Below, piece by piece: positions 1 through 51,687 of a stretch of 51,687 nucleotides of DNA. A model generated the notes under the pieces. The model was not told the DNA's origin and did no database searches. It worked only from the letters and a program-made list of their open reading frames with translations. Made by a program: the position numbers and the translations under genes. The DNA lies in NCBI GenBank assembly GCA_022448265.1, contig JAKVCC010000007.1:158791-210477 (forward strand), written 5' to 3'. Within the stretch, counting starts at the first letter, position 1. Each line of letters starts with the position of its first letter. Source of the stretch: Pirellulales bacterium (GTDB lineage Bacteria; Planctomycetota; Planctomycetia; Pirellulales; Lacipirellulaceae).

Positions 1-746
1 GCTTGTTTGGCTTGGCTGGCCAGGTTCACCAGTGCCGAATCCAGATTAGAATTGTATTGAGTTCGCAAATTTGGCAGCAGATCGTGACGCAGGCGGTTAC
101 GAGTGAACTGATGATCCGCATTGCTGCTGTCGGTACAAAACGACTGTCCTAGCGAATCCAAATATTTGACGAGTAGCTCCCGAGAGCAAGTCAGCAGTGG
201 CCGCACTAACGTCAGCGCTGGGCTAAGCTTTCGGCTTGCGGGAATACCACGTAGCCCCCGGAGACCTGAGCCTCGCAATAGTCGAAACAAAACCGTTTCG
301 GCCTGATCTTCGCGTGTGTGGGCGGTAGCCAGATAACGGGCCCCAACCTGCTCGGCGGCTCGGATGAGAAGATCGTAGCGCTCGTTACGGGCCCCGGCTT
401 CAAGGCCGTCGCCGCCCATCGCTGCGCGTTGGGCGGCATTCCCCGCCAGCACCGTCAGCTCGACCCCTAATAACTTGCATTGCTTGCGACACCACCGGGC
501 ATCACGATCCGCCTCTTCTCCCCGAAGGCGGTGATTCACATGGAAGGCAAAGACCCGTCCACTGCCGCCAGCTCGTTCCTTCAGCATGAGCGCCAATCGC
601 AGCAGCGCCACACTATCGCCTCCACCTGAGAGTGCGATTGCCACATGGACATCGCGCCAAACTTCGGCTTGCCAGTCGCTAGAAAAAAATGAAAGGACTT
701 CGGCAGCCTCACGAGGCAGCTTGGGGAACCGATCAGGTGGCACCAT
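1..746 (-). CDS. tilS: tRNA(Ile)-lysidine synthase TilS (3' part outside window)
   Basis: TilS uses ATP and lysine to convert C34 of the CAU-anticodon tRNA-Ile to lysidine, so that it reads AUA. Translating the minus strand from the ATG at 746 gives the PP-loop ATPase signature SGGGDSVALL near residue 40, then HVNHRLRGEEADRDARWC, then ATAHTREDQAETVLFRLLRGSGLRG. These are the consecutive TilS N-terminal motifs. The frame stays open to base 1, so the C-terminal domains lie outside the window. The ATG at 746 was chosen because the PP-loop sits at the normal distance from it. No strong Shine-Dalgarno sequence is visible. The identification is firm; only the end is missing. Confidence 0.93.
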   Translation of the reverse strand, partial: MVPPDRFPKLPREAAEVLSFFSSDWQAEVWRDVHVAIALSGGGDSVALLRLALMLKERAGGSGRVFAFHVNHRLRGEEADRDARWCRKQCKLLGVELTVLAGNAAQRAAMGGDGLEAGARNERYDLLIRAAEQVGARYLATAHTREDQAETVLFRLLRGSGLRGLRGIPASRKLSPALTLVRPLLTCSRELLVKYLDSLGQSFCTDSSNADHQFTRNRLRHDLLPNLRTQYNSNLDSALVNLASQAKQ

Positions 747-1699
747 CTAGCCATCCTTCAGCAACACGGACAAGTCTGGGTTAGGCTTGCACTTACGAAA
801 GAACATGATACGATTGCAACTGTAGGGGAATATAGGAGCTTTTCCTTGATCCTCTCATATGACCTAAGAATTTAGCCTCAGTTATACTTTAAGCCTATAC
901 TTTAACCCCCTAGTTGTAAGCCTCTACTTGCAAACCTACGTATCGCAAACCGAGTTGCCTCTAGTAGGCCGTTTGCTGAGAAGCGTTGTGTGATTTGTGT
1001 TTGTTGTTGAGAGCCCGATCCCGGCACTCCATGGATTCGTGAAGACCCGGTTGTTTGTAAGACATGATTGAGATTTTCCAACTCCTGCTGATCTGTCTGG
1101 CACTGTGGCAAGTCGGCCGCCTGGTTGGCGACCGATACTTGACCCCTTGTTTGGCGGCGGCTTTTGCAGCGCCTGGATTGGCGCAGCCAAATGCCCAAAT
1201 GCACCCACATGAAAAGGCGCAAAGGCGTGTCATGTCGCTGAGCCCCGCGTACTGAAATTCAGGCGCAGGCGTCGTCCCCAAATGGCGATGGCGACATGAA
1301 AACCAAGACGCTAACCGTTTGTCCTTTGCTACTGTGATCCCCTTTACTACAGGGAAACGCGAAATGGACCGGTTGGCGGATGGAGCGCAGTTTCAAGCAG
1401 TGCGTAGACCGGTCTGCCGAGTTGGCTCAATGTGGAATTGCCTTCCTGGCGTTGTCGTGCCGACATTGCCTGGGCAGTAGCCACCGTTAGCAAGCCACCG
1501 ATGCAATTTGTTAATTCAAATTGGAGCGGCCTGGGTGCGAACGGTTGGATCAAACCGCTGAATCGGCTCTCTCAACATCGCGATCATACTTTGAACCCAC
1601 GCAGCATCAAATCTGCCGGTTCAAGTGCTCTTGGTCCCGGACCAATACGAGACTTCTCGGGGGCCCCTCTGCGCAATAGTCGCTTCGGGAAGGAATCTC
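747..1699. other. Intergenic region between divergent tilS and rny
   Basis: About 950 bases without a convincing gene. Several open frames of 60-110 codons exist on both strands, but they overlap one another, lack ribosome sites and resemble no family I know. The stretch holds the short degenerate repeats at 883-951 and presumably the promoters of both flanking genes. I looked for SRP RNA, tmRNA and RNase P RNA core motifs and saw none. A 6S-like or other structured RNA cannot be excluded by eye. Confidence 0.5.
883..951. repeat. Degenerate 13-15 nt tandem repeats
   Basis: Two adjacent 13-mers, TATACTTTAAGCC (883-895) and TATACTTTAACCC (896-908), differ at one base. They are followed by three weaker units ending in AAGCC or AAACC: CCTAGTTGTAAGCC (909-922), TCTACTTGCAAACC (923-936) and TACGTATCGCAAACC (937-951). 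The first two are clear; the rest are progressively degenerate. Confidence 0.5.
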
Positions 1700-3304
1700 A
1701 TGTTGCCACTGCTGATTGCCACCAATCTGCTGCACCGCTCCCTTATCGGGGCTACTTCTGATGTCTGGCAACTGGTGACGGTCGTCGTCGCCGCCCTGCT
1801 CGGCATGGGTGTGATCAAGTTGCTTGACTATCTGCGCAAACGCGACTCGCAAAAAGAGGCCGCCCAGATCATTGAGCGGGCGGAAATCGAAGCGGCCACG
1901 CATCGCAAAGAGGCTGCCGTTGAAGCTCGAGAGCTAGCCGTCCAAGAAAAAGATCGACTAGAACGTGAAAACAACGATATTCGCAACCAGTTGCACGAAC
2001 GTGAACGCCAGCTTGACAAATCTGAAGACGCCACCAAGCACCGCGCTGATCAGCTTCAGAAGCAAGAGAAGATGGTCGAAAACAACCAGCGGCGCTTGGC
2101 GGAAAATATGGAAGACGTCAACATCCGGCAAAAAGAACTTGACGACCTGCTCGACCTTGAACGCCAAACGATGCATGAACTCAGCGGACTCAGCCCTCAA
2201 GACGCTGAGGCCCGATTGCTGGAGCGGCTGGAAAAGGAGCTTGTGCACCAGCAAGGCGCTGTGATTCTTCGTTACGAAAAACAGGCCCTAGACAAATGCA
2301 AAGCCAAAGCCAAAGAAATGCTAATCACGTCGCTACAGCGCTTTGCCGCGGCGCACACGGCTGAATCGACGACAAGTACGGTTGATATTCCCAACGATGA
2401 AATGAAAGGCCGTATCATCGGCCGCGAGGGCCGCAACATCCGCGCACTGGAAAAAGCGACTGGGGTCGATGTTATCATCGACGACACTCCCGGAGTCGTG
2501 ATTGTCAGTGCGTTCGATCCAGTCCGGCGCGAGATTGCACGGATCGCGCTCGACAAGCTGATCGCCGACGGCCGCATTCATCCGTCGCGCATTGAAGACC
2601 TCGTCGAGGAGACCAAAAAGGAGATCGACGCCGAAATACGTCGCCACGGTGAGGAAGCGATGCAGGAAGCGCAAGTGTTCGGACTGCACGAACGCGTAAT
2701 CGATATGCTGGGCCAGCTAAAGTACCGCACGAGCTATAGCCAGAACGTTTTGCGACATTCGATCGAAGTATCATTCATCACCGGCATGTTGGCCGAAGAA
2801 ATGGGAATGGACGCCGAGCTTGCGCGTCGCGCTGGTTTATTGCATGATATCGGCAAAGCCTCCAGCCACGACCTGGAAGGGGGCCATCCGAAAATTGGCG
2901 CCGATTTCCTCAAACGCTTTGGTGAAGGGCCTGAGGTGGTCCACGCCGCATTAGGTCATCATGATGACCTTCGACCAGAGATGCCCTACACGGTACTGAC
3001 TGCGGCAGGCGACGCCTGTAGCGCTTCGCGTCCCGGCGCTCGTCGGGAGACCCTCGACCGGTACATCAAACGCATGCAAGAATTGGAAACAATTGCCTCA
3101 GGATTTTCCGGCGTGCGCCAGTCGTTTGCCATTCAGGCGGGCCGCGAGGTGCGCGTGATTGCTAGTGCCAGGGATACGACAGACGAATCTGCTGCAAAAA
3201 TCTGCCGCGACATCGCCAAAGCCTTCGAAGAGCAACTCACGTATCCCGGTGAAATCAAAGTGACGTTGATTCGTGAAACACGCATGACAGAACTAGCGAA
3301 ATAA
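1700..3304 (+). CDS. rny: Ribonuclease Y
   Basis: RNase Y is a membrane-anchored endoribonuclease that starts mRNA decay. The 534-residue product has an N-terminal membrane segment (about residues 15-40), a long charged coiled coil rich in Glu, Lys and Arg (about 45-200), a KH RNA-binding domain with the motif [12 protein letters not shown] from residue 237, and an HD phosphohydrolase domain with the metal-binding pair HDIGKA at about residue 382. Order and length match the family. The frame is open further upstream, but the ATG at 1700 has an AAGGA ribosome site six bases before it (1690-1694) and puts the membrane anchor at the N-terminus. A ymdB-type gene follows 102 bases downstream, as in Firmicutes such as Bacillus. 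Confidence 0.96.
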
Positions 3305-3406
3305 TCAGCGCGCCAGGCGCAAGATTTCGGAAGCAACGGCGGCAGTGCTCTGCAGGCCGCTAGCTCCGCGATCCTAACACGGCGCTCCTAACTCCTTACC
3401 CGCCCC

Positions 3407-4228
3407 ATGCTCTTACTTTTTATCGGCGATATTGTTGGCCGTCCTGGGCGGGACATAGTAATCCGGGGGATACCAGGGCTGATTGTGCGCCACAAAATCG
3501 ATCTCGTCGTTGCCAATGCGGAAAATGCGGCTGGGGGATCGGGCCTGACACCCAGTATCTACCACGATCTCATTCGCGCGGGAGTGGATGCGATTACCCT
3601 CGGCGATCACGTCTATCGCCGCAAAGAGATCTACTCGGTTTTGTCCAGCGAAGACAATATTGTCCGACCCGCGAATTTACCGGACGAAGCCGTTGGACGA
3701 CGCTGGACAGTCGTCGAATCTCGCGACGGAACACCGGTAGGAATTATCTGTCTACTGGGCCAATTATATATGCGACCGATCGACAGCCCTTGGCGCACTG
3801 CCGACATTGCGTTGGCCGAGATTCCATCCGATGTGCGGGTTCGTCTGGTTGACTTTCACGCAGAGGCCACCAGCGAAGCACAACTGATGGGCCACTACTT
3901 GGACGGCAAAGCCAGCGCCGTTCTGGGAACTCACACGCACGTGCCAACAGCCGACGAGCACATTCTTCCCGGCGGTACGGCCTTCCAATGCGACGTCGGC
4001 ATGACCGGTCCCTACAATAGTATTTTGGGACGGAGAATCGACCGCGTGATGGAAACCACGGTCACGTCGAATCCTACCCAATTTGAAGTTGCTAGCGGCG
4101 ATGTTCGTTTGTGTGGCACGCTGGTAGAGGTGGACAAGGAATCAGGCTTGGCCCTGCGTATCGAGCGTCTGTGCGTCAAAGCAGCGGAACTCCCGGAGCT
4201 TGAATCGCTCGCCAATGCGAATAGTTAG
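3407..4228 (+). CDS. ymdB: YmdB/TIGR00282-type metallophosphoesterase
   Basis: A 273-residue single-domain calcineurin-like phosphoesterase. YmdB of Bacillus hydrolyses 2',3'-cyclic nucleotides and some cyclic nucleotides in vitro and affects biofilm formation. Metal-binding motifs in order are GDIVGRPGR at the N-terminus (Asp), NAENAAGGSG (Asn/Glu near residue 40), LGDHVYRRKE (near 68), DFHAEATSE (near 150) and GTHTHVPTADEHIL (near 178). All expected His, Asp and Glu residues are present and the length is normal. The ATG at 3407 is the first start in the frame and coincides with the conserved MLLLFIGD opening. It follows rny on the same strand with no obvious terminator between, so co-transcription is likely. 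Confidence 0.93.
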   Translation: MLLLFIGDIVGRPGRDIVIRGIPGLIVRHKIDLVVANAENAAGGSGLTPSIYHDLIRAGVDAITLGDHVYRRKEIYSVLSSEDNIVRPANLPDEAVGRRWTVVESRDGTPVGIICLLGQLYMRPIDSPWRTADIALAEIPSDVRVRLVDFHAEATSEAQLMGHYLDGKASAVLGTHTHVPTADEHILPGGTAFQCDVGMTGPYNSILGRRIDRVMETTVTSNPTQFEVASGDVRLCGTLVEVDKESGLALRIERLCVKAAELPELESLANANS

Positions 4229-4392
4229 CAGCAGTGACCAAAGACTGAGGCCCATCGGCCGAAGGCAGCAAAAAGCCCCATCGGCCATAGGTCATTAGGT
4301 TTGGACACGGGGCACCAGGATTTGATCATTTTAGCCTTGCCGGCCTGTCTGCGGTCAGCTATCGTTCGCCACCCTTTTCAAGCGCCAGTCAC

Positions 4393-5169
4393 GTGACGTC
4401 AACGACACGACCGACGAAGCCTGAGCTGTCGCCTAGTCAACGCGCGGTTCTGGCGGTGCTAGCCGTGGCGGCCCTATTGCTGGTGGCGGTAACGCGCAGC
4501 CTGGATCCCGACCCACGCGGCTACGGAACTCACAAACAGCTTGGACTCACCTCGTGCTACTTCCTCGAATGGACAAAACGCCCTTGCCCCATGTGCGGTA
4601 CGACAACTGCCTGGGCGCATGCCTTGCGAGGCAACGTGGTTCAAGCAGCCGCAGCCAATTTAGGTGGCGCCCTACTGTGCGATTGTGTTGTGATGGGCAT
4701 ACCATGGCTGCTGATCTCAGCCGCTATGGGCCGCTGGGTGCTATTTCGACCCGTACCCAAGATACTACTCCTGGTTATGACTGCGTTATTCGCAGTGACT
4801 CTGCTCGATTGGACACGACGTTGGTCCGAGTATTCTCGCGAGGTAAAAAATGATGAATCGCTGCTTCACCACTCAGCATCGCTCGATACTAGCCTTTTTT
4901 CTCGCGGTAGTTGTCACTTCCACGACGGGTTGCTTGCATTCGATCTTGGCAACTGGCATCTACCTTTGGCAAGGTGGCAACGTCCTGCCAGCCGAAACCG
5001 AAACGCTCGAAGACCAACGCGTGGTAGTCGTATGCCGCCCACCTGCCACCAACGAATACCGGTACTCTGGAGCAGCACGCAGTATTGGCAAACACGTCAG
5101 CAAATTGTTGGCAGAAAATGTTTCCGGGATCGATGTCGTCAGCCCAGCCGAGGTCGACAATTGGGTTGA
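4393..5169 (+). CDS. DUF2752 membrane protein, frame probably over-extended at its 3' end
   Basis: The first 150 residues form a DUF2752 protein of unknown function: a hydrophobic helix at about residues 19-37, the family motif CPMCGTTTAW with its cysteine pair near residue 57, a helix at 78-98 and a last helix at 108-128 ending in LLDWTRRWS. The start is the GTG at 4393; no ATG lies upstream in frame. The rest of the frame (about residues 153-258) is rich in Arg, Trp, Cys and Ser, overlaps the next gene for about 320 bases and looks non-native. One extra A in the A6 run at 4845-4850 would end the protein at 153 residues with a TGA overlapping the next gene's ATG. The true end is therefore probably near 4853, and the overlap reflects an indel, sequencing error or slippage. 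Confidence 0.65.
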   Translation: MTSTTRPTKPELSPSQRAVLAVLAVAALLLVAVTRSLDPDPRGYGTHKQLGLTSCYFLEWTKRPCPMCGTTTAWAHALRGNVVQAAAANLGGALLCDCVVMGIPWLLISAAMGRWVLFRPVPKILLLVMTALFAVTLLDWTRRWSEYSREVKNDESLLHHSASLDTSLFSRGSCHFHDGLLAFDLGNWHLPLARWQRPASRNRNARRPTRGSRMPPTCHQRIPVLWSSTQYWQTRQQIVGRKCFRDRCRQPSRGRQLG

Positions 5170-5518
5170 CGAACAAGACTGGGACAACTTCAAGGATCTC
5201 GGCCGCGCACTCAAAACAACTCGCGTGCTTTATATAGAGATTGATCGTTTCGACCTTTACAAGGGCGCCACAGTCTATCAGGGCGATGCGGAACTGCATC
5301 TCACAATCTACGACATGCAGGATCGCGGAAAAACCATCTGGGAGCGCTCAGTTGGCCAGATACTGTTCCCCAAAAACAGTGGGATCCCGGCGGCAGATAA
5401 AACGGTTCAGCAGTTTCAAAGTCAGTTCGTTGACGTTGTGTCCGCCCAGATAGCACGCCATTTCTATCGCCACAATCCCAACACCACCTTTGCGCTGGAC
5501 GCGGTTGCGAACCAGTAG
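4850..5518 (+). CDS. Lipoprotein of unknown function
   Basis: A 222-residue protein with a signal peptide and the lipobox STTGC (Cys28), so it is predicted to be lipidated. The mature part is soluble, with alternating strands and helices. It includes RVLYIEIDRF followed by AELHLTIYDM and a closing segment around TIWERSVGQ. This resembles outer-membrane-associated lipoproteins of the GNA1162 or TolB-N type, but I cannot assign it. It starts with ATGATG at 4850, where the upstream DUF2752 gene would end if the A-run were one base longer, so translational coupling is plausible. The M2-like peptidase follows 13 bases downstream. Confidence 0.8.
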   Translation: MMNRCFTTQHRSILAFFLAVVVTSTTGCLHSILATGIYLWQGGNVLPAETETLEDQRVVVVCRPPATNEYRYSGAARSIGKHVSKLLAENVSGIDVVSPAEVDNWVDEQDWDNFKDLGRALKTTRVLYIEIDRFDLYKGATVYQGDAELHLTIYDMQDRGKTIWERSVGQILFPKNSGIPAADKTVQQFQSQFVDVVSAQIARHFYRHNPNTTFALDAVANQ

Positions 5519-5531
5519 GTCGGAGAAGTCC

Positions 5532-7223
5532 ATGCGGTCGAGGCGGTTCTGCGCATGCCTGTTTGCCTCGTTGTTGGTTTGGAACACCACCCATCGTAGG
5601 GTCCGTGCCGATGAAGAAACGATGACCGAGGCGCAAGCATTCATTCGGAGCTACGAAGAAACCGTCAAGCCGCTCCAGACGGCCTCCGGCCGCGCCTGGT
5701 GGGACGCCAGCACGACTGGCCGGGACGAAGATTTTGCTGCCAAAGAGGTGGTCGAAAATCGTCTCAATGAACTACTCTCCTCGCCAGAACAGTTTCAGAG
5801 GTTGCAAAAGATTCGACGAGGCGGGATCAAAGATGCCTACATTGCCCGTCAAATAGAGTTGCTCCACTGGACCTACCTAGAAAAGCAAGTTGATCTTTCC
5901 GTTCTCAATAGAATTGCCAGCAAAGAAAACACTATTGAAAAAACGTTCAACAAGTACCGCGCCAAAATTGGAGAAAGATCCTACACGAGCAGCCAGGTTC
6001 GGGAAGTGCTGCTCAAGTCGAAAGACACCGCCCTGCGCCAAAAAGTATGGGAAGCCTCCAAGGACGTTGGTGCGAAAGTTGCGTCCGATCTCCGTGAACT
6101 CGTAATCCTCCGCAATCGGGCAGCACACCAACTGGGATTCGCCGACTTCCACGCCATGCGGCTGGAGCTCAATGAGCAAAACCAAGCTCAGGTCTTGCAG
6201 CTCTTCGACCAACTCGACCAGCTCACGCGCAAACCCTTTGCCGAAGCCAAAGAAAAAATCGATCGGGTGCTGGCCGCGCAGTACGGAATCGCAGTTAATG
6301 ATCTGCGACCTTGGCATTACCACGATCTTTTTTTTCAGGAGCCTCCCGGCATCTACGACGTTGATATTGATGGACCATTTGCGACAAGCGATATCCTCGG
6401 TATTTGCAAAGCCTTCTATCAGGGAATCGGCCTGCCAGTCGACGACGTGATCGAGCGGAGCGACTTGTACGAAAAACCGAAGAAGAGCCCTCACGCGTTC
6501 TGCATCGACATTGATCGTTCCGGCGATGTCCGCGTACTTGCAAATATCAAACCGACCGAATACTGGATGAGTACAATGCTGCATGAATTGGGCCATGCGG
6601 TCTACAGCAGCAAGTATATCCCGTCAGAATTACCTTACCTGTTGCGATCGGACGCCCACATTCTAGCCACTGAGGGTGTAGCCATGATGTTCGAGAGGTT
6701 TTCGACGAGCGGCGAATGGCTAAACCAGTTTGGCGTCGAGGTTCCAGACCCGGCTGGATTTACGGCCGCGGGTCGTCGAATGCGGCGCGACAAGCTATTG
6801 ATCTTCTCGCGTTGGTGTCAGGTTATGCTGCGATTTGAGGTAGCCCTCTATCAGGATCCTGACCAGGACCTCAACACACTCTGGTGGGACCTGGTAGAAC
6901 GCTACCAGTTATTGACGCGACCAGAAGGACGTAGCGCCCCAGACTATGCCAGTAAGATTCACGTGGTCACAACACCCGCCTATTATCACAATTACATGAT
7001 GGGCGAGCTCTTTGCTTGCCAATTGCACGCGGCGATCGTGCGCGCGTTGGATATTTCAACAGATCCGGCCACGGCCATTTACAAGGACAATCTTGCCGTC
7101 GGCGAATTCATGAAACGCAAGGTTTTTGGACCTGGACTGACATTGCCTTGGGATGAGCTGATCAGGCAGGCCACCGGCGAAGAGTTAAACGCCATGGCGT
7201 TTGCGGAGGAATTTTCTGACTGA
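5532..7223 (+). CDS. Secreted M2-like zinc metallopeptidase
   Basis: A 563-residue gluzincin. The N-terminal 25 residues look like a signal peptide (RRFCACLFASLLVW followed by a polar stretch). The zinc site HELGH starts at residue 351, and the third ligand is probably Glu381 in ATEGVAMMFERF. The N-terminal half is helical and charged, as in the peptidyl-dipeptidase (ACE-like) and oligoendopeptidase groups. The SDAHILATEGVAMMFERF context fits bacterial proteins usually named M2 family metallopeptidase; the M3 family is the alternative. The ATG at 5532 is preceded by GGAGAA at 5522-5527. The upstream in-frame ATG at 5490 lies inside the preceding lipoprotein gene and is less likely. It likely degrades peptides outside the cytoplasm. 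Confidence 0.85.
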   Translation: MRSRRFCACLFASLLVWNTTHRRVRADEETMTEAQAFIRSYEETVKPLQTASGRAWWDASTTGRDEDFAAKEVVENRLNELLSSPEQFQRLQKIRRGGIKDAYIARQIELLHWTYLEKQVDLSVLNRIASKENTIEKTFNKYRAKIGERSYTSSQVREVLLKSKDTALRQKVWEASKDVGAKVASDLRELVILRNRAAHQLGFADFHAMRLELNEQNQAQVLQLFDQLDQLTRKPFAEAKEKIDRVLAAQYGIAVNDLRPWHYHDLFFQEPPGIYDVDIDGPFATSDILGICKAFYQGIGLPVDDVIERSDLYEKPKKSPHAFCIDIDRSGDVRVLANIKPTEYWMSTMLHELGHAVYSSKYIPSELPYLLRSDAHILATEGVAMMFERFSTSGEWLNQFGVEVPDPAGFTAAGRRMRRDKLLIFSRWCQVMLRFEVALYQDPDQDLNTLWWDLVERYQLLTRPEGRSAPDYASKIHVVTTPAYYHNYMMGELFACQLHAAIVRALDISTDPATAIYKDNLAVGEFMKRKVFGPGLTLPWDELIRQATGEELNAMAFAEEFSD

Positions 7224-7285
7224 CCCTAGCCCAAATATTTCTTCAACCTCGTTGCGAGAAGCTAAAACGTGATGAAGTATTTGAG

Positions 7286-9316
7286 TTATAGAGGTGGCGG
7301 GTTCCGCCGAGGCGGTCCGCTGGGGCGACGAGGCATTTCCCGATTGGGGCGCGGAGGCGGATTATTGTTGGCCCCGTCTCGCGGCGGCGGAATGTACGTG
7401 TAGCCCTCCTTCCACCGCCACCCCAAGGGCGACTTCATTTCGCGACTTGCCAAAAGGGCCCAGGGAGTATCCGGGTGTTCGTCGCGCACCCGCTGCAAGT
7501 ACACAAGCGCTTTATCGGCGAGTCTCTCCAAGCTCGTATTGGCATACTCCGAATCAGCCACAACAATCCAGGTGTTTTGTTTCTCGCCGCTAAACTTCAT
7601 CCCCTGCTTGGCTTTGGCCAACATGGCATTGTAGCCATCGGTGCGCACCTTCGAGGCCAGCGCCCGGCCGAGCGCAAGATCATAGCTGGCTCGCCAGCGA
7701 AGGCTCTGTAAATCCTGACGATCGCCCTCACCCTCGAGAAGCGTCTGACAAATCCGGTCGATGCGCGGCTGCCGAATCGCAGCGGCTCTTTGGGCCACCG
7801 ACAAGAGATTCGCCAACGATGCCTCATCCCGTTTGGGAAATCGCGTACGAATATCCTCGATGGGTGACGTCCACGAAAGTTCCGCAGCGGCAATCAGCGC
7901 GCCCTGCGCGCGATTCGACTGCAGGCGCCGGAAATAATCTTGGGCTGGCACGTAATCGGGTTGGTATTTCCGCATCACAAGAGGGTCAAAAAATGTACTG
8001 ATATGTGAGGCTAGATCGCTGGTCTCTCTCCGTGATACAGTACGGCCCACGGAGCGATTAGGATGGGCCGTAAAATAGAGGCCGCCTGTCTCATAGCAAA
8101 GCCGAGTCAAACCAAAGGGCCCAAAACCTGAATCTAGTAACTCATCTCGATCGCCGGAACCAGTAAACCCTAGCTTGAGACGTTCAGGCATTAACGATTC
8201 GGGGCCCAGGTTCACCGGCACCCATTGCGGTCGTTGGTCGAAATTAGGGTCCGGATCGATCCATTTCACGTAGGCCTGCTGCCTACCAAATGGGGCAGGG
8301 CGGCCGACCACATAAACAGACATCGCCAACTTGCGGCACAAGTTGACCGTCCCGTCCAGTTGGTCCACGTCGTCTCCCGACTCGTCCGTAAAAACAATAA
8401 TCATTACGTTGCGGCCACCGTTGCGGGATGAACGGTAGGCCCGAAACTTCTCAGCTGTCATTGCGACGGCCTGAAAAACATTTTCCTGACCCAATTCGTC
8501 ATCTTGGATGGACCGGACAGCCGCAATGATATCTTTGATCTCGTCGGTGGGCTCCGCAGTCAGCATGTGCGGCGACGCGCCAAAACCGACCACTGCCGTC
8601 AATAGGGGTTTGTCCTTGGTTCTTTTGAAAGCGGGATTCTTAGAGGCTTCGATCACGCCCAGCTCTTCGTAAATATTGTAAAAACGGGCAAGTATTCTCT
8701 CGCGCTCTTTGCGGAGACTCCCCGATTGGTCGAACAGCCACACGACCAAAGTCGGCTGCTGCTCGACTGAAGTCATGATCTCGTGGGTGATTCGGTCAAT
8801 GGCTCCAACGGCCCCCGTCGTTCCCACGCTACCCGCCCCCTGAACGGGCAACTCCTCGGAAAGTTCAGGCCCTTCAAAAACGGCATCGGCATCGATCACG
8901 AGACGCTCGCCAAAGTCGGTAATGGCTTCCGGTTCAAAGACCACCAGCGACGTATCGGCGACAACGAGCGAAGCGGCGCGTGCCGAATCGACCCCATCCT
9001 GGCTCAGCGCGCCAATCGCTTCCAACGGATCCTCTGCCGAAAGAAACTCCTCCGGCAGGGGATCCTCTTCTTCCAAGATCTCCGCAAGCTGGTAGGAAAG
9101 GTCTAGATCGTCCCGGTGGACCGGCAATAGAAAGGAAACGACTGCCAAGAGAATCAACAATAGCAGATGGAATCCAAAACTCGTGAACCAGCCAGCCATA
9201 TCGGCACCAATGGACCGTGGGTTCGATCCAGCGGACGACGGGCTCGAAACAGCAAAATCACTGGCGCCGTCCGGCTTTGCATGAAATCCCGATGGTTTGT
9301 CGTGAACTCGAGACAT
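7286..9316 (-). CDS. Membrane-anchored VWA-domain protein
   Basis: A 676-residue protein. One hydrophobic helix (about residues 45-65, HLLLLILLAVVSFLLPV) is followed by an acidic linker and a von Willebrand factor A domain. The MIDAS motif DQSGS lies in VVWLFDQSGSLRKERERI, and a second metal-site stretch reads VIIVFTDESGDDVDQLDG. A region giving screening for TGGLYF follows, then a helical segment. The C-terminus is Pro/Arg/Asn-rich and low in complexity (PPPRPNREMPRRPSGPP). VWA domains bind protein ligands through Mg; this type is common and uncharacterised in planctomycetes. The ATG at 9316 was preferred over one 63 bases upstream because the extension has no homology-like features. Function unknown. 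Confidence 0.85.
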   Translation of the reverse strand: MSRVHDKPSGFHAKPDGASDFAVSSPSSAGSNPRSIGADMAGWFTSFGFHLLLLILLAVVSFLLPVHRDDLDLSYQLAEILEEEDPLPEEFLSAEDPLEAIGALSQDGVDSARAASLVVADTSLVVFEPEAITDFGERLVIDADAVFEGPELSEELPVQGAGSVGTTGAVGAIDRITHEIMTSVEQQPTLVVWLFDQSGSLRKERERILARFYNIYEELGVIEASKNPAFKRTKDKPLLTAVVGFGASPHMLTAEPTDEIKDIIAAVRSIQDDELGQENVFQAVAMTAEKFRAYRSSRNGGRNVMIIVFTDESGDDVDQLDGTVNLCRKLAMSVYVVGRPAPFGRQQAYVKWIDPDPNFDQRPQWVPVNLGPESLMPERLKLGFTGSGDRDELLDSGFGPFGLTRLCYETGGLYFTAHPNRSVGRTVSRRETSDLASHISTFFDPLVMRKYQPDYVPAQDYFRRLQSNRAQGALIAAAELSWTSPIEDIRTRFPKRDEASLANLLSVAQRAAAIRQPRIDRICQTLLEGEGDRQDLQSLRWRASYDLALGRALASKVRTDGYNAMLAKAKQGMKFSGEKQNTWIVVADSEYANTSLERLADKALVYLQRVRDEHPDTPWALLASREMKSPLGWRWKEGYTYIPPPRDGANNNPPPRPNREMPRRPSGPPRRNPPPL

Positions 9317-9668
9317 GCGGGCCGCCTCTTTTATTCCCAATAAACGCAGACTGCCAGACCGCCATATAGTCTGAACCACAGACGGAGCTGATAATTGACG
9401 GCGGCGCCGTCAATGGCCCCGCACGCTCGCCGCAGCCAATACTTCCATTGTTGCCCATGTCCCCATACAAGGCAAGCTAGCCGGTGGAGTGCAGAGGAGC
9501 AGCCATCTATGCGGTCTTTGGGACAACCGGTTATGATAAACTACTAATCTTGTGCACCGATGATGAACCACCACCCCAACCGAGTTTGAGTGCGAGGGCA
9601 GCCAATTAGTCTATTTGGCATGCTACGATCCAGAAGGATCCAAAGTACCAGTTTCAGATAGAGAGGTG
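9317..9668. other. Divergent intergenic region
   Basis: About 350 bases between the VWA gene (minus) and the hydrolase-like gene (plus). It must hold both promoters. I could not pick out convincing -35/-10 pairs, hairpins or a small gene. Confidence 0.4.
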
Positions 9669-10610
9669 ATGATGCGACCCACTTACCAATTCTTCCGGCT
9701 GCTGGGACTGGCCATTTGTGCAATAGCCGTCGTTCTTGCCACCTCACAGGCCACCCTGGCACAGCGATCCTCGCGCACGGCCGACATTGAAGATATAAAA
9801 CTTCAAACCAAGGATGGCGTTCGCCTAGGCGCGACATACTATCCAAGCAGCATGGGAAAAGAAGCCGTTCCGGTAGTGATGCTGCACGACCACAAGGAGA
9901 GCCGGGCGATATTCCACAACTTAGCCCGCATGCTGCAAGAACCTAACGAATCAGGACAAAACTCGCATGCGGTGGTCACGGTCGATTTACGCGGACACGG
10001 CGAGAGCACGAAGGCAGCATCGGGGCGCGAACTGGAATCCGCGCGCCTTAAGACCCGGGACTTTCGTGACATGGTTACGTACGATATGGAAGCGGTTCGC
10101 AAGTTTCTCGTCACCAAAAACGACGAGGCGGCGCTCAATCTCAATAAGCTGTGCCTGCTTGGCTCGGGGCTTGGAGCCAATGTTGCCATATATTGGACTG
10201 CCGTTGATTGGAGCGCGCCGAAGTTGCCGCGGATCAAACAAGGCCAAGACGTAAAAGGCCTCTTTTTGTCTTCGCCCAGCTGGAGCTCGCACGGCTTGCC
10301 CCTTAACCAACCGCTACGCCATCCCGGCGTCCAGAGTGAGGTCTCGGTATTCCTAGTCTATGGGGAAAAAATCTCCAAAGCAAAAAAGGACGCAAAAACG
10401 ATCCATAAAAATCTGGCAAGGCACCACCCGAAACCAAAACGAGGTGAAAAAATGCCCGAGCTGGTGGCTTGGCCATTAGAAACGGAGCTGCAAGCGACCA
10501 AACTTCTAGTCAATCCCCAGTTCAAAATACTTCCGCACCTGAACCGTTTCATCGGGGCCAGGTTGAGCGCGCAAGACTACGAGTGGTTGCGGCGGCGGGT
10601 CAGAAACTAA
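9669..10610 (+). CDS. Secreted alpha/beta-hydrolase-fold protein without the usual nucleophile
   Basis: A 313-residue protein with a signal peptide (LGLAICAIAVVLATSQATLAQ). The alpha/beta-hydrolase core is recognisable: VPVVMLHDHKES, VVTVDLRGHGES, then the nucleophile elbow CLLGSGLGANVAIYW. The GxSxG motif here reads G165-S-G167-L-G169, so the position of the catalytic Ser is Gly167. The protein may be non-hydrolytic or use another residue. From memory, planctomycete relatives often carry non-Ser residues here, which would make it a family trait rather than a mutation. The start ATGATG at 9669 follows GAGAGG. It stands alone, convergent with the LysM gene. Confidence 0.78.
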   Translation: MMRPTYQFFRLLGLAICAIAVVLATSQATLAQRSSRTADIEDIKLQTKDGVRLGATYYPSSMGKEAVPVVMLHDHKESRAIFHNLARMLQEPNESGQNSHAVVTVDLRGHGESTKAASGRELESARLKTRDFRDMVTYDMEAVRKFLVTKNDEAALNLNKLCLLGSGLGANVAIYWTAVDWSAPKLPRIKQGQDVKGLFLSSPSWSSHGLPLNQPLRHPGVQSEVSVFLVYGEKISKAKKDAKTIHKNLARHHPKPKRGEKMPELVAWPLETELQATKLLVNPQFKILPHLNRFIGARLSAQDYEWLRRRVRN

Positions 10611-10614
10611 TCGG

Positions 10615-11235
10615 CTAATCAAGCAACCGTCCGGGTGCCACTGGAACTCGGAGTTCGGCACCAATCGGCAATTGATGCGGATTGGAAAGTCGTTTTCGAT
10701 TCATATCAAAGATCTCCAGCGCATGACTCGAATCTCCCATGTAGCGACTGGCCAGCATCTCGAGCGTATCGCCGTCGGTCACGACATGTAAGACTTCCCG
10801 CGGCCAACGGGCATCGCCTTCCTCCTGGCGATCAATCGTCTCATAGGCGGGCCGGACTCTGGGCTCCGAGAGTTGCCGAGACGTAGTAGGGAGGAGTCGT
10901 TGCTGCGGTGTTACCGGATGACCGGAGTCGGCGGCTCCCCTCGCGAAAGCTGGATGATCGTCCAGGTCGAAGCCGGCAGCCGAAGGGAGTGGCGGCGCAT
11001 GCCGCGTGCGGTCGACCGTACTGGTCATCTTAGCAACGACCTGCCTGCCATGTGATTCTGGACGCCGTGCGCCACCGCCATGCGGCTGCAGCGCTGGCTC
11101 ATTCGCGCGGGTGAGTGCCGGTGCGCTGGTCCGCCGTGCCAGCCGCGAAGTAACCGACTTCCGAAACGGCAGCGACAAACCAATCCCCGTGACGAGCACG
11201 AATCCGACAATCAGTAGCTTTATTGATCGACTCAT
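10615..11235 (-). CDS. LysM-domain protein with N-terminal membrane anchor
   Basis: A 206-residue protein. The N-terminal helix LLIVGFVLVTGIGLSL anchors or exports it. A long disordered Arg/Pro/Ala-rich region follows (about residues 30-145), then one LysM repeat at the C-terminus (VVTDGDTLEMLASRYMGDS ... IFDMNRKRLSNPHQLPIG ... LRVPV). LysM binds N-acetylglucosamine polymers such as peptidoglycan. The single domain and disordered linker suggest a cell-envelope tether. The ATG at 11235 (MSRSIKLL) directly precedes the hydrophobic helix; an upstream start adds six residues. It ends four bases from the convergent hydrolase-like gene. Confidence 0.82.
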   Translation of the reverse strand: MSRSIKLLIVGFVLVTGIGLSLPFRKSVTSRLARRTSAPALTRANEPALQPHGGGARRPESHGRQVVAKMTSTVDRTRHAPPLPSAAGFDLDDHPAFARGAADSGHPVTPQQRLLPTTSRQLSEPRVRPAYETIDRQEEGDARWPREVLHVVTDGDTLEMLASRYMGDSSHALEIFDMNRKRLSNPHQLPIGAELRVPVAPGRLLD

Positions 11236-11401
11236 AGTCTGCCCCAGGCACACCCGCAGGATAAAACGCGCGGATATCTCGCGCTATGGTGTTTTTCGGG
11301 TATCGCAGGCACCCAGGTTGAGGCGAGTCGAAAAAGGGGCCTTTTGCCGGGTCTTCCGCCGGGAATCAAACCGGTGTGGCAAACCATAACAAACGTAGCG
11401 A

Positions 11402-14400
11402 TTAAGCAGCGCTGCGCCTGGGCTTGGTTGCCGACGCTTCGGCCCGCTGACTCATCCACAAAAGTGCAGGTGAAGCAATAAAGATAGAACTGTAGGTACC
11501 CACAATAACACCGATCACCAACGCATAGGCAAATCCGTGGATGCCGTCCCCGCCTAAAACGTAGAGCAAAATCACAGACAGCAGGGTCGTCATCGAAGTC
11601 AGCAGAGTGCGTGACAGCGTTTGATTGATACTGGTGTCTATCGTTTCTTCCGTGAGTTTGGGGCTCTTGCCTTTCACCTCACGAATACGATCAAACACGA
11701 CGATCGTATCGTTGAGGGAGTAACCGATAATCGTCAAAAACGCGGCCACAATAGGCAGGCTAATCTGGAATTTCTCGATCATCAGCGCATTTGCCAAACC
11801 CGGAACGTTATTCACCACAAGAGCACTTAGGGCAATCATACCGAGCGTCACGAGTACGTCGTGGACCAATGCCACCACGGCGGCCAGGCCATACTCAACG
11901 CGTCGAAACCGGATCCAAATGTAGGCGACGATGCCCAACAAACTGATAATAATCGCGGCAATCGCCTTGGTCTTCATATCGCTGGCCACACGCCCGCCAA
12001 TTTTGTTGGCCAATGGAAACACTGGCTGACTGGCAGCCGCCGATGTCAGTTCGGCGAATACGCCTCGTGCTTCATTGTCGGGCAGCGCTACCGCCACGTC
12101 CCACACAGAAAATCTGCGGGCACTATTGATCACGTATTCCGGATGGGAAACCTCCAGTGCCAAATCAATATGACCGGTAGCCTGCAAGGCTTCCTGTACC
12201 TGCTGTTGAACCGTTTCATGACTAATGATGACGTCTGCACCATCGTTTCCCTGCTGAAAGCGAACCCGCGCCTTGGTCCCGCCGGCAAACATGCCCTCCT
12301 GTGTAGACAGAGCCGTAATGTCGTTTATCTGGATCTGATAGGTTTGCAAACTTGTGCCAAATGCGTTCTGGATAACCTGTTGCAGCTTGGAAACATCCTG
12401 CTCCACACAGCTAACCCGATAACGAGTCCCGGTTTCTCCAACCTCAACCAGAGAAAGATTTTTCTCCTGAAGTTCTGGCTGCTGCTCAAGAATTCCTTTT
12501 ACTCCCGAGAACTCCATGCTGTGTTCATCTTTAAGAACCATGGTCACCGAGCTGCCACCCGTGAAGTCGATATTCAGTAGGTCGGAGCCGCGATTGAATA
12601 CGGCCACTAATCCAATGGCAATCACCACAAATGAGACAACAAAGGCCACGGCTCGCTTGCCCAAGAAATGAATGCTGGTCTTCCCAACCAGTTGCGCCAT
12701 GTCTAATTCCTGCCGACTGCGCACTTTCTCGGCCACGTCAAAAACGATTCGCGAAAGAAAAATGGCCGAGTACATACTCATGACGATGCCGATGATCAAC
12801 GTCACACCAAATCCTTTGACGTTGTCGGGCGCAATCTTATAAATGACGATCGCCGTAATCAGCGTCGTTACGTTAGCATCGACAATGGTTTGCGTCGCAC
12901 GGGAAAAACCATTTCGTATGGCCATCCTCAGAGCAGCACCTCGCTTCCGTTCTTCACGGATGCGCTCGAAAATAAGTACGTTAGCATCGACCGACATACC
13001 AATCGTCAACACCAATCCGGCCAGACCCGGCAACGTAAAGGCCGCCTTGACAAGCACCATCAAACCCAAGATCAACAGGAGATTTGCCCCAAGGGCCAAG
13101 CAAGCAACCAGTCCTGCAAAGCGGTAATAGATAAGCATAAACACCATCACAGCAGCCAGGGAGTAAAGAATGGCCTGCTTTCCCTTTTCGACAGTCGCGG
13201 CACCGAGCGTGGGGCTAATGGTTTCACGACTGATAGGCTCCTTGCTGAGTTGCGCAGGGAGCGACCCAGCCTGAAGGATATCCACAATGAAATTGACGAC
13301 TTCCTGGCCCATACTACCGCTGATTTCTCCCTGTGCGGTAATCTTTTCGTTGATCGCAGGGGCCGACAACAACTTGTTATCCAGAATGATGCCCAGGTGA
13401 TACCTCTGACCGCTGGGATTGGGAGCGTGAGCGCCGGTCAACTGCCCAAACAAGAAAGCACCGCGCGCATCAAACGTGAAAGACACACTCGGTCTCCCAG
13501 TTTGATCGACACTTGCTTTAGCGCTGTCCAAATAATCACCGACAACATCTTGGCCGTCGTTGTACAAGATCAGCGCTTGGGGCAACTGGCCTGCCAATCG
13601 CTTGACCATATAATCCAGTTCCTCTTCGAAAGGACCGAATTCTTCGATCCGATACGGAACCCACTGGGCAACCTTCTCCTCGTTGATTAATACCGTGTTT
13701 TTCCCAGGAGGCAGTTCCAGAGCGAGGTCAATAATCTCGCGGTGAGCAGAAAACATCGGCGACGCCGTAATACGAAACTCCAAGTTGCCAGCCGAGTAGA
13801 TACTGCGTTCAATGTAAGCCAGTTCCTGCTTGTCGACACGCGGAATAATAATCTCGATCTGGCGCGCACCATATTTCCGGATCGTCACTTCCTTGGTACC
13901 ACTCGGATCAACTCGGTTGGCAAGAGCTGCGATAGTCCGATCGATCAAATCGATGGTCTCTGCATCCGACATGTCTTGGGTGTTGACGACCGACTGATCC
14001 AGCTCAAAAATCAGCGTACTTCCGCCGCTGAGATCGGGACCAAATTTGAGTTCCCCGTAGTAAAGAATGACCGCTGCCGCCGCCAATGTGCCGGCTGCCA
14101 GGGAAAACTTCCATCCGTGATCCGGCATCCGTAGCGAATTCGATAAATATTTTCCCAGAAAAATGGGCACCACAAATAGTCCAACCACCAAGGCCAGCAG
14201 GGCCAATTCCTGCCAGCCGGTGGAAGCAGGTGCTTCCTGCGCATCTCCCGCGCCGGCGCCCTCTGCGATAGCCGTGGGATCATTAGCGACATCGACTGGA
14301 GGAATGCCAGTGGTATCCGGGGCAACGGCATCTAGGCTCAAGGACGCAGGCGCCTCTGAAATGCCGTCGGGCGCAGTTTCCGTCGCCGCGTCTGCACCAT

Positions 14401-14599
14401 CACCATCGCCGGCCGTCTGCACGACGGCCTGTTCGCCATTTTCGTCAGCCGGCTGGCCATACACGGACCCCGCGCTGAAAAAACTGTTACCGATAAAACT
14501 GCCGCCGATCCAACAACCGCCGATAAGCGAAGCAATCACAATCCGCTGGATTGAGCGTCTGAAACTAGACCACCCAATACGTCCCACCGAGTTCATCAT
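11402..14599 (-). CDS. secDF: SecD-SecF fusion, protein translocase subunit
   Basis: About 1065 residues containing both SecD and SecF, the proton-driven pair that assists SecYEG after SecA. The order is an N-terminal signal-like helix, a Pro/Ala/Glu-rich linker (about 45-125), a membrane helix, and the SecD opening FGPDLSGGSTLIFEL. The first periplasmic domain, the SecD membrane block (IGMSVDANVLIFERIREE), the SecF opening LLNIDFTGGSSVTMV and the SecF block (IGYSLNDTIVVFDRIREV) follow. The conserved DxxGG and helix-4 motifs of both halves are present. The long linker before the SecD core is unusual for the family. I chose the ATG at 14599; a TTG three codons upstream and the next ATG are alternatives. 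It lies in the tgt-yajC-secDF block. Confidence 0.95.
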   Translation of the reverse strand: MMNSVGRIGWSSFRRSIQRIVIASLIGGCWIGGSFIGNSFFSAGSVYGQPADENGEQAVVQTAGDGDGADAATETAPDGISEAPASLSLDAVAPDTTGIPPVDVANDPTAIAEGAGAGDAQEAPASTGWQELALLALVVGLFVVPIFLGKYLSNSLRMPDHGWKFSLAAGTLAAAAVILYYGELKFGPDLSGGSTLIFELDQSVVNTQDMSDAETIDLIDRTIAALANRVDPSGTKEVTIRKYGARQIEIIIPRVDKQELAYIERSIYSAGNLEFRITASPMFSAHREIIDLALELPPGKNTVLINEEKVAQWVPYRIEEFGPFEEELDYMVKRLAGQLPQALILYNDGQDVVGDYLDSAKASVDQTGRPSVSFTFDARGAFLFGQLTGAHAPNPSGQRYHLGIILDNKLLSAPAINEKITAQGEISGSMGQEVVNFIVDILQAGSLPAQLSKEPISRETISPTLGAATVEKGKQAILYSLAAVMVFMLIYYRFAGLVACLALGANLLLILGLMVLVKAAFTLPGLAGLVLTIGMSVDANVLIFERIREERKRGAALRMAIRNGFSRATQTIVDANVTTLITAIVIYKIAPDNVKGFGVTLIIGIVMSMYSAIFLSRIVFDVAEKVRSRQELDMAQLVGKTSIHFLGKRAVAFVVSFVVIAIGLVAVFNRGSDLLNIDFTGGSSVTMVLKDEHSMEFSGVKGILEQQPELQEKNLSLVEVGETGTRYRVSCVEQDVSKLQQVIQNAFGTSLQTYQIQINDITALSTQEGMFAGGTKARVRFQQGNDGADVIISHETVQQQVQEALQATGHIDLALEVSHPEYVINSARRFSVWDVAVALPDNEARGVFAELTSAAASQPVFPLANKIGGRVASDMKTKAIAAIIISLLGIVAYIWIRFRRVEYGLAAVVALVHDVLVTLGMIALSALVVNNVPGLANALMIEKFQISLPIVAAFLTIIGYSLNDTIVVFDRIREVKGKSPKLTEETIDTSINQTLSRTLLTSMTTLLSVILLYVLGGDGIHGFAYALVIGVIVGTYSSIFIASPALLWMSQRAEASATKPRRSAA

Positions 14600-14670
14600 C
14601 TTGAACAACCTGTCTGCTTGTGAATCTCGATTAACTTGTAGCCACCTGTTATCACGCCGCGCGAAAGAGG

Positions 14671-15018
14671 CTACTTTTCGTTCTTTTCGTCGTCGACCAC
14701 CACCCGCGCAATGGCCGATGTGCCCACGCGGATCTTGGCGCCGGTTGATTCGTCGACACGAACCGTTATTTCATCACGCTCGCGCTGCACATTGGTCACC
14801 ACACCAAGAATTCCCCCGATAGTGACGACGCGATCTTTTTCTTTAAGATTGTCCACCATGGCGCGAAACGATTTGTCTTTGTTTCGCTGTGGTTTGAGGA
14901 TCATGAAATAGAACAGCACCATGATCATCGTTAAAGGAAATAAAAAGCTACTAAATCCTGGCGATGCCGGCGCCGGGTCCTGGCCAAGTAGTAGCAGCTT
15001 GGGATCGATCTCGAACAC
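14671..15018 (-). CDS. yajC: Preprotein translocase subunit YajC
   Basis: YajC associates with SecDF and YidC in the inner membrane. The 115-residue product has one membrane helix (FLFPLTMIMVLFYFMIL), then the family motif KPQRNKDKSFRAMVDNLKEKDRVVTIGGI and a small beta-rich cytoplasmic domain. The start is probably the GTG at 15018, because AGGGGGAAG sits just upstream at proper spacing and the resulting length is normal. An ATG 75 bases further up would add residues unlike the family. It lies 71 bases upstream of secDF on the same strand, so one operon is likely. Confidence 0.93.
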   Translation of the reverse strand: MFEIDPKLLLLGQDPAPASPGFSSFLFPLTMIMVLFYFMILKPQRNKDKSFRAMVDNLKEKDRVVTIGGILGVVTNVQRERDEITVRVDESTGAKIRVGTSAIARVVVDDEKNEK

Positions 15019-15430
15019 GATTCTTCCCCCTGAAAGGCCTTGCCTATGGATTTCGGAAAATGGGTAAAACCTCGCCGGCCAGCTACCACTCACCTCTATT
15101 CGTCTGCCTCCGCTGTGGGAGCAGAACCTGGGGGCCCGGCGGCGGGCGGAATTCCCCGAGTAAGCGAGAAAACATCATAAATCGAAGCCCCATAAGGGAC
15201 AAGGGCGGCCCGGCGAGGCCCAACATGACCGAGTGACCCATTTTCGAATTCTGAGCGGCTGCGGGATTATCGGCCGCTGCCAGCCAGCCGTCGTGTGCTT
15301 CAATATGGCTATGCGTAACGAGGTGGCTATGCAGATCCGAGTCGCACGGCGGGTAAACCTCGCACAGCAGGGGTCGGGTAGTCGCTCTGGCTCCGTGTGG
15401 CGGGTCGGAGGTCAGAGCTACGCGCCAGGG
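15019..15430. other. Intergenic region between tgt and yajC
   Basis: About 410 bases without a supported gene. Short open frames here have no ribosome site or family resemblance. No T-run terminator was seen after tgt, so tgt, yajC and secDF could be read as one transcript, but the gap allows a separate yajC promoter. Confidence 0.4.
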
Positions 15431-16576
15431 CTACTCGGACCAACGGCGAAGCTTTTCCTCGCGAAAGGCGGTGAAACTGTCTTGCTGAATCGCCGTACGT
15501 GCCTCGGCCATCAAACGCTGGTAGTAGGTTAAATTGTGGAGCGACGCCAAAATGGAACCCAACATCTCTTTGGCCTGAAACAGGTGTCGCAGATAACCAA
15601 GGCTATGCCGGCAAGCCAGGCAAGGACAGTCGACATCAAGAGGTCGCGTGTCTCGGGCATACTTCGCATTTCTCAGGCGAAGGGGTCCTTCGTCAGTAAA
15701 GACCAGGGCGTTGCGGCCGCTACGGGTAGGCATCACACAATCGAACATATCGACCCCACGGGCAATGGCCTCCAAGAGGTCTGGCGGACGCCCCACACCC
15801 ATCAAGTACCGGGGCCGGTCCGCCGGTAGCTCGGGGACCGTCACGTCGAGGGTGCGGGCCATTTCCGCCGGCTCTTCTCCGACACTTAGGCCGCCCACCG
15901 CGTAACCGAGAAAGTCCATTTTTACCAGCTCCTGGGCGCACTGGCGGCGAAGTGACACATCAAGTCCACCCTGGACAATGGCCAGCAGCATTTGGTCGTC
16001 GCGACGTGCCGCCGCGCGGCAGCGCTGGGCCCAACGTACACTCCGCCAGGTCGCATCCGCCACGGCCTCTCTGGAATTTGGGAGTGACACGACGTGGTCG
16101 AAGGCCATGACCAGGTCGCTTCCCAGATCCTCCTGTATGGCTATCGATCGCTCGGGCGTCAGTTCCAGCGCGGCCCCATCAACATGGGAACGAAACACGA
16201 CCCCCTGTTCGGTGATCTGCGTACGACCGGCGAGGCTAAATACCTGGAAACCACCACTGTCAGTCAGGATGGGCCCCGACCAGCCCATGAACGCATGCAG
16301 CCCACCCAGAGCCGCGACCGTTTCGGATCCCGGTCGCAGGGCCAGATGATACGTATTGGCGACCAGCACCTGCGCGCCGGTCTGCTCTACCCGCGTCGCG
16401 TCCAGCCCCTTGACCGTGCCTTGCGTTCCCACCGGCATAAAAGCCGGTAGCTCAATAGCCCCCCGCGGTGTATGCAATGTCGCGCGCCGCGCCGCGGAGT
16501 GGGCATCGGTATGGAGGAGTTCGAATCGAAAAAAGTCTTTGGCTCTGCCGGAAGATTGCGAATTGCCGCTGGTCAA
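15431..16576 (-). CDS. tgt: tRNA-guanine transglycosylase
   Basis: Tgt exchanges guanine-34 for preQ1 in GUN-anticodon tRNAs, a step of queuosine formation. The 381-residue product has the N-terminal [23 protein letters not shown], the base-binding and acid/base segment [23 protein letters not shown], the nucleophile segment [17 protein letters not shown] and the zinc site [10 protein letters not shown] with a later His (YLRHLF). All catalytic and zinc residues are present. The ATG at 16576 gives a slightly longer N-terminus than E. coli Tgt; the core begins at about residue 17. It is upstream of yajC-secDF, the order found in many bacteria. Confidence 0.96.
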
Positions 16577-16699
16577 CTCTCGATCTCCCTTCGGCCTTCT
16601 GGAGTCCCGAGGCGCAAGCCAAGCCGGTCGGGCCTAGCAGATCGGACCAAAAAATCCGTGAAGAGGATTTAATGCCACCATCCGAACTCCGAACTCCAT

Positions 16700-18025
16700 T
16701 CAGTCTCCACGCAGCTTCATACCGGCTTCGGTGAGTTTTTCGCGAACTTCGTTGAGGCTTGTCACGCCAAAATTTTTGCACTCCAACAGATCGTCGCCCG
16801 TGCACCTCAACAGTTCGCCAATGGTCGAAAGCCCCAAACGCACCATGCACTTGCGAGCACGCACTGAGAGACCCAAGTCGGCAATCGGCCGATCGAGCAG
16901 GGCCCGTTCATCGTCACTGAGGGAGGTCTGGTCGTAGACGGGCTCTTCTTCGCGCCATTTGTTGGCAAACTGCCCCAATTCCAGGCCCTTGGAAAGCAGC
17001 ATTTCGCGGATCTCGACGAGTGATGTTTCGCCAAAATTTTTACTTGAGAGCAGATCCTGTTCTGAAGTTTCCGTAAGGTCTCCGAGTGTCATCACCCCCA
17101 TCTTTTGCAGGCAATTGCGGCTACGAACCGAGAGTTCGAAGTCTGTCACAGGCACACTCAGAATCTGCGCCATGCGTTCCTGGCGACGCCTTGCGTCTTC
17201 GTCGTAGTACATATCCCGCGACGCGTCCGCATCCTTAAAAAACAATCTCGCCCGGGGATGATCGGGGTACACGTCCAGGACCCGCAGGTAACACTGCTTC
17301 GACCGTTCAAAATGCTCCATGTCTTCATAAAGAAGGCCTAGATTGATCAGTGTACTTACGTGGGCAGGGAACTGGGCAGCCGCTCGTTCGTAAAGCTGGC
17401 GAGCATACTCATCATTGCCGTGCCGATCATTCTCTAGCGCCAATCCAAAGAGCGCACCCGCATGCGTGTCGTCGGCTTCAGCAGCCCGTTCCAAGAGGGC
17501 TACGACTTCGGCCGAGTTGCCCCCCATGGCAGAAATAGTCGCCGAGCGCTGGTAGAGATACTCGCTCGTTTGCTCCACCGCACCGGAAAGACTGTCCAGC
17601 AAGCTCAAGGCTCCCTGCCGATCACCCGTATAGCGGCGGGCTTCCGCTTGCGCCAGGGCAACGTCATCCCGATTGTAACCCGCTCTTTCAGCCGATTCGT
17701 ATGCGGTTAACGCTTCGCTGTACTTATCGAGTGCCAGATTAGCTTTACCCAAATAAAAGTGCGTGAGCGCTCCGCCGTCGGCATTGGCCAAAATTTGCAC
17801 GGCGTCCGTGTAGTGCCCCAGCAAATAAAGGCAAACACCTAACCGAGCCGACGCAGCAGGCGTCCGCTCGGCCTGATCTTGCATTTCCGAAACGGCGTCG
17901 CGAAGCGAGCGAAAATTATTGTAGTCCGCCGAAATGGCGCTCACGATTTGGTGAATCTCGTTTGGCCCAAACGTACTATTGGAAAGAACAATTTGCCTAA
18001 GATCGACATCAACGACTTGCGACAT
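16700..18025 (-). CDS. TPR protein with two RNA polymerase alpha-CTD-like domains
   Basis: A 441-residue soluble protein. Residues 1-265 are helical with tetratricopeptide-like repeats (SARLGVCLYLLGHYTDAVQIL, LTHFYLGKANLALDKYSEAL, LINLGLLYEDMEHFERSKQCY). Two alpha-CTD-like domains follow, at about 293-352 and 378-440, each with the helix-hairpin-helix pattern LSVR...C....G..T.G.L......DLL..KNFG..SL.E.R. Judged against E. coli alpha-CTD, the DNA-contacting Arg265 is kept in both copies (R301, R389). Asn268 is kept in the first (N304) and is Lys in the second, and Lys298 is Thr in both. No RNA polymerase assembly domain is present, so this is not rpoA. AGGAG ten bases upstream supports the ATG at 18025. 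A DNA- or polymerase-linked adaptor is inferred; function unknown. Confidence 0.85.
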   Translation of the reverse strand: MSQVVDVDLRQIVLSNSTFGPNEIHQIVSAISADYNNFRSLRDAVSEMQDQAERTPAASARLGVCLYLLGHYTDAVQILANADGGALTHFYLGKANLALDKYSEALTAYESAERAGYNRDDVALAQAEARRYTGDRQGALSLLDSLSGAVEQTSEYLYQRSATISAMGGNSAEVVALLERAAEADDTHAGALFGLALENDRHGNDEYARQLYERAAAQFPAHVSTLINLGLLYEDMEHFERSKQCYLRVLDVYPDHPRARLFFKDADASRDMYYDEDARRRQERMAQILSVPVTDFELSVRSRNCLQKMGVMTLGDLTETSEQDLLSSKNFGETSLVEIREMLLSKGLELGQFANKWREEEPVYDQTSLSDDERALLDRPIADLGLSVRARKCMVRLGLSTIGELLRCTGDDLLECKNFGVTSLNEVREKLTEAGMKLRGD

Positions 18026-18183
18026 AGGAAAGCAACTCCTGCGAAAACTTGATAGACCTTAATGAAAATAAATATCCCACGCACCAACGGGATCGAATCG
18101 GCGAAAGTGGCGGCATACCTAGCTCGTCTAGGGACACGCCAACAAACCGCGTACACCAAGCTGGACAGGCCAGCGACACTAAA

Positions 18184-18256
18184 GCCAGCGGTGGGACTCG
18201 AACCCACAACATCCGCATTACGAATGCGGTGCTCTGCCAATTGAAGCTACGCTGGC
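18184..18256 (-). tRNA. tRNA-Thr (CGT anticodon)
   Basis: On the minus strand 73 bases fold as a complete cloverleaf. The acceptor arms are GCCAGCG and CGCTGGC, the anticodon stem-loop is CCGCA-TTCGTAA-TGCGG with anticodon CGT, and the T-arm is TGTGGG-TTCGAGTC-CCAC. It reads ACG threonine codons. CCA is not encoded. It lies about 160 bases upstream of the TPR/alpha-CTD gene on the same strand. Confidence 0.95.
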
Positions 18257-18414
18257 AACGCTGTTTTTTTGAGAGCCCATCGCAACTATAACACTTGGAG
18301 CGACGCCTGAATAGCTCGCGGAAACTGGCCCGCCCGTGCGGCCGATTCTCATGGGTGACCCCGCTCACGCGGCCCAAGGGGCCCCACAGCCTGCCGTGCT
18401 CCACCCCGCCAGCT

Positions 18415-19851
18415 CTATACCACCACCGATTTCCCCGGCACCGGCACCGGATAGTTGCCGTCGGCATCTGGCATCACCGGAGGATCAGCAGCGAAATCAT
18501 ACACGCCTGGCGACAGGTCGATATTCGAGTTGAACGCTTCGTCCCATCGAATCACCTTGCCGGAGTAGGTCGCCATGCGACCCAAAATCGCGGTCATCGT
18601 ACTGGTCGCCCCATACTCCGACTCGTTGTAAGGTTCACCGCGCCGAATGGCAGCAAACAGGTCGTCGTGTTCCCTTTGGGTGGGACGGCCTCGATCTCCC
18701 TGGTAATTCCATTTGCCTTGGGGACTATGAATCAACGCTCCATCAATATCCGCCGTGCCAGCGCTGCCGGTGGCAAGTTCGCCGCCCCGATAGGTAGTGC
18801 CTCGCATGTGTCGGCATTGGCTCATCATGGTACAGCCATCGGCGTACGTAAACTCAATAAAGTGATGGTCAAATATTTGGCCATAATCTTTGCCAGTTCG
18901 CACTTGGCGTCCGCCCATCCCACCCGCCTCAACCGGATGCGCATTCTTGAGCCAATTGCTCACATCAAGATTATGGATGTGCTGCTCGGCAATGTGGTCG
19001 CCACAGAGCCAATTGAAGTAGTACCAATTGTTGACTTGGTATTCCATTTCGGTCGGCTCGTGACCATGCGTTTCAATAAACTTCGCCCGGTTGCGCACCC
19101 AAACTCCCTCGCCATTCCAATAGACGCGTGTCAGCAGGATATCACCGATGGCGCCGTTTTGGAGCCGGTCGATCGTTTCGATATAGGAAGGGTCGTGTCG
19201 GCGCTGCAAGCCTACGCCTACGGCTAATCCTTTCGACTTTGCCTCCGCCCCCGCAGCCAATACCTTCCGGACGCCTGGCGCATCCACCGCCACCGGCTTT
19301 TCCATGAAAACGTGCTTGCCCGCTGCAACGGCCGCGGCAAAATGGATCGGCCTGAATCCGGGAGGCGTGGTGAGAAGGACAACGTCCACTCCGCTGTCAA
19401 TCGCCTTCTGGTAGGCGTCGAGTCCAGAAAATTGGCGTTCGGCGGGAACGTCGATGCGCTCGCCGCGCGGCCCCATTTTTTTTTCGTCATAGCCGTCTGC
19501 TAGATCCCGCTCAATCCTAGGCAAAATATTTCGCACGGAACTTTCAAACGCATCGGCAAGCGCCCACAAGGTCACTTTACCTTCAGTACGCAAGGCCTCT
19601 ACCACGGCGCCGCGCCCACGACCGCCACAGCCTACCAGTGCAATCTTAAGGCGGTCGTCACCAACGATGTGCGCGGAGCGGGCAATGCTCAATCCGGAAA
19701 CCATGGCGGCCCCACCTGCCACGATTGCAGAGGAGGCCTTGACGAAATCTCGCCTCGAAGCCGCGCGCACCGGAGAGACAGATTGCCCGCCTAAGGCCTG
19801 CTGCGCTGCCGGGGTATCGTCTGCCGCTCCTAATTCAATGCGTTCAACCAT
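18415..19851 (-). CDS. Tat-exported Gfo/Idh/MocA family oxidoreductase
   Basis: A 478-residue NAD(P)-dependent oxidoreductase-like protein. The N-terminus carries a twin-arginine motif (SRRDFVKASSAIVAGGAAMVSG), so export as a folded protein is likely. The Rossmann fold opens with LKIALVGCGGRGRGAVVEAL; later motifs are VVLLTTPPGFRPIHFAAAV and HVFMEKPVAVDAPG (the conserved EKP loop). The C-terminal half is the usual beta-sheet substrate domain (NWYYFNWLCGDHIAEQHIHNLD). The specific sugar or polyol substrate cannot be told. AAGGAG lies eleven bases before the ATG at 19851. This type is greatly expanded in planctomycetes, often near sulfatases and FGE-family genes, as here. Confidence 0.9.
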   Translation of the reverse strand: MVERIELGAADDTPAAQQALGGQSVSPVRAASRRDFVKASSAIVAGGAAMVSGLSIARSAHIVGDDRLKIALVGCGGRGRGAVVEALRTEGKVTLWALADAFESSVRNILPRIERDLADGYDEKKMGPRGERIDVPAERQFSGLDAYQKAIDSGVDVVLLTTPPGFRPIHFAAAVAAGKHVFMEKPVAVDAPGVRKVLAAGAEAKSKGLAVGVGLQRRHDPSYIETIDRLQNGAIGDILLTRVYWNGEGVWVRNRAKFIETHGHEPTEMEYQVNNWYYFNWLCGDHIAEQHIHNLDVSNWLKNAHPVEAGGMGGRQVRTGKDYGQIFDHHFIEFTYADGCTMMSQCRHMRGTTYRGGELATGSAGTADIDGALIHSPQGKWNYQGDRGRPTQREHDDLFAAIRRGEPYNESEYGATSTMTAILGRMATYSGKVIRWDEAFNSNIDLSPGVYDFAADPPVMPDADGNYPVPVPGKSVVV

Positions 19852-19957
19852 ATTTATCAAGTCTCCTTAGACCTGAGGGAACTGGCGCCCGGACAACCAC
19901 ACTAGATTACCGAGGATGTTGCACAAGGATAATATAAATGAGGACAATCAATAAGGC

Positions 19958-21481
19958 TCAATCAATCAAACCGGCCGCTTCCAATTCCCCGATCGCTGCG
20001 GGAAGACGGACATCGGCTGCACAGCGTGTGCCACGCCCTTCGGACAGGCGATCCGCGACATCCTGCCGAATCCGCTCAACATCGGCTGCCCACACGCTTT
20101 CCTGCTGGGCAGGGCGAATACGCTCCCAGGGGCGCACGATACGAAAACCTACCCCCGTGGCTTCTTCTTCGGTAAACCACCAGGGGCTCTTTGGCAAATT
20201 GGGGTCCGACATATTCCACTCGGGATCTTCCGACTGATGACGGGCCGCGCTTCGGCAACGGGCCGGTTCGTCGAACCAGCAGCCTCCCCGAATCACGCGC
20301 GGGTACAGTCGGGTGGGCAAACGAACTGCATCGCTCGCCAGCACAATTCTGCCTTGGGCCCGAATGTCGGAGCCATCTTCCGCCCCCGCGATCTGCGCGT
20401 AGTGCCGCTGGTCGTACTCATCCAGGACCCATTCCGCTGCATTCCCGTGCATATCGTGAATCCCCCAGGGATTGGCTCTCTTGGAGGCTACCGCATGCGT
20501 TTGCCCCCCAGCGTTGCCCGCATGCCAAGCATAGTCGTCCAAGGCATGGCCATGGCCAAACGAATAGGCGGTGGCGGTCCCTGCTCGGGCGGCGTACTCC
20601 CACTCTGCCTCGGTTGGCAAACGGTACTGCCGGCCCGTAATACCGCTCAGCCACTTGGTGTACTGCTTGGCAGCAAATTGCGTCATTGTTACTGCCGGTT
20701 GATTGGGCTCGTCACCGGCAGAGTAGGTCGTATCGGGGTCGTAGAGAGGAGTGGGACAGGTGACGCCATCGACTTCCAGCGATTCCTCGCGCAAAAACAA
20801 CTGGAGCGATTTGAGCGGCTCCGCCTTGCCGCTCAACCGGCCAGTTCGCGCCAGTTCGGCGCGAAACGAGTCAAGGCTTTTAAACGCGTAGTAACTTTCC
20901 ATAAAGGCCTGGTACTCGTGCCAGGTGACTTCGCATTTTCCGATCCAGCTGGCGCCCACTCGCACTCTTACCTGGGGGCCTTCGTCGGCACGGCGCCCCT
21001 TTTCGTCGGCGGGACTCCCTAACAAAAAATCGCCACCGCGGATGGGAATCATCTCAAAGCTGATTGAGGTGCCAGGGATTTGCTCAGTGTAGTGGGTCAT
21101 GTAGTGGCCATCGATGGCCACGCTCCGCCCACTGGCCGGCCGGTCAGCGACAATGCCCGCCGCAGCGGCAGACGGTGCGGCTAAAGTATCCGTCAGCGCA
21201 GCTGGCGCATCGTCGGCCCATGCAGTTCCCGCAGCCAAGACGACGAGTAGCCATGCCGACTGCACAGCGCAGAAACAGTCGATCCTGGAAATCGTCGGGC
21301 GCCTGTCATTAGTAGCGGATCGTGAAATCTGGGACGAAGCGAAAGCAGCCATGAACACAAGCCCGATCCCTCGCTCCACCAGGTACAACACGCGATCAAT
21401 TTTTGCGATATTCACGCGCATTGCCATGCACACCCATCGTTCAAGCTGCTTCCCGTTTTGAGCGCGCGACCGTTTTTCCAT
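19958..21481 (-). CDS. FGE-sulfatase (SUMF1-like) domain protein
   Basis: A protein of up to 507 residues. The N-terminal 90 residues include a hydrophobic stretch (SAWLLVVLAAGTAWADD) that looks like a signal peptide placed late, so the real start may be further in. The FGE-like domain spans about 130-470: IRGGDFLLGSPADEKGRRADEGP, CEVTWHEYQAFM, YRLPTEAEWEYAARAG, NPWGIHDMHGNAAEWVLDEY and VIRGGCWFDEPARCRSAAR. Formylglycine-generating enzymes use a Cys pair in this last segment. Here the spacing differs and only one Cys aligns, so I do not expect sulfatase activation; ligand binding or another oxidation is possible. It is followed at 77 bases by the Gfo/Idh/MocA gene end region on the same strand. 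Confidence 0.82.
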   Translation of the reverse strand: MEKRSRAQNGKQLERWVCMAMRVNIAKIDRVLYLVERGIGLVFMAAFASSQISRSATNDRRPTISRIDCFCAVQSAWLLVVLAAGTAWADDAPAALTDTLAAPSAAAAGIVADRPASGRSVAIDGHYMTHYTEQIPGTSISFEMIPIRGGDFLLGSPADEKGRRADEGPQVRVRVGASWIGKCEVTWHEYQAFMESYYAFKSLDSFRAELARTGRLSGKAEPLKSLQLFLREESLEVDGVTCPTPLYDPDTTYSAGDEPNQPAVTMTQFAAKQYTKWLSGITGRQYRLPTEAEWEYAARAGTATAYSFGHGHALDDYAWHAGNAGGQTHAVASKRANPWGIHDMHGNAAEWVLDEYDQRHYAQIAGAEDGSDIRAQGRIVLASDAVRLPTRLYPRVIRGGCWFDEPARCRSAARHQSEDPEWNMSDPNLPKSPWWFTEEEATGVGFRIVRPWERIRPAQQESVWAADVERIRQDVADRLSEGRGTRCAADVRLPAAIGELEAAGLID

Positions 21482-21556
21482 GCTTTTCTGCTGACTGGCT
21501 TCGAAGAATGCACTCTAACATATTTGGCAAGTTACCGCAGCAATTCGGCGATTCTC

Positions 21557-21838
21557 TCAGTTGCCACGCTCAAGCTGCGTCCCGATCTCCCTGAGCATTT
21601 CCTCGTCACCGGACAAAGCACTTGGCATGACCGCGGGCTGGAGGATCGGCACCTCGTCCATCCAATAGGCCGTCCCCGTACGATCCACGCCATAGACGGC
21701 TTTTATGATTCGAACGTTGAGGACGATACCGATCTCTGCCCCAGTCCTGTCCAAAACAATCGTGATCATCTCTGCCAGACATTTTTTCACAACCCACGGA
21801 ATCTCACCAAGGCCTCCGCTGTCAACCGGGACCAGCAA
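21557..21838 (-). CDS. Small protein resembling the C-terminal end of FwdB/FhcB
   Basis: An open frame of 93 codons upstream of the FGE-like gene. Its last 60 residues resemble the C-terminus of formylmethanofuran dehydrogenase subunit B. ITIVLD then AVYG then GTAYWMDEVPI line up without gaps with IPYIALD, ATYG and GTVYRMDDVPI of the fhcB product in this window, and SGDEEMLREI matches the helix that follows in FwdB proteins. The iron-sulfur and cofactor-ligand parts are absent, and no frame further upstream continues the homology. The start is uncertain: the frame opens after a TAG and offers TTG at 21838, then GTG, then an ATG about 20 codons in. It may be a remnant of a second fwdB-type gene or a short stand-alone protein. 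Confidence 0.42.
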   Translation of the reverse strand: MLVPVDSGGLGEIPWVVKKCLAEMITIVLDRTGAEIGIVLNVRIIKAVYGVDRTGTAYWMDEVPILQPAVMPSALSGDEEMLREIGTQLERGN

Positions 21839-22201
21839 GTCGACTTCCCCATGCTACAGGAGTGTATCAGCAGTGCACTCACCCGAATCATAGCAGGGAT
21901 ACCCTCGCGTCAGGTTCACACTGAACGGAAATCCTGTCAGCCAGTCAACACGCAACAACAAACGGTGCAGGCGACATCTTCAACGACGCTCGGTGAGGCC
22001 ACAAAGTCATTGCAATAAACTGCTGAGGCGGGAAAATTGATTTCACCACACCCGCGGTGATGTGCCCATGCATTCGAGTCGGGTTCCCGCTAGAGAGATT
22101 CGTCCCCATCGCTTACGATGTCAGAATTCACCTAGCGAGGGGAAACACAAGATCTTGTCAGTTCGTAATTCGCCCATTAATTGCCAACCAAGCGGCACCC
22201 T
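21839..22201. other. Intergenic region upstream of moeA
   Basis: About 360 bases. Apart from poor open frames antisense to the small FwdB-like frame, I see no gene, terminator or molybdenum-cofactor riboswitch consensus. It presumably holds the moeA promoter. Confidence 0.35.
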
Positions 22202-23458
22202 ATGCCAAACGACTCCCGCCAACACCCCAATGCTGATGTTCGCATGCGAGGCTTTGCCGAGCGGATCTCTACTGACGCTGCGTTTGCCTGGCTTAACGCC
22301 GAGTTGGATCGGCAGGGGCGCCTCCCGCTCGAAGTCGTCGCGCTAGACGGCGCGGCGGGCCGCGTGTTGGCTGAAAAAGTAACCAGCAAAGTCAACGTAC
22401 CAGACTTTCAGCGCGCCATGATGGACGGCTATGCCCTCCGCGCAGAGGACATCGCCGCAGCCTCCAGTCAAACGCCAATCGAAATTGAAGTGTTGGCCAA
22501 CTGCTTCCCCGGAAAATCGTTTGACGGCACGGTCGGACCGGGGCAAGCGGTCCGCATCATGACCGGCGCGCCGCTGCCCGCAGGCGTCGATTCGGTATTG
22601 CCTGTGGAACTAACCCGCACAATCGACCAACGGGTCTCGGCAATCGCAAGTTTGCCTGCTGGAAAAAACCTGGGCTCTGTGGGGGAAGATGTCGGTTGTG
22701 GTGATCACCTGTTATCGCCAGGCCGAGTATTGCGACCCCAAGATATTGGCCTCTTGTTTTCGATTGGCCGGAGTCATGTGAGCGTCGTTCGGCGCCCTCG
22801 GGTGAGGATCGTTGTCACCGGCGATGAGCTACTCCCCGCAGGAGCCCAGCCCCAGGGCAATCGCATCGTCGACGCGAATGGGCCGATGCTCCTTGCGCTG
22901 GTTGCTCGCGATGGGGGCGTACCCAATCATCCAGGAATCGTAGCAGATAATCCTGAGGCAATTTTGGCAGCCATCAGCGAAGATGCCGACGTAATTCTCA
23001 CTTCAGGCGGCTCGAGTGTCGGCCAGGAGGATCATGTGCCGACGCTCCTGGCCAAACATGGCCAACTGGCCGTACACGGCGTGGCCATGCGCCCAGCCGG
23101 TCCGATCGGAATGGGAGTTTTGAACGATCGGCTAGTGATCTTGCTGCCAGGCAATCCGGTAGCTTGCCTGTGGGGCTACGACCTGCTGGCCGGCCACGCG
23201 ATTCGCCAATTGGGTGGTCGCGGCGCCGACTGGCCCTATCGCAAGTACGTCGGTCGATTGACGCGCGACCTGGTTTCACCGGTGGGACGGCTCGACTACG
23301 TGCGCGTTGCGATCAGCGAAGGGAACGTCACGCCCGTGACTAGCAGCGGGGCATCCGTGCTAAGCTCGACAACGCGCGCCGATGGCTTTCTGGTAATCCC
23401 AACTGAAACAGAAGGCTACGCCGCGGCAGCAGACGTCGAGGTGTTTTTGTACGACTAG
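22202..23458 (+). CDS. moeA: Molybdopterin molybdenumtransferase MoeA
   Basis: MoeA inserts molybdate, or tungstate in W-specialised paralogues, into adenylylated molybdopterin. The 418-residue product shows the full family pattern: VNVPDFQRAMMDGYALRAED near residue 62, RIMTGAPLPAGVDSVLPVE, KNLGSVGEDVGCGDHLL, VVTGDELLPAGAQPQGNRIVDANG, the MPT-binding loop LTSGGSSVGQEDHVP, and LPGNPVACLWGYDLL before the C-terminal domain. The ATG at 22202 was chosen. A TTG seven codons earlier and an ATG 14 codons later are possible, and no strong Shine-Dalgarno helps. Its place beside fhc, mobA, moaD and tup genes suggests that it loads the metal for those enzymes. Confidence 0.95.
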   Translation: MPNDSRQHPNADVRMRGFAERISTDAAFAWLNAELDRQGRLPLEVVALDGAAGRVLAEKVTSKVNVPDFQRAMMDGYALRAEDIAAASSQTPIEIEVLANCFPGKSFDGTVGPGQAVRIMTGAPLPAGVDSVLPVELTRTIDQRVSAIASLPAGKNLGSVGEDVGCGDHLLSPGRVLRPQDIGLLFSIGRSHVSVVRRPRVRIVVTGDELLPAGAQPQGNRIVDANGPMLLALVARDGGVPNHPGIVADNPEAILAAISEDADVILTSGGSSVGQEDHVPTLLAKHGQLAVHGVAMRPAGPIGMGVLNDRLVILLPGNPVACLWGYDLLAGHAIRQLGGRGADWPYRKYVGRLTRDLVSPVGRLDYVRVAISEGNVTPVTSSGASVLSSTTRADGFLVIPTETEGYAAAADVEVFLYD

Positions 23459-23537
23459 GAGTGCGCATGTCCCAACCGCACCGACAATTCTTTTTAAACA
23501 CGAGTCGGCAGAGTCAAAGGACCATATTTCTTTGTCA

Positions 23538-24392
23538 TCAAGTCGATTCTGCGCATTCCTCTTCCGTGTTTGCTCCCTCAGCCGCCATCAAATTCCACAG
23601 TTGCAGCTTCTCGTAGATAAACTGGATAAGGGCTTCATTTTCTTCCGCGCCGCGGCCCGCGACCGTCAGCGGTGGGCCAAAGGCAAAGTGGACTTTTTTC
23701 CGGGGATCGATCTTTCCGAAGTCCGGAATAATTGCCCCGAGGCCCCAGGCATCCGTGCGAAGTGCCAAGGGAACAATCGGCACATCCGCTCGACTTGCCA
23801 GTTTGGCTGCAATTGAATTGAACTGGCTAGGCTCAAAATGGCCGCTCCGCACTCCCTGCGGAAAGACAATCAGCGACACACCCTTGGCCAGTCGCTCCAG
23901 GCCGCCGGTAAGCATGAGTTTCAGATCACCTCGCGGGTCCGTTTGGCTAACCGCAATCGGATCGCGCGACCGCATCACGTGCTTGAAGACCGGATAATTC
24001 ACCAACGCCTGCTTGACGACAAACGTCACATTGCGAATTGGCTGGATGATCGCCGGCAGGATCATCGTTTCCAGCGTACTCATGTGATTGCCCGCGACGA
24101 GGCAAGGCCCATCGACGGATTCCAGGTGCTCGATGCCGGTAACTTCGAACTCGACGCCAACGCTTTCAAGAGCTCGCAATACCTCCACACTACTCTCCGC
24201 CCAAGCTCGCCCATCGTAGGTTGACCACTTGGCCTTGGCAGCGGAGCGGAAAACGATCAACGTGAGCCGCCAAAAAAACGTGAACGTGGGAAAAACCCGC
24301 GCAAACCACGAAATGCGCCGCGGTGATGTACGATACGCACCGTCAACGGCAGGCAATTCAGCCACAGACGAGGCAGGGGAGGGGCAAGTCAT
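23538..24392 (-). CDS. PlsC-like 1-acyl-glycerol-phosphate acyltransferase family protein
   Basis: A 284-residue acyltransferase of the PlsC fold, which moves acyl groups from acyl-ACP or acyl-CoA to lysophospholipids or related acceptors. The catalytic block NHMSTLE at residues 102-108 has Glu108 where the family's NHxxxxD has Asp. The acceptor-binding block is FPQGVRS (177-183) where most members have FPEGTRS. Both changes are in key motifs, so the acceptor may differ from the classic one. A hydrophobic segment lies at about 33-50. The ATG at 24392 is the first start. It sits inside the Mo/W region but has no evident link to it. Confidence 0.82.
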   Translation of the reverse strand: MTCPSPASSVAELPAVDGAYRTSPRRISWFARVFPTFTFFWRLTLIVFRSAAKAKWSTYDGRAWAESSVEVLRALESVGVEFEVTGIEHLESVDGPCLVAGNHMSTLETMILPAIIQPIRNVTFVVKQALVNYPVFKHVMRSRDPIAVSQTDPRGDLKLMLTGGLERLAKGVSLIVFPQGVRSGHFEPSQFNSIAAKLASRADVPIVPLALRTDAWGLGAIIPDFGKIDPRKKVHFAFGPPLTVAGRGAEENEALIQFIYEKLQLWNLMAAEGANTEEECAEST

Positions 24393-25047
24393 TTCGAGCG
24401 GACAATTAGATGGGCGTAGATGGGCGCGAAAGTGTCAGGATACCAGTTCGCCCCCTGCTTGGGCTAGACGCCGTTTTATTCCGATCGCTTTCACGACGCA
24501 CACAACTGGTGAATGGTCATTGGGCAAGCGCTGACCTTAATCTTTCATCTTCCCTGAACAGGGCGTGTTCGCAGGCATCTCTGCCAGCTAACAAACAAGA
24601 AAAATACGCCCAAGCCCAGGTTCTTTTTGGGTAGGGCGCGTGAGGAAAGTTGCACTTGGTTAGCGTGGTCCGTTACCTAGACTTTCCGACGCGAAAATTC
24701 CAGAGATGCCCGTGACATGAGAAACACGAGTTGGAGGTCGTGTTGAAATGTTACGCAACGCGAGAGCAGTTTTGCTACTTCCAGAACCGAAACGCCGGCC
24801 GTGCACCCTGCCGCAGTGTTGTAAACGATGTTGCCCCCTCATGCGCCGAAGGCGCTAAACTCCACAGACCAGAGTCTCCCGCTCGACAAACCGCAGCAAC
24901 CCAATTGCCGTCAGATTCTAGGCCAAAGTGTGCGAATTGCACGCGACTGGTACGTTCGATTGGCCCAACCGATACTACGAAGGCTTGGAAGGCACGTTGG
25001 GGTGGATAGAAATGCGTGTGCTAGGCTGTCAATAAACAGTCATCTAC
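24393..25047. other. Intergenic region between fhcC and the plsC-like gene
   Basis: About 655 bases, downstream of fhcC on the minus strand. Short overlapping open frames occur on both strands, none with a ribosome site or recognisable sequence. A small GCGCC-TTC-GGCGC hairpin at about 24844-24856 has no T-run. I see no RNA gene, although a non-coding RNA cannot be excluded. Confidence 0.4.
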
Positions 25048-25875
25048 CTACATCGCCGCCGCGCTACGCACTAGTATTTCGCCGCGCCCCAGTGCGACCA
25101 GGTCGCCATTGAATACATCACACTCGGCAGTGAGCAGCTCGTCGTCAATAGTAAAGCCTTGCCTGCGCAGCTCGTTGAACATGACGGGAAGCACCTGCGG
25201 GCGTGCTGTGCAAGCAAAGCGAAAACTAGGGAGAATCGCGGGCGGGTTGGGGCCGAAGAGTCCCAATGTGCCACGCCGCATGCCGGCCCCCGGACGTATG
25301 CCGCACTCGCCAAAGACTAGCACCGTACCTGCAATCATGTTGAAGCCCAGCATGTCGCCCGCACGGCCGCCGACCGCAATCATGCCGCGGCGCATCGTTA
25401 GGCCTACCTCATTGCCAACGTGGCCATCAACGAGGATCGTACCGCCAGTCATACCTTTTTCCGAACCCCGATAAGCGGCGCCCACCAGATGGCCCGCGCT
25501 ACCATGCACATGAATGAATCCGCCCTGCATTTCGGCGCCGACCCATCCACGGGCGTCGCCATGAACATGAATCGTGCCACCCGACATTTGGCTACCGATG
25601 TGCCGCCCGCCAGGGCCATGGATATGGACCTCGCCGTCGGCCATCTCCGCGCCTATCCAGTGCACGCCGGTCAAATCGCCGTGAAAATCAAAACGCAGGT
25701 CGTCAGCACTACCTCCGAGACTAAACATCTCGGCCAATGGCAAACGCTCGTTACCGTGAAATATTTCAAACTGCCCAATCTGGGCCAGCGTTTTTCCGCG
25801 GGCCCAGGTGGGCGTAAGCCCCTCGATTTCAACCGGGACGGAAGTTTCAGCTTGGTAGGTAAGTGTCAGCGGCAT
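25048..25875 (-). CDS. fhcC: Formylmethanofuran dehydrogenase subunit C (FhcC/FwdC)
   Basis: FhcC is the beta-helical scaffold subunit related to the glutamate synthase alpha C-terminal domain. The 275-residue product shows the repeating GG.I.V.G..G..VG coils: MSGGTIHVHGDARGWVGAEM, MQGGFIHVHGSAGHLVGAAY, MTGGTILVDGHVGNEVGL, IAGTVLVFGECGIRPGAGM. The frame is open 82 codons further upstream, but that extension overlaps the divergent mobA gene and is unlike the family. The ATG at 25875 (MPLTLTYQ) fits. GAAGAA precedes it. It is separated from fhcA by mobA, which runs the other way, so fhcC needs its own promoter. Confidence 0.93.
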   Translation of the reverse strand: MPLTLTYQAETSVPVEIEGLTPTWARGKTLAQIGQFEIFHGNERLPLAEMFSLGGSADDLRFDFHGDLTGVHWIGAEMADGEVHIHGPGGRHIGSQMSGGTIHVHGDARGWVGAEMQGGFIHVHGSAGHLVGAAYRGSEKGMTGGTILVDGHVGNEVGLTMRRGMIAVGGRAGDMLGFNMIAGTVLVFGECGIRPGAGMRRGTLGLFGPNPPAILPSFRFACTARPQVLPVMFNELRRQGFTIDDELLTAECDVFNGDLVALGRGEILVRSAAAM

Positions 25876-25946
25876 AAGGCGATTCTTCGTATAATCGGAT
25901 AGCTTGAAGCACAGGGTACCATCTGATTCGTGGCTGGACAGGACCA
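25876..25946. promoter_or_regulatory. Divergent promoter region of fhcC and mobA
   Basis: The 71 bases between the chosen starts of fhcC (minus) and mobA (plus) must contain both promoters or their overlapping elements. This is inferred from gene orientation; I did not identify specific -35/-10 boxes. Confidence 0.45.
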
Positions 25947-26573
25947 ATGAGGCAAGGCGCAATAATTCTTTGTGGCGGGAAGTCGTCGCGGATGGGAACG
26001 TCCAAGGCGCTCCTGCCCGTTGGTGCGGAAACAATGCTCCAGCGCGTAGTGCGTTTGGTAAGTGAGGTCGTTCCCGCCGAGAATATCGTCGTGGTTGCCG
26101 CCGCGGAACAACGTTTGCCAACCCTTTCCAGCCGAATCCTGCTTGCGCAGGATGGCCATGAAAACCGCGGTCCGCTGGAGGGTCTGGCCGCGGGACTGGA
26201 GCGACTGGCTGAACGCGTCGATGCGGTTTACGCCACTGGCTGCGACGTGCCGCAGCTCGTACCGGCTTTTATTGAGCGGGTATTCGAACTGCTCGGCGAC
26301 CACGATATTGCCGTTCCTGCCGATGGCAAGTTTCGCCATCCTTTGGCGGCCGTTTATCGCATGTCGGTACTCGCTCATGTGAGGCAACTCCTGGCAGCGA
26401 ATCGGCTGCGGCCTGTTTTTTTGTTTCAGCAGCTCGACACTCGCGAAATACCAATCGATGACCTGCGCACAGTCGACCCCAATCTTGCGACGCTCGAAAA
26501 CATCAATAGGCCGGAAGACTACTTAAAAACCCTGCAAGCCTTGGGCCTGAAACCTACGGACGGCCACAACTAA
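25947..26573 (+). CDS. mobA: Molybdenum cofactor guanylyltransferase MobA
   Basis: MobA joins GMP from GTP to molybdopterin, forming the guanine dinucleotide cofactor. The 208-residue product begins with the nucleotidyltransferase signature LCGGKSSRMGTSKALLP (residues 8-24, with Lys20). NRGPLEGLAAGL and the metal-site segment YATGCDVPQL follow, then RHPLAAVYR and the C-terminal ENINRPEDY. All expected residues are present. The ATG at 25947 is the first start. It lies between fhcC and fhcA in the opposite orientation, and its stop overlaps the fhcA stop by four bases tail to tail. The position implies that the Fhc complex here uses a bis-MGD-type cofactor. Confidence 0.95.
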   Translation: MRQGAIILCGGKSSRMGTSKALLPVGAETMLQRVVRLVSEVVPAENIVVVAAAEQRLPTLSSRILLAQDGHENRGPLEGLAAGLERLAERVDAVYATGCDVPQLVPAFIERVFELLGDHDIAVPADGKFRHPLAAVYRMSVLAHVRQLLAANRLRPVFLFQQLDTREIPIDDLRTVDPNLATLENINRPEDYLKTLQALGLKPTDGHN

Positions 26574-28231
26574 CTTCGCATTCCCACAACTTCTGGATCG
26601 TGCATGTAACTGAGATCCACCGGGTAATTGCGCCAGCGAATCGAATAGTACTTTTCGAACCAGTCTTGAATATCCGGCTCTAATTCCAAGTCGTACTCCG
26701 GCGCAACGTAAAGTGTTTTGCCAACGGGCGACTCCCGCATCTCACCTTCCTCGACAATCACCCGACCGGCCTTGATAACCAGTCGCGGCATTTCAAACAT
26801 GATTTCTTTGTTTTCGTGCGGCGTGTAAACCGTGATGTCAGCGTCCGCCCCCGGCCCAAGATGGCCCTTGTTCTTAAGTCCAAGGATTTTTGCCGGACCG
26901 GCGCGGGTAATAATCGCAATTTCGCTTAGCGTGTACTCGCGGTCAATGTCCGCCAGCGTAGAACGCTTGCCCACCAGTGGATGGCATGTCTTCAGCACGT
27001 CCTGCCGATACGTACGATCCATCAAGTAACGAATAATTTGCGGATAGGCGAGAAACGAAGCCCCATTGGGATGGTCGGTACTCATGACCACCCGCCAGGG
27101 GTCTTCAACCAGCAGATACCACTCCAGACCAATCGCCCACTGCAGCGCGTGCACGAGCGACTTGTTCTTGTACTTGATGGGAGTGATGCCGCAGCCGGAT
27201 TCCATCTCGGTATCGCCGCTAAACCACTTCTTCCCGTAGACGTTCGACAAAAAATATCCCAATGGTCCGTCGCCCGTCATACTTGTCGTTTCGCCAAACA
27301 GCACCTGGCCAACATCAACCGTGACGTTGGGGTGCGAATTGACGTACGCAGCCAACGGAACAACTTTGCTGTTAAACGTATTTTCGTCTCCGTCACCGCC
27401 TCCGTAACTATGGAACTGGATGTGGGTAATGTGTCCGCGGCGGCCTTCGAGAGCTTTCATCGATTCGAGCGTCGTTTCCCAATTGCCCGGCATGCCCAGA
27501 TTGTTGCAATGGATATGCACGGGGTGAGGCAGGCGAAGCGCCTCGGCCGCCTGCGAAACCTGACTGATGATCTGCCGCGGCGTAACGTCAAAATGGTCGA
27601 CCATCGAATCGATACCATGCACGTTGCCTGCTTGCTTTTGCTTCCAGACTTCTACGCCGCCTGGGTTGACCAGTTTGGGTGCAAAACCCTTCGCCGAACC
27701 GAGGAGCCACGCCACAAACGCCTTCAGCTTTTGCGGCTCGTTGTCCTTGATGGCCTTCATCAAGTAGTGATTGTTGCCCATCAGGACGTAAAAGCCCTTG
27801 TCCAGACAGGGCGTATCCTCAAATTCCTCGTGGGCGTGCCGGGCGGCCAAGGGCGGAATGGCGGCGTCAAAGGCCGTAGTATAGCCTAGGCCTGCGTACT
27901 TGTAGCCCGTGGCAAACGTGCTCGGAACGCTGCCCATCGTGCCGCTGTGCGTAATCGCCGTGCGCTTGACGCGCTCAGCCCGGCGTTTTTCTTCAGGACG
28001 CATCTTCCTCGCCACATTCACCTTGGGGCCAGCGATGTGGCAGTGCATATCGATGCCACCCGGCATCACCACCATCCCGCTGGCGTCAATCGTTCGGTTC
28101 ACTGGCGCCGACGGGTCGCTCGCCTGTGCGACGATCTTGCCCCCCTCAATCCACAGGTCGCGAACTTCGCCATGGATGCCATTGGCCGGATCGTAGACCG
28201 AGCCGCCGTAGATCTTAATGAGGTCAGACAT
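26570..28231 (-). CDS. fhcA: Formylmethanofuran dehydrogenase subunit A (FhcA/FwdA)
   Basis: FhcA is the amidohydrolase-type subunit with a binuclear metal site; it interconverts formate and N-formyl-methanofuran or its bacterial analogue. The 553-residue product contains GGIDMHCHIAGPKVNVARKM (HxH at residues 63 and 65), PHPVHIHCNNLG, GHITHIQFHSYG, and VMSTDHPNGASFLAYP with the catalytic Asp. These match archaeal FwdA and methylotroph FhcA in order and length. The ATG at 28231 follows GAGAAGAA. It is 37 bases downstream of fhcB and surely co-transcribed with it. Confidence 0.95.
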   Translation of the reverse strand: MSDLIKIYGGSVYDPANGIHGEVRDLWIEGGKIVAQASDPSAPVNRTIDASGMVVMPGGIDMHCHIAGPKVNVARKMRPEEKRRAERVKRTAITHSGTMGSVPSTFATGYKYAGLGYTTAFDAAIPPLAARHAHEEFEDTPCLDKGFYVLMGNNHYLMKAIKDNEPQKLKAFVAWLLGSAKGFAPKLVNPGGVEVWKQKQAGNVHGIDSMVDHFDVTPRQIISQVSQAAEALRLPHPVHIHCNNLGMPGNWETTLESMKALEGRRGHITHIQFHSYGGGDGDENTFNSKVVPLAAYVNSHPNVTVDVGQVLFGETTSMTGDGPLGYFLSNVYGKKWFSGDTEMESGCGITPIKYKNKSLVHALQWAIGLEWYLLVEDPWRVVMSTDHPNGASFLAYPQIIRYLMDRTYRQDVLKTCHPLVGKRSTLADIDREYTLSEIAIITRAGPAKILGLKNKGHLGPGADADITVYTPHENKEIMFEMPRLVIKAGRVIVEEGEMRESPVGKTLYVAPEYDLELEPDIQDWFEKYYSIRWRNYPVDLSYMHDPEVVGMRS

Positions 28232-28268
28232 GGCACATTCATTCTTCTCGGGTCATCGAAACGCCTGC

Positions 28269-29609
28269 TTACCCCTGCACGCCACGCAGCATCTTGACGC
28301 GCTTTTCAATATTCTCGAGCACGACTAAATCGCTCGGATGAGGCGACTCGAAAGCCGGGCGCAGCGGAATGGGGACGTCGTCCATGCGGTAGACGGTGCC
28401 ACCCGTGTTGATACCGTAGGTGGCCACTGTGAAGGCGACCGCCGCGGCGCGGGTGGTTGGGGTTTCTTTGGCGTCGAGTGCAATGTAGGGAATAGAGCCC
28501 AGATGCTCGCGAGCCGGCTGCGAAAAATTGGCCATGGGGTCACATGCAATCATCATGCCGCAATCGGCCTCACCATTGGCCAGCGTGTCGGACGTGGTGT
28601 ACTCGCCCGGGTTGAATCGCGGGTAACCGCGATTGTGATTGACGCCAAAGGGAAAACCCGTGCGCCATGCCACCACGTTGTCAGCACCCGTCACATTGCC
28701 ATGGCCCCGATTGGGCTTGGCGACGAAACGTGTGTGGCTATTCATGTCGCGAGTCAGGGCCAAGAGTGCTTCGCTATTGGCGTGTTTGCCACGGGTCATC
28801 GTCAGGCCCATCCCAAAGAAAATCGCGCCAAACTTGGCCGCCTTCATGCGCTCCATGAGATCTTGCCAAACAGCCAGTTCGATGCCCGTTTCTTTTTGCA
28901 CTCGGTTGGCATCGAGTTCGATGTCTTGAGCCAGAGCGCGAAGGGTCCACAGGGCTTCGAAATCCTTGCGCGGTTTGATCTGCAAAAATATATCGGCCGC
29001 CTTGGCGCTCTTGGTTTTACGGACGTCCACAATCACACAGGTACGATCCTTGCGACCATTAGGCAAAAACATTCCCTTAGGCATCAGACTGTACTTGGTA
29101 AAATGCCGCGGGTGGCTCTCGGCCGGGTTCGAACCCCAAAACATGATGAAGTCGCCCCGGTTGGCCACTTCACCCAGAGTGCAGGTCACTTCGCCGACAC
29201 CTTGGAACGCCATGCCCGACGGGCCGTGACAAACACTCGTGGTGGTGTCGATGGTGCCATCCAGCCAGTCGGCAATGCTCACCGCGACGCGCTGGGCTTC
29301 GCTGGGCGAATCGCTGAGTCCGTAGATAATCGGGTACTTGCCCGCCACAAGAATTTTGGCCGCCCGGTCGTAGCCCTCCTCGAGCGTGGCCGGCTGCCCG
29401 TCGACGAGACAAGAAGGCTTGTCTTCGATTTCGTGATTCAGAAACCACGCCTTACCGAGCACGCAGGCGCGCTGGGCCTTGGTAATGTGGTTGTTCTCTA
29501 CAGTGAGATCGATGTCGTCGCAGACGCAGCCGCAAAACGTACAAGTGGCGTCTTTAACAATCTTAAGATCACCCGACGAGGCAGGTGCTTTGCTTTCAAC
29601 AGTCGCCAT
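28269..29609 (-). CDS. fhcB: Formylmethanofuran dehydrogenase subunit B (FhcB/FwdB), cofactor-binding type
   Basis: This is the formate-dehydrogenase-like subunit. With the ATG at 29609 (GGAGG eight bases upstream) it has 446 residues. It keeps the [4Fe-4S] cysteines C23, C26 and C30 in CTFCGCVCDDI and C49 in RACVLGKA. The segment SVCHGPSGM has Cys127 where archaeal FwdB has its W/Mo-ligand Cys or Sec. TCTLGEVANRGDFIMFWGSNPAESHPRH follows. The C-terminus reads GGTVYRMDDVPI. By established knowledge the proteobacterial methylotroph FhcB is thought to have lost these cofactors, so this version looks redox-competent. The next gene up encodes the separate FwdD-like dinucleotide-binding subunit. 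A 433-codon antisense open frame lies opposite and is not real. Confidence 0.94.
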   Translation of the reverse strand: MATVESKAPASSGDLKIVKDATCTFCGCVCDDIDLTVENNHITKAQRACVLGKAWFLNHEIEDKPSCLVDGQPATLEEGYDRAAKILVAGKYPIIYGLSDSPSEAQRVAVSIADWLDGTIDTTTSVCHGPSGMAFQGVGEVTCTLGEVANRGDFIMFWGSNPAESHPRHFTKYSLMPKGMFLPNGRKDRTCVIVDVRKTKSAKAADIFLQIKPRKDFEALWTLRALAQDIELDANRVQKETGIELAVWQDLMERMKAAKFGAIFFGMGLTMTRGKHANSEALLALTRDMNSHTRFVAKPNRGHGNVTGADNVVAWRTGFPFGVNHNRGYPRFNPGEYTTSDTLANGEADCGMMIACDPMANFSQPAREHLGSIPYIALDAKETPTTRAAAVAFTVATYGINTGGTVYRMDDVPIPLRPAFESPHPSDLVVLENIEKRVKMLRGVQG

Positions 29610-29975
29610 GGAAGGGGCCTCCATGGCACGATTTTCTAAGCCGTCTCGCCCATCCACAGTCGTACCGCAGGCAGAGGGGCGACGGGAGCTGCCGCCCCAG
29701 TCCGCTGGCGTTCACACGCCAGACTCTTATTATGTCGGCAAGAGGGGGGCTTTTCAACAGCCGGAGTCTAGCGACCATCGTATCGGCCAGCAGGGTCCCC
29801 CGGATTCAATTTTAATGCCCCAGGCCCTCACGGCCGCCTAATGGACTGAAAACGACTGTAATTGACGGTTAACCGGCCGTTCGTCCCTGGTCCTTGGATT
29901 TCGCCATCGGGCCATTGCTTTCCTTGACCGCCCGCCCAACCGGAGCCTGCCCCAATGAGACACCCGCATCCGCGT
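29610..29975. other. Gap between fwdD-like gene and fhcB
   Basis: About 366 bases within an otherwise collinear minus-strand gene set. No gene, T-run terminator or clear hairpin was found. Its size leaves room for an internal promoter before fhcBA. A short frame on each strand has no support. Confidence 0.4.
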
Positions 29976-30356
29976 TTACGCGTGGTGCCCGCCAAGGTCT
30001 GGGGACAAGTTCTTGAGAACTTCTAGCTCCACATCCATCCCCTTGCTGGTCGGCATCCCCGACCCGTGCGTATCGCCCCCCATCAGCCGGCTGGAAATGT
30101 CACCATAAGCGATAAAGAGCAAGCCCTCAGGCAGCTCGCCTTCCCGGGCCTTGATTACGGCCACTTCGACCTGCTGACCATGCTCGCTTGTTAGCCGCAC
30201 AAAATCGCCAACCTCAAGCCCCAGCCGCTCCATGTCGCCGGAGGCAACCTGCAACGAGTTGATTTCTTGCTGATACTTCTCTTGAAACTTTCCTTCACTA
30301 ATACCGCAACCTTGATTGCTCGTGCGGCCAGGAATGAGAATGAATGTTTCGGGCAT
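29976..30356 (-). CDS. fwdD: FwdD/FmdD-like molybdopterin dinucleotide-binding subunit
   Basis: A 126-residue protein with the double-psi barrel of molybdopterin dinucleotide-binding domains: an opening LIPGRTSNQGCGISEGKFQEKY, LGLEVGDFVRLTSEHGQQVEV, and GLLFIAYGDISSRLMGGDTHGSGMPTSKGM. In archaeal formylmethanofuran dehydrogenase this domain is subunit D and completes the FwdB active site; in formate dehydrogenases it is the C-terminal domain. Its presence next to fhcB supports a real dinucleotide cofactor in this complex. The ATG at 30356 starts directly before the conserved opening. The gene lies 162 bases after the AOR gene on the same strand. Confidence 0.88.
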   Translation of the reverse strand: MPETFILIPGRTSNQGCGISEGKFQEKYQQEINSLQVASGDMERLGLEVGDFVRLTSEHGQQVEVAVIKAREGELPEGLLFIAYGDISSRLMGGDTHGSGMPTSKGMDVELEVLKNLSPDLGGHHA

Positions 30357-30518
30357 GATAGTATTCTGGCCGGAGGCAGTAGGGAAAGCAAGTCTGGGTC
30401 AGGCGAGCCCGACGCAGACTCATCCGTAGGTACTAGCCTCGGGTTTCTGTGCGAGGGCGGTCCGGTCGTTCACCCGCGGCTACCGCCGACGGCTGTAGAG
30501 GTGCACTGGAAACTTCAT

Positions 30519-32297
30519 TCATTGCTCGTTTCCCCCAACTGGGTATCCATCTGGCGACCAGCCCCTCGCTAAATTGTATGCTTCGACTAGGGCCTGCAGC
30601 CGCTCAGGCGAAAGCTGTGCGCGGGTGTCGTCGGGCAAAGGTGAACGGAGCATTCGCTGCGGCAGCGTATCTTCGTCCGGGGTCCAGCCCGCGCGTATGT
30701 TGAATTCTTTTTTTTTCGTCACGATGCGCCGCGCGGTCTCGCGAAGTTCATCGGCCGCAACCTCCCAACCGGTGACGAGCCGCAGCATTTCGGCCGCTTC
30801 GGCGAAATAATCGACAAACACACCTCGCAAAAATTTGCAGAGGATGAGCGAATCCATGATTGCCCCTTTGTCTTCGGTTTCGACGGCCAAGACGGCCGCT
30901 TCGGGGCCCACATTGCGGCGATCCACGGCCTCGGAGAAATCGACCTCGTAGGCTCCCGAACGATTGTGGTCGGCTCCGCGAGCGCCCACCGCAAACCCCA
31001 GGGCCATCGTTTGCAATCCACGAGGATCATAGCCGGGTATTTCCAAACCCTTGACTTGCGGGGCAAAAGCAATGGTGTCCTGCCCTATCTCCAGCGCCAG
31101 CCGACGGCTGCCCTGGGCCAGTCGGACTCCCAGGCCTGTGCCCGTCGCCATTTCGTCCAGCGCGCGAAGCAGCGCCGAGCCGTCACCGAATCGAAGCCAG
31201 TCGGCATCCAGATACCCTCGTTCCGCGCACTCCATGGCAAACGCGATCGTGCCGCCCGCGCTGATCGTATCGAGGCCTTGCTCGTCGCACACTTGCGAGG
31301 CGGCAAGCACGACATCCGCATCGGCAACTCCGCACAATGGGCCCAGGGCGAAGAGGTTTTCGTATTCGACTCGGACCTTGGCCTCATGGCCATCGCGTTT
31401 GTCTCCTAGGGCGTAGATATGTTCGCAGCCGATCGTGCAAGCGGCACAGGAGGACCGGGTCCGCTCGCGGCTGATGCTGAGCGTCTCGGGTGCGATCGTG
31501 GCGGCACCCTCAAAGCTTCCCTGCTGAAAATTCCGCGTGGGCAGCACGTTGAGCCGGTTGAAGGCCAGCAAGTTCGACGCTGTGCCAAGTTCGCGATACT
31601 TGGCCGTTGCCGGGCCGAAGGACTTTTCGGACAGTTCCTTGGCTAGGCGGGTCAGTGCCTTGGGATCGGCCCACTCCACTGGCTGGCTGCCGCGAACGGC
31701 CACGGCCTTGATGTTTTTGGAGCCCAATACGGTACCGCTGCCACCGCGACCCGCGTGCCGGCCGTCGTGCGAGATGGTCGCGAAGCGCACTTGCCGCTCG
31801 CCGGCGGGGCCAATAGTGGCCACTTGAAAGTCGGCGCCCAACCGCTGGCGCAGGCGGAGCTGCGCTTCGCCGTTGGACAGACCCCAAAGCTGTCCGGCGG
31901 GCTCAATGCGAACCCTATCGTCGTCGACAATAACGATTGACGGCTCCGCGGCTCGCCCCACAAGCACGATCGCATCATGGCCACTTTTTTTTCCGGAGAT
32001 CGCAAAACCGCTACTGGCAAGCGAATCGTTGATCCGCTCGGTCAGCGGGCTCTTACTCACCACCGCAAACTTCGCGGAGGTCGTCAGTGGACTGCCAACA
32101 AGTGGACTAAAAACAAAAGCAATGGCCGCCGCAGGCGAAAGCGGATCGGCCTCTGCGGTACCTTCCTCGAGCAACAGCTTTACGCCCAGTCCACTGCCAC
32201 CCAGATAATCGCGCAGCACCCCTTCGTCCAAACCAACCGATTGAGCCTCTTGGGTGGTGACGTCTATGCGGAGGTAATTGAAGTGGTAACCAAACAT
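30519..32297 (-). CDS. Aldehyde:ferredoxin oxidoreductase family protein (tungsten enzyme)
   Basis: A 592-residue member of the AOR family, tungstopterin enzymes that oxidise aldehydes to acids with ferredoxin or reverse the reaction. N-terminal cofactor-binding motifs are LGGSGLGVKLLLEEG, SPLTERINDSLASSG and GRGGSGTVLGSKNIKAVAV. The [4Fe-4S] ligands are C284, C287 and C291 in SCAACTIGCEH and C487 in SLILCKFLRG. The pterin-contact motif CDEQGLDTISAGGTIAFAME is present. All motifs are intact and the length is near normal. The ATG at 32297 opens with the usual YLRIDVT strand. The moaD gene ends 58 bases upstream. The substrate is unknown; formaldehyde or another C1 aldehyde would fit the neighbours, but this is inference. 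Confidence 0.92.
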   Translation of the reverse strand: MFGYHFNYLRIDVTTQEAQSVGLDEGVLRDYLGGSGLGVKLLLEEGTAEADPLSPAAAIAFVFSPLVGSPLTTSAKFAVVSKSPLTERINDSLASSGFAISGKKSGHDAIVLVGRAAEPSIVIVDDDRVRIEPAGQLWGLSNGEAQLRLRQRLGADFQVATIGPAGERQVRFATISHDGRHAGRGGSGTVLGSKNIKAVAVRGSQPVEWADPKALTRLAKELSEKSFGPATAKYRELGTASNLLAFNRLNVLPTRNFQQGSFEGAATIAPETLSISRERTRSSCAACTIGCEHIYALGDKRDGHEAKVRVEYENLFALGPLCGVADADVVLAASQVCDEQGLDTISAGGTIAFAMECAERGYLDADWLRFGDGSALLRALDEMATGTGLGVRLAQGSRRLALEIGQDTIAFAPQVKGLEIPGYDPRGLQTMALGFAVGARGADHNRSGAYEVDFSEAVDRRNVGPEAAVLAVETEDKGAIMDSLILCKFLRGVFVDYFAEAAEMLRLVTGWEVAADELRETARRIVTKKKEFNIRAGWTPDEDTLPQRMLRSPLPDDTRAQLSPERLQALVEAYNLARGWSPDGYPVGGNEQ

Positions 32298-32354
32298 AAA
32301 TGCTGAAACAAACGCGGCGGCCCATGGTCATGGGGACATTGGTTATTTCGTTTC

Positions 32355-32618
32355 CTACCCCCCCGCATCCAAGGTCAGTAACAATATCGTGTCGCCTGAA
32401 TTTAATTTCGTCTCTGAATCGGTAACAAACTGCTCGCCTCGCAAGTTGACCGTGTACCCGGGGCGAAGGCGACGACCGTCAATACACGTTTCGGCCAAAC
32501 CAGGAAATTTCTGGGCCAGGTCCGCCAGAACATCCCCCAGGCGATCACCATGGACGATCGTCTTCGCCACACCAGCCCGCGCGCGGGGAATCCCAAACAG
32601 TTCGACATGAACTTCCAT
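32355..32618 (-). CDS. moaD: MoaD/ThiS-family sulfur carrier protein
   Basis: An 87-residue beta-grasp protein with the diagnostic C-terminal Gly-Gly (TILLLTLDAGG), which is adenylated and thiocarboxylated to donate sulfur for the molybdopterin dithiolene. The fold follows from VHVELFGIPRARAG, LGDVLADLAQKFPGL and the closing strand. The ATG at 32618 was chosen because GAGGG lies ten bases upstream; a TTG fifteen codons earlier is the only alternative. AOR genes are often accompanied by a dedicated MoaD-like protein. It leads the minus-strand moaD-AOR-fwdD-fhcBA set and diverges from tupABC. Confidence 0.9.
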   Translation of the reverse strand: MEVHVELFGIPRARAGVAKTIVHGDRLGDVLADLAQKFPGLAETCIDGRRLRPGYTVNLRGEQFVTDSETKLNSGDTILLLTLDAGG

Positions 32619-33007
32619 GGGCAAAAGACCCTCAACAAGGGGGCAGGGCTCTTGGATGAGCAAAAAACGGGCAGGCGGCTTGGTTCAGACGGTCCTTGGT
32701 ACACTTCCGAAAAAGATACTCCCGACCAGTTAACAATAGTGTGACACTTCAACCAATTTTCAAACGGTTTGGAGTCTCAATTCTTAGAGATCTTGCTGCC
32801 GGCTGATGGTTTTGAAATGGGTTCTTGTGGATTGGGTGTAGGTAAGGCATCCTAGGTAGGGATCATTGCGCCGCCAATAGCGCCGTGCCACCGCTGGCTA
32901 AAACGGTGCCTTCCGCCAAAAACGGGGGGGCAGTGGCCTATTCGCAGCGCAAATATCGATAAACTTTAAGTTCGCCATCCTTGAGCAGCCAACATCCGTA
33001 AGATTCC
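32619..33007. promoter_or_regulatory. Divergent regulatory region between moaD-AOR-fhc and tupABC
   Basis: About 390 bases that must carry the promoters of the tungstate transporter and of the AOR/fhc genes. Visible structure is limited: a CACCG-(10 nt)-CGGTG hairpin at about 32889-32908 and a repeated GCGCC-type motif just before it (about 32869-32885). I could not match a molybdenum/tungsten cofactor riboswitch consensus or a ModE-type operator by eye. No supported gene lies within. Confidence 0.45.
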
Positions 33008-33874
33008 ATGTTCCCCTATTCTACTCGCTCGGGTTGCCGATCGACATGGCTTCCGACCCTTTCGCTGCTGCTTTCGGCGACCTGGTGCGGCTGCGGTGGC
33101 GACGATTTGGCCAGTCGCCCATCGCTCAAGGTCGGCACGACCACCAGTGCCCGGGATTCCGGCATATTGGACCAGTTGTTGCCCCCGTTCGAAGCACGAC
33201 AGCACGTTCGCGTTGATGTTATTGCTGTCGGCACGGGCAAAGCGCTAAAACTAGGCGAGGCAGGCGATGTTGACGTCTTGTTGGTACACGCCCGCGAGGC
33301 CGAAGATGCGTTCATGGAAGCTGGCCACGGCACGCGCCGAGAAGATGTCATGGAAAACAGGTTTGAACTACTGGGCCCCGCAACCGATCCGGCAGCTATT
33401 CGCGGCATGGACGCCCCGGCAGCCATGCAAAGGATCGCCGCCGGCCGTTTTTCGTTTGTCTCTCGCGGCGATGACAGCGGCACTTACAAACGCGAACTTT
33501 TACTCTGGAAGGTGAGTGGCACAGAGCCCGACTGGCCCAAATATATTGAGAGTGGACAAGGCATGGGCGCCACGCTCACGATCGCCGATGAGTTGGCAGC
33601 GTATGTGCTGACCGACCGCGCCACGTGGCTGAATTTCCGGAACAAGGTCGATCTGGTTCCGCTGGCGACACAAACGGCCAAGCTGCGCAATCCGTATGGA
33701 GTGATTGTCGTCAATTCCAAAAAAAAAACCAACAAAGGAGCCGCCGTGCGCGCCGAAATGGCGAACGCGCTAGTTGACTATCTCACCTCACGCGACGCCC
33801 AGAAAATCATCGCCGATTTCCGTTTAGCGGGCGAAGCACTATTTGTGCCGCTCCACCTGCCTGCAGCTGATTGA
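33008..33874 (+). CDS. tupA: Tungstate ABC transporter substrate-binding protein TupA
   Basis: A 288-residue periplasmic or lipid-anchored binding protein. The N-terminus is a signal peptide ending near WCGCGGDD, with a Cys that may be lipidated although the lipobox is unusual. The TupA motif TTTSARDSGILDQLLPPFE, which holds the oxyanion-binding Thr/Ser residues, starts at about residue 44. VDVLLVHAREAED, FSFVSRGDDSGTYKRE (near 155) and AYVLTDRATWL follow. These distinguish tungstate-type TupA from ModA, although specificity is known only by family. It begins the plus-strand tupABC operon, divergent from moaD. Confidence 0.92.
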   Translation: MFPYSTRSGCRSTWLPTLSLLLSATWCGCGGDDLASRPSLKVGTTTSARDSGILDQLLPPFEARQHVRVDVIAVGTGKALKLGEAGDVDVLLVHAREAEDAFMEAGHGTRREDVMENRFELLGPATDPAAIRGMDAPAAMQRIAAGRFSFVSRGDDSGTYKRELLLWKVSGTEPDWPKYIESGQGMGATLTIADELAAYVLTDRATWLNFRNKVDLVPLATQTAKLRNPYGVIVVNSKKKTNKGAAVRAEMANALVDYLTSRDAQKIIADFRLAGEALFVPLHLPAAD

Positions 33875-33884
33875 CGGTGCCCTT

Positions 33885-34580
33885 ATGGATCTAATCTGGG
33901 AAGGTTTGCAGGAAGCCGTTCGACTTGTGCGGAGCGGGGATCAGCTCATTCTGGATGCGGCTGGCTTAACGATTTGGGTGTCGGCCCTGGCCGTGACGCT
34001 GGCGACCCTGGTCGGCCTGCCCCTGGGCGTTTGGCTTGCCAGAGCCACCTTTCGGGGAAACTACTTGATCGTGCTCGTATTTCGAGCCGGAATGGCACTG
34101 CCGACCGTTTTTGTCGGCATGCTTTGTTATGCTTTGTTATCGCGCAGAGGCGTACTCGGACCGCTAGAGTTGCTCTATTCGCCAGGCGGCATCATCTTCG
34201 GCGAGTTACTGTTGGCAGTGCCGATCGTCGTTGGCATCAGCCATGGCGCCATCAAATCGCTCGACCCGCGGGTCGGCGAAACGGCCCTGACCCTGGGAGC
34301 TACGCCCCTCCGTCGCGGCCTGACATACCTCTCTGAGGCGCGCTTGGGTGTAATGCTGGCAGTGCTTACGGCATTTGCCCGCTGTGTTACCGAACTGGGG
34401 ATTGCCATGATCGTGGGCGGCAATATTAAAGCGCGCACCCGCACACTCGCCACGGCCACAGCCCTGGAAACGGGCAAGGGTGAGTTTGCCCGCGGGATGG
34501 CGATGGGCACCATTTTGCTCGCCATCGCCCTGATCGCAAGCTGCCTGATTGGACTGCTCGGCCGCGAGCAAAAACGGTAG
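33885..34580 (+). CDS. tupB: Tungstate ABC transporter permease TupB
   Basis: A 231-residue inner-membrane permease with about five or six helices (LTIWVSALAVTLATLVGLPLGVWL, FRAGMALPTVFVGMLCYALLS, IIFGELLLAVPIVVGISHG). The cytoplasmic coupling segment reads ETALTLGATPLRRGLTYLSEARLGVMLAVLTAFARCVTELG, the EAA-like loop of TupB/ModB permeases. The ATG at 33885 lies ten bases after tupA; an ATG inside tupA, 42 bases earlier, is less likely. tupC starts six bases after its stop. Confidence 0.93.
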   Translation: MDLIWEGLQEAVRLVRSGDQLILDAAGLTIWVSALAVTLATLVGLPLGVWLARATFRGNYLIVLVFRAGMALPTVFVGMLCYALLSRRGVLGPLELLYSPGGIIFGELLLAVPIVVGISHGAIKSLDPRVGETALTLGATPLRRGLTYLSEARLGVMLAVLTAFARCVTELGIAMIVGGNIKARTRTLATATALETGKGEFARGMAMGTILLAIALIASCLIGLLGREQKR

Positions 34581-34586
34581 TGCCCC

Positions 34587-35168
34587 ATGATCGACATCAA
34601 CCAACTCCAGGTCATTCGCCAACAGACAACCATTTGCCAGGTCGACCGTTTCCAGGCTAACCCGGGCGAGCACGTTGTCGTAGTCGGCCCAAACGGCTCG
34701 GGCAAGACCACCCTGCTGCGGATCCTGGCGGGGCTCGCTACCGACTTCACGGGCCAGTGCCAGGTACGGGTCAATCGTCGGGAGCGAACCTACCTGCACC
34801 AGCAACCGTTGTTGTTGCGCGGTTCGGTCCTTGGCAATGTCCGCTACGGGCTACGGGCCAGGGCAGGGGGGGAGGCTTCGGCTAACAAGCTGCTGGACCG
34901 TCTTGGCGTAGGATCGCTTGCTCACAGATCAGTCGCAACCCTCTCCGGTGGAGAGATTCGGCGGGTTGCTTTGGCCCGGGCACTGGCCTGCCAGACCCAA
35001 CTGCTTCTGCTAGACGAGCCACTGGCCGATTTAGACAATCGGGCAACGACCAATGTTTGCCAAATTCTCAATGAGTTCTCTCACACAACGATCGTGGTTG
35101 CCTCGCCCGTCGATCCACCCCAAGAACTCGCTTGCCGGAAGTTTATCCTGGACCCGCCGGGGGTGTAA
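34587..35168 (+). CDS. tupC: Tungstate ABC transporter ATPase TupC
   Basis: A compact 193-residue ABC ATPase. Walker A is GPNGSGKT at residues 34-41, the Q-loop lies near Gln72-73 (YLHQQPLLLRGS), the signature is LSGGE (119-123), Walker B is LLLLDEP (139-145) and the D-loop LADLD follows. The H-loop is odd: VVASPVD stands where VVATHD is expected, so the switch His is Pro174. Together with the short length this suggests altered hydrolysis control, or a sequence difference worth checking. The ATG at 34587 is six bases after tupB. The protein should power tungstate uptake through TupB. Confidence 0.9.
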   Translation: MIDINQLQVIRQQTTICQVDRFQANPGEHVVVVGPNGSGKTTLLRILAGLATDFTGQCQVRVNRRERTYLHQQPLLLRGSVLGNVRYGLRARAGGEASANKLLDRLGVGSLAHRSVATLSGGEIRRVALARALACQTQLLLLDEPLADLDNRATTNVCQILNEFSHTTIVVASPVDPPQELACRKFILDPPGV

Positions 35169-35354
35169 GGCGGCTTGCAAGTCTAAGCGGCTTTCCGCTC
35201 GGCATCCACAAGCGACCTAGCGCCAGCCCCCGACCAGCGGCGAAGTGCCACCACCGCCAGATGCCCGGCGCGGGCGAAGTACGCGTGCGGAAAATTTTTA
35301 GTGCAAATCGCTTAGCGATCGAGGCTAAAGAATAGGGCCTAGACGCTAAAGCAC

Positions 35355-36644
35355 TTATTCAACGATCTCGAACGGGACACTCGCTTGGCCGATTTTATGG
35401 CTCATCCCATCGGTGATGATGACCCGAAGCTGGTACTCTCCCGGATAGATGCGCGTGGGAAGATCGATGCCAAACTGCATGTGGAAATCGCGGCGGAGTC
35501 TTTGGCAACAATCCTCCACATCGGGAAACTCACGGCCATCCACTCGCTGACCATGGAGGTCTACGACTTCGTAGCTCGAGCTGATTTTCGTACAGTAACC
35601 CTCCTCCTTGGACAAGGTACTACAGAAATTCTCGACTTCGCCGTAAAGTGAGACATGCTCACCCGGAAGGAATTGGGGCGTCTTGCACTGCTCGTAGACG
35701 CCGTAGCCACCTACCGAATCAACAAACGCTAGGTTGCGCACCTCGAGGGTTGCCAACTCTGCAAGTTCGGCGCGAGCCTGATCTAGGTGAACCAGACTGC
35801 CGGCCGCTCGCCTTTTGTCGTCAGGCTGCCTGCGATTGTCGAAAAATGTGGCTATGGTAGATATCTGCTCCGCCCAATAGTCTTGCAGGCCAGGCGGAGC
35901 GCCGCTAATCGGTAACATAGCCCCCTCCTCCTGGCCGGCCAGTTGTTTCAATAGCCGCAGCCGCATGTGCGCCTGCAACTCGTCGGTCGTACCAGGTATT
36001 AGTTGAGTCGATTCCTCGAGTCCGGCGATCGCCAAATCAAGATGCTCCTGCCAATTTGCCGGATGCGTAATTGGAGTGACGTAGCCGGCTTGTTCTGCTT
36101 GAATCGGGCCCTCTACCACAGCGACAGCTTGATGCGATTGTTGTCCGAGTCCGACAACAGCCGGTTCACAAAGCGCGAGATGTGCCGACGCGGCTTCCGC
36201 CATCGGGCCCGACCGCAGAGCCTCCACAGCAGGTAAGTCCGGTTCGACCCGGTCCTCCGGCGCTTTGCGCTCCTTGGCGGCCAACTGCTGGCGATAGGCC
36301 AGTCCAGCTTGGAACTGCCGGACGACGACGAGCCAGTCTTCGGGCTTCGCTGCACGCAAGTCGTCTAGTAATGCTTCTTTGGTCGCCGAATCAATAGGCT
36401 CAATCTCGAGTACGTCGACCATCGCTTCTTCATGGCTCGCCAGCGTAGATCCAGTTCCAGGATCTGGCTGCTTGTCGGGGCGGGCCGTCGTTGGGCCCTC
36501 CTGGGGCTCCGGCCGAGCGGTCGGCTCAGATTGCCTTATCAGCACTGCGGACAACGGACCGCGACATCCGCTCGCGCCCACCACGATCAGCACCAGTGCA
36601 GAAAAAACGATCGCAGAGGGAAAGTGTAATTGGGATGGCTTCAT
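35355..36644 (-). CDS. Lipoprotein of unknown function
   Basis: A 429-residue protein with signal peptide and lipobox VGASGC (Cys27). A disordered Pro/Thr/Gln-rich stretch follows (about 30-75), then a helical middle with Glu/Gln/Ala-rich segments. A beta-rich C-terminal domain (about 305-429) contains FLPGEHVSLYGEVENFCS and IYPGEYQLRVIITDGMSHKIGQASVPFEI, which reads like a single immunoglobulin-like fold. No enzyme motif is visible. The architecture resembles uncharacterised planctomycete envelope proteins. The ATG at 36644 directly precedes the signal peptide. Confidence 0.8.
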   Translation of the reverse strand: MKPSQLHFPSAIVFSALVLIVVGASGCRGPLSAVLIRQSEPTARPEPQEGPTTARPDKQPDPGTGSTLASHEEAMVDVLEIEPIDSATKEALLDDLRAAKPEDWLVVVRQFQAGLAYRQQLAAKERKAPEDRVEPDLPAVEALRSGPMAEAASAHLALCEPAVVGLGQQSHQAVAVVEGPIQAEQAGYVTPITHPANWQEHLDLAIAGLEESTQLIPGTTDELQAHMRLRLLKQLAGQEEGAMLPISGAPPGLQDYWAEQISTIATFFDNRRQPDDKRRAAGSLVHLDQARAELAELATLEVRNLAFVDSVGGYGVYEQCKTPQFLPGEHVSLYGEVENFCSTLSKEEGYCTKISSSYEVVDLHGQRVDGREFPDVEDCCQRLRRDFHMQFGIDLPTRIYPGEYQLRVIITDGMSHKIGQASVPFEIVE

Positions 36645-36878
36645 AAGTAAGTTGTCCGAAAATCTTGCCCAACGATGGAATCAAACAGAAAGGCTACAGA
36701 CACACCCGCCATTCACTCCCAGCAGCGCAGCCCTCAGAAAACTGGAAGGGGCGAATGGTAGAAAACCGGCTGAAAACCGACAAGTTCAGTAAGGGCCGGA
36801 ACTCGCAGTGGGCCCGCCCGCCGTGCCGTGCCCATCTGTCGAGCATAATGGCCAAGATGAAAGGAGCAAAAGCAGCTG

Positions 36879-37997
36879 CTATCTGCCAACAGCGGCCGGC
36901 GCGCTCATGGTTTTCGAAAGCCTCACGATGAGGGTCTCCAGTACCCGCCGGGCTCGCTCATCCGTGGAGTTGTGCCCTTTGAGATCCAAATCGGCTGCTA
37001 GCAACCACCCGTACAATTGGGCGGCCCGCTGTCGGCCAATCTGGCGAAGCTGCGGCTCAGCGTCCTTCAACTTGAACGGCTTCACCCCGCTCTGCTGGAG
37101 CGCAGTCCGCAATGAAATCTTTGTTCCGGTACGCTCTGATTGTCCGTAGATCCGCGCAGCCGCAGCAAAACGGCGCAGCGCTGACGCCATTTGGGGGAGC
37201 AATGCGTGAGGGTGCTCACCGGCGATCAGCAACCGGTCCAGTTGCTCCAAAGCATCAGCCGCGCGGCCGTCGGCCACTGCGTCGATCATGTCCCAAGTCG
37301 TGCGGGTTCGCCAACCACCCACGTTGTTGCGCACTAGGTTCGCGTCGATCGACTGGTCGTGCTCCACCAGCAAAGCAAGCCGGGCAATCTCTTGACACAA
37401 GATGCCGACCTCGGTTGGCATCAAATCCAGTAGGACGTCAACCGCCGCCCGCTCCAACTTGACCCCGTGCCGCAGCTTGGCCAGTTGGATCAACCAATCT
37501 TTTAATTGCTTGGTAAACTCCGTCAGCTCGCGCCCGCCAGTGGGCACCTGACAGCGAATTGTCGTCCCACTTTGGGCGACCGCCTTCGCCAGGCGGGTAT
37601 TGCCAGGCCAGGTTTTTACTTCGAGCACCAGGAGAGCGTCGCGAACGGGCTTGGCGACGTAATCTTCGAGCTGCGCGCGATAGAGCTTCACAAATGGGTC
37701 GGCCTCTTCAACAACGACCACTCGCTGATCTGATCCGAACAGCGAGCGTTCGCGAATCCTGTCCAACACATCGCGCAGTTCGGCCGTCTTGCCATCGCAT
37801 AAAAGTAGCGTTGGCTCATCGGAATCGGTCCCTTCCGAATTGGCATCGCTACTGGTGCACTGCAACGACGCCCGGACCTCGCGGCGCAAAAAAGAGTCGT
37901 TTCCCACGACTGCGCAAACCGCCCCACGGCGACATTGGTCCGGCGATGCCAAAAACTTGAGGGCCTGCACAATGGAAGTCGATGGTGCTTTTGCCAT
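36879..37997 (-). CDS. holA: DNA polymerase III subunit delta (HolA)
   Basis: HolA is the clamp-opening subunit of the DnaX loader. The 372-residue product fits the family: an N-terminal AAA-like domain without Walker A (VCAVVGNDSFLRREVRASL), the segment DLRDVLDRIRERSLFGSDQRVVVVEEADPF (written here with small gaps in mind), LLVLEVKTWPGNTRLAK, the middle domain VDVLLDLMPTEVGILCQEIARLALL, and the C-terminal collar domain LDRLLIAGEHPHALLPQMASALRR. The ATG at 37997 (MAKAPST) was chosen over one fifteen codons upstream because the extension is polar and family-unlike. Identification is good although sequence identity in HolA is always low. Confidence 0.88.
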   Translation of the reverse strand: MAKAPSTSIVQALKFLASPDQCRRGAVCAVVGNDSFLRREVRASLQCTSSDANSEGTDSDEPTLLLCDGKTAELRDVLDRIRERSLFGSDQRVVVVEEADPFVKLYRAQLEDYVAKPVRDALLVLEVKTWPGNTRLAKAVAQSGTTIRCQVPTGGRELTEFTKQLKDWLIQLAKLRHGVKLERAAVDVLLDLMPTEVGILCQEIARLALLVEHDQSIDANLVRNNVGGWRTRTTWDMIDAVADGRAADALEQLDRLLIAGEHPHALLPQMASALRRFAAAARIYGQSERTGTKISLRTALQQSGVKPFKLKDAEPQLRQIGRQRAAQLYGWLLAADLDLKGHNSTDERARRVLETLIVRLSKTMSAPAAVGR

Positions 37998-38248
37998 AGA
38001 GTCTCGGCCCGTTCGCTGCTTAGGAGACGAATGCGAAGTCATTCTACCGACTAGCCATGGGTTGGGCGAGGCAACGGCTACCGAATCGATGTCGTTCTAC
38101 CCAGGCCAAACGAAAAACCTGACGCATCGATCGCAGGGCCAGTCATGGCAGGCCAATCGTGGCATGCTGCGGGCAGGGGAGGGCCCCTACGCAAAATCGT
38201 CGAGAACGCCCGCAAACGGCCCCATGCCTTTGCTGGCCTGGGCGGCAC

Positions 38249-40033
38249 TTACCGCTGATTGAGGGGCTGCGCCGCTCGTAGATCAGTCGGACTGTTGTCC
38301 ACAGGCCGCACATTGCGCAATTTTCCGGTGGGCTGCGAACGGGGCAATGAAATGGGCGAATCGCTTTGCAAGGTCGCCATATTGCCCGCGATGTCGCGAA
38401 CTTCGATGCGGAGGTAAAAGCGGGCCGGCATATGGCGTTCGATGCGCCAGCTATATTCTCCGCTGTTCTCCAGCCCCGTGGCAATCGTCGACCAGCTGCC
38501 GACCGGTGAGGAGCTGAAGAACAACCCGATCGGACGCGTTTCCAGATTCGTATCTGTCGCCCGCCACTTGACTACCAGATGACCTGCCAATTCACCCTGG
38601 CCCAACTGGGCGCTGATAAGTTCCACCGTAGGGGGCGACAAATCGACGGCGACGACCAACTCGGGTTCTTCGCCCGCAGGGGGCTGTTTCGCCGGACCTC
38701 CATTGGCTCCATGGACCAGAATGCGAAAACCATACACACCCGACCCAGGTACCGTCACCCGCAGGGGACTTCGATTGTCAGGATCGACGCCATAGCTCTG
38801 CCAGCTATGGCCCCCATCGTGGGTTCCCCAAAGTTCGATCTTCGAAATCCCCCATGGTCCGACCGAAACTAGATCGTACTCCACGTCAAACGTGCGAGAA
38901 TTGACGCTACGTATACTCGCCCCCGCGCGACCGGCGGTCGCAGTCCAACTGCTGTTACCATCGGGCAGCCTCACGGAACTGGTGGCAGTGTCCGCCTGCG
39001 GTGTACTTTCGGGATTCAGCCGGGTGATGTCCAGCGAATCAGACGACTCAGCCGATGGATCCACCGGCGGTTCGCGACTTCCACTCGCGATCAATTGAGC
39101 CGGTGTTTTCAGCATGCCCCCCCCCTGAACCGCGGCAGCATACGCATTGTCGATCGGCGGTGCCACCACAGAAGATGCGCCAGAGGGACCCAAAACTATC
39201 GACTCGGGCGACCCATTGTTCAAAACGGGCGTCTCCAGAAGATTGGTTGTTGGCCAATCACGTGCAGGCAAATGGGGCGCCTCCCGAGTGACGATGCCTG
39301 GGATCCCGGCCACGGCTGTTGGAGCGGCAACCCGCGAGGGCAGTGCCGGGCTGGAAAGAATCACTTCAGTGGTTGCAGTGGCCTGACGTCTTGCTAGGTC
39401 AACGACCCCCGCGCGCAGATCAACCATCATGGCATCGGCGGGCGGCTGCCAGGTCACCTGACCGACCAACCTATCGGACTGACTTACTTCGGGTATTCCA
39501 ACGGCAATCGGCGCCCATGGCTGCCGTCCCACGCGCGCCTCAACAACCAGACTGTTGGGACTGAGATTTGTATCTCGCGCCTCGTAGCGCACGACAATCG
39601 CACGACCTACGCCTAAAACCGCATTTAATTTGATTTCGGGAGCCTTCGTATCAACAACGATGCGCAACTTGGGTTGCAACGCGGGATCGTTCCGCGCGCG
39701 GCCAAAACGATCTTGGTGTGTTAAAGCAAACCAGTATTCCCCGTCATTGGGAGCATGGTAACTAAAGCCTTTGACGTTCGGCTGCGCTTCTTGCAGAACG
39801 TGCCAATCACTTACACCGTCGCGAGACAGGAGAAGTTGGACTTTTTTAACACTCTGCAACGATGCCCGACGAGGGTTGGCCTGGTAAGGAATGTAGAACA
39901 TCTTCTCTTGCCAGTAGATGGGCGCCGGGGCCGAAGACTTAGCAGCCGCGCGTCCGCTCCCGGCTACGGCCCAAGCAGCCACTAGACTGATCTGCAAAAC
40001 CATCAGCAGGGGCTTCGTACCGACCAAAGCCAT
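38249..40033 (-). CDS. Large secreted beta-rich protein of unknown function
   Basis: About 594 residues. A signal peptide (PLLMVLQISLVAAWAVAGSGRAAA) is followed by several immunoglobulin-like or fibronectin-like units: VQLLLSRDGVSDWHVL with EYWFALTHQDRFGR, IVVDTKAPEIKLN, then later VEYDLVSVGPWGISKIELWGTHDGGHSW, VTVPGSGVYGFRILVHGANG, and VDLSPPTVELISAQ. The recurring phrases for vertical and resultant deviations (WRATDTNL, YEARDTNL) suggest a duplicated domain of about 100 residues. A Ser/Pro-rich linker lies at about 230-350. No catalytic motif is seen. The ATG at 40033 places the signal peptide at the N-terminus; an earlier start adds 27 residues. Confidence 0.78.
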   Translation of the reverse strand: MALVGTKPLLMVLQISLVAAWAVAGSGRAAAKSSAPAPIYWQEKMFYIPYQANPRRASLQSVKKVQLLLSRDGVSDWHVLQEAQPNVKGFSYHAPNDGEYWFALTHQDRFGRARNDPALQPKLRIVVDTKAPEIKLNAVLGVGRAIVVRYEARDTNLSPNSLVVEARVGRQPWAPIAVGIPEVSQSDRLVGQVTWQPPADAMMVDLRAGVVDLARRQATATTEVILSSPALPSRVAAPTAVAGIPGIVTREAPHLPARDWPTTNLLETPVLNNGSPESIVLGPSGASSVVAPPIDNAYAAAVQGGGMLKTPAQLIASGSREPPVDPSAESSDSLDITRLNPESTPQADTATSSVRLPDGNSSWTATAGRAGASIRSVNSRTFDVEYDLVSVGPWGISKIELWGTHDGGHSWQSYGVDPDNRSPLRVTVPGSGVYGFRILVHGANGGPAKQPPAGEEPELVVAVDLSPPTVELISAQLGQGELAGHLVVKWRATDTNLETRPIGLFFSSSPVGSWSTIATGLENSGEYSWRIERHMPARFYLRIEVRDIAGNMATLQSDSPISLPRSQPTGKLRNVRPVDNSPTDLRAAQPLNQR

Positions 40034-40627
40034 AACCTGTGTCCATCCACGAATGAATTCGGCGCGCGGCGAAAATGCCTGGAAATCGGCGCCCGGTGTC
40101 CGGTGCGTTCCCATCGCCCTTCGAGCGCTTTATGCGTATTGCGACAGCGTTTCCCCGGAAATACTATTAATATGCCCTGGGGCAACCTGCCTGAGGCGCG
40201 CAACGATACCTACTCCCACTTCATCGGACCCGCTGCCCCTTGGCGTCGAGTCACCCCCAGGTACCTTCCGGTTGCAGCAACTAGGTAGCTTACGGTGACC
40301 TGGTGTCTTAAACGGCCGTATGCCAATCTTTACGCGGTCAACGACCAATGGGCCTCACCCGCGCCGCGTGTGTTTTGCAACTGATTGTCAACAGGTAGGC
40401 ACGGCGCGCGGATGAGGTTTGAAGCGAAAACTCTCAAGAAACATGGGGTAAACTGGCCATTTCTGGACGCGTGACTTGATTCGCGTCATAATAAAAATGA
40501 CTGGGGAGGCCCATTGGAGGGGAGCCCGCCGGTAGACTGCCCAATAAGGCAGGCGCAGCAGGTGCAGCTCAGAGGCCAACCATTCTCTACAGTGAGTAGT
40601 CCGCGGCCCAGAGAGTGGCAGACGGTT
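40034..40627. other. Divergent intergenic region
   Basis: About 590 bases between the secreted protein gene (minus) and the SHOCT-like gene (plus). Open frames of 60-125 codons overlap on both strands without ribosome sites or recognisable sequence. No RNA gene or terminator was recognised; it presumably contains both promoters. Confidence 0.4.
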
Positions 40628-40888
40628 ATGTACGACCATTTCGAATCGCTAGCAACAGCGGCGCTATTGTTTGCAGCTATTTTCGTCATGACCGCGATAG
40701 GCATCGCCGTCGCGCGAAGCTATCGCGGTAGTAAGGCTGACGACAGGTCAGACACGCACGACATGATGGCAAAGTTCCGAGAACTGCATGCCGAGGGTGG
40801 GCTTAGCGACGAACAATTCCGAACAATAAAAAAGAGGCTGGCAAGAGAGCTGAAGGCAGAGTTAAACGATAACAGCAACAGCGGTTAA
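40628..40888 (+). CDS. Small SHOCT-like membrane protein
   Basis: An 86-residue protein with one membrane helix (TAALLFAAIFVMTAIGIAVA) and a cytoplasmic tail ending in a SHOCT-like helical pair (MAKFRELHAEGGLSDEQFRTIKKRL). SHOCT motifs are short oligomerisation or regulatory modules. The frame is open 38 codons further upstream, but the ATG at 40628 puts the membrane helix near the N-terminus, and the upstream residues look random. A small uncharacterised protein; it stands alone upstream of clpX. Confidence 0.7.
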   Translation: MYDHFESLATAALLFAAIFVMTAIGIAVARSYRGSKADDRSDTHDMMAKFRELHAEGGLSDEQFRTIKKRLARELKAELNDNSNSG

Positions 40889-41217
40889 GGTTGATTACAC
40901 CGGTCAAGTTGACTGCAAGGGAGCAGTCTGACTACTCGGGTTATGGGGCACCCCCAAAAGGGGCTGGATGCTGCCACCTGGAGAGACCGATGAACGACCT
41001 TCGTTGAGGCTGCGTACGGTAGGAAATGGTTGCGATATATTATTGGCAACCGCTACTTATCGTTTGCAACGGTTCAACCGCTGCCAACTGCTCGAACTGG
41101 AGCGGACAAGGACGCCCCGCCAGGTATCAAACTCGAGCGACACCTAGAAAATGATTCACACGGTAATTGGGTCGGCGATGCCCCTCTCACTGTGCACACT
41201 CCCGGAAGGAAATTTGC
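40889..41217. other. Intergenic region upstream of clpX
   Basis: About 330 bases. A CCCCC-AAAA-GGGG hairpin at about 40950-40963 has no T-run. No gene is supported. It probably holds the clpX promoter. Confidence 0.4.
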
Positions 41218-42498
41218 ATGCCCTCTGGCAAAGAACTCAGCGGTAGACGTGGCGGGACCACGAAGAAAAACGCCTTCTGCTCTTTTTGTCGTAAAAGTTA
41301 CCGCGATGTCGGCCCGTTGGTCGAGGGACCAGGCGACGTCTACATATGTGGCGAGTGCATCGAGCTCTGCCAATCCATCCTGGACCAGGAGCAGAAGCGC
41401 CGCGGCTCAAGCAAACGACTGTTTACCAAAATCCCCAGCCCGCGGGAGATTGTTGCCCAACTTGACGAATACGTTATCGGTCAGGAAACGGCGAAACGGG
41501 TACTGGCAGTGGCGGTCCACAGTCATTACAAACGTCTTGTCGTAGCGGAAGCGGAAACCGATATTGAAATCGACAAGTCGAATATCCTGCTTGTCGGCCC
41601 CACCGGTTGCGGCAAAACGCTTTTGGCTCGCACGCTCGCCAAAAGTCTCAACGTTCCCTTCGCCATTGGCGACGCAACCACGCTGACTGAAGCCGGCTAC
41701 GTTGGCGAAGATGTCGAGAACTTGCTTCTCAAGCTCCTGCACGCCGCTGATTTCGATGTGGAGTCCGCCCAACGAGGCATCCTCTACATTGACGAGATCG
41801 ACAAGATTGGCAAGACGAGCCAAAACGTGTCGATCACCCGTGACGTTTCGGGAGAAGGTGTCCAACAGGCGCTACTCAAGATGCTAGAAGGCACCACGGC
41901 GAATGTTCCGCCGCAGGGTGGGCGCAAGCATCCTGAGCAGCAATACATCCAACTTGATACAACAAACATACTATTCATCGTGGGTGGTACGTTCAGCGGC
42001 ATCGAAGACACGATCAGCAAGCGATTGGGTAGTCGCTCCATCGGCTTTGGCCAAGCCGGAGACGCTGCCACAGAGATGAGCCTCGGCGAAACACTCGCGG
42101 AAGTCACCTCGGACGATCTTGTCGAATACGGCATGATTCCGGAACTTGTGGGGCGACTGCCGGTAGTGACCGCGCTACAGCCCCTGCAATCAGAATCGTT
42201 GGTTCGCGTACTTCAAGAGCCCAAAAATGCACTTGTGAAGCAGTATCAGCACTTATTTGCAATGGAAGATGCCAATCTTAAGTTTACGGAAAAAGCACTG
42301 CACGCTATCGCCGAGCGCGCCGCCAAGCGAGAGACAGGCGCCCGTGGACTACGTTCGATCATCGAAAACGTCATGATGGACATCATGTTTGAGCTACCGG
42401 ATCAACCGCGCGGCAATCATTACATGGTGACCGATGATATCGTCGAGGGTCGAACCAAAATGTTCAACAAGGAATCACCCAAAATAAAGAGCGCGTAA
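41218..42498 (+). CDS. clpX: ATP-dependent Clp protease ATP-binding subunit ClpX
   Basis: ClpX unfolds tagged proteins and feeds them to ClpP. The 426-residue product has the zinc-binding domain (C21, C24, C44 and C47 in CSFC and CGEC), Walker A GPTGCGKT (residues 127-134), [19 protein letters not shown], Walker [11 protein letters not shown], the pore loop region, [16 protein letters not shown] close to the ClpP-contact loop, and the sensor-2 motif [11 protein letters not shown]. All are intact. The ATG at 41218 has AGGAAA seven bases upstream; an earlier in-frame ATG lacks one. clpP is not adjacent. A strong terminator follows. Confidence 0.97.
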
Positions 42499-42556
42499 CG
42501 TTCAAGCTCGCGGTGGATGAAACCACCGTGGGGGTCAAGTTGCGTCTGCCAACCCT

Positions 42557-42594
42557 ACGAGCCCGGTCGTGAAAACTTCCGGGCTCGTTTTTTT
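42557..42594 (+). terminator. Rho-independent terminator of clpX
   Basis: A perfect 10-base stem, ACGAGCCCGG and CCGGGCTCGT, with a 12-base loop is followed by a run of T residues (the T-run begins in the stem end, 42588-42594). It lies 59 bases after the clpX stop. A second small hairpin (CGGTGG-ATGAAA-CCACCG, 42511-42528) precedes it without a T-run. Confidence 0.9.
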
Positions 42595-42644
42595 GACGCC
42601 CCCGAACGAAAAAACATCGACCGCGCCAGCAATTCCGTCAATCG

Positions 42645-42950
42645 TCACGAAGCAACAATTGAAGATAGGCGCCACCATGATTTGATCGACGAGAACAAGC
42701 CGATGTTGACGATGTGCCCGCTTCCTTTGGTGCGCATCGACTCGAGGATGCTACGTGTCATCAGGAAAATCCTGTGTAGCAACACGTCGACGAAACGGCC
42801 CCATTGGTCTTGCGAAAACGATTCCAGCGGCGCCACAACTTGAAGGCCGGCGTTGTTGGCGAGAACATCGAAGGGACTGATCGTGAGCAACTGTCTCCGA
42901 ATTATGGCCAGAGACCGAAGTCCGGAGACACAGTCGAAAATACGCGACAT
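42645..42950 (-). pseudogene. Remnant of a short-chain dehydrogenase/reductase gene
   Basis: The minus-strand frame contains FDVLANNAGLQVVAPLESF followed by QDQWGRFVDVLLHRIFLMTRSILESM and GSGHIVNIG. This is the NNAG strand, the long helix and the strand before the catalytic Ser of short-chain dehydrogenases such as 3-hydroxybutyrate dehydrogenase. The N-terminal GxxxGxG nucleotide site and the catalytic YxxxK are missing, and flanking sequence does not continue the family in any frame. This is a decayed fragment, about a third of a gene. Confidence 0.7.
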
Positions 42951-43092
42951 TTTGGAGACTCGCTGACAGAGTCAGGTCCAAGTTTTCGGTTTGCGCGTCA
43001 TGCGGGCCAAAATACGAACCAGACCCCGCCCACTTGTACTCGATGTTGTCTGGCATCATTCCCGGGTTGCTAGGTGCTGCGTCTGCGGACTT

Positions 43093-44208
43093 CTATGGGT
43101 GCAGTTTTTTTAGCACGTCCAGACCGCGCGCAATTGTTTCGGTACTCGCCGCATAGGAGATACGGAAATGCGTGTCGCGGGCACTGAAAACATTGCCAGG
43201 AATGATAAGTAGATTCGCTGCGATCGCCTGGGTGACGAACTCCGTACTGCTGGCATAACCAGGTGGAACCTTCGGAAAGACATAGAAGGCTCCGCCCGAG
43301 GGCGCCACCTCATAGCCGGCTTCCCGCAAGCCCGCGACAATCATGTCGCGGCGCGTACCGTAGTCGGCCGTATGCGCACTCATGTCGGTCTTCAGTGCTG
43401 CAAGCGCGGCCCACTGCATGGGATGCGGAGCGCAGACATAGGTATACTGCTGCAACATCGCCAGCTTTTCGATGATTGCCAATGGGCCGTGAATCCAGCC
43501 AACTCGCCAGCCGGTGACTCCGTAGGTCTTGCTAAATCCGTCGACAATGATCGTTTGGTCATTCCAAGTCGCGGGGCTCGCAAGCGGTGCGTCGTAGCAA
43601 TACTCTCGGTAGATTTCATCTGAGATTAATGCAATATCATGCTCGGCAGCCAAACCCGCGAGCGCTCGCACCTCTTCTTTTCCGGTTACGCCCCCGGTCG
43701 GATTGCAGGGGCTGTTGAGGACAATCATCTTGGTGCGTGGCGTAATCGCCGCCGCAACACGATCCACATCGATCCGAAAATCGGGATAGGTGTCGATCGG
43801 AACCAATATTCCTCCGACCATTTTGACGAGGGCCGGATACGCCACAAAGTAGGGATCGAAGCAAATTACCTCGTCACCTGGGTCGACCATCCCTAACATC
43901 GCGAGTACCAGCGCGCCGCTGGTCCCCGAGGTAATGAGGACACGGCGATTTGCGTGTCCATACTTAGCATCGACGCGCTCTTGGAGCGTTTCCAGCAACT
44001 GGGGAATTCCTTGCGTCACGCTGTAGCAATTCTTGTCTTGCTGAATCGCCTGGATCGCTGCGTCCTTGATAGAATCGGGGACCAAGAAGTCAGGCTGGCC
44101 AATTGAAAGATTGATCGGATCAGCCATCTTCGCCGCCAGATCAAAAACCTTGCGAATGCCAGAGCTGTCGAATTCGAGCGTGCGTCGTGCGAGCCAGGGG
44201 GAAGGCAT
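43093..44208 (-). CDS. PLP-dependent aminotransferase, class I/II
   Basis: A fold-type I aminotransferase of 371 residues, moving amino groups between an amino acid and a keto acid. Motifs in order: INLSIGQPDFLVPDSIKDAA, LITSGTSGALVLAMLG, the PLP-binding NSPCNPTGGV (Asn), ALISDEIYREY (Asp and Tyr), the Schiff-base Lys in VDGFSKTYGVTGWRVGW, and the carboxylate-binding Arg in FRISYAAS. Substrate cannot be told; aspartate- or alanine-type enzymes fit. The ATG at 44208 was preferred to one thirty codons upstream, whose extra residues are family-unlike. It stands alone. Confidence 0.93.
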   Translation of the reverse strand: MPSPWLARRTLEFDSSGIRKVFDLAAKMADPINLSIGQPDFLVPDSIKDAAIQAIQQDKNCYSVTQGIPQLLETLQERVDAKYGHANRRVLITSGTSGALVLAMLGMVDPGDEVICFDPYFVAYPALVKMVGGILVPIDTYPDFRIDVDRVAAAITPRTKMIVLNSPCNPTGGVTGKEEVRALAGLAAEHDIALISDEIYREYCYDAPLASPATWNDQTIIVDGFSKTYGVTGWRVGWIHGPLAIIEKLAMLQQYTYVCAPHPMQWAALAALKTDMSAHTADYGTRRDMIVAGLREAGYEVAPSGGAFYVFPKVPPGYASSTEFVTQAIAANLLIIPGNVFSARDTHFRISYAASTETIARGLDVLKKLHP

Positions 44209-44624
44209 GGGAGCAGCGAGTAGCAAGGATTTGGGGTGAGAAACGGACGGACAAGGGTGTTCCCTAGAACCGATTGCAAAACCACCGATCGGCGACAAGA
44301 TCCATGAAAATCGTGTCCTGAAAGCCAGGTTTCGGAACTGGTTCTAGCCTTGAGTGCATAGTTTACAGGCCGTGTACCCTCGCCCCCAAATCTGGGCATC
44401 CGCGAGTTTCGCCAGACCTGCGTGCGTAGGCGAGACTCAGTTTGAGCCTTTGTTTCTAGGGTGTCAACGAATTGGGTTTAAACCCACAGAAAATGTTTGC
44501 AAGATACCCATATTACAGGTTGGAATTTACGGCATACCACTGGGTGGACTACGTAGAGGGGAGTAGCTAATGATGCGTGTCGACCTATTTGTCGTATTTG
44601 CGCTACTTTTTTAAGAATGTTCTC
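44209..44624. other. Divergent intergenic region with a palindrome
   Basis: About 415 bases between the aminotransferase gene and the secreted protein gene. It contains the perfect 14-base palindrome TGGGTTTAAACCCA at 44473-44486. No gene is supported; promoters of both flanking genes must lie here. Confidence 0.4.
44473..44486. promoter_or_regulatory. Perfect 14-bp palindrome, possible operator
   Basis: TGGGTTTAAACCCA reads the same on both strands and lies about 140 bases upstream of the secreted protein start. A dimeric regulator could bind it, but no regulator gene is adjacent and chance cannot be excluded. Confidence 0.35.
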
Positions 44625-45311
44625 ATGACCATGCAAAATCGAACCAAGACCGTTTTGGCCCTCGCCGCCGCGGCCTTTATCACGTTAATCGGGGGTGCCC
44701 GCGCACACGCCGCGACCATTCGTCCGACGATTGAGTCGTCATTCGGGTTCTTCTCCGCAGCCGGGAATTCTCCCCTACAGCTTGTCGACGGCCATGACCC
44801 AGGAGGCACGATTGCCGGCTTCGTTGGGCAGCCAGGAAACGTTGGTGTTGACGACGCCCTCAAACTACATACGGCCAGCGGTGGCGGACCGGATTTCGGT
44901 CAAACGTTCTTCAACGGCGGCGGACTGCTAGACGACGGTAATTCGGCGACGATCACCAACGCTGCTTCGACCGACGGCGGCCAACGCGCTAGCGTGTTTC
45001 TCGACAGCTTCTCCATCACCAGTGACGGCTGGAGTGCCGGTGATCTGATCGCAGGAACCACGGCCACCGGGATGGCCACTGCCAGCGGTACCTCCTTTTC
45101 CGGCACGGTGAGCTTTAACGAATCCGGAAGACTCAATGGCACCTACGGCGGCACGCTCTCTGCTACCGCAAAGAAGGCGGCGGAGGCTCTTGGGGCCATA
45201 TTTCATCGCGCGAGTATTCGCAGGGCACAAGAAAATTCTCTGTCACCTTATTCGCAAGGTGATCGAAGGGTCATTGATCGGTTGAACACGATCCTAAATC
45301 CTAAATCCTAG
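44625..45311 (+). CDS. Secreted protein of unknown function, C-terminus ends in the heptad repeat
   Basis: A 228-residue protein with a signal peptide (VLALAAAAFITLIGGARAHAA). The mature part is rich in Gly, Ser, Thr and Asp and poor in charge up to about residue 180, which resembles planctomycete secreted beta-proteins such as PEP-CTERM precursors. No PEP-CTERM signal is present. The last 45 residues change to Arg/Lys/Ala-rich helix-like sequence and end in LNTILNPKS, encoded by the heptad repeat, whose third unit supplies the TAG stop. The C-terminus may therefore be a late addition or replacement. ATG at 44625 or 44631. Function unknown. Confidence 0.62.
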   Translation: MTMQNRTKTVLALAAAAFITLIGGARAHAATIRPTIESSFGFFSAAGNSPLQLVDGHDPGGTIAGFVGQPGNVGVDDALKLHTASGGGPDFGQTFFNGGGLLDDGNSATITNAASTDGGQRASVFLDSFSITSDGWSAGDLIAGTTATGMATASGTSFSGTVSFNESGRLNGTYGGTLSATAKKAAEALGAIFHRASIRRAQENSLSPYSQGDRRVIDRLNTILNPKS

Positions 45312-45374
45312 GTCCTGGAGAAGTGTTCCTGGATTTGGAATTCTGGAGCTAAGATTCTAGATCCTCGCTCCTCG
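45291..45374. repeat. Degenerate heptanucleotide tandem repeat spanning two convergent gene ends
   Basis: Twelve 7-base units stay in phase over 84 bases: ATCCTAA, ATCCTAA, ATCCTAG, GTCCTGG, AGAAGTG, TTCCTGG, ATTTGGA, ATTCTGG, AGCTAAG, ATTCTAG, ATCCTCG, CTCCTCG. The consensus is close to ATCCTAG. The TAG of unit three ends the plus-strand secreted protein, and CTA in unit nine is the stop of the minus-strand transporter, so both C-termini are repeat-encoded. Confidence 0.8.
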
Positions 45375-46257
45375 CCGCCCCGCCGGCACCCCATTGCACC
45401 AAGGCGACCATTACCAGTACGCCGAGGATGGCCAGTACTTGGGTTGTCGTTAGAGTTTCGCGGTCGTACTGTCCCCACAAGATCGCCTGCAGCGGTACGA
45501 CGTAAGTCACCATGCCAGCGAAAAGCGGACCCTGTTTTTTGATCAGCCCCACGAAGAGGACTATCGCAATGCCAGTGCTGACAACGCTCAAAAAGGCGAT
45601 CGACGCGATCGCTACCGGCCAATCGTACGGCTCGGCCGGGGCGGCCAGGCTCAACGCGGCAAGCGTGGTCGGCGAAAGCTGCAGCGGCAACAGGAACAAC
45701 CCGCCCACGCCCAGAAACATTGCCGTGAGCGGTAAGGCTGGGACGTGGTCTAGCTTCCATTTGACGTAGGCATTGCCGACAGCATAAGAAACGGGCACGG
45801 TAAGCGCCAGGGCGAGCAGCTCTGCCGACATGCCTCGCGCCGAACCATCTTGGACGGCAAGCACGATACAAACCATGCCACCAATCACGCCGACCAGTTG
45901 CCTCCGCGTTGGAAAGACACCGAGCATGGGTATGGATGCCAAGATTGTCGCCAGTGGCACCAGGGCTACAAGCATGCCAAAATAAGCGTGCTCCCCAGCC
46001 TGAATCATCGTGTAAGGCTGAACAACAAAAGGCCAGGCATTAGCCAGCACGGCAACGACCAGAATATGCCGCAACTCGTTACGCGTGAATCGCATTCGCG
46101 TGCGGGTAAGGACCCAATAGACGCCCAACACGAGCGCCCCGCCGAACAGGCGATAAAGACCAATTTCAACCGGCCCTAGGGCATGGGACGCCCGCTCCAT
46201 CACAATGAAGCTTGCGCCCCATACAGCACAAATAAATAGGAAGGAGAGATAGGGCAT
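45349..46257 (-). CDS. EamA/DMT-family transporter
   Basis: A 302-residue integral membrane protein with about ten helices in two EamA repeats: YLSFLFICAVWGASFIVMERAS and PVEIGLYRLFGGALVLGVYW in the first half, SAELLALALTVPVSYAVGNAYVKW and IASIAFLSVVSTGIAIVLFVGLI in the second. The drug/metabolite superfamily exports or imports small metabolites; the substrate is unknown. The C-terminal residues RSEDLES come from the heptad repeat. The ATG at 46257 directly precedes the first helix. No neighbour suggests a pathway. Confidence 0.9.
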   Translation of the reverse strand: MPYLSFLFICAVWGASFIVMERASHALGPVEIGLYRLFGGALVLGVYWVLTRTRMRFTRNELRHILVVAVLANAWPFVVQPYTMIQAGEHAYFGMLVALVPLATILASIPMLGVFPTRRQLVGVIGGMVCIVLAVQDGSARGMSAELLALALTVPVSYAVGNAYVKWKLDHVPALPLTAMFLGVGGLFLLPLQLSPTTLAALSLAAPAEPYDWPVAIASIAFLSVVSTGIAIVLFVGLIKKQGPLFAGMVTYVVPLQAILWGQYDRETLTTTQVLAILGVLVMVALVQWGAGGAARSEDLES

Positions 46258-46717
46258 AGGTAGAGACCGAACTCAGTGCATGTTGAAAACCGACCTGATT
46301 GACCGGTGTTCTCAGCTTACCCAGGGTGGATTCAAGACTTTGCGGTACGCAAAAATATTTCTTTCGCTCAACGCTTGAAAAAAACCAAAGGGGAGCTGGA
46401 CTGCCCTGACAAACAGAACCAGTTGTTAAGTTAAACTTTGTGTCACCGTTAGGCCAGCCACTTTACGTCGTGGAGGCGCAGCCGAAACGAAGCAAAATGG
46501 CTGTAAACAATTTACCGTAGGCGGGAGTCTGAACATTGCTATATTCACTACCTACGGCAAGTTGCTCTATGATCCGTATCCGTTGTCGCTAGCATCGGTC
46601 GCAATAGGTCAAACTAGTAACCGAAATCCATTTCAAACCTCTGCTAGGTGCCCAAACAACCGGGTTTTAAAAAAGGGTTCTTATAAAATTAACGAACATC
46701 GGCCAGGAGGATGTACT
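46258..46717. other. Intergenic region upstream of the ceramidase-LamG gene
   Basis: About 460 bases. A near-perfect inverted repeat (TTACCGTAGG at 46512-46521 and CCTACGGCAA at 46551-46560, one mismatch, 29-base spacer) could be an operator or a loose hairpin. The frame of the downstream gene is open to 46562, but the Shine-Dalgarno sequence at 46705-46710 places the start at 46718. No other gene is supported. Confidence 0.45.
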
Positions 46718-48961
46718 ATGCAAATTCAGCGAGGTCATTTGTCGACCGCCCTACTGCTGGCGTGCTTCGTGGCGATCACTACGGCCCGGTCGCCAGCGTC
46801 TGCGGCGCCGCTGCACGGTGGCGTGGCGGCGGTGGACGTAACACCAACACAGTTTCCCGTTCTGGTAAACGGCTATTTCAACCCGCGCTCTGCCGAGCGC
46901 GCGCACGATCGTCCGATGTCGCGGGCCATTGTACTTGATGACGGCAGCACTCGGTTGGCGATTGTTGTCGTCGACAGCCTGATGCTACCACGGGATTTGC
47001 TCGACCGCGCGAAGGAAATGGCTTCACAGCAGACTAAGATTCCGCCCGAGCGGATGTTGATCTCCGCCACGCACAGCCACGCGGCGCCGGCCGCAATGGG
47101 TTGCTTAAGCGGTCAGGCGGATCGGGCGTACGTCGAGTTTCTGCCCCCTCAGATTGCTCGCAGCATCGTGCTGGCCAACAAGCGTTTGCAGCCGGTCAAG
47201 ATTGGTTGGACCGTCTTGGAGGATCGCAACCATACGGGTTGTCGGCGTTGGGTGTTTCGCTGGGATCGCCTTACTCTCGATCCATTGGGTGAGAAATGGA
47301 ATCGCGCCGGAGCCCAAAATATCCGCCCGGGTGATGCGCACCTGATGGGGCCGGCTGGGCCAGTGGATTGCGATCTTTCATTGGTCGCTTTGCAAACGAC
47401 CGATGGCAAACCGCTGGCCGTGCTGGGAAACTATGCCATGCACTTCGTCGGCGCAGAGCCGGTATCAGGCGATTTTTGCGGGCGGTTCGGAGAGGCCTTT
47501 GCTCAGGAGATTAGAGTCGAGCATGGGGACGGTGCGTTTGTTGGCATCATGTCGCAAGGCACCAGCGGCGACAGCCAGGCCCATTGGGGCAATCTAGCAC
47601 TGGTAGGGCTCGATGCATATACGCAGGCGGTGGCAAAGATCGCGGCCGAGGCTTATGCGAACATTAAGTTTCTATCGGATGTGACCCTAGCGATGGCGGA
47701 GACCAAGATACGTTTGCAACGGCGCGTTCCCAACGACGGCCGCCTGGCCTGGGCCAAGTCGGTGCTTGACGGCTCGGACGACCCGCAGAGAGCGGTTGGT
47801 TTCCGCTCCTGGGGGCTGCACAAGATTTACGCACAAGAACAAATCTATTTGCATGAAAAACCCGAGGTCGAGCTGAAGGTGCAAGCACTGCGTATCGGCG
47901 ATCTGGGAATTACCGCCTTGCCCAACGAGGTCTACTCGATCACGGGGTTGAAAACAAAACTACAAAGTCCGCTACCGACCACGTTAAATATCGAATTAGC
48001 GAACGGCGCGGAAGGCTACATTCCCCCGCCCGAACAACATGCGTTGGGCGGGTACACGACATGGCCAGCTCGCTCAGCGGGCTTGGAAGTGGAAGCGGAA
48101 CCCAAGCTGGTTGATGCAATACTGGACCTACTGGAAAGAGTTAGCGGCAAGCCGCGCAAGGCTTTTGCAGATCCAAAAAACAAATACGCTACGACCATAC
48201 TGGACGCGAAGCCATTGGCTTATTGGCGGTTGGGAGAAATTGCGGGCAATCGGGCGGCTGACGCTTCGGGGAACGGGCACGATGCAGCTTACGAGCCCGG
48301 AACGGCGCGTTACTTGCCAGGGCCCGCAGGTCCCGGCCTTTCGGCAGGGCCGCGAGGCAATCGCGCGGTTCATATTGCCGGAGGGCGAATCCGCGCGGAA
48401 GCAGAATTGGGCAATGCGTACAGCGTCGAACTGTGGGTCTGGAACGGCTTGCCCATCAACGCCCGCGCAGTAACCGGATACTTTTTCTCGCGCGGTCCGG
48501 ATGGCGACAACAACGCTGCCGGTGATCATCTAGGTATTGGCGGCACTGATCAGCCGGGTTCGACTGGTGGTCGATTATTCGTATTCAACGGCAACGAAAA
48601 GAACGAAGTGCTTGTCGGCAAGACCTTAATCCCACTGCGCAAATGGAATCATATTGCCATGGTTCGTTCCAATTCGCGCGTGCGGGTCTATCTGAACGGA
48701 AATCCAACACCCGAGATCGACGGTGAATTGACATCAACTGTCCCCAAGGGCTCGAAAGATTTTTTTCTGGGCGGAAGGTCTGACAATACATGGCATTTGG
48801 AAGGCAAGCTCGACGAAGTTGCAATCTACGATCGTCTGCTCGGCGCTGAAGAAATTGCCGCCCATTTTCGTATCGCGTGGCCCGACGCAAAATCAAGTGA
48901 AATCAGTCTACAGCCTGTGCCACAAGCTGCGCCATCCGAACCACAAACCGATCGCACCTGA
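46718..48961 (+). CDS. Secreted neutral ceramidase-like protein with C-terminal LamG domain
   Basis: A 747-residue exported protein. The start is well defined: AGGAGG at 46705-46710, seven bases before the ATG. The signal peptide is STALLLACFVAITTARSPASAA. Residues about 30-460 match the neutral/alkaline non-lysosomal ceramidase N-terminal domain type (HGGVAAVDVTPTQFPV, ISATHSHAAPAAMGC with the zinc His pair, LGNYAMHFVGAEPVSGDF, MSQGTSGDSQAHWG). Residues from about 502 (YWRLGEIAGNRAADASGNG) to 735 form a laminin-G/concanavalin-like domain (VELWVW, WNHIAMVRSNSRVRVYLNG, GKLDEVAIYDRLLGAEEIAAHF). It probably cleaves an amide or acts on a surface glycan or lipid; substrate unproven. Confidence 0.88.
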   Translation: MQIQRGHLSTALLLACFVAITTARSPASAAPLHGGVAAVDVTPTQFPVLVNGYFNPRSAERAHDRPMSRAIVLDDGSTRLAIVVVDSLMLPRDLLDRAKEMASQQTKIPPERMLISATHSHAAPAAMGCLSGQADRAYVEFLPPQIARSIVLANKRLQPVKIGWTVLEDRNHTGCRRWVFRWDRLTLDPLGEKWNRAGAQNIRPGDAHLMGPAGPVDCDLSLVALQTTDGKPLAVLGNYAMHFVGAEPVSGDFCGRFGEAFAQEIRVEHGDGAFVGIMSQGTSGDSQAHWGNLALVGLDAYTQAVAKIAAEAYANIKFLSDVTLAMAETKIRLQRRVPNDGRLAWAKSVLDGSDDPQRAVGFRSWGLHKIYAQEQIYLHEKPEVELKVQALRIGDLGITALPNEVYSITGLKTKLQSPLPTTLNIELANGAEGYIPPPEQHALGGYTTWPARSAGLEVEAEPKLVDAILDLLERVSGKPRKAFADPKNKYATTILDAKPLAYWRLGEIAGNRAADASGNGHDAAYEPGTARYLPGPAGPGLSAGPRGNRAVHIAGGRIRAEAELGNAYSVELWVWNGLPINARAVTGYFFSRGPDGDNNAAGDHLGIGGTDQPGSTGGRLFVFNGNEKNEVLVGKTLIPLRKWNHIAMVRSNSRVRVYLNGNPTPEIDGELTSTVPKGSKDFFLGGRSDNTWHLEGKLDEVAIYDRLLGAEEIAAHFRIAWPDAKSSEISLQPVPQAAPSEPQTDRT

Positions 48962-49200
48962 TTTTGCGTCGGGCCTAGGTTGTCGCCAACTGATAACGGA
49001 TGCCTTTCTACTTTGAATCATCAGTTCCTCGTTGTACAACCAGTGCTGTCGATGGAAATCAAATTTCCTATCAGTCACCGGAACGGTCTCGAGCAAGTTC
49101 ATAGGCTTGTTGCAGTAGGCCACTTGCTTCGTCTTCGCTGATTTGTGAAATATATGCCATGCAAAAAATCTCCAAGGCTCGTTGAGCCTTCTTCTTAAAA

Positions 49201-51048
49201 TCAATTTTCTTGGTTTAAATACTCGAGCCGCCGCTGTACGAGCGGTTCGTGGGATCCTTTAATTTTGGAAGAATCCAATTGAAAATCGTAGCCGTGGTGG
49301 TCACGTAGAAACACGACGGTATTAAGTGTGATGGTCGCGACCGTGCCGGATGGATTGTTGGCTAGAATGTTATAAATCGTACTCTGTGGATCGGTGTGGC
49401 CAATGATCGCCAAAAATTCTGTTGCCCGTAGTCTAACTAGATCGTCTTCATCATTAAGTAGTTCTTTCGCGTTGTTTGCGAATCTCGCGGCTTGCTTGGC
49501 AAAACTAGTGCAGGCAGTCAATGTCCAATAACGCACTCGGGGATTGTTGGATTTTAAGCCTTTGGAAATTTTTCTGCTAGCGTCAGCAAAAGGGATTAGT
49601 GCAAGGTCTACGGTATCCACCAGTGTGCTGATTTCCGTGGCATGTGCTTGACCGAACCCAGCACCATCGGCGATGGCAAACTCGATCATTTGATTTTCCG
49701 GGTAGAAGCTGAGATCGTGTGTTTTTTTAACGTGTGTTTGCAATGCACTTCGCAGTTGCAACAACGTTTCTCGATGCGCCGGGTCACCAGCAAGGTTGTG
49801 GATTTCGTGAGGGTCGCTGGAAATGTCGTATAGCGATTCAACTGGTTTGGCTTTGAAAAAATTGGATTGTGCTTCGTTGAGTTTGCCTTGGTTGAAATGT
49901 TCGCGCCATTCTCTATAGGAGAGCATGCGATAGCGGTAATTGTTTTGTAAGGAGTCGGGGTAGAAATTTTCGTAGTTGCGAATGTACTTGAAGTTCCCCT
50001 TTCTGAAACTGCGTACCAATTCATATCTTTCATCAAAACGATCAGCATAGCCAAATGCCTCGTCTTGCTTGTCGATTAGGCTCGCGTTAACTCCCGTTCC
50101 TAAAAATGGAGTGCCGTCCATGGTGGCGGGTATTTTTATACCCGCGAGGTTCAACACCGTTGGTGCAAAATCGATAAAAGATACAAACCCATTTACGCGC
50201 GTCCCAGCGGGCCATATGTTTGCTGACTGATATTTGGGAGGCACTCGAATTACTAAGGGCACATGTAATCCGGATTCATACAGATAACCTTTACTGCGAG
50301 GTAAGACGCCCCCGTGGTCACCGAAGTAGAAGATGATTGTGTTTTCATAGAGTCCATCTTCTTTGAGACGGTCAATGATAGTTCCAATTGCCGCATCGAC
50401 AACGGTTTGGCGATCGTGATAACGAGCAGCGGTATAGCGGGACAATGCGGTGTCTTGATGATACGGGAATATATTCACTTTAGTGGGATCTGTGTTTAGT
50501 GAGGTGACATCGATTGCCGGTTTAGCAAAATGTAGTGACCCCTCATGGGATTGAGCAAAAGATTGCATGTGAAAAAATGGTTGTTGTGGGTCACTTCGGT
50601 TTTTCCAAGATGCTTTGCGTGATGATTCGTTCCAGACGTTCACATTAACTGCGTTGTAGTCAGTTTTTACATTGTTTGTGCAGTAGTAGCCGGCTTTACG
50701 TAAATAGACCGGAAACATTTTTGCACCTGGTGGTAAGTTGGTTTGGGTGATCTTGCGATGGTATTGAAATCCAATGCGTGGGGCGAGCATACCGGTCATT
50801 AGTGTGGTCCGAGCGACCGAGCAGACAGGACTGTTGGAAAAGGCATGCTCAAACGTAAGCCCGTCCTTGGCAAGTAATGTTAAGTTGGGTGTGGGGCCGT
50901 GCTTGGCGCCGTAGTGTTGCTGGTAGTGCACCGAATTATCTTCAGACAATAGCCAGACGATATTGGGTCGGTCAGCGGCTTTAACGGTAATGAATCCGAG
51001 GGCAGTTAGTAGAAATGGTAGTATTGCAAACTGGGCGATTCGTTTCAT
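49201..51048 (-). CDS. Secreted sulfatase with C-terminal helical-repeat-like extension
   Basis: A 615-residue S1-type sulfatase. A signal peptide (FAILPFLLTALGFITVKAA) is followed by RPNIVWLLSEDNS (calcium-site Asp), the formylglycine segment SPVCSVARTTLMTG, IIFYFGDHGGVLPRSKG and the C-terminal YDISSDPHEIHNLAGDP. Cys76 and Arg80 of the C-x-P/A-x-R signature are present, but position three is Val. It should still be convertible if its maturase tolerates this; I recall the variant in other sulfatases. The last 140 residues (NNPRVRYWTLTACTSFAKQ, DLVRLRATEFLAIIGHTD) look HEAT-like. The ATG at 51048 is the first start. Base composition is AT-richer than most of the window. Confidence 0.88.
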   Translation of the reverse strand: MKRIAQFAILPFLLTALGFITVKAADRPNIVWLLSEDNSVHYQQHYGAKHGPTPNLTLLAKDGLTFEHAFSNSPVCSVARTTLMTGMLAPRIGFQYHRKITQTNLPPGAKMFPVYLRKAGYYCTNNVKTDYNAVNVNVWNESSRKASWKNRSDPQQPFFHMQSFAQSHEGSLHFAKPAIDVTSLNTDPTKVNIFPYHQDTALSRYTAARYHDRQTVVDAAIGTIIDRLKEDGLYENTIIFYFGDHGGVLPRSKGYLYESGLHVPLVIRVPPKYQSANIWPAGTRVNGFVSFIDFAPTVLNLAGIKIPATMDGTPFLGTGVNASLIDKQDEAFGYADRFDERYELVRSFRKGNFKYIRNYENFYPDSLQNNYRYRMLSYREWREHFNQGKLNEAQSNFFKAKPVESLYDISSDPHEIHNLAGDPAHRETLLQLRSALQTHVKKTHDLSFYPENQMIEFAIADGAGFGQAHATEISTLVDTVDLALIPFADASRKISKGLKSNNPRVRYWTLTACTSFAKQAARFANNAKELLNDEDDLVRLRATEFLAIIGHTDPQSTIYNILANNPSGTVATITLNTVVFLRDHHGYDFQLDSSKIKGSHEPLVQRRLEYLNQEN

Positions 51049-51109
51049 GATGGGTTTTTTGTTCTTGTGAATGTAAACGGATGATAGAAATTAGAAAAAG
51101 GAAGGCACG

Positions 51110-51687
51110 TCAATTTCGATAGAAGCTGCTTTTGCGATCGGCGATATATTCGACGTCCAAATGTGGCGTCTGCAATGCATGCCCGAGATGTAATGAGGTT
51201 AACGCTGATTGCACCATACCGCTAGTGAGCAAGGTGCGTTTTACATTGTAGGGTGCCTTGCCTGTCATAAACATTTGTTTGGCGTTGTCCATCAGCGCAG
51301 CGGAGTAGACAACATTGGGATTGGGCGGCAGATAGAACATTGTCGATAAGGGAGGTTTGCGTCGGCGTAGTTGAGCCGCGAAAGTAAAGTCTGTTACGAG
51401 CCCATTAAGCAATAGCATTGTCGCGCGAGTGCCGTCGCGATAAACAATGCGATACGCAATCGGATCTTTTACGAATTCTTGCATCTGTTGTCTTGTCGGA
51501 TAGCGGTGGCTGAAATTGTTACTTTGAGCGAGCGTTTGGCTGCGGGAGAGACACGCTTCGAAGAGTTCGCCGGACCAACCACCTCTGGCAAAGCTGCCAG
51601 CGTCAAGCATTTGTCCGCAGTGCGGTGGCCAGATGAAGGTCGTGTCGTTCATTGAACCACCACAGTCGGACGTGATCGAAGAGGTCT
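51110..51687 (-). CDS. C-terminal part of a planctomycete protein of unknown function (5' end outside window)
   Basis: The minus-strand frame is open from the TGA at 51110 to the right edge, giving at least 192 residues. The sequence includes NDTTFIWPPHCGQMLDAGSFARGGWSG, a middle with ATMLLLNGLVTDFTFAAQL, and a C-terminus with MDNAKQMFMTGKAPYNVKRTLLTSGMVQSALTSLH, which resembles a conserved planctomycete protein often found next to sulfatases and oxidoreductases. I cannot give a function. An ATG at 51652 exists, but the frame continues beyond it, so the gene is probably truncated by the window. It lies 61 bases upstream of the sulfatase gene on the same strand, suggesting one transcript. Confidence 0.68.
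   Translation of the reverse strand, partial: TSSITSDCGGSMNDTTFIWPPHCGQMLDAGSFARGGWSGELFEACLSRSQTLAQSNNFSHRYPTRQQMQEFVKDPIAYRIVYRDGTRATMLLLNGLVTDFTFAAQLRRRKPPLSTMFYLPPNPNVVYSAALMDNAKQMFMTGKAPYNVKRTLLTSGMVQSALTSLHLGHALQTPHLDVEYIADRKSSFYRN

Follow-up and report, generated by a model that had tools for sequence, protein, structure and literature searches.

Formylmethanofuran dehydrogenase (FMD), a metal-containing, electron-moving enzyme, is best known from methanogenic archaea. In the Fhc complex of Methylorubrum extorquens, as described in excerpts of PMC11656701, subunit D is absent, the loops of subunit B are remodelled, and the metallopterin has been lost. A gene cluster in a 51,687-nucleotide stretch of a Pirellulales bacterium genome (contig JAKVCC010000007.1; "the window" hereafter refers to this whole stretch) raises the question of which of these two forms a planctomycete may possess. 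We conclude that the locus very probably encodes a bacterial FMD of the ABCD kind. The observations behind this conclusion are the gene set, the conservation of ligands, the co-occurrence of FwdD with one type of FhcB, the absence of a PF00384 match, and the decay of a second fhcB copy; the metal, the loading of the cofactor, the direction of the reaction and the electron acceptor are what we infer.

Gene content of the locus

The FMD subunit genes lie on the minus strand. Subunit C, a GXGXG repeat protein, is encoded by fhcC (25048..25872; TIGR03122, 241 bits, cut-off 130.65). A preliminary description of this DNA had identified the gene correctly but had placed its start at 26121, to which the open reading frame extends, whereas the TIGR03122 match begins at residue 85 of this long frame, near 25870. 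Antisense to fhcC and fhcA, and with one on either side, is a mobA-like nucleotidyltransferase gene (25947..26573, plus strand; PF12804, 116 bits), for which the top NCBIfam models are those of MobA at 103, 88 and 88 bits, each under its cut-off, with MocA at 65 bits. The amidohydrolase subunit A is encoded by fhcA/fwdA (26570..28231; TIGR03121, 764 bits). Its HxH, Lys, His and Asp motifs line up with those of 5t5i_A, and we take them to be the metal ligands of the binuclear site; an A subunit with these motifs and a C subunit, both expected of Fwd/Fmd, are present. The product of fhcB/fwdB (28269..29609; TIGR03129, 465 bits) carries C23, C26, C30, C49, C127, H128 and R301. This numbering, which bears out the five cysteine positions first proposed, is valid for the ATG at 29609; the longest frame begins at a GTG at 29657. 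Subunit D, which an Fhc lacks and an Fwd/Fmd has, is represented by a fwdD-like gene for a molybdopterin-dinucleotide-binding protein (29976..30356), though its NF042908 score of 65 bits is under the strict cut-off of 175. The same protein scores 28.9 bits with PF01568 (slightly above the cut-off of 26.8) and 27-58 bits against five PDB sequences of FMD subunit D, and FMD subunit D accounts for each of its top seven Foldseek matches (TMq 0.65-0.72).

Next to fwdD, on the same strand, are genes for an aldehyde:ferredoxin oxidoreductase (AOR; 30519..32297; PF02730 and PF01314) and a MoaD-like sulfur carrier with a C-terminal GG (32355..32618; TIGR01687 at 25 bits and PF02597 at 21.8 bits, both under cut-off). 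The AOR scores 323 bits against 1aor, with AFOR_N and AFOR_C both present and the CxxCxxxC...C cluster cysteines aligned. On the plus strand follow a tupA-like gene for a tungstate-binding protein (33008..33874; NF041772 at 181 bits, under the cut-off of 400), a tupB-like permease gene (33843..34580; NF038017 at 188 bits, above its cut-off of 100, and NF041773 at 178 bits, under its cut-off of 320), and a short ABC ATPase gene (34587..35168, 193 aa; PF00005, 91 bits), which we call tupC-like by its position. At the other end, moeA (22181..23458, plus strand) matches PF03453, PF00994 and PF03454, each above cut-off. NCBIfam and Pfam searches thereby placed FhcC, MobA, FhcA, FhcB, the FwdD-like protein, AOR, MoaD, TupABC and MoeA as the preliminary description had them. 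An Rfam gathering scan of the window for a Moco/W riboswitch returned only a tRNA.

Beside moeA we also found a second fhcB, which the first reading of the sequence had missed. This type II-like copy (21566..21990, minus strand) was detected by tblastn with the intact copy of a relative, L004. The matches to L004 residues 17-30 and 313-438 abut and contain one in-frame TAG, the C-terminal part having an E value of 2e-30 and the N-terminal part just 0.035; the gene has decayed in the window genome and is intact in relatives.

FhcB types and their association with FwdD

In an alignment with archaeal FwdB/FmdB, the window FhcB has its ligands intact. It scores 281-372 bits to five FwdB/FmdB chains versus 56 bits to the remote FhcB of M. 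extorquens (6s6y), and 70% of the 111 columns that are invariant among archaeal FwdB (n = 4) are kept. The [4Fe-4S] cysteines, a Cys/Sec ligand followed by His, and a distal Arg, as in the B subunit of Fwd/Fmd, are all present, whereas the B subunit of an Fhc is without metal ligand and pocket. We divided FhcB proteins post hoc by their phmmer score to the window FhcB into type I (>500 bits), type II (340-500 bits) and type III (<340 bits). In an unrooted tree of 59 rows, which took 35 of the 90 type I rows (the window's among them; chosen rows plus 15 random ones), type I joined archaeal FwdB, separate from types II and III, with 100/100 support. Type I is patchy, occurring in 9 of 294 genomes sampled from the whole phylum and in 5 of 14 within the genus.

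The types differ in their ligand residues. The cluster cysteines, the Cys/Sec ligand, His and Arg are kept in the window and in all 89 of its type I relatives (Cys in 86 and Sec in 3 at the ligand position), and C127, H128, G129, R197, K275 and RGHxN each show 98% conservation or more across type I. Type II is set apart by loss of G129, R197, K275, G302, H303 and N305, with K275, H303 and N305 gone in 12/12; its ligand position is occupied by Cys (7/12), Ser or Gly, and His and Arg are kept in 12/12. Type III has lost the ligand, His128 and mostly Arg301, and C127, H128, R197 and K275 are all gone in 8/8 rows. The ligand alignment omits L095 (a duplicate of L094) and L112 (short), and the residue-column count also omits L114. 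The four cluster cysteines were considered as a marker of the redox form and rejected, since the degenerate paralogues have all four (type II, 12/12; type III, 9/9). An AlphaFold model of FhcB (pLDDT 63, 16 rows) was set aside, and our reading of the pocket is hence based on sequence.

These paralogues lend some plausibility to the alternative that the locus encodes a Methylorubrum-like Fhc formyltransferase/hydrolase, in which FhcB would be a mere scaffold, formate would exit, and FwdD would be a relic or otherwise employed. FhcA, FhcC and FhcD are common to Fhc, and type III demonstrates that planctomycetes possess a degenerate FhcB with intact cluster cysteines. Moreover, Cys, His and Arg alone prove nothing, because 7 of 12 type II proteins have all three without an adjacent FwdD. 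Against this alternative stand the remoteness of the M. extorquens FhcB, the pocket residues kept in type I and lost in types II and III, and the distribution and low dN of FwdD. Strong FwdD matches were found in 18 of 20 type I genomes (one of the two without is a 1.6 Mb bin) versus 0 of 15 genomes with only types II/III (Fisher p = 4e-8, a statistic that ignores the kinship of the genomes). Among loci with enough flank, FwdD lies upstream of FhcB in 70 of 83 for type I, 0 of 12 for type II and 0 of 9 for type III; for the 13 type I loci without an adjacent FwdD, the FwdD search covered 12 genomes, that of L015 being left out. FwdD accompanies FhcB in 65 of 80 related loci, these being the best 80 of 163 FhcB relatives and the sample therefore skewed to type I. 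Towards close relatives, FhcB has a dN of 0.07-0.14 and FwdD one of 0.10-0.16, while dS exceeds 1.5 or is not computable. Given the co-occurrence in 65 of 80 loci and the low dN of both proteins, the gene finding is not due to chance. In its own genome, the FwdD-profile search matches FwdD alone.

We also weighed whether the FwdD-like protein partners AOR instead of FhcB, as the same-strand adjacency of the two genes in G304, G291, G305 and G308, with no FwdD near FhcB there, might suggest. However, FwdD occurs in type I genomes with no AOR match (G300, G266, G117, G148 and G309) and in G130 and G061, where the AOR matches are only 34-38% identical, while AOR occurs without a strong FwdD in G024, G137 and G194. 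In one relative, L117, FwdD is naturally fused to FhcB, and to our knowledge the cofactors of AOR are not dinucleotides. We regard an AOR partnership as hardly credible and reject it.

At exactly the ligand position, Sec (UGA) replaces Cys in three type I genomes, a substitution that also counts against FhcB as a scaffold. SelB scored above cut-off in all three (5 of 10 genomes tested have it), and a similar hairpin lies ~21 nt past the UGA in 3/3 genes; these hairpins gain only mild stability over shuffled sequences (z -0.6 to -1.7), which is weak support for a SECIS. Excerpts of a review describe Sec-containing FwdB from methanogenic archaea, and the candidate planctomycete Sec-FwdB would add a bacterial group to that selenoprotein. 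Taken together, these comparisons support the view that FhcB/FwdD resemble the redox form, with a redox-type pocket, rather than the cofactor-free Fhc hydrolase, and the Fhc alternative appears quite improbable to us. The earlier proposal of genuine redox chemistry is thus partly supported, namely by the ligand set, FwdD, kinship to archaeal FwdB, the Sec relatives and the lack of PF00384, but not by the four cysteines that it had used as a mark.

Neighbouring genes and a proposed working

The preliminary description had treated the locus as one island with its whole metal supply chain. This did not hold among the related loci (best 80 of 163; many cut by contig ends), of which just 3 of 80 have TupA/TupB and 31 of 80 have AOR; mobA occurs in 22 of the 80. 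AOR orthologues turned up in 11 of the 19 type I genomes searched (the search left out G307) and in 3 of the 15 that have no redox form. We regard AOR and TupABC as optional companions of fhcB/fwdD; electron exchange between AOR and FMD may be possible. Among the 25 largest shared neighbour clusters around 89 type I FhcB, with representatives judged by eye, no electron-transfer gene was recognised. Elsewhere in the genome, ModA gave only sub-threshold matches (50 and 37 bits, cut-off 62.5), which do not imply that W is preferred over Mo. An XDH-family enzyme is encoded in the genome as well, and a role for MobA in serving FhcB therefore depends on its making MGD and not MCD.

As first described, FhcD is missing among the scanned proteins of the window; its sole match in the genome (G000:C2:195970-196842, 380 bits) is on another contig. 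Searches for fae and mch likewise succeeded on other contigs (257 and 359 bits, respectively), and a profile search of the genome for a PF00384 molybdoenzyme returned no match. In the working that we propose, Fae, Mch and FhcD would carry the C1 unit from formaldehyde to formyl-methylofuran, and formate would be freed by FhcA inside the complex. The FhcB/FwdD pair would hold a W (or Mo) bis-MGD bound through C127, and C23, C26, C30 and C49 would hold the [4Fe-4S] cluster of FhcB; formate would be oxidised to CO2 there, with two low-potential electrons leaving via the cluster, a soluble ferredoxin being their simplest acceptor. The dinucleotide would come from MobA, and cofactor and tungstate from MoeA, MoaD and TupABC, which AOR would share.

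The reverse reaction, CO2 reduction, may also be possible. Archaeal FMD operates reductively in methanogens, and a complex running from CO2 to formyl-methylofuran, e.g., for C1 biosynthesis, could draw electrons from AOR/ferredoxin if AOR provides low-potential ferredoxin. The presence of Fae points instead to formaldehyde oxidation, and we consider a reductive role rather unlikely, although direction cannot be read from sequence.

Our joint reading, which we offer tentatively, is that planctomycetes hold a redox FMD (type I, with Cys/Sec and FwdD) together with paralogues that progressively lose the cofactor (types II and III), the second copy in the window being one that is dying. A tungsten FMD would then end a formaldehyde-to-CO2 pathway in a bacterium that lacks a PF00384 molybdoenzyme, passing low-potential electrons to a ferredoxin shared with the linked AOR. 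On the strength of the genes themselves, some planctomycetes may oxidise C1 units fully to CO2 and not end at formate. For type I lineages, a C1 metabolism so far read as releasing formate would be reinterpreted as one that possibly forms or fixes CO2 with low-potential electrons. The types would also provide a natural series, running inside a single phylum from redox enzyme to a probable scaffold, on which ideas about how the cofactor-free hydrolase arose could be tested.

Comparison with known systems

Subunits A, B, C and D are common to the window and the archaeal FwdABCD(FG) complexes (Methanothermobacter wolfeii, 5t5i; also 9sfi, 8rja, 9sw6 and 7bkb), as are the [4Fe-4S] cysteines, Cys/Sec ligand, His and Arg of subunit B and the fold of subunit D. 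Unlike the archaeal systems, the relatives of the window have no electron-transfer subunit recognised among their 25 largest neighbour clusters, Fae is in the genome, fwdD adjoins AOR, and mobA lies between fhcA and fhcC. The Fhc of M. extorquens (6s6y) shares subunits A, B and C and FhcD with the window genome, whereas the window set retains subunit D and the pocket residues. The window AOR resembles 1aor and its relatives in its two domains and cluster cysteines but differs in context, being flanked by a moaD-like gene and by fwdD.

Bacterial FwdABCD is already known from Actinobacteria. Excerpts of PMC7325909 describe a fwdDBA-ftr-fwdC cluster in Hakuba Actinobacteria, encoding FwdABCD with a [4Fe-4S] domain and Cys118; FwdE/F/G were not found there, H4MPT synthesis genes were not recognised, and Wood-Ljungdahl genes were present. 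The window shares with it a bacterial FwdABCD, the [4Fe-4S] domain and ligand Cys of subunit B, and the D-B-A gene order, but here FhcD, Fae and Mch are encoded on other contigs, and AOR and TupABC adjoin the fwd genes. Finally, an opinion article from 2016 (PMC5020050), which deals with genes for H4MPT and methanofuran, states that fwdD is absent from Planctomycetes; contrary to that statement, many of the planctomycete genomes studied here carry fwdD.

FhcB types and the cofactor pocket

Searched against the PDB, the window FhcB matched best the FwdB/FmdB chains of formylmethanofuran dehydrogenases (FMDs) (9sfi, 372 bits; 5t5i, 352; 8rja, 339; 9sw6, 304; 7bkb, 281); Methylorubrum extorquens FhcB (6s6y) scored 56 bits. 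Relatives came from two sources: 184 matched stretches, which gave 163 relatives, the best 80 of which were used (mostly under planctomycete MAG titles, L041 being labelled just "bacterium"), and a search of 294 phylum genomes, 25 of which carry FhcB at >130 bits (taken as real, the list being judged by reading). Three FhcB types emerge from the score to the window protein: type I (>500 bits; 9 of the 294 phylum genomes), type II (340-500 bits) and type III (<340 bits).

In window numbering (ATG start at 29609), the four cluster cysteines (C23, C26, C30, C49), H128 and R301 are present in all 89 type I proteins, with position 127 being Cys in 86 and probably selenocysteine in 3. All 12 type II proteins likewise keep the cysteines, His and Arg, with Cys (7), Gly (4) or Ser (1) at the ligand position. 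The nine type III proteins scored keep the cysteines (9/9), with the ligand and His in none and Arg in one; in one of them, at locus L106, the ligand loop is deleted. Thus the four cysteines, taken in the preliminary description as a mark of redox chemistry, do not discriminate among the types, and the ligand Cys alone separates type I from type III only. G129, R197, K275, G302, H303 and N305 occur in 98-100% of type I proteins versus 0-25% of type II. Four archaeal FwdB proteins share 111 invariant columns; the window protein keeps 70% of these, and the types keep a mean of 71% (I), 61% (II) and 41% (III).

The PDB scores and the ligand columns place the window FhcB with the redox kind, and we infer that it is of that kind and not the cofactor-free kind. 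The tree (59 rows, midpoint root only, some branches very long) agrees, with type I and archaeal FwdB together on one side of a branch at 100/100 support. Type I alone receives 93/99 and type III 98/98, and type II has no resolved grouping.

The three type I FhcB genes that lack a Cys codon at position 127 (loci L092, L093 and L094) each contain one in-frame UGA, at the W/Mo ligand, within HTSLUHGP, which probably encodes selenocysteine in these planctomycete proteins. SelB is over cut-off in all three genomes (five of the ten genomes tested in all, the window's own, G000, included), and an alike, statistically weak hairpin follows the UGA in each. Confinement of the Cys/Sec swap to position 127 is what would be expected of a metal ligand. 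SelB of G000 is encoded at G000:C19:11172-13076 (L123), though the window FhcB uses Cys.

A pseudogene of a second, type II-like fhcB lies at window 21566-21990 (-). Matches to residues 17-30 (weak taken singly) and 313-438 of a type II FhcB adjoin there, the long stretch between them is deleted, and a single TAG interrupts the frame. At the equivalent site beside moeA in loci L003 and L004, the second fhcB is intact. Among 14 genomes of the genus, five encode full-length type I FhcB, three of these with a second FhcB too; eight encode other FhcB proteins, 38-48% identical (one, G320, also with a type I fragment); and one has no FhcB. We read the pseudogene as a loss in the window's lineage; alternatively, the break may be an assembly error.

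FwdD as the companion of type I FhcB

FwdD accompanies type I FhcB. It lies upstream on the same strand at 70 of the 83 type I loci with flank, versus 0/12 for type II and 0/9 for type III. In whole-genome searches, strong FwdD matches (at least 83 bits) occur in 18 of 20 genomes with type I versus 0 of 15 with types II/III only (Fisher p 4e-8, a statistic that ignores kinship); 14 of those 15 are listed as 99-100% complete. Where fhcB had no adjacent FwdD, the latter was located elsewhere in 10 of 12 searched genomes and was absent by whole-genome search from those of L050 (a 1.6 Mb bin) and L073. L050 carries a planctomycete-type FhcB under the label "Euryarchaeota archaeon" and is probably a misbinned contig. 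At L117:5211-6998 (-), a single 596-aa ORF joins an N-terminal FwdD to a C-terminal FhcB, with fhcA downstream and fhcD nearby. Window FwdD shows a dN of 0.10-0.16 to three or four close relatives (dS >1.5 or not computable), and its predicted structure (pLDDT 81) has FMD subunit D as all of its first seven fold matches.

Metal supply and genomic setting

G000 comprises 3.64 Mb in 87 contigs (97.3% complete), and the window occupies G000:C67:158791-210477. Family models back the named window genes with varying strength. The minus strand reads moaD, AOR, fwdD, fhcB, fhcA, (mobA antisense), fhcC, with tupABC upstream and divergent and moeA beyond fhcC. A 441-aa protein at window 16700-18025 (-) combines PF03118 (139 bits; RNA polymerase alpha C-terminal domain) with tetratricopeptide repeats.

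The whole metal supply chain, previously regarded as part of the gene set, is not supported as a fixed one, since AOR occurs in only 31 of the 80 loci and TupA/TupB in only three (L003, L004, L006), many of the 80 being truncated at contig ends. AOR orthologues (at least 55% identity) are found in 11/19 type I genomes versus 3/15 others (p 0.04), and in four genomes (G304, G291, G305, G308) AOR adjoins FwdD, FhcB not being alongside. We take this neighborhood to reflect shared cofactor supply, possibly with a shared ferredoxin.

PF00384 had no match in G000 versus 11 of 14 control genomes, although Pfam misses FhcB itself. In 14 of the remaining 34 genomes the FwdD profile also matches long ORFs (324-1104 aa; 21-32 bits), most of which we read as molybdoenzymes; in G000 it matches FwdD only. 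Together, these results leave FhcB/FwdD as the only bis-MGD enzyme recognized in G000. Because the genome also encodes an XDH-family molybdenum hydroxylase with a 2Fe-2S subunit gene (L152:463-3643 (-)), whether MobA serves FhcB depends on its making MGD; models prefer MobA over MocA for the window protein, all under cut-off. No ModA was over cut-off in G000.

FhcD, Fae and Mch, proposed as search targets, were all located on contigs other than the window's, so G000 does encode key steps of the H4MPT/methylofuran route, outside the window. A RimK-type ligase gene adjoins mch, its best model being tetrahydromethanopterin:glutamate ligase (212 of 350 bits, under cut-off). A second, divergent Fae-like protein is encoded at G000:C45:78407-78901 (L127; 116 bits against a cut-off of 118).

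A predicted redox-type FMD and known systems

Of the case made earlier for redox formate/CO2 chemistry, the redox-type FhcB with its FwdD is supported, the four cysteines fall away as a marker, and AOR/TupABC are optional neighbors. The window genes are predicted to encode a genuine bacterial FMD of the redox type, which recurs in planctomycetes but is patchily distributed there. Among the matches listed in the open-licence literature, we found no published report of a redox-type FMD in Planctomycetes. According to a 2016 article, Archaea, Synergistetes, Firmicutes and NC10 have retained fwdD, whereas Planctomycetes and Proteobacteria do not have it (PMC5020050). Bacterial FwdB is called absent in a 2020 study (PMC7331816), and 149 bacterial FwdB proteins are listed in a 2023 survey (PMC10100899). 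Hakuba Actinobacteria are described as having fwdDBA-ftr-fwdC with the cluster and Cys118 (PMC7325909), and the cofactor-free M. extorquens complex is explained by loss of subunit D and remodelled loops (PMC11656701).
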